From positions 1 through 20,201 of the IMG/VR virus record IMGVR_UViG_3300035698_004535: a DNA stretch of 20,201 bases. One strand, 5' to 3'. A program made the translations under genes and the position numbers. The DNA is from a virus. Below, in pieces: positions 1 through 20,201 of the stretch; position 1 is the first letter of the stretch, and the number at the start of each line of letters is the position of its first letter. The notes beneath the pieces are model-generated. The model had not been told where the DNA came from and searched no databases. It saw only the letters and a list, made by a program, of their open reading frames with translations.

Positions 1-33
1 AGAGGAATAATAAATATCAAGGAGGGAAAAACA

Positions 34-177
34 ATGGCAAAACAAACAGGCACACCGAAAAGAGACGGAAGCGGAAAAGGTGTGAGAGCAAATCAGAATA
101 AAGGCGGTTGTAAGACAGGCGGTGCAGGTCAAGGTAAAGGCGGTGGAACTGGTTCAGGAAAAGGAAGAAAGAAATAG
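34..177 (+). CDS. Small Gly/Lys-rich basic phage protein, 47 aa
   Basis: ATG at 34 follows a good ribosome-binding site (AAGGAGGG at 19-26) and opens 47 codons ending in TAG. The product is dominated by Gly, Lys, Arg, Thr and Ser, starts MAKQTGTPKRDGSGKG, and has one Cys in an NKGGC motif. It has no hydrophobic segment and is probably disordered and strongly basic. Small proteins of the pattern 'PKRDGSGKGxRAN...GGC' occur as hypothetical proteins in tailed phages, from memory and without a database check. Function unknown; nucleic-acid binding is only a guess from the charge. It precedes another tiny ORF and the non-coding RNA region. The antisense ORF over this segment has no start signal and is a shadow. 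Confidence 0.6.
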   Translation: MAKQTGTPKRDGSGKGVRANQNKGGCKTGGAGQGKGGGTGSGKGRKK

Positions 178-206
178 ACAAAATAAAACAAAGGAGGACA
201 AACAGA

Positions 207-266
207 ATGGACAAAGATTGCGAAAAGACGGAAGGAATAGAGACGCTAAGATTGGACAATAATTGA
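207..266 (+). CDS. Possible 19-aa ORF with consensus RBS
   Basis: AAGGAGG at 191-197 sits 9 nt before ATG 207, which opens 19 codons (MDKDCEKTEGIETLRLDNN) ending in TGA at 264-266. The only support is the ribosome-binding site, which is as good as those of the certain genes here. It could be a leader peptide for the downstream region or a decayed gene end. No function can be assigned. Confidence 0.25.
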   Translation: MDKDCEKTEGIETLRLDNN

Positions 267-267
267 A

Positions 268-308
268 TAGACAAAAACAGATAAATAAAGTATACTGTTT
301 ATACAGTA
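268..308 (+). promoter_or_regulatory. Candidate promoter with overlapping operator dyad
   Basis: TAGACA (268-273) and TATACT (291-296) are separated by 17 bp, and each matches the sigma-70 hexamers at 5 of 6 bases. The -10 box is overlapped by a dyad, TACTGT-N4-ACAGTA (293-308), placed where a repressor would block polymerase. A third TACTGT half-site lies at 359-364. The promoter would drive the two structured RNAs and the accessory genes from 748. Inference from sequence only. Confidence 0.4.
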
Positions 309-405
309 AGGCAGGTGTGAGAAGTAACAAAAAGGGATTTAATGAGATGAACTTGTTTTACTGTATATTTAACTTGGCAAACAAAATCAAAGAAACAATT
401 AAAAT

Positions 406-486
406 TAGAGAGTGTCGTGGTTATTGATACATATATATAACCTAAACAAGATAACTTTTTCTTGTGAGCCAAGTCGGCACTCTCTA
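406..486 (+). ncRNA. Structured RNA candidate, three-way junction
   Basis: A 12-bp closing stem pairs 406-417 (TAGAGAGTGTCG) with 475-486 (CGGCACTCTCTA), with one G-U pair. Inside are two perfect 6-bp hairpins: GGTTAT 419-424 with ATAACC 437-442 (12-nt loop), and ACAAGA 446-451 with TCTTGT 460-465 (8-nt loop). GCC/GGC at 468-470/476-478 could form an alternative short third arm, giving a cloverleaf-like outline. It lacks a T-loop (GTTCRA), so it is not a recognisable tRNA. There is no ORF here. It lies 10 nt before a tRNA-like element, in an otherwise geneless gap. It could be a phage small RNA, a degenerate tRNA, or a processing element of a long leader. Confidence 0.4.
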
Positions 487-495
487 TTAATATAA

Positions 496-642
496 CCAGT
501 AGATGGCGGAATAGGTAAACGTGATTATGCTTATTGGGGTTATTCCTTTTAAGTGAGAGTTAAATAAGCCGATCTTAAATGAAGGCGATAATATGTAAGA
601 TATCGCATATTATCATGTAAGGTGCAAATCCTACCCTACTGG
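496..642 (+). tRNA. tRNA-Leu-like element, expanded or degenerate
   Basis: The ends pair perfectly (CCAGTAG 496-502 with CTACTGG 636-642). The stem extends outward to about 489/650 with one bulge, longer than a normal acceptor stem. The D-arm, TGGCGGAATAGGTAAACGT (504-522), closely resembles bacterial tRNA-Leu. A T-arm-like segment, AAGG-TGCAAAT-CCT (619-632), keeps G53-C61 but has G instead of T at position 55. A long variable-arm-like hairpin pairs 587-595 with 606-614 (9 bp). An anticodon-arm-like hairpin, TTTAA-GTGAGAG-TTAAA (548-564), shows T33, anticodon GAG (Leu) and A37. Against a functional tRNA: about 147 nt total, with roughly 22 extra nt on each side of the anticodon-like arm, and weak T-stem outer pairs. 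It may be a decayed tRNA, an interrupted tRNA, or a tRNA mimic. No CCA is encoded. Confidence 0.4.
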
Positions 643-747
643 TTAATATTATAAAAGCTAGTATATTTATTAGGGGTGTAAAAGAAGAGTAAGAAAGAAG
701 ATGAACTTAATGAGATAATAATATGTTTATCTATAACAGGAGGCGAG

Positions 748-1527
748 ATGGATATAGTAGAAATAGGCAAGAAGTATTATTTTAATAATAGAGGGGTGAC
801 TGTATTGCGAATGGAAAACAAGCAATTTGCATTCGTTTCAGCGGATTTAAATATAACGCATGATGTAACAGGGCAAAACTTTTGCACAGCCTGTATGATA
901 GGTGGCGGTCCGGGAATACCACCACTCTCTCATACTTGCGAAGAAACACAAGATGTAATAGATCATTTTTTGCAAGACATAGGTGAGCATGATTTATTTT
1001 GGGTAGATATAAGATACTTAAATGAAGAACCATTTGAATATCGTCCATTTGTAAACGTGCAAAAAGAAATTAAAGAAATGGAGACAAAGAGAGAGTTATT
1101 GAAAGCAGAAACCAAAACCATCACAGAATCTTTGATAAACTTGAAAGAAGAAAAGCAGACTTTAGTTGATGAAGAGCTTAAAAAATTGAATGAAGAAAAA
1201 GGAAAGTTGCTAGAAGAAATTGCGAATAGTGAGGTAATTATAAAGAGTAGAAAAGAAAAATGCAGATTCTTTACCGCAGAAGAAATTGAAGAATTTAAAC
1301 ATAATGGCGATTGTATTATTGAAGAAACCAAAGGTGTAAACGAAGAATGGTCTAGGGAAAATGAATTAATTGTAAAAAAAGATGGAAGATATTATGAAAT
1401 AACCTATCAAGAAGGTTTGACAGAACAGCAAGATGATTATTATCTAGATCAAACAGCAATAGAAGTTAAATTAGAAGAACATGAAAATATTGTAAAGACT
1501 AGAGAATGGGTAAGTGTAAATGATTAA
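748..1527 (+). CDS. Hypothetical coiled-coil protein, 259 aa
   Basis: ATG 748 follows ACAGGAGGCGAG, a strong ribosome-binding site. I do not recognise a family. Residues 1-100 look globular and contain a Cys/Gly-rich stretch (NFCTACMIGGGPGIPP, then HTC a few residues on). Residues about 102-175 are almost continuous heptad-like Glu/Lys/Leu sequence, a long coiled coil. A C-terminal part of about 85 residues is acidic and Tyr-rich. There is no signal peptide or membrane segment, so it is presumably cytoplasmic. It is the first certain gene after the structured-RNA gap and is followed within 18 nt by a small membrane-protein gene, so the two are probably co-transcribed. Function unknown; the coiled coil suggests oligomerisation. 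Confidence 0.75.
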   Translation: MDIVEIGKKYYFNNRGVTVLRMENKQFAFVSADLNITHDVTGQNFCTACMIGGGPGIPPLSHTCEETQDVIDHFLQDIGEHDLFWVDIRYLNEEPFEYRPFVNVQKEIKEMETKRELLKAETKTITESLINLKEEKQTLVDEELKKLNEEKGKLLEEIANSEVIIKSRKEKCRFFTAEEIEEFKHNGDCIIEETKGVNEEWSRENELIVKKDGRYYEITYQEGLTEQQDDYYLDQTAIEVKLEEHENIVKTREWVSVND

Positions 1528-1544
1528 TATAACAGGAGATAAAG

Positions 1545-1796
1545 ATGATTGAAGAAAAAAATATAATGTTATTCGCCAAACTACCCATATTATTAGTAGT
1601 TTTATTTACAATTTTAAAATTGACGGCTGTAATCACGATATCGTGGTTATTAGTTTTAAGTCCATTATTGATTTTAATCATTATTAGAGTTCTAGGGATA
1701 ATAATACCATATATCTTGTATGTTATGTACATTATAGTTTTTCGAGTACACAAAAGATTTAAAAAGAGGAATAATGAAAGCAAAGATAATATATGA
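1545..1796 (+). CDS. Small multi-pass membrane protein, 83 aa
   Basis: ATG 1545 follows an AACAGGAGATAAAG ribosome-binding site. Residues about 8-67 are nearly all Leu, Ile, Val, Phe and Tyr, enough for two or three membrane-spanning helices. They are flanked by an acidic N-terminus (MIEEKN) and a strongly basic tail (RVHKRFKKRNNESK), so the C-terminus is probably cytoplasmic. The gene overlaps the next small ORF (1774) by 23 nt. Size and topology would fit a holin-like or superinfection-type inner-membrane protein, but no endolysin gene is adjacent and no family motif is visible. I therefore leave the function open. Confidence 0.65.
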   Translation: MIEEKNIMLFAKLPILLVVLFTILKLTAVITISWLLVLSPLLILIIIRVLGIIIPYILYVMYIIVFRVHKRFKKRNNESKDNI

Positions 1797-1926
1797 CATA
1801 CAACCGCAGAACCATGAGGACTGTCAGGATTTGCAAATGTTGGTAGAAAAGTATAAGTTTTGGGAAGAAAGAATAATTGAGGATTTAATTGAGGATATAG
1901 AACATGAAGAAATCAATAATAATTAA
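1774..1926 (+). CDS. Small hypothetical protein, 50 aa
   Basis: ATG 1774 has AAGAGGA (1763-1769) immediately upstream and opens 50 codons ending in TAA at 1924-1926. The product begins MKAKIIYDIQPQNHEDC and continues into an acidic helical segment rich in Glu, Asp and Ile. It overlaps the membrane-protein gene by 23 nt and the formyltransferase gene by 23 nt. Both overlaps are in other frames, the arrangement expected for translational coupling in a compact operon. No family recognised. It is the only open frame filling the gap between the membrane protein and the formyltransferase, which supports it as a real gene. Confidence 0.55.
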   Translation: MKAKIIYDIQPQNHEDCQDLQMLVEKYKFWEERIIEDLIEDIEHEEINNN

Positions 1927-2554
1927 TGCTAGAGGGTTCAGTGGTTTACAATTTATTAATGTTAACCGAACATATTTAAACTATTGCCCTACTTATGCAG
2001 AGTTGAAGAAACTAGACACTGAATACATATTCTTTATTCATTGGGCACACCATATCCCTTCAGATATATACGATAATTTCAAGTGCGTAGCATTTCATTT
2101 GACTGCATTGCCATATGGTAGAGGTGGCAGTCCTTTACAGAACTTAATTATAAGAGGACATAAAACAACAAAGATATCCGCAATAGAAGTAGTTGAAGGG
2201 TTCGACGCAGGAGATATTTATATGCAAAAAGATATAGATATATCTAAAGGTAGTGCAGAAGAGATATATTGTGAAGCTTATGACATAATAACACATCACA
2301 TGATTCCTGAAATACTTAAAGGAGATATAAAACCTATAAAGCAAGTAGGAGAAGTGGTAAAATTCAAACGTAGAAAACCTGAAGATAGTTTGATAACAGA
2401 TATAGAAGATTTAAGGTTAGTATACGATTTTATTAGAATGTTAGATGCGGAAGGATACCCCAAAGCGTTCATAAAGGTAAAAGATAAAAAGATAAAATTT
2501 AGTAATGTACATATGGAAAATAACAAATTAACAGGAGGATTCACAATTGAATAA
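1904..2554 (+). CDS. Formyltransferase-fold protein (Fmt/sugar N-formyltransferase-like), 216 aa
   Basis: This family transfers a formyl group from 10-formyl-tetrahydrofolate to a primary amine. The core motif is clear: AFHLTALPYGRGGSPLQN (residues 63-80) followed by VEGFDAGDIY (97-106). These match the HPSLLP..RG and DAGDI blocks of methionyl-tRNA and amino-sugar formyltransferases. Catalytic His (H65) and Asp (D101) are present, but the Asn two residues before His in the classic N-x-H-D set is Ala63. The C-terminal block RRKPEDSLI...YDFIRMLDAEGYPKAF typifies a short stand-alone subgroup lacking the C-terminal tRNA-binding domain of Fmt, so initiator-tRNA formylation is unlikely. The start at 1904 has only a modest GAGGATAT upstream and lies inside the preceding small gene. 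It overlaps the deacetylase gene by 8 nt, so both probably act on the same substrate: deacetylate, then formylate. Confidence 0.8.
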   Translation: MKKSIIINARGFSGLQFINVNRTYLNYCPTYAELKKLDTEYIFFIHWAHHIPSDIYDNFKCVAFHLTALPYGRGGSPLQNLIIRGHKTTKISAIEVVEGFDAGDIYMQKDIDISKGSAEEIYCEAYDIITHHMIPEILKGDIKPIKQVGEVVKFKRRKPEDSLITDIEDLRLVYDFIRMLDAEGYPKAFIKVKDKKIKFSNVHMENNKLTGGFTIE

Positions 2555-3221
2555 AAAGATATTAATAGTAGCGGCACACCCAGATGATGAAATTCTAGGT
2601 TGCAGTGGTTCAGTAACTAAGTTAGTAAACCAAGGATACGAGGCGCATGTATTAATACTTTCTACAGGTATAACCTCAAGGCTTAAAGATAAAGGTAACA
2701 AAAAGAAATTAGCTATTTTAAAACAGCAAGCAAAAGAAGCTAATAAGATTATAGGAATTACCAACGTAACTTTTTTAAATTTACCAGATCAAAAGTTTGA
2801 CACAGTATCAATACTAAAAATAGTACAATCTATTGAATATTATATAGATTTAATAAAACCTGAAATAGTGTTTACACACTTTGCTAATGATATCAACAAA
2901 GATCATCAAATTACTAATGAAGCAGTACTAACCGCAACAAGACCTATGGTAGGTCAATCAGTAAAGAGGATATACGCTTTTGAAATAGTATCTTCAACAG
3001 AATGGAATTATCCTTTAACATTTGCACCTAATGTATATATAAACATAGAAAATACTTTAAAAAATAAAATAGATGCAATGGATTGTTACCAATTAGAACT
3101 TAGAGAATACCCACACCAAAGATCATTAAAGAATATAGAACTTAATGCTGAATATTGGGGTAGGCGAGTAGGACTTGACAAAGCTGAAGCATTCCAGTTG
3201 TTAAGAAATGTTATATCTTAA
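2547..3221 (+). CDS. PIG-L/LmbE-family N-deacetylase, 224 aa
   Basis: The family comprises zinc-dependent hydrolases that remove acetyl groups from GlcNAc-type sugars and related amides. Residues 10-15 (AHPDDE) supply the metal-binding His-Pro-Asp-Asp signature. H111 (FTHF) and D119-H120 (NKDHQIT) match the downstream metal ligands. Length is normal for the family. The start is TTG at 2547, set by ACAGGAGGA at 2531-2539 and giving MNKKILIVAAHPDDE; no ATG fits. It overlaps the formyltransferase stop by 8 nt, implying coupled translation. With its partner it could swap an N-acetyl for an N-formyl group. Plausible targets are a host surface sugar (serotype change or receptor masking) or a modified base or other small molecule. 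The sequence does not decide between them. Confidence 0.85.
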   Translation: MNKKILIVAAHPDDEILGCSGSVTKLVNQGYEAHVLILSTGITSRLKDKGNKKKLAILKQQAKEANKIIGITNVTFLNLPDQKFDTVSILKIVQSIEYYIDLIKPEIVFTHFANDINKDHQITNEAVLTATRPMVGQSVKRIYAFEIVSSTEWNYPLTFAPNVYINIENTLKNKIDAMDCYQLELREYPHQRSLKNIELNAEYWGRRVGLDKAEAFQLLRNVIS

Positions 3222-3276
3222 GTAAGCTATATAGAGAAGGTAGAAGAAATAGACCTTGAATATAACGTAATAGAAA

Positions 3277-3304
3277 TTGACAAAAAGTTATAAAATGCTA
3301 TAAT
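3277..3304 (+). promoter_or_regulatory. Consensus sigma-70 promoter with extended -10
   Basis: TTGACA (3277-3282), 16-bp spacer, TATAAT (3299-3304), preceded by an extended -10 TG (3296-3297). Both hexamers are perfect. The start site would fall near 3311, leaving a leader of about 9 nt that is essentially the GAGG ribosome-binding site before ATG 3320. It gives the ParB-like/methyltransferase pair its own constitutive-looking transcription, separate from the upstream accessory operon, as is typical of a moron cassette. Confidence 0.75.
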
Positions 3305-3319
3305 ATATAAGAGGTATTT

Positions 3320-3871
3320 ATGAATATAAATATAAAATTTATAAAAAATAATAGTGGGCAAATCCCTAAAATACCTAAAAATCCCCGAATAATAAAAGAT
3401 GAAAATTTTGAAAAACTTAAAAAATCTATTCAAGATAATCCTGAAATGTTAAACCTTAGAGAATTAATTGTATATCCATTTAAAGATGAATATATTTGTT
3501 TAGCTGGAAATATGAGATTAAAAGCTATGAAATGTTTAGGTTTTAAAGAGTGTATTTGTAAAGTAGTAGATAAAAATACATCTATAAAGAAATTAAAAGC
3601 TATAATCTTATTAGATAATAATACTTTTGGAGAAAATGATTGGTTTGCTTTAGATAAAGATTGGGAAAGGCAAGATTTGCTTGATTTTTATATAGATGGA
3701 TTCGAAATAAATACAAATTATACTAATAAAGAAATCAATATTGATGATTTTTCAAATAAAGTTATTTTAAAATTAGAATATAATAAAGAAGATTATATCA
3801 AAGTAAAGAATAAATTATTAGAAATAGCAGATACTTATGAAGACGCAGTTTTTAAACTATTAGGATTATAA
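3320..3871 (+). CDS. ParB/Srx-fold nuclease-like protein, 183 aa
   Basis: The N-terminal ~110 residues match the ParB/sulfiredoxin fold of phage 'ParB N-terminal domain' proteins: NPRIIKDENFEKL (21-33), a PEMLNLREL segment, and LAGNMRLKAM (61-70), the equivalent of the GERR/GNMR nucleotide-binding loop. The tail (KVILKLEYNKEDYIKVKN...AVFKLLGL) resembles the C-terminus of phage ParB-like proteins that partner methylases. There is no helix-turn-helix and no ParB dimerisation domain, so it is probably not a centromere-binding ParB. In phages such domains usually sit beside or fused to DNA methyltransferases. Here the stop codon (3869-3871) directly abuts the methyltransferase ATG at 3872. Role inferred: accessory subunit or nuclease linked to DNA modification. 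Base composition is markedly more AT-rich than the structural genes. Confidence 0.75.
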   Translation: MNINIKFIKNNSGQIPKIPKNPRIIKDENFEKLKKSIQDNPEMLNLRELIVYPFKDEYICLAGNMRLKAMKCLGFKECICKVVDKNTSIKKLKAIILLDNNTFGENDWFALDKDWERQDLLDFYIDGFEINTNYTNKEINIDDFSNKVILKLEYNKEDYIKVKNKLLEIADTYEDAVFKLLGL

Positions 3872-4915
3872 ATGTATAAATTCCCATATAAATGGTTTCT
3901 AAAAGATAATTATTGTTTAAGTAATATACCTAAAAATAAATTAAATGTATTTGGAACTTTTATTTGTGGTGGTGGTTCTACAATGGGTTATAAACTTGCA
4001 GGTTATAACCATTTAGGCGGAATAGAAATTGATAAAAAACTTACTAAAGTGTATAATATAAATCATAATCCAAAATATTTATATAATGAAGATATTAGGA
4101 TTTTTAATAAAAGAAATGATTTGCCAAAAGAATTATTTGATTTAGATATTTTAGATGGGAGTCCGCCTTGTAGTAGTTTTTCTATACAAGGGAAACGTGA
4201 AAAAGATTGGGGTAAAGAAAAAATATTTAAAGAAGGTCAAGCATTACAAAAATTAGATGATTTATTTTTTGATTTTATAGAATTAGCAAACAAATTAAGA
4301 CCAAAAGTAGTTATTGCTGAAAATGTTAAAGGACTAATACAAGGGAATGCTAAAAGTTATGTTTATGATATAATTAAAGAATTTAAGAATATAGGTTATA
4401 ATGTAACATTGTTTTTGTTAAATTCTGCGACTATGGGCATCCCCCAAAAAAGAGAAAGAGTTTTTTTTATATGTCATAGAAATGATATGAAATTTAAAAA
4501 ATTGATTTTTGATTTTAACGAAAAACCAATTATGTTTAGACAAATTAAACATAATTCAACAGAAGGGTCAAGAAAAGTATCAATTGAAGAAAAAAAATTA
4601 TGGGAATTAAGGAATATTAACGATATTAATTTAGCAGATACAAAAAAAAGATTAGGTTTAAAATGCAATAGGTTTACAACAGGATACGAAAAAGATAATA
4701 AAGTGCTATCAACCATAACAGCAAACGATAATAATATATTATTTAACGAATGTAGAAAATTAAATAATATAGAATATTGTTTAGCAAGTTCTTTTCCTTT
4801 GGACTATGATTTCTTAAATTCAGAAAAGAGATATATTGTTGGTATGTCAGTTCCGCCGGTAATGATGGCACAAATAAGTTATCAAATATATTTACAATGG
4901 TTTTTAAAGATATAA
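3872..4915 (+). CDS. C5-cytosine DNA methyltransferase, 347 aa
   Basis: Transfers a methyl group from S-adenosylmethionine to C5 of cytosine in duplex DNA. Conserved blocks appear in the family order: motif I TFICGGGSTMGYKLAG (29-44), motif II IEID (51-54), motif IV DGSPPCSSFS (95-104) with catalytic Cys100, motif VI AENV (149-152), motif VIII QKRER (192-196), and motif X GMSVPP (324-329; usual form GNxVPP). The protein is full length with a target-recognition region of about 100 residues. No restriction endonuclease gene is adjacent, so it is likely an orphan methylase protecting phage DNA from host restriction or marking it. It is translated directly after the ParB-like gene. Long A/T runs and very low GC set it apart from the virion genes and suggest separate acquisition. 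Confidence 0.92.
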   Translation: MYKFPYKWFLKDNYCLSNIPKNKLNVFGTFICGGGSTMGYKLAGYNHLGGIEIDKKLTKVYNINHNPKYLYNEDIRIFNKRNDLPKELFDLDILDGSPPCSSFSIQGKREKDWGKEKIFKEGQALQKLDDLFFDFIELANKLRPKVVIAENVKGLIQGNAKSYVYDIIKEFKNIGYNVTLFLLNSATMGIPQKRERVFFICHRNDMKFKKLIFDFNEKPIMFRQIKHNSTEGSRKVSIEEKKLWELRNINDINLADTKKRLGLKCNRFTTGYEKDNKVLSTITANDNNILFNECRKLNNIEYCLASSFPLDYDFLNSEKRYIVGMSVPPVMMAQISYQIYLQWFLKI

Positions 4916-4917
4916 AT

Positions 4918-4933
4918 TGTTTCACGTGAAACA
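4918..4933. promoter_or_regulatory. parS: Perfect parS centromere-like site
   Basis: TGTTTCACGTGAAACA at 4918-4933 is a perfect 16-bp palindrome with no spacer. It is identical to the bacterial parS consensus bound by chromosomal ParB (Spo0J). It starts two bases after the methyltransferase stop codon and ends before the next gene's AAGAGGA ribosome-binding site. Lack of a loop and U-tract rules out an intrinsic terminator. Because the neighbouring ParB-like protein lacks a DNA-binding HTH, host ParB is the likeliest ligand. A chance 16-base match in 20 kb is expected about 5 in a million times. Alternatives are an operator, or an anti-silencing or exclusion site. Confidence 0.8.
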
Positions 4934-4948
4934 TAATAAGAGGATTTT

Positions 4949-5521
4949 ATGGAAAGAGTAGTAAACATAATAGGTTTAGGTCCAAGTTCAAAAGACACAC
5001 CTGACACAGGCGAGAATTGGGCATTAAATGTAGCATATAAAAAGGTTAGACGTATTGATAAGATGTTTTTTATGGACGATTTCAAAATTATTAAGCATGA
5101 TGACGCTACTATTGAGCCAGTAGATTATACGATTGTTAATTTAATAGAGAACAATCCTTGTGTAGAGATATTTTCGAGAGCTGAAAGCATGATAAAAGAT
5201 TCTAAGGACAAAGATTTATGTAAAGTTAATAGATACCCATTAGATAAAGCAGTAGAATTAGCACCAGGTGGTTTTTTTACTTCAACGATTGCTTACACTA
5301 TATGTTATGCAATACTTGAGAAAGTCGATAGAATCAGATTGTATGGTATGGAAATATGGTCGGGATCAAATGCTAATGAATATTATTATCAGAAACCTTG
5401 TGTTGATTTTTGGTTAGCTTTTGCAATAGGTCGAGGTATAAAAGTTGAAATTCCATATTATTTAATGTTGACTGCTGATAATAACCAAAATTATTACGGA
5501 TATGTAAAAAATGAATTATAA
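4949..5521 (+). CDS. Rossmann-like phage protein (MptE/DUF115-resembling), 190 aa
   Basis: ATG 4949 follows AAGAGGA. The N-terminus, VVNIIGLGPSSKDTPDTG, has the Gly-rich 'GxGPSx' loop after a hydrophobic strand found in Rossmann-like proteins of the MptE/DUF115 kind, which are related to nucleotide- and glycosyl-handling enzymes. KMFFMDDF (38-45), FFTSTIAYTICYAI (around 109-122), DRIRLYGMEIW (around 127-137) and YYYQKPCVDFWLAFAIGRGIKV (around 145-166) complete an alternating strand/helix pattern. No signal peptide or membrane helix. I know similar uncharacterised proteins from tailed phages, often upstream of the terminase genes. The specific reaction is unknown. The gene lies just behind the parS site, and base composition returns towards that of the rest of the phage. 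Confidence 0.55.
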   Translation: MERVVNIIGLGPSSKDTPDTGENWALNVAYKKVRRIDKMFFMDDFKIIKHDDATIEPVDYTIVNLIENNPCVEIFSRAESMIKDSKDKDLCKVNRYPLDKAVELAPGGFFTSTIAYTICYAILEKVDRIRLYGMEIWSGSNANEYYYQKPCVDFWLAFAIGRGIKVEIPYYLMLTADNNQNYYGYVKNEL

Positions 5522-5528
5522 TATAACA

Positions 5529-5544
5529 ATTTACGAAAGTAAAT
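5529..5544 (+). other. Small GNRA-loop hairpin
   Basis: ATTTAC-GAAA-GTAAAT forms a 6-bp stem capped by a GAAA tetraloop just after the stop of the 190-aa gene. It is AT-rich and has no U-tract, so it is unlikely to be an efficient terminator. It could stabilise an mRNA 3' end. The rest of the gap to 5662 carries no open frame. Confidence 0.35.
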
Positions 5545-5626
5545 ATGACTTGATGTGTTGGACAAGATAGAGTGCTAACAGACAGAGAAAAAGAGCCTGG
5601 TCCTACTTCTGTCCATAAGTAACAAG

Positions 5627-5632
5627 TATAAT
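5627..5632 (+). promoter_or_regulatory. Possible -10 box upstream of the 78-aa gene
   Basis: A perfect TATAAT lies 31 nt before ATG 5663 in a 141-nt gap without a gene. No good -35 hexamer lies at 16-18 bp spacing (TACTTC is the best), so it is weak or activator-dependent if real. Confidence 0.25.
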
Positions 5633-5662
5633 AAAATCAACACTTTTGGAGAGTGCTAGAAA

Positions 5663-5899
5663 ATGAGCAAAGAAAACAAAGCGTGGACAGATTTAATAGA
5701 AGATATAAAAGATCATGTATTATTAAATAACTTTTGCAAAACAGATGATGATATAGATAGAGCGTTTCAACAATTCTTAATTGGATTTTTTAATTATAAT
5801 ATAACAAGAACATTCAGATTTGTCATAGAAGTTCCATCTGTATTAAATAGAGTTAAGCTCCAATTTTGTATAGCATACGGACATTGTTTTAGAGATTAG
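5663..5899 (+). CDS. Hypothetical protein, 78 aa
   Basis: ATG 5663 is preceded by GGAGAG (5648-5653), a usable but slightly distant ribosome-binding site. The protein starts MSKENKAWTDLIEDIKDH and is mostly mixed helix and strand, with aromatic residues near the middle (FLIGFFNYNITRTFRF). It has two Cys and no clear membrane helix or signal peptide. I do not recognise a family. It ends 8 nt before the next gene and lies just before the packaging genes, so it is likely co-transcribed with the exported protein that follows. Confidence 0.5.
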   Translation: MSKENKAWTDLIEDIKDHVLLNNFCKTDDDIDRAFQQFLIGFFNYNITRTFRFVIEVPSVLNRVKLQFCIAYGHCFRD

Positions 5900-5907
5900 G
5901 AGATATT

Positions 5908-6279
5908 ATGGATTTAAAAACTAAAATCAAACTAGATAAAAATTTAATTGCAATAGTAGCTTATATATTAATAATGTTTGTTGCTAATAAAGTTTATGCA
6001 CAACAAAGAATGAAATGGATGCCGCCAGTTCCCGAAACAATAGAAGCAGAATCAGAGCCAGTAACAGTTGAATTATATCCAAAGTCGGAAAAATATATTT
6101 ATTTAGTTGGTACAGTTTATGGGTCACATATATGCGAAAAAGTATCAATGGACGTAACTAACCAATATTTAATATGCGAAACAAAAGACAATGTAACCAA
6201 ATTAATTACTGGCGAGTTTGCACACAAAGAGAGTGTTAGGTATTTCATTATAAAGATAGATAGGAAAGATATATTATAA
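5908..6279 (+). CDS. Exported or membrane-anchored hypothetical protein, 123 aa
   Basis: ATG 5908 follows TTAGGAGATATT. A basic N-terminus (KTKIKLDK) precedes a hydrophobic helix at residues 12-26, and ANKVYA-QQ (26-33) fits a signal peptidase I site after Ala31. The mature part has an acidic/proline segment (PPVPETIEAESEPV) and two Cys about 22 residues apart (C76 and C89 by my count; spacing approximate) that could pair outside the cytoplasm. No known fold is recognised. A secreted small protein among phage accessory genes suggests host-envelope modification, such as superinfection exclusion or lysogenic conversion. That is inference from location and export signal only. Confidence 0.55.
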   Translation: MDLKTKIKLDKNLIAIVAYILIMFVANKVYAQQRMKWMPPVPETIEAESEPVTVELYPKSEKYIYLVGTVYGSHICEKVSMDVTNQYLICETKDNVTKLITGEFAHKESVRYFIIKIDRKDIL

Positions 6280-6332
6280 ATCATATCCAGTTTTATTAAA
6301 CTAGATTATTATTTAGTCGGCATTCAAAATAA

Positions 6333-6361
6333 TTGACAAACCATAATATATAAGGTATATA
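6333..6361 (+). promoter_or_regulatory. Promoter for the packaging genes, possibly leaderless
   Basis: TTGACA (6333-6338), 17-bp spacer, TATATA (6356-6361): a perfect -35 and a 5/6 -10. The predicted start site is about 6368, which is the A of the terS ATG. No Shine-Dalgarno is properly spaced (AAGG ends 12 nt upstream), so the mRNA may be leaderless or nearly so. It shares the block ATAATATATAAG with the promoter at 3277-3304. Confidence 0.55.
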
Positions 6362-6367
6362 TCTTGT

Positions 6368-6805
6368 ATGGCTAATAATGAAAACTTGATACCTTTGAAT
6401 AAACGCTCCAAAGAAGACGCAAAGAAAATTCAAGAGATGGGTGCGAAAGCGGCAAATGAAGCTAAAGTTAAGAAAAAGACTATGAAAGAAGCGTTTCAGA
6501 TGGTGCTTGAAATGCGACCCCCTGATAAGATCACAAATAACAAAGGCGATAAACATTATCAAATAGTCTCAAAAATAAAAGAAATGTTTCCTGACATATC
6601 AGATGTAGAAATAACGAACAGACTTGCACTGGTTTATATGGTATATAGAAAATGTTTGCTTGGAGATATGCGAGCAATTGAAATTTTTAGAGATACGGCA
6701 GGCGAAAAACCAACAGACAAGACTGAAAACAATAGCACAGTAAAATTAAAAATAGATAGGAAAGAAGTTAAGGACTATGCAGATGAGTTGCGTAAAAACC
6801 TATGA
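6368..6805 (+). CDS. terS: Terminase small subunit-like protein, 145 aa
   Basis: The small terminase binds phage DNA and directs the large subunit to cut and package it. The protein starts MANNENLIPLNKRSKEDAKKIQ and continues with GAKAANEAKVKKKTMKEAFQ. This is the 'NLIPLNKR...G..A...R..KKTM' pattern typical of small DNA-packaging proteins next to Mu-like terminases. The middle (DVEITNRLALVYMVYRKCLLGDMRAIEIFRDTAGEKP) matches the usual C-terminal 'GD..A.E..RDT.GEKP' block. Its stop overlaps the terL start (ATGA, 6802-6805), so translation is coupled. Family is assigned from the motif pattern plus position. Confidence 0.75.
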   Translation: MANNENLIPLNKRSKEDAKKIQEMGAKAANEAKVKKKTMKEAFQMVLEMRPPDKITNNKGDKHYQIVSKIKEMFPDISDVEITNRLALVYMVYRKCLLGDMRAIEIFRDTAGEKPTDKTENNSTVKLKIDRKEVKDYADELRKNL

Positions 6806-8304
6806 ATCATGAAGAACTAGACGATTATCTAGACACACCTGAAAATATATTAAAGACACGAATTGCATTATTGAACAGTTTTGATATGTATATTAAGTTC
6901 ATGTTTTTGACTATAAATCAAACCAATATAACAATAAAGCCTTTTCATTTGGAAGTTATCAACAAACTAGAAAGCATTGTATTCCAGACTAATGAAAAAC
7001 GAAACTTGATTTTAAACTTGCCTGTTGGTTCTGGTAAATCTTTAATAGTACAATATTTTATTTCATGGTGTTTCGCTCGAGATATCAATAATGCCTTTGT
7101 TTATGTATCATATTCTAACACCTTAATAAATAAGTTATCCAACGAAACTAAAGACATTGTGCAAAATACCACTTGGCAGTTATTATTCGATTCAAAGTTG
7201 AAAATATCTGAAAAATCTAAAGTGAATTGGTCTTTTGACGGGTCCGTAAACAGAACAGGTTTAACGGCAGGCATTATGGGTGGAGCAATAACAGGACTAG
7301 ACGCAGGCAACCCAAACATTGAAGGTTTTAGTGGTGCATTAATTATAGATGACCCCATAGACGCCTCAAATGTTCGTCACGAGCTCGCAAGGAATGATTG
7401 TGTAGGTTTCTATGAAAACAAGCTTACAACAAGAAGAAGAACACCACAGACACCAACAATATTGATTATGCAAAGACTTCATGTTGATGATTTGACTGGT
7501 TATCTAGCTGAGACTTACAAAGATTATGATATATTGGTAGTGCAAGCATTAAATGAAAATAACACTAGCTTTTGGGCTGAAAGGTTTCCACTTGCAGAGC
7601 TAAACATTATTCGAGACAACACACCTGATAAATATTTTTCACAATACCAACAAAACCCAACAAAGAATGGAGGTAATTTGTTTAAATTAGATTGGTTCAA
7701 GTTCATCGAAGAATTACCTTCAAAATATGAATATACTTTTATTACTTCTGATACAGCGTACAAAGACAAACAACAGAACGATTTTACAGTGTTTGCATAT
7801 TGGGGCGTGATAAGAGTTGAAAACAAAAAGGTATTGATCTTAATTGACATGAAGCGAAGACAAATAAAATCAATAGATATTGAGGGTTGGATAGATCAAT
7901 GGATTAAATCTAAAATAACTTATGGGTTCAGATACACTTGGATTGAAGATAAGGGACATGGTATTTATTTAAATCAAGCTTTCAGGGTAAAAAATTATCA
8001 CATTCCAACAGAAGAAGATATGGCTGAAATGTTACCTAGAGGTGCAGACAAAGTTGAACGAGCCAATAACTCTATACCTTGGATAGATAAAATAATCCAT
8101 AATGTGTATATAAATAACAATATAAGTTGCATAGAAGACTATAAGAAAGAGCTAATAGGCTTTCCTACGGCTAAACATGATGACACAGTAGATGTTACAG
8201 TAGACGCTATCAAGATCGCACTAACAGAGGAGACAATTAATTACGAAGAAGTAAATGAAGAAATGGAAGAAATGAATGACAGAGAGAGCTTGGGGGATTA
8301 TTAA
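6802..8304 (+). CDS. terL: Terminase large subunit (ATPase/nuclease), 500 aa
   Basis: Motor that pumps DNA into the prohead and cuts concatemers. Walker A is LNLPVGSGKS (71-80), Walker B is ALIIDDPID (179-187), and a 'TRR...PTILIMQRLHVDDLTG' coupling motif lies at 210-233. The RNase H-fold nuclease begins with FITSDTAYKD (313-322, D317 as first metal ligand), and the last acidic cluster is in GFPTAKHDDTVD near residues 455-470. Length is normal for Mu gp28-like or headful terminases. It overlaps terS by 4 nt and is followed by a 52-aa ORF and a terminator. Confidence 0.93.
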   Translation: MNHEELDDYLDTPENILKTRIALLNSFDMYIKFMFLTINQTNITIKPFHLEVINKLESIVFQTNEKRNLILNLPVGSGKSLIVQYFISWCFARDINNAFVYVSYSNTLINKLSNETKDIVQNTTWQLLFDSKLKISEKSKVNWSFDGSVNRTGLTAGIMGGAITGLDAGNPNIEGFSGALIIDDPIDASNVRHELARNDCVGFYENKLTTRRRTPQTPTILIMQRLHVDDLTGYLAETYKDYDILVVQALNENNTSFWAERFPLAELNIIRDNTPDKYFSQYQQNPTKNGGNLFKLDWFKFIEELPSKYEYTFITSDTAYKDKQQNDFTVFAYWGVIRVENKKVLILIDMKRRQIKSIDIEGWIDQWIKSKITYGFRYTWIEDKGHGIYLNQAFRVKNYHIPTEEDMAEMLPRGADKVERANNSIPWIDKIIHNVYINNNISCIEDYKKELIGFPTAKHDDTVDVTVDAIKIALTEETINYEEVNEEMEEMNDRESLGDY

Positions 8305-8463
8305 TTGTTGACAAATGAAGAAAAATATGTTAGAGAGTTTATAAATAGAATACTCAAAGAGTATAAAGCAAACAAAGGACACGGAAAAATAGAAATTAAT
8401 ATTCGTAACGGAGATGTTGATAGAATTAATAACAACATTTCACACTTGATAAAAAAAATATAA
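8305..8463 (+). CDS. Small hypothetical protein, 52 aa, TTG start
   Basis: The frame begins at TTG 8305 (or TTG 8308) after TGGGGGAT (8290-8297), directly after the terL stop, and ends TAA 8461-8463. The product is a helix (NEEKYVREFINRILKEY) followed by a Gly-flanked two-strand segment, GKIEINIRNGDVDRI. That layout resembles the very small DUF2292-type proteins, but I am not certain. It fills the gap between terL and the terminator without overlap. Non-ATG starts are also used by neighbours (2547, 13540), so this is plausible. Confidence 0.55.
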   Translation: MLTNEEKYVREFINRILKEYKANKGHGKIEINIRNGDVDRINNNISHLIKKI

Positions 8464-8486
8464 TAAAAATTAAGTAGCGGAAAACT

Positions 8487-8524
8487 GCCCTTAATCTCTT
8501 CACAGAGGTTAGGGGCTTTTTTTT
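8487..8524 (+). terminator. Strong intrinsic terminator between terL unit and portal
   Basis: A 13-bp stem pairs 8487-8499 (GCCCTTAATCTCT) with 8504-8516 (AGAGGTTAGGGGC), with two G-U pairs, a 4-nt loop TCAC and eight T (8517-8524). It points along the + strand and ends only 12 nt before the portal start, which has no convincing promoter of its own. It is the best terminator in the window. Structural genes downstream must depend on read-through, antitermination or an unseen promoter. Confidence 0.88.
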
Positions 8525-8536
8525 GAGGTGGAGCCT

Positions 8537-10813
8537 TTGGGAATATTAAATTTTTTCAGTAAAGAAAAACAAGAGCAAGAACAATCAGTACACTACACAG
8601 TAGAAACATCAACATATCTATCTTCTTACTATGCTGATTCACAACTTAATCCTTATAACATAGATGATCTAGTTCAAAAAAAAGGCTTAGAAGCTTATGA
8701 GCGTATGGAAATAGACGATCAAATCAAAGCTTCATATATGTTGAAAAAGCTTATGATTGTATCTAGGAATTGGGATATAGAGAGTGTTGACACTTCCGAA
8801 AGTTCTAAAGAACAATCAGATTTTATTTATTATTGTCTTACTGACGGACTAAGTGGGGTGTTTAAAGATTTTTTACATGGTATGTTATCAGCATTACAAT
8901 ATGGGTTTTCGATAAGTGAAAAAACTTATAAAATATTTGAGAATGGTAAACATAAAAACAAAATTGGTATAAAGTTTTTAAAAACTAAACCCGCTAGTTC
9001 TTTTGAGTTTGATTTAGATGAGTTCGGAAATATAAGAGATTTGCTCCAACATCAAGAGCAAGAAAGTAAATCATTAGATTTGGAAAAGTTTATTGTTTAT
9101 TCATACAATGCGAAGTTCCTAAATCCTTATGGCAGGAGTGATTTTAGGAGTGCATATCGTAGTTGGTGGTCTAAAGATATAATCATAAAGTTTTGGAATA
9201 TATATCTTGAACGAAATGGAATGCCAACCACAGTTGGAAGATATAAACAAGGAACAGACAAAACAGAAAGAACGAATTTGAAAAACATTTTAAATAAATT
9301 GACTGCCAAATCGGCAATGGTAATACCCGAAGGTTTGGACGTTGAATTTCTTGAAGCCAAGAATGGAAGCATAAACTATGAGAATGCAGTAAAGGCACAC
9401 AACACAATGATATCAAGATCATTTCTATTGCCTGAACTAATTGGATTCACAGATCATGATTCAGGTTCACAATCACTAGGCAAAGAACAGTTTGATATAT
9501 TTTATAAGATATTAGAAGATATTCAAATCAACCTAGAGGATTTAATAAATGAGCGTTTAATTAAAGAGCTGATAAATTATAACTTTCCGAATGTTACTGA
9601 ATACCCTAAGTTTAGATTTTCTCCAATAGATAATAGAGACAAAGGAGTTTTATATAAAGTTTGGTTAGACGCAGTTAAGATTGGTGCTGTATTGACGACT
9701 AAAGATGATGAAGATTATTTAAGAAATGAAATTGGTTTACCTAAACGTAATAAAGAGAATACAGATTTAATGCCTGTTTCAATTCCAAAGGAAGAATCCA
9801 AAGAGCCATTAGAACCTGGAACAGAGCCAGGAGAAAAACCATTAGAACCAGGGAAAAAGCCAACAGAATTAGTGCCGAAATCAAAAGGGAAAGAAGATAA
9901 GTTGTCAGAAAAGTTATTTAGTCGAGATCAGACAGTTTATGAGACAAAAATAAACTTAACTGAAATAGCTAATGATTATGCAGATTTGGGATTAGATTTT
10001 GCCAAAGACCTGAGTGACATATTAGAAGACATTGAAAATTCTATGTTAGTTAAAATTAAAATGAAAAACATTGTTAAGAATAAGAATTTCAGTGCAATAA
10101 ATGATATAACGATCACTACTGCAGAGATGAAAAAGTTGTCTTCTGTATTCTTAAAAAACATGAAGAAAATATATAGACAAGCAGAGCAAACATCGCTTAA
10201 AGATATCAAGAAAAACTTAGATCAAGAATTAATAGAATTGGATTTGACTGGCGATCTATTGCCCGAAGAAGCACTGAATTATATAACTTCTAAGTCTATA
10301 AATATAACTGGCACAGAGGCTAATTTTATTAAAAAAGCAGTTAAGGACATTTTATATAATGGTCTAAGAAATGGCAAGACTGAAAGCATGATAATGTTTG
10401 AGTTGTCAGGATTCTTTGAAGAGTACAAAGTATATCAGACAGTTGCTAATAAATACGGAAGAAAGGTATTGCTTATTGACGAAATAAAAGGGCGAATAAA
10501 TACAATTGTACGAACGAATTTATCAGACGCTTACAATATGGGCAGAGTAGCATCATATAACAATCCAAAAGTCTCCGGGTTTATTGCGGCACTACAATAT
10601 AGTGCAATACTAGATGATAGAACGACAGATTTTTGCAGTTCTTATGATGGTCGTATTTTTGCTAAGAATGACCCAATTTGGGGAAGCATAACCCCCCCAA
10701 ATCATTTTTCTTGTAGGTCAACGACCATAGCAGTATTTAAAGGAGATAAATATAAAACTAATAAAAGCTTAGCAATACAACAACCAGTGCAGTTCGGTGG
10801 TAAATCGAATTAA
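8537..10813 (+). CDS. Portal protein (DUF935/Mu gp29-like) fused to MuF-type head domain, 758 aa
   Basis: The portal forms the ring at the capsid vertex for DNA passage. Residues about 30-390 match the DUF935 portal pattern: MLKKLMIVSRNWDIES, LQYGFSISEKTY, NPYGRSDFRSAYRSWW, LERNGMPTTVGRY and SLGKEQFDIFYK. A Glu/Pro linker with a duplicated block (about residues 418-445; DNA repeat CCATTAGAACC at 9806 and 9839) leads to a helical region. A MuF/SPP1 gp7 minor-head domain then ends the protein: RTNLSDAYNMGR (about 657), DDRTTDFC (about 692), PPNHFSCRS (about 719). I chose TTG 8537 (MGILNFFSK) because GAGGTGGAG (8525-8533) is then a usable ribosome-binding site. GTG 8528 lies within that site and has only the terminator T-run before it. 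Confidence 0.85.
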   Translation: MGILNFFSKEKQEQEQSVHYTVETSTYLSSYYADSQLNPYNIDDLVQKKGLEAYERMEIDDQIKASYMLKKLMIVSRNWDIESVDTSESSKEQSDFIYYCLTDGLSGVFKDFLHGMLSALQYGFSISEKTYKIFENGKHKNKIGIKFLKTKPASSFEFDLDEFGNIRDLLQHQEQESKSLDLEKFIVYSYNAKFLNPYGRSDFRSAYRSWWSKDIIIKFWNIYLERNGMPTTVGRYKQGTDKTERTNLKNILNKLTAKSAMVIPEGLDVEFLEAKNGSINYENAVKAHNTMISRSFLLPELIGFTDHDSGSQSLGKEQFDIFYKILEDIQINLEDLINERLIKELINYNFPNVTEYPKFRFSPIDNRDKGVLYKVWLDAVKIGAVLTTKDDEDYLRNEIGLPKRNKENTDLMPVSIPKEESKEPLEPGTEPGEKPLEPGKKPTELVPKSKGKEDKLSEKLFSRDQTVYETKINLTEIANDYADLGLDFAKDLSDILEDIENSMLVKIKMKNIVKNKNFSAINDITITTAEMKKLSSVFLKNMKKIYRQAEQTSLKDIKKNLDQELIELDLTGDLLPEEALNYITSKSINITGTEANFIKKAVKDILYNGLRNGKTESMIMFELSGFFEEYKVYQTVANKYGRKVLLIDEIKGRINTIVRTNLSDAYNMGRVASYNNPKVSGFIAALQYSAILDDRTTDFCSSYDGRIFAKNDPIWGSITPPNHFSCRSTTIAVFKGDKYKTNKSLAIQQPVQFGGKSN

Positions 10814-10824
10814 AGGAGGATTTG

Positions 10825-12132
10825 ATGTTATTCAAAACAATTAAAGATGCAAAAGATAGTAATTTTTCAACTAACGTCGACGATGTGGACCTATCATTAA
10901 AACAAGTAAATAAATTGGCTAGTATTTATGACACTTTAAAAAAAGATGATAAAGTAGAAGACGCTATTGTTTTTGCAGAAACAAAATTTAAAGAAATATA
11001 TCAAAAAGAAGACAATAAGTGGATAGAAAAAGAAGATCAAATCACAAAATTGAAAGAGACTTATTCAGTTGATAGAAGGCTTATTCTTGCAGTTGGTAAA
11101 TGGAATGGTTTTGAGTTCACAGAAGCAATGATGAATAATGTTGTTGAAGCGTTTAGTGATCTAAACAAATCAAGGGCAGTTCCTTTAAAATTAGGACATT
11201 CTCCAAAACAAAAACTATTGCAGAACGATGGCTACCCAGCCGCTGGTTGGATAAAAAATGTATATAAAGAAGGTAAAAAATTATTTGTTGATATAACAAA
11301 CATTCCCAAAAAAATAAAAGAATATATTGATGACGGAGGTTATAAAGGTGTATCAGTAGAGATACAGAGAAATTGGCGAAATGGAGCTAATAATAAATTA
11401 TATCCATTCGTATTAAAAGCATTATCATTGTTGGGCGAAGATGTTCCAGCAATTGTTGATGGCGGAATAAATCAGTGGGAAAAATTTTATAAAGAAGATG
11501 ATAAAACAAACATTTTAACAATACAATTTTCAGAAGATCAATGGCAAAAGAGATGTTCAGCATCCGACGCCGAAAGAAAAAAAACGGAGGAAGACATGGA
11601 AGAGTTAGAAAAAGTTAAAGAGCAGTTAAGACTAAAAGAAGAAGAGGCTAAAACTTTAAAAGCAAAAGAACTTAAATTATCAGAGGAAAACGATAAATTA
11701 AAAAGTGAGCAATTAATAGAATTAGCTGAAAAAAGGAAACTTGAAACAGAATCTTTTATTTTAACATACTCAGAAGAAAAGAATTTTAAGATTTTACCTT
11801 CACAAACAAGCTATTACAAAGAATTAATAAATTCTCTTGATAGTGATATTGTGATTAAATTTTCAGACAAAGAATCTTTATCGCCTAAAGAAATTTTGGC
11901 AAAGATTTTAGACACAATGCCTAACTTGGTTAAATTTTCAGAAGAAGCAACCAAAGACGGTAAAAAGAAAGATGAAGACGAATTTGAAGGTTTTAAATTT
12001 GATGAAGATTTAGGAACTACAGAAAACGATCAGAAGATATCATTTTTGCAAATCAAATTAGCAGAAGATAAGAAAATCAGTATGGAAGAAGCATTAGAAA
12101 TAGTGACTGACAAATACGCAGATTTAATATAA
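10825..12132 (+). CDS. Prohead protease-scaffold protein (Mu gpI-like), 435 aa
   Basis: Maturation protease that processes the prohead. The segment RRLILAVGKWNGFEFTEAM...RAVPLKLGHSP...YPAAGWIKNVY...LFVDITNIP...GGYKGVSVEI (residues about 84-180) follows the Mu I-type protease pattern. His125 (LGHSP) and Ser177 (KGVSVE) are the likely catalytic pair. Residues from about 258 on are an acidic, Glu/Lys-rich coiled coil expected of a scaffold. ATG 10825 is chosen over the in-frame TTG 10822 because it is better spaced from AAAGGAGGA (10812-10820). An internal in-frame start at 11596 is listed separately. It lies 11 nt after the portal-MuF gene, the usual head order. Confidence 0.8.
   Translation: MLFKTIKDAKDSNFSTNVDDVDLSLKQVNKLASIYDTLKKDDKVEDAIVFAETKFKEIYQKEDNKWIEKEDQITKLKETYSVDRRLILAVGKWNGFEFTEAMMNNVVEAFSDLNKSRAVPLKLGHSPKQKLLQNDGYPAAGWIKNVYKEGKKLFVDITNIPKKIKEYIDDGGYKGVSVEIQRNWRNGANNKLYPFVLKALSLLGEDVPAIVDGGINQWEKFYKEDDKTNILTIQFSEDQWQKRCSASDAERKKTEEDMEELEKVKEQLRLKEEEAKTLKAKELKLSEENDKLKSEQLIELAEKRKLETESFILTYSEEKNFKILPSQTSYYKELINSLDSDIVIKFSDKESLSPKEILAKILDTMPNLVKFSEEATKDGKKKDEDEFEGFKFDEDLGTTENDQKISFLQIKLAEDKKISMEEALEIVTDKYADLI
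11596..12132 (+). CDS. Nested in-frame scaffolding protein, 178 aa
   Basis: ATG 11596 is in frame with the protease (codon 258 from 10825) and is preceded by CGGAGGA (11585-11591), as good as the ribosome-binding sites of whole genes here. The product starts MEELEKVKEQLRLKEEEAKT and is a helical, highly charged coiled coil with an acidic C-terminal part (KKDEDEFEGFKFDEDLG), the character of phage scaffolds. Several phages make scaffold from a start nested in the protease gene (lambda C/Nu3, Mu I/Z). Existence of the start is seen; use of it is inferred. Confidence 0.65.
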   Translation: MEELEKVKEQLRLKEEEAKTLKAKELKLSEENDKLKSEQLIELAEKRKLETESFILTYSEEKNFKILPSQTSYYKELINSLDSDIVIKFSDKESLSPKEILAKILDTMPNLVKFSEEATKDGKKKDEDEFEGFKFDEDLGTTENDQKISFLQIKLAEDKKISMEEALEIVTDKYADLI

Positions 12133-12142
12133 GGAGGAAATT

Positions 12143-12538
12143 ATGACTACACCAAGCGGAGTACAGATGGTCCCATTGGGGCAAATTGGACATTTAACAG
12201 CAGGAGAAGCGTTAAGTTCAACAGATTATAGGTTTGTTAAATCAAGTACATCAGAAGATCATAAAGCATTAGCATGCTCAACAGGTGAAGAAGCAATCGG
12301 AGTTAGAATCAATAGTCCAGCCGATGATTTGCCAGTTGATATTGTGATATTAGGTACAGCAAAATTGACAATCGGTTCAGGCGGTTGCACAGCGGGAGAT
12401 AAATTAAAATCAGATGGTAATGCCGCAGGTGTAACAGCTAGCACAACCGCTGATTATTACTGTGCAAAAGCATTACAAGACGCTTCAGAAGATGACGTTA
12501 TTGAAGTATTATTAGTAAATGGTTTTATTACAACATAA
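12143..12538 (+). CDS. Capsid cement/decoration protein (DUF2190-like), 131 aa
   Basis: ATG 12143 has a perfect ATAAGGAGG site. The protein is a small all-beta protein: HLTAGEALSSTDYRFVKSST, GEEAIGVRINSPADDLPVDIVILGTAKLTIGSGGCTAGDKLKSDGNAAGV, and a closing EDDVIEVLLV strand. This is the layout of DUF2190 and related capsid-stabilising proteins ('G.A...I..GD.v..d..G.a' pattern). It sits between protease-scaffold and major capsid genes, exactly where decoration proteins occur in Mu-like and siphovirus heads. Two Cys (around residues 45 and 77) are present. Likely bound to the outside of the mature capsid. Confidence 0.7.
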   Translation: MTTPSGVQMVPLGQIGHLTAGEALSSTDYRFVKSSTSEDHKALACSTGEEAIGVRINSPADDLPVDIVILGTAKLTIGSGGCTAGDKLKSDGNAAGVTASTTADYYCAKALQDASEDDVIEVLLVNGFITT

Positions 12539-12558
12539 ATTAAAGGAGGAATTTTATA

Positions 12559-13521
12559 ATGATAAAGAAAAAGATATTATTAGCAGATGATATGGGAACG
12601 ATACACGTTTCACAACCATTATCTAATGTAGCGGTTGAGTTTAAACAACCTAAAAATATTTGGAATGAAGTGATGAAACCTGTGCCAGTAGATAAAGAAA
12701 ATGACACCTATTATATATTTGGTGACGAAGATTTCCGATATCATGGCAAGAAAAGAGCTGATGGAGACCCAGCAGTTAGAATATTACCTTTCACAGCTTC
12801 AACAGACACATATGCTTGTATAGAAACAGCATACGATGTTTTACTTACTAAAAGACAGATCAACAAAGCTGACAAAATAGTAATGTTAAAGAATAGATCG
12901 ACAAATAGATTAATGAATATCATTGATAGAGATATTGAAATTGAAGTTGCGGCAGAAGCGTTTGGAGCTAGTAATTATACAGGCATGACAGCGGCACCTT
13001 CAACAAAATGGGATACAAAATTAACAGGTTCGCCTATTTCCGATATTGATACTGCAAAAACATTAGTACAAGCACAAATCGGAATAGACCCAAATGTTAT
13101 AGTTATGGGCAGAGAAGTATACGACCAATTAAAAAGACACGCAGAGTTAAAAGAAATTGTTAAGTACACAAAAACAGCGGCTTTCATAACTCCTGAATTA
13201 ATGGCGTCAATATTTGGTGTTGATAAGGTTGTAGTTGGAGACCAAATTTATATCACTTCAAAACCTGGCCAAACAACAGTGACAAGGTCTTACGTATGGG
13301 GCAAATCATGTGCTTTGTTATATGTTCCACAAGCAAGTGCTATTGATGAACCAGCTTGGGGTTATACATTCATGCACAAGTTGTTTGGTAAATTAACAGC
13401 AAAAGTAAAAAACTATCCTGAACATAAGTTGAATGGTGAAATATTAGAAGCTTCAAGATCATTTGTGCCTAAGGTTACAGGTAAAAAAGCAGGTTACTTA
13501 TATACAACAGTTGTTAATTAA
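12559..13521 (+). CDS. Major capsid protein, 320 aa
   Basis: ATG 12559 follows TAAAGGAGG. Assigned as the HK97-fold major capsid protein from length, position after the decoration gene, and sequence features. These are an early VSQPLSNVAVEFKQ segment, the exposed ADGDPAVRILPFTASTDTYACIETAYDVLLTKRQ (E-loop-like), the spine-helix RSTNRLMNIIDRDIEIEVAAEAFG, then DIDTAKTLVQAQIGIDPNVIVMGREVYDQLKRH, FGVDKVVVGDQIY and a C-terminal strand set ending in KKAGYLYTTVVN. The 'P..iVMG..vy..L..h' stretch is typical of the axial domain in capsid proteins of this group. No catalytic motif. It should be the most abundant virion protein. Confidence 0.85.
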   Translation: MIKKKILLADDMGTIHVSQPLSNVAVEFKQPKNIWNEVMKPVPVDKENDTYYIFGDEDFRYHGKKRADGDPAVRILPFTASTDTYACIETAYDVLLTKRQINKADKIVMLKNRSTNRLMNIIDRDIEIEVAAEAFGASNYTGMTAAPSTKWDTKLTGSPISDIDTAKTLVQAQIGIDPNVIVMGREVYDQLKRHAELKEIVKYTKTAAFITPELMASIFGVDKVVVGDQIYITSKPGQTTVTRSYVWGKSCALLYVPQASAIDEPAWGYTFMHKLFGKLTAKVKNYPEHKLNGEILEASRSFVPKVTGKKAGYLYTTVVN

Positions 13522-13539
13522 TAAAAGGAGGAAAACATT

Positions 13540-14115
13540 GTGAAAAAATTATTATTTAATTTATTATTTTTATTAGTGTTTGTGTCTTCTTTTGTTTATG
13601 GCGGCGGTAACACAAAAATGAACTGGCTTTACAGCTTACCAAGTGATAATAAAATGTATACAGACGCAACTAACTATATTTACGGAAATACAAGTAGTTA
13701 TAGAATCGATTGTAGTACAAATTATTATGTTACTGGTGATATGGAAATTGCTGGCGAAATAGAAGTATCAGGCGACACGACACTGACAAAACTAACATTG
13801 AGCGGAGATTTTAACCTAAACTCTTTTGTAGTTATGACAGATAGTGGCACTGTGACAGTTTCTTCATCAACTGTAATTTTGGCAACAAAAGCAGGAGAGA
13901 TGGAAATAGGATTGCCTGATGCCACAACAAGCACAGGTAAAATATTTACTATCAAAAAAACTGACGCTAGTGCAACTATTATATCAATAGACGCTAACGG
14001 AGGCAACATTGATGGAGCGGACCCATATAATGAAATTGACGCACAATATGATTTTGTGACGATAATTTCAGATGGAACAAATTGGCACGTTATAGGGAAA
14101 TATATAACGCCATAG
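13540..14115 (+). CDS. Secreted beta-rich protein in the head module, 191 aa
   Basis: The start is GTG 13540 after AAAGGAGG (13524-13531). The N-terminus MKKLLFNLLFLLVFVSSFVYGGG is a classic signal peptide (cleavage about residue 20-22) with no lipobox Cys, so the protein should be exported. The remainder is Thr/Ser/Asp/Gly-rich strand repeats (GDMEIAGEIEVSGDTTL, LTLSGDFNL), then a C-terminal module, GLPDATTSTGKIFTIKKTDASATI...DGTNWHVIG. I recognise that module as a small beta domain frequent in fibre-like and surface phage or bacterial proteins. Export is odd for a gene between the major capsid and connector genes: it may be cargo that decorates the host surface rather than the virion. It is followed by a hairpin (14132-14159). 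Confidence 0.65.
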   Translation: MKKLLFNLLFLLVFVSSFVYGGGNTKMNWLYSLPSDNKMYTDATNYIYGNTSSYRIDCSTNYYVTGDMEIAGEIEVSGDTTLTKLTLSGDFNLNSFVVMTDSGTVTVSSSTVILATKAGEMEIGLPDATTSTGKIFTIKKTDASATIISIDANGGNIDGADPYNEIDAQYDFVTIISDGTNWHVIGKYITP

Positions 14116-14131
14116 ATAAAATTAAAATATT

Positions 14132-14159
14132 TGCGTGGCTCTGAAATATGAGTCACGCA
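14132..14159. other. Intergenic 10-bp hairpin
   Basis: TGCGTGGCTC (14132-14141) pairs with GAGTCACGCA (14150-14159) with one G-U and an 8-nt loop. No T-run follows on the + strand, so it is not a standard terminator in that direction. On the - strand it is followed by an A/T-mixed tract. It probably stabilises or separates mRNA between the secreted-protein gene and the connector gene. Confidence 0.5.
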
Positions 14160-14178
14160 GATTCAAAAGGTAAAAAAC

Positions 14179-14667
14179 ATGGCTTACTGTACAGCAGATG
14201 ATGTCAGAGACGTTGTAAATGCGGTTACTGAGGTAAAAATGGGTGACCCGTCAGTAGTGAAAAAGATTGTATATGCTACAAGTATTATAGATTCTTTTTT
14301 AGCGACGAAATATGCATTGCCTTTTTCGTCAACACCATCACTAGTTCGCACTATATGTATTGACATATCAGCATACTATGTTTTAAGAACTTTATTTACT
14401 CGAGATAGTATTAATAGAAGTGCATACATAGATGATTTTTTACTAGATCATTTAAACAGAGAAAAGAAAACAGGAACGCTTTATGAGATAGTGAACGGAA
14501 TATTAGCACTAACAGACGAAGATGGTGCTGTTATAGACGCAAGCAGTGATTTAATCGACAGTAACATAAAAGACTATCCATCAATATTTGATGTAGATGA
14601 CGTTTTAAGTCAAGAAATTCCATCGAATAGACTTGATGATATTTCAGAGGACAGAGATGTCGACTAA
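14179..14667 (+). CDS. DUF1320-type head-tail connector (Mu gp36-like), 162 aa
   Basis: ATG 14179 follows AAAAGGTAAAAAAC. The N-terminus MAYCTADDVRDVV, then IVYATSIIDSFLATKYALPFSSTPSLVRTICIDISAYYVLRTLF (about 32-74), is the diagnostic DUF1320 pattern: a short N-terminal helix, 'A...ID.yL..RY.lP....P..v....d.a.y.l'. These proteins sit below the portal and help join head and tail. The C-terminal ~60 residues are very acidic and less conserved. The gene overlaps the next start (14657) by 11 nt. Confidence 0.8.
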   Translation: MAYCTADDVRDVVNAVTEVKMGDPSVVKKIVYATSIIDSFLATKYALPFSSTPSLVRTICIDISAYYVLRTLFTRDSINRSAYIDDFLLDHLNREKKTGTLYEIVNGILALTDEDGAVIDASSDLIDSNIKDYPSIFDVDDVLSQEIPSNRLDDISEDRDVD

Positions 14668-15070
14668 AATAACAGGCGTGAAAACGTTGAATAATTACAT
14701 TGCAAAAATGAAAAGTCACTTAAAAAATCCTAGCAGTTTTTTTGCAAAAGCTGGCGAAGTAGGAAGGTCTAATATAACACGACATTTTTATGAAACCAAG
14801 AGCCCTAAAGGTACATGGAAAAAACTTAAATATAGAAAAGGTTTGCCGCTTAATGATAACGGAGTTTTAAGAGGTTCAATAACATATAAGTCCAATAATA
14901 AATCGGCAACAATAGGAACTAACGAACCTAATGCAACAATACATAATTATGGTGGTATGGCAGGTAAAGGGAAAAAGGTTAAAATTCCAAAAAGAGAGTT
15001 TATGTGGTTAGACAAAAACGCTTATAAACAAATGGAAAACGCTATGATTGACACTTTGGAGGATTTATGA
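14657..15070 (+). CDS. Virion morphogenesis/tail completion protein (Mu gpG-like), 137 aa
   Basis: ATG 14657 (MSTKITGVKTLNNY) is chosen because AGAGG at 14646-14650 is well placed; the earlier ATG at 14633 has no ribosome-binding site. The motif FAKAGEVGRSNITRHFYETKSPKGTWKKLK...NGVLRGSITYK...ATIGTNEPNATIHNYGG, ending REFMWLD, is the pattern of the Mu gpG/phage virion morphogenesis family ('W..l...T...G.L..si......vG....Ya.iHq.G' and 'pR.flg'). The protein is strongly basic. The stop overlaps the next ATG (15067) by 4 nt, indicating coupling. Role: tail or neck completion. Confidence 0.82.
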   Translation: MSTKITGVKTLNNYIAKMKSHLKNPSSFFAKAGEVGRSNITRHFYETKSPKGTWKKLKYRKGLPLNDNGVLRGSITYKSNNKSATIGTNEPNATIHNYGGMAGKGKKVKIPKREFMWLDKNAYKQMENAMIDTLEDL

Positions 15071-15567
15071 GTTTAGATAATCCCAAAATAGATTACCTTA
15101 CTATTAGAGATGAATTGTTAACCTTTTTGCGTGCAAATCTAACTGCTTTGAATGTTGGACTAGACACAAAATTTACTGTTGCATCAACGCAAATAAAAAA
15201 AGGTTATATAAATCAAACTCCAACATTTATGACTGATTATCCAATTATTTTAGTTGATACAGTAAGTGAAGATGAAGAGCCTTTGACAATGGGACTAAGA
15301 AAACTTGCTACTATATATTTAAATGTTTATGGTGTCGTGTATGAAATTTCAGAAGGTGGCTATGACGACAATGACGAAGCAGTAAATTTAATGAGTAATA
15401 TTCAAGGACTGTTAAGAGACAATGTGACTTTTTCTAGTGCAAACATAATGTACACTAGAATCCCTTCAACGAATTTTAAATTAAATGAAATTGTTGGAGC
15501 TAACGATGAAGGGGTTTATGTTGCAGGTGGTATATTAAATTTAGAAGTACAAGTGGAGGTAATATAA
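15067..15567 (+). CDS. Tail terminator/neck-like protein, 166 aa
   Basis: ATG 15067 overlaps the preceding stop and follows TTGGAGGA. The fold pattern is a first helix (TIRDELLTFLRANLTAL), a middle pair of strands (TDYPIILVDTVSEDEEPLTMGLRKLATIYLNVYGVVYE), a helix with VNLMSNIQGLLRDN, and a closing long strand (GGILNLEVQVEV). This resembles tail-terminator and gp37-like minor tail proteins of siphoviruses. Assignment rests on this pattern and on position between the gpG-like gene and the tail tube, not on a signature motif. Confidence 0.6.
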   Translation: MSLDNPKIDYLTIRDELLTFLRANLTALNVGLDTKFTVASTQIKKGYINQTPTFMTDYPIILVDTVSEDEEPLTMGLRKLATIYLNVYGVVYEISEGGYDDNDEAVNLMSNIQGLLRDNVTFSSANIMYTRIPSTNFKLNEIVGANDEGVYVAGGILNLEVQVEVI

Positions 15568-15815
15568 TGAAATATAAATACATTGGACTAACGAAAAGAT
15601 ACACTCATGAAACGCTTGGCGAAATAAAACTAAGAAGTGGAGATATTATTGAGGACTGTTCTGTTGTTGAGCGAAATAAAGATTGTTTTGTAAAACAAGA
15701 ATTTAAGGCAGTCAAGAAAATAAAAAAAGAATTATTTATAGATAAACAACCAAAAAGCATTATTAAAAAGAAAACGATAGGAGGTAATGACGATGACAAC
15801 AACACAACCAGCTAA
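15567..15815 (+). CDS. Small basic hypothetical protein, 82 aa
   Basis: ATG 15567 shares its A with the previous TAA stop, and GTGGAGGT lies just upstream. The N-terminal ~50 residues (KYKYIGLTKRYTHETLGEIKLRSGDIIED) look like a compact SH3-like beta unit. The remainder is a Lys-rich tail ending in Asn/Asp. The last 23 nt overlap the tail-tube start. Small genes of this kind between neck and tube genes are common in tailed phages and often uncharacterised. I cannot name the function. Confidence 0.6.
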   Translation: MKYKYIGLTKRYTHETLGEIKLRSGDIIEDCSVVERNKDCFVKQEFKAVKKIKKELFIDKQPKSIIKKKTIGGNDDDNNTTS

Positions 15816-17136
15816 AGGCATTAATGGCGGTTATATCAGAATAGGTAAAGAGTCAACATGGGGAACAGAAGTGTCAAGAACGAATCAGTTGGAAGCAGAA
15901 AGTGTTGACATATCGAAAGTTTCAGAGCCTAAGTTTATCGAAGTTATACCAAAAGCATATAGAACAGAAGACGAAATATTTCAAGGTCAAGTTTCTGTAC
16001 AAGGAAATTTCACTTACCCTGTAAGATATGAAGGTAGTGAAATATTGATTGAAGAATTATTGGGAGCAAACACAATAACAGAGCAAGATACTTTTATCGT
16101 AGCAACAGGAAATAAATATATTGATTTGATTGAAGACGCTGGCAGTGCAGTTGTAGCGACAGTGGCGGAAGAAACATATTCAATGGGCGAAAGTAGTGCA
16201 ACAGCAGGTAGTTTATGTGCCGCAATAAAAACAGCACTCGAAGCGGCAGGGTCAGGGACATATACCGTTACATTTTCTAATACAACGAAATTAATAACAA
16301 TAGCAGTTGCAACAGGAGCTTCGGCAACACAGTTCTTATGGAAGACTGGAACTCATGGAAGTGATAATGCAGACGATCATATTGGAACATTGATTGGGTT
16401 TGAAGATACAGCAGATGGCTCGAGTATTGCCTCAAATGTTTCAACTGTTGCGGTTGTTACAGTGTTTAAACACGCATTGAAATTCAGTGATACAGTAACC
16501 GAAGGCTTATCAATAGAAAAAGCTATTGATACAAATTTAACCACAGGCAAATCTTTTGTTTATACTGGGTGTAAAATTGACAGTATGGCATTTAATATTG
16601 AAACAGATGGTGTGTTAAAAGCAACTGCAAGTATAATTTGTGAAGATGAAGACTTAGAAGAAACACCAACTACAGGTTTATCTACTTCAATAAAGCCACT
16701 TTGTACATACGATCAGGGTGTAGTTACAATAGACACTGATATTAGTGCAAAGGTTGTTAATTTTTCTTGCGAAATAAAAAGAAACTTATCTACTGACAGA
16801 TATAGATTCAGCAGATATATCAAACAACCAGTAGTCACTAGCAAGGCAGAAATAACAGGCACGATGACATTAGAATTTGACGCTAGTACATATTATGCAC
16901 TTTTTATCGCTCAAACACAAAAAGTTATAAATGTTAAATTTACTGGTGCATTATTAAAAGGTACAGACTACAACGAGATCGAATTTGTTTTTAATTATTC
17001 TTATCTCACAGCGGCGGCAGTTAATCCTAGCGATCAAAGTGTAGTTATGGTTGACATTCCGTTTGTTTCAATAGCTGATAGTAGTTCTAATAGAGAAGTT
17101 GAGATCAACATACAAAATACAAAATCTACAGTTTAG
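15793..17136 (+). CDS. Tail tube protein with inserted domain, 447 aa
   Basis: ATG 15793 (MTTTQPAKG) is preferred over ATG 15787 because ATAGGAGGT (15777-15785) is 7 nt away from it and only 1 nt from the other. The N-terminal INGGYIRIGKESTWGTEV...VDISKVSEPKFIEVIPKAYRTEDEIFQGQVSVQGNFTYPVRYEGSEILIEELLGA is typical of phage tail tube proteins ('G....G.E..yGt....' plus a hydrophobic closing). Residues about 100-190 carry a Thr/Ala-rich beta insert (GSGTYTVTFSNTTKLITIAVATGA). The tube-like sequence then resumes (FKHALKFSDTVTEGLSIEKA...TITGTMTLEFDAS). Larger than usual for a tube subunit; the insert may project from the tail. Polymerises around the tape measure. Confidence 0.72.
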   Translation: MTTTQPAKGINGGYIRIGKESTWGTEVSRTNQLEAESVDISKVSEPKFIEVIPKAYRTEDEIFQGQVSVQGNFTYPVRYEGSEILIEELLGANTITEQDTFIVATGNKYIDLIEDAGSAVVATVAEETYSMGESSATAGSLCAAIKTALEAAGSGTYTVTFSNTTKLITIAVATGASATQFLWKTGTHGSDNADDHIGTLIGFEDTADGSSIASNVSTVAVVTVFKHALKFSDTVTEGLSIEKAIDTNLTTGKSFVYTGCKIDSMAFNIETDGVLKATASIICEDEDLEETPTTGLSTSIKPLCTYDQGVVTIDTDISAKVVNFSCEIKRNLSTDRYRFSRYIKQPVVTSKAEITGTMTLEFDASTYYALFIAQTQKVINVKFTGALLKGTDYNEIEFVFNYSYLTAAAVNPSDQSVVMVDIPFVSIADSSSNREVEINIQNTKSTV

Positions 17137-17144
17137 GAGATCAC

Positions 17145-17594
17145 ATGGAAGATTTGGCAAAAAGATATATGAATGGAAAAGTTAAGGAAATTGCTTTACC
17201 TAGCGACCCAACATTTATAATAACAATAAAAAAAATAAGTGTACGGAAATTATTAATAGATTACAAGAAAGCAATGCTTAAATCTAATAATGATATAAAG
17301 TTGAATGATGATGATAAAGTAGATTTTAGCACAGTAACAAGTGAGCAAATAGAGGCAGGCATCACACTTAATAACAGAATAATTATTGAAAGTGTAATAA
17401 CGCCTAAAATGAGTCTAGAGAGAGAAGAAGGTTATTTGTGCGTTGATGATTTATTAGATGAAGATTTTAATTTTTTAATCAATAGCATACAAGGCTTCGG
17501 GAAGAAGGGGGCAGAAGACCTCAAACCCTTTCGTGAAGAGCCAAATGCCGATAATACTAGACAAGATGGCGAGGCGGTACAACAAGATGCCTAG
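17145..17594 (+). CDS. Tail assembly chaperone, first frame (G-like), 149 aa
   Basis: ATG 17145 follows TAGGAGATCAC, 8 nt after the tail-tube stop. The protein MEDLAKRYMNGKVKEIALPSDPTFIITIKKISVRKLLIDYKK...LTINNRIIIESVITPKMSLE... ends with an acidic/Gln tail. By size, position (between tube and tape measure) and an overlapping second ORF in another frame, it is the G-type tail assembly chaperone, which binds the tape measure during tail assembly. The ORF continues 82 nt past a GGGGG run at 17507-17511 where a minority of ribosomes could shift frame. Confidence 0.7.
   Translation: MEDLAKRYMNGKVKEIALPSDPTFIITIKKISVRKLLIDYKKAMLKSNNDIKLNDDDKVDFSTVTSEQIEAGITLNNRIIIESVITPKMSLEREEGYLCVDDLLDEDFNFLINSIQGFGKKGAEDLKPFREEPNADNTRQDGEAVQQDA
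17507..17512 (+). promoter_or_regulatory. Candidate programmed frameshift site GGGGGC
   Basis: The run GGGGGC lies in the overlap of the two chaperone frames. The second frame is +1 (equivalently -2) relative to the first and is open only from 17479 on, so a shift must occur between 17479 and 17594. At GGG (17508-17510) a +1 slip re-pairs perfectly with GGG (17509-17511). Mu-like phages are known for a -2 shift at a similar G-run. Either gives a fusion of roughly 200 residues. Confidence 0.5.
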
Positions 17595-17739
17595 TGAATT
17601 ACTAGACATGGAATTTTACGATTTTCAGATTAATTATTTATGCATGGAAGCATATGAAAAAGAAGAAGACAGAGCGACAAAAATAGCACAAGCAACAGCA
17701 GATAATAAAGCGAGGATTCGAAATGGCAAGAGATTTTAA
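17533..17739 (+). CDS. Tail assembly chaperone, second frame (T-like), 68 aa or frameshift tail
   Basis: The frame contains MARRYNKMPSELLDMEFYDFQINYLCMEAYEKEEDRATKIAQ, matching the '..ARRY...PSE.L......D......A' pattern of the T part of tail assembly chaperones. GTG 17533 is the first possible start in the annotated length, but no good Shine-Dalgarno precedes it. ATG 17545 (MPIILDK) is an alternative. The more likely expression is by frameshift from the 17145 frame at the GGGGGC run. It overlaps the tape-measure start (17723) by 17 nt. Confidence 0.65.
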   Translation: MKSQMPIILDKMARRYNKMPSELLDMEFYDFQINYLCMEAYEKEEDRATKIAQATADNKARIRNGKRF

Positions 17740-19945
17740 AGTTGGAATAGAGGTTGGAGCAATAACCTCAAAAGCAACTAAAGAATTATCAGGTTTACAA
17801 AGTCAGATTGGAATGACAGTAAAACAAATGTTAGGTATCGGTAGTGCTGTTGTAATTGCTACAAAGGCTTTCAGTTTATTTAAAAATACACTTTCTTCTT
17901 CTATTAAAATGTCATTAGATTTTGAGCAACAAATGGCTAATGTAAATACTATGTTAGATAAACAATCTACAAAATATTTACCAAAATTATCCAAAGATGT
18001 AAAAAAACTAAGTAGAGAATATGGCGAAAGCACAGACGCATTATCACAAGGTTTATATAATATCTTATCTGCTTCGATAGCGGCAGAGGATGCAATAGAT
18101 GTATTGGAAATGTCTGTTAGAGCAGGCGCAGCAGGTATGTCAGATGCAAATGTGGCGGCAGATGCTTTGACTACAATGTTAAATTCTTATGGTATAGAAA
18201 GTTCTAAGGTCGGTGATATTTCAGACTTATTATTTTCTATTGTTAAGAGAGGAAAATTAAATTTTAATGATTTAGCATCTTCTGTTGGTAGAGTTGCGGC
18301 AACAGCTTCAACGTCTGGTGTGAGCTTAGAAGAGCTAGGGGCAGGTATAGCGACGATCACTAGAGCTGGTATAAGATCAGAAGAAGCAGTGACATCGTTA
18401 AATCAAATTATTTTAACTTTCATAAAACCTACTGATGAGGCTAGAGCGATTGCAAAAAAATTCGGGTTAGAATTGTCAGCTAACACTTTGCGAACTATTG
18501 GACTTAAAGGAGCATTGGGTAAATTAAAAAATGCAACAGAGGCAGAAACAGCAGAGATTTTTTCAAATGTTCGAGCTTTAAAAGGTTGGAACGCACTTGT
18601 TAAACAGAGCGAAGGTTTTACTTATGATTTAGATGTAATGCTTAACAGAGCAGGAGCAACACAAGAAGCATATACAAAACAAACTGAAACTTCTACGTTT
18701 CAATTAAAATTAGCAAAGCAAGAATTGAATTATTATATGCGTGCAATTGGTGACGCTTTGGTTCCTGTATTAATGTTAGGAGTTAAAGCACTGGTTGAAT
18801 ATGGTGAAGAAATAGAAGCTATTGGCAGTATTATTATAGGTACAGTTGATGCAATAAAATCTATGAATAGTTATTTTAAAAGATTAACAGCAACAGTTGA
18901 GAAAGGCGATAGTGCTTTAACGAAAATTGTTAAAAGTTTCAACAGTGGATTACTTGATAGTTTAAAAACTGTAATAATGCCTTTATCAACAATGACTAAA
19001 AAGGTTGAGGGTTTAACAAAACAATTCAATAAAAATAAAACAGCAATTAAACAAAATATAAATGCTACTAAGGATTATGCAGATGAGACAACGAAGAGTT
19101 CTAAGAATTTACAAACGGAAGAATTTGCATTACAGGACGGTGCAATAACATTTCTACAAGAAAAGTTATTAGAAGAACAGAGTTTAAAGAATGATGCTAT
19201 GTTTATGGATCAAGAACAAACATTATCTTTATTCGATGCCAAAAAGGGTATTGTACAATCATATTTTGATTTCACGTCTGAAAAAGCGGCAGAAGACTTG
19301 GCAAAGCAAGCATTATATGCAGAGCAAATAAAACAGTTACATAAAAAAATGCACTCTGCACTTACTTCTGGCTTTTCAACATCAATGAAAAACATGATGG
19401 ATAACGGATTTAATTTTAAAGATACAATGACGACAATAAGTACAGCAATAAGAAATGTATATATTGATATGATGGCGGAAGTTGCAGCAAAGTGGGTTAT
19501 GAGTCATGGATTTATGAATGCAGCGACATTGGTTTGGAAAGGTATTAGTATATTAGCAAATGCGGCGGTAGCGGCAGGTTCAGCGGCATTATCAGCATTC
19601 AAGGTAGTTCCTTTTCCTTTCAACTTTGCGGCGGCGGCGGCGGCGGCTTATGGTGCCTCTAGTTTAGTAAAATCATTTTTTGCAACTGGTATTAAAGGGT
19701 TTGCTGGTGGGTTGGCTATGATAAATGAAAGAGGTGGTGAGTTAGTCGACTTGCCAGCTGGCAGCAGTGTTTTAAATAATTCTGAATCTAAGAATGTATT
19801 GAGTCGCGGGAAAGACGCAATAAGTAAAGTTATAAATTTAAATGTTTCATTTGCGAACAATAGTTTTCTAGGTGGCGAAGATGAAACAGTAAATCTAATA
19901 ACAGATAAAATAATGACTAATTTATCTTTACAAGCGAATATATAG
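17723..19945 (+). CDS. Tail tape measure protein, 740 aa
   Basis: ATG 17723 follows GCGAGGATTCG. Residues about 70-330 are the TP901-type tape-measure core: DFEQQMANVNTMLDK, LSREYGESTDALSQGLYNILSAS, RAGAAGMSDANVAADALTTMLNSYG, SGVSLEELGAGIATITRAG, FSNVRALKGWNALVK. Long helical segments follow. The C-terminus has a hydrophobic Ala-rich region including seven Ala in a row from (GCG)6GCT (19628-19648), then GFAGGLAMINERGGELVDLPAGSSVL, the common tape-measure end motif. Length suggests a tail of roughly 100 nm (about 0.15 nm per residue), since the tape sets tail length. No peptidase domain is seen. Confidence 0.92.
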   Translation: MARDFKVGIEVGAITSKATKELSGLQSQIGMTVKQMLGIGSAVVIATKAFSLFKNTLSSSIKMSLDFEQQMANVNTMLDKQSTKYLPKLSKDVKKLSREYGESTDALSQGLYNILSASIAAEDAIDVLEMSVRAGAAGMSDANVAADALTTMLNSYGIESSKVGDISDLLFSIVKRGKLNFNDLASSVGRVAATASTSGVSLEELGAGIATITRAGIRSEEAVTSLNQIILTFIKPTDEARAIAKKFGLELSANTLRTIGLKGALGKLKNATEAETAEIFSNVRALKGWNALVKQSEGFTYDLDVMLNRAGATQEAYTKQTETSTFQLKLAKQELNYYMRAIGDALVPVLMLGVKALVEYGEEIEAIGSIIIGTVDAIKSMNSYFKRLTATVEKGDSALTKIVKSFNSGLLDSLKTVIMPLSTMTKKVEGLTKQFNKNKTAIKQNINATKDYADETTKSSKNLQTEEFALQDGAITFLQEKLLEEQSLKNDAMFMDQEQTLSLFDAKKGIVQSYFDFTSEKAAEDLAKQALYAEQIKQLHKKMHSALTSGFSTSMKNMMDNGFNFKDTMTTISTAIRNVYIDMMAEVAAKWVMSHGFMNAATLVWKGISILANAAVAAGSAALSAFKVVPFPFNFAAAAAAAYGASSLVKSFFATGIKGFAGGLAMINERGGELVDLPAGSSVLNNSESKNVLSRGKDAISKVINLNVSFANNSFLGGEDETVNLITDKIMTNLSLQANI
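19628..19648 (+). repeat. (GCG)6GCT trinucleotide tract in tape measure
   Basis: Six tandem GCG codons plus GCT encode seven Ala in the hydrophobic region of the tape measure. It stands out in an AT-rich genome and is a candidate for replication slippage that would change length by whole residues. Confidence 0.7.
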
Positions 19946-19953
19946 AGGTACAA

Positions 19954-20201
19954 ATGGCATTTAATTTCACTGTTGTTGTTCAAGAGACAAAACCTACTTC
20001 TTTTATACCTGGTTCATTTTGGTTGAAGGCTAGTGAAGGATTAATGAGTATACAATTGGGTAATAACTATAATCATATTGCGGCAGGTAATGGCAATTTG
20101 GTTTTAGCGGATGGAGTTTATAATAAAACAGTTACAGAGTCAACAACAGAACCAGCGGCTCCCGATATAGCAGATATTTGGTTAGCGAATGGAAATACAT
20201 A
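19954..20201 (+). CDS. Putative distal tail protein, start only (partial)
   Basis: ATG 19954, 8 nt after the tape-measure stop, has AGAGGT upstream and stays open to the window end (82 codons). The sequence MAFNFTVVVQETKPTSFIPGSFWLKASEGLMSIQLGNNYNHIAAGNGNLVLADG is strand-rich with Gly and Asn, as in distal tail, baseplate or fibre proteins. The position just after the tape measure is where such genes lie, but no family motif is visible and the C-terminus is missing. The - strand ORF across the junction is a shadow. Confidence 0.6.
   Translation, partial: MAFNFTVVVQETKPTSFIPGSFWLKASEGLMSIQLGNNYNHIAAGNGNLVLADGVYNKTVTESTTEPAAPDIADIWLANGNT

Follow-up and report, generated by a model that had tools for sequence, protein, structure and literature searches.

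We found that a tailed phage fragment carries an exact copy of the chromosomal-type parS consensus in the short gap between two of its genes, and this site probably functions as a parS at which the ParB-CTP clamps of the host are loaded onto the phage DNA.

An exact parS consensus site between two phage genes

The window, by which we mean the whole stretch of DNA analysed, is an entire virus record of 20,201 bp. It encodes a terminase, a Mu-type portal with an F-like head domain, a head protease, a major head protein, connector proteins and a tape measure, and the record is a fragment of a tailed phage. The features discussed below are the following.

3320..3871, + strand: ParB-N-like protein without HTH, adjoining the methyltransferase (PF02195, 18.1 bits, under cut-off; phrog_17622, E=1e-36)
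3872..4915, + strand: C5-cytosine DNA methyltransferase (PF00145, E=8e-47; phrog_116, E=3e-70)
4918..4933, no strand assigned: parS, TGTTTCACGTGAAACA, a perfect 16-bp palindrome and the proposed nucleation site for host ParB
4949..5521, + strand: 190-aa ORF with its ribosome-binding region directly after parS (from the ORF list)
6802..8304, + strand: terminase large subunit, which marks the contig as tailed phage (phrog_38, E=4e-76)
8528..10813, + strand: portal fused to a Mu F-like minor head domain (PF06074, E=7e-61; PF04233, E=4e-14)
12559..13521, + strand: major head protein (phrog_1005, E=2e-68)

The 16-mer TGTTTCACGTGAAACA at 4918-4933 has 0 mismatches to chromosomal-type parS, for which up to 2 mismatches were allowed, and it equals the parS consensus of published surveys as given in PMC10197239, citing Livny et al. 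2007. The site begins 2 bp past the stop codon of the methyltransferase gene (ORF 3872-4915) and lies 15 bp ahead of the ATG of ORF 4949-5521; it takes up half of the 33-bp intergenic gap, and its end just precedes the ribosome-binding region. The first-pass annotation had described an exact and perfectly palindromic parS just after the methyltransferase stop codon, the sole such site in the window, and both descriptions were borne out, since no second match was found in the 20,201 bp at up to 3 mismatches. Multiple copies, for which it had proposed to search related phages, are not present in the window, which has a single parS. Dinucleotide shuffles of the window gave 0.15 parS matches at up to 3 mismatches, and the expected number of exact TGTTTCACGTGAAACA copies is 5.3e-6 from the base composition or 5.6e-6 from the dinucleotide composition. 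No other perfect 16-bp palindrome is present in the window. Judged by its sequence, the 16-mer at 4918-4933 thus appears to be a genuine chromosomal-type parS on a phage.

The ORF that follows the site (4949-5521) has no Pfam match above cut-off and no PHROG, and no relatives of it were found in IMG/VR. Upstream of the ParB-like and methyltransferase genes, adjacent formyltransferase-like and PIG-L deacetylase-like proteins are encoded at 1904-3221, and this gene pair is possibly a sugar- or DNA-modification cassette.

No canonical ParB or ParA in the 20-kb record

A canonical ParB was not detected in the 20-kb record, in which no ORF matched TIGR00180 or PF17762 (HTH_ParB); this absence covers the 20-kb fragment alone, and a ParB encoded elsewhere in the phage genome is possible. 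No ParA was found among the ORFs scanned in the window, which is likewise a fragment. The parA and canonical parB that define a self-encoded phage ParABS are therefore missing from the 20-kb fragment, and the phi29-type combination, a parS carried with no own ParB, is what the fragment has. The protein encoded at 3320-3871 resembles phage ParB-like families and has a weak ParB_N likeness (18.1 bits); from its sequence, it does not appear to be a canonical ParB. A survey describes ParB-CTPase folds that are fused to methyltransferase domains and are enriched in prophage regions (PMC12704722), which suggests that ORF 3320-3871 is more likely to serve DNA modification, within a cassette, than partition. 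The earlier view that this ParB-like neighbour lacks an HTH agrees with the family searches. Since the neighbour has no recognisable HTH and no canonical ParB was found in the record, the host ParB is the plausible binder, as had been proposed, and the phi29 precedent supports the same proposal. Searches of genome contigs for prophages or a host, made by portal and MCP alignment, returned no relatives.

parS presence and position among relatives

Relatives of the phage were sought with the portal (8528..10813) and the major head protein (12559..13521) as queries. The portal searches of IMG/VR gave 273 relatives, and the best 80 of the 273 were kept. Among those kept, the nearest is L135 (portal 62%, 11 kb). 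In L135, AGTTTCACGTGAAACA stands at 4737, in a small ORF that separates terminase from portal and close to the 3' end of that ORF; AGTTTCACGTGAAACA differs from TGTTTCACGTGAAACA in the first base alone. The window interval that matches this region, between terminase and portal, has no parS. In G002, a more distant relative (portal 38%, MCP 47%, 40 kb), AGTTTCACGTGAAACA is found at 28919 within a reading frame spelling V-S-R-E-T, in an ORF with a putative tail-collar domain, and the match in G002 may therefore have arisen through coding alone, as a coincidence. L135 and G002 thus have one parS each, at non-homologous places. At up to 2 mismatches, parS was found neither in 38 further, more distant relatives, many of which are fragments, nor in four Bacillus phage isolates whose portals are about 30% identical, and a terminase search yielded one distant relative, also without parS. 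As a control, the relatives, roughly 1 Mb in all, were searched with 30 shuffled palindromes matched in composition, which gave 0 matches when up to 1 mismatch was allowed.

These results suggest that the presence of parS is partly conserved, and they show that its position is not and that carriage is sporadic. Conservation of the 16-mer in related phages, on which the first-pass annotation had staked its proposal, stood in so far as L135 and G002 have a near-exact single copy and failed in the 38 others; conservation at the same location failed altogether, with the sites of L135 and G002 lying elsewhere. Such a pattern speaks for a ParB loading site, which can work from any point of the molecule, more than for an operator or a terminator. 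Separately, an ORF near the terminase of L135 (655-1224) resembles a ParB-N-type protein by eye, in a gene context that differs from that of the window.

parS is over-represented in viral collections

In IMG/VR, the exact TGTTTCACGTGAAACA was found in at least 120 stretches and the variant TGTTCCACGTGAAACA also in at least 120. As negative controls, the letters of TGTTTCACGTGAAACA written backwards were found in 1 stretch, and parS with the central CG swapped to GC in 33 stretches. In 59 of the 120 IMG/VR stretches listed, parS at its first occurrence was not within any ORF of at least 100 aa, compared to 18 expected. Since IMG/VR includes misclassified contigs, and contigs with many clustered sites may be bacterial origin regions, we based the argument on phage records with annotation. 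Of these, 356 matched a query for two copies of parS, compared to 18 for the control; 94 of the records stand under Listeria and were discounted, as they include many short unannotated 'Listeria phage LM' contigs that are suspected to be bacterial. In INPHARED, Listeria phage LM 4-11-1 and LM 4-14-1 each consist of many short unannotated contigs under one name with many parS matches, and these contigs are probably bacterial sequence in a phage collection.

The matching annotated phages include phi29-like phages, Spiroplasma phage 4 and other microviruses, inoviruses and Lactobacillus Herelleviridae, as well as Bacillus, Microbacterium, Gordonia and Arthrobacter phages. When 14 annotated phages were searched whole, all 14 had parS, with 1-6 sites each at up to 2 mismatches, the control pattern was present in none, and none encoded a ParB over the curated TIGR00180 or PF17762 cut-offs; matches below threshold were a ParB_N-type match in Microbacterium phage Paschalis and an HTH match in Butyrivibrio virus Arian. 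Among the roughly one hundred distinct matches listed, there were no phages of Escherichia, Salmonella or Klebsiella. To our knowledge, hosts of this group lack a chromosomal ParABS, and the lack of their phages among the matches listed therefore points in the direction of host-ParB use, although it is not a count. Taken together, these searches show that parS is strongly over-represented in viruses.

Several arrangements of the site were noted along the way. The inovirus bajarodino virus 6 (PQ006135.1, 5910 bp) has six exact parS and no ParB match. Bacillus phage vB_BcoS-136 has four exact parS within 1 kb between small ORFs (record 29256-30261), and with no ParB gene over cut-off this group looks like a dedicated centromere-like cluster. 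Several Microbacterium phages have an exact parS within a gene whose annotation is (HTH) DNA-binding protein, for example in the stretch 41712-42551 of Paschalis (L218). Sites located within ORFs are often translated as V-S-R-E-T in low-complexity, linker-like stretches (IMG/VR loci L003, L005, L008, L054, L055, L067, L104 and others), as though parS had been accommodated where the protein tolerates it.

Comparison with known partition systems

The partition cassettes of phages and plasmid-prophages (P1, N15, actinophage parABS) encode ParA and ParB themselves and use a centromere private to them. The window shares with these cassettes a centromere-like site carried by a phage; it differs in that its site matches the host-type consensus and in that no canonical ParB was found in the 20-kb record. 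Compared to chromosomal ParABS, the 16-bp site is identical (the Livny et al. 2007 consensus, as given in PMC10197239); in contrast, the window has no parA or parB beside the site, and a single phage site takes the place of an origin-proximal cluster.

The closest parallel is phi29. Entrapment of the phi29 chromosome in spores is reportedly brought about by Spo0J, which is the Bacillus ParB (Meijer et al. 2005, cited by PMC9437464). We found four parS of the form TGTTCCACGTGAAACA in phi29 and no own ParB above the family cut-offs. Like phi29, the window phage has a chromosomal-type parS and no own ParB above the cut-offs, and host ParB is the proposed binder. Unlike phi29, it has one site instead of four and another virion type (terminase, Mu-type portal, tape measure), and it shows no evidence of sporulation or Spo0A sites.

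Loading of host ParB and alternative explanations

The 16-mer is likely to work as a parS of the chromosomal type, loading host ParB-CTP clamps onto the phage DNA. This explanation is favoured because an exact site is rare by chance (5e-6 expected) and here fills the gap from stop codon to ribosome-binding site, because parS is far commoner than control palindromes in viral collections, and because of the near-exact parS in L135 and G002, the ParB-less phages with parS and the phi29 precedent. The sporadic carriage in relatives, the single site in a 20-kb fragment and the possible coding coincidence in G002 count against it. In the proposed mechanism, the HTH of ParB would recognise the palindrome, and ParB would close round the DNA in a CTP-dependent manner and then slide away. 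The ParB-coated phage DNA would engage host ParA, SMC or both, and it would thereby be positioned or co-segregated with the nucleoid while the infection is dormant, slow or in a carrier state, the same role as that of Spo0J for phi29 in sporulating Bacillus. Three steps in this account are inferred: possession of a parS-type ParB by the host, binding of this ParB at 4918-4933, and a benefit to the phage in segregation or positioning.

An unlikely alternative keeps the recruitment of host ParB and gives it a local or decoy function: ParB spreading from parS would dampen read-through from the methyltransferase gene into the next gene, or ParB would be titrated from the chromosome. The position of parS in a 33-bp gap between two same-strand genes suits this idea, and in Pseudomonas increased ParB is reported to potentiate the repression of promoters that adjoin parS3 and parS4 (PMC5521831). 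However, the neighbouring genes differ in the relatives and in the other phages examined, hence there is no fixed target gene, and one site would titrate little ParB unless the phage were at high copy.

We give still less credence to the site being a passive remnant, either of host chromosomal DNA or of chance, that is of no use to the phage. The lack of parS in most distant relatives and the different positions of the closest copies agree with a remnant, but only 5e-6 copies are expected by chance, the site has no host-like flank and sits in an intergenic gap inside the phage gene array, and parS recurs across unrelated phages. Finally, a repressor operator, methylation target, RNA hairpin or other signal of the phage's own that happens to equal parS is very improbable, since the perfect palindrome, although it follows a methyltransferase gene and immediately precedes a ribosome-binding site, is identical to the 16-bp parS consensus, is far commoner than control palindromes, even one with just two central bases changed, is not conserved in position, and shows ordinary RNA folding (z=-0.89) and no terminator-like site. 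A hairpin or terminator role at parS is unsupported on the last two grounds.

Generality of host ParB loading

The phage groups for which carriage of a host-type parS can be named are ssDNA microviruses, inoviruses, phi29-like podophages, Herelleviridae and actinophages. Our searches of open-licence papers turned up citations of phi29 and Spo0J in work on other topics only and no survey of phage parS sites, and carriage among unrelated phages appears to be far wider than the searched papers report. The use of host ParB by phi29 is already known, and what appears to be new is the distribution across phage classes, which is absent from the searched open-licence papers. With belief and doubt evenly balanced, we propose that phages have widely adapted by carrying the parS of their hosts and no ParB, so that unrelated phages borrow ParB clamps for positioning, segregation or dormancy, and that the window is an instance in a further tailed lineage, with the site at non-homologous positions. 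The idea that phages borrow host ParB is testable by mutation of the 16 bp in cultured phages that carry parS. If true, it would explain how phages that lack partition genes might be inherited or positioned in carrier or dormant states. If many kinds of phage load host ParB, the chromosome-segregation machinery of the host would be something that phages commonly draw on, and phi29 would not be a special case.
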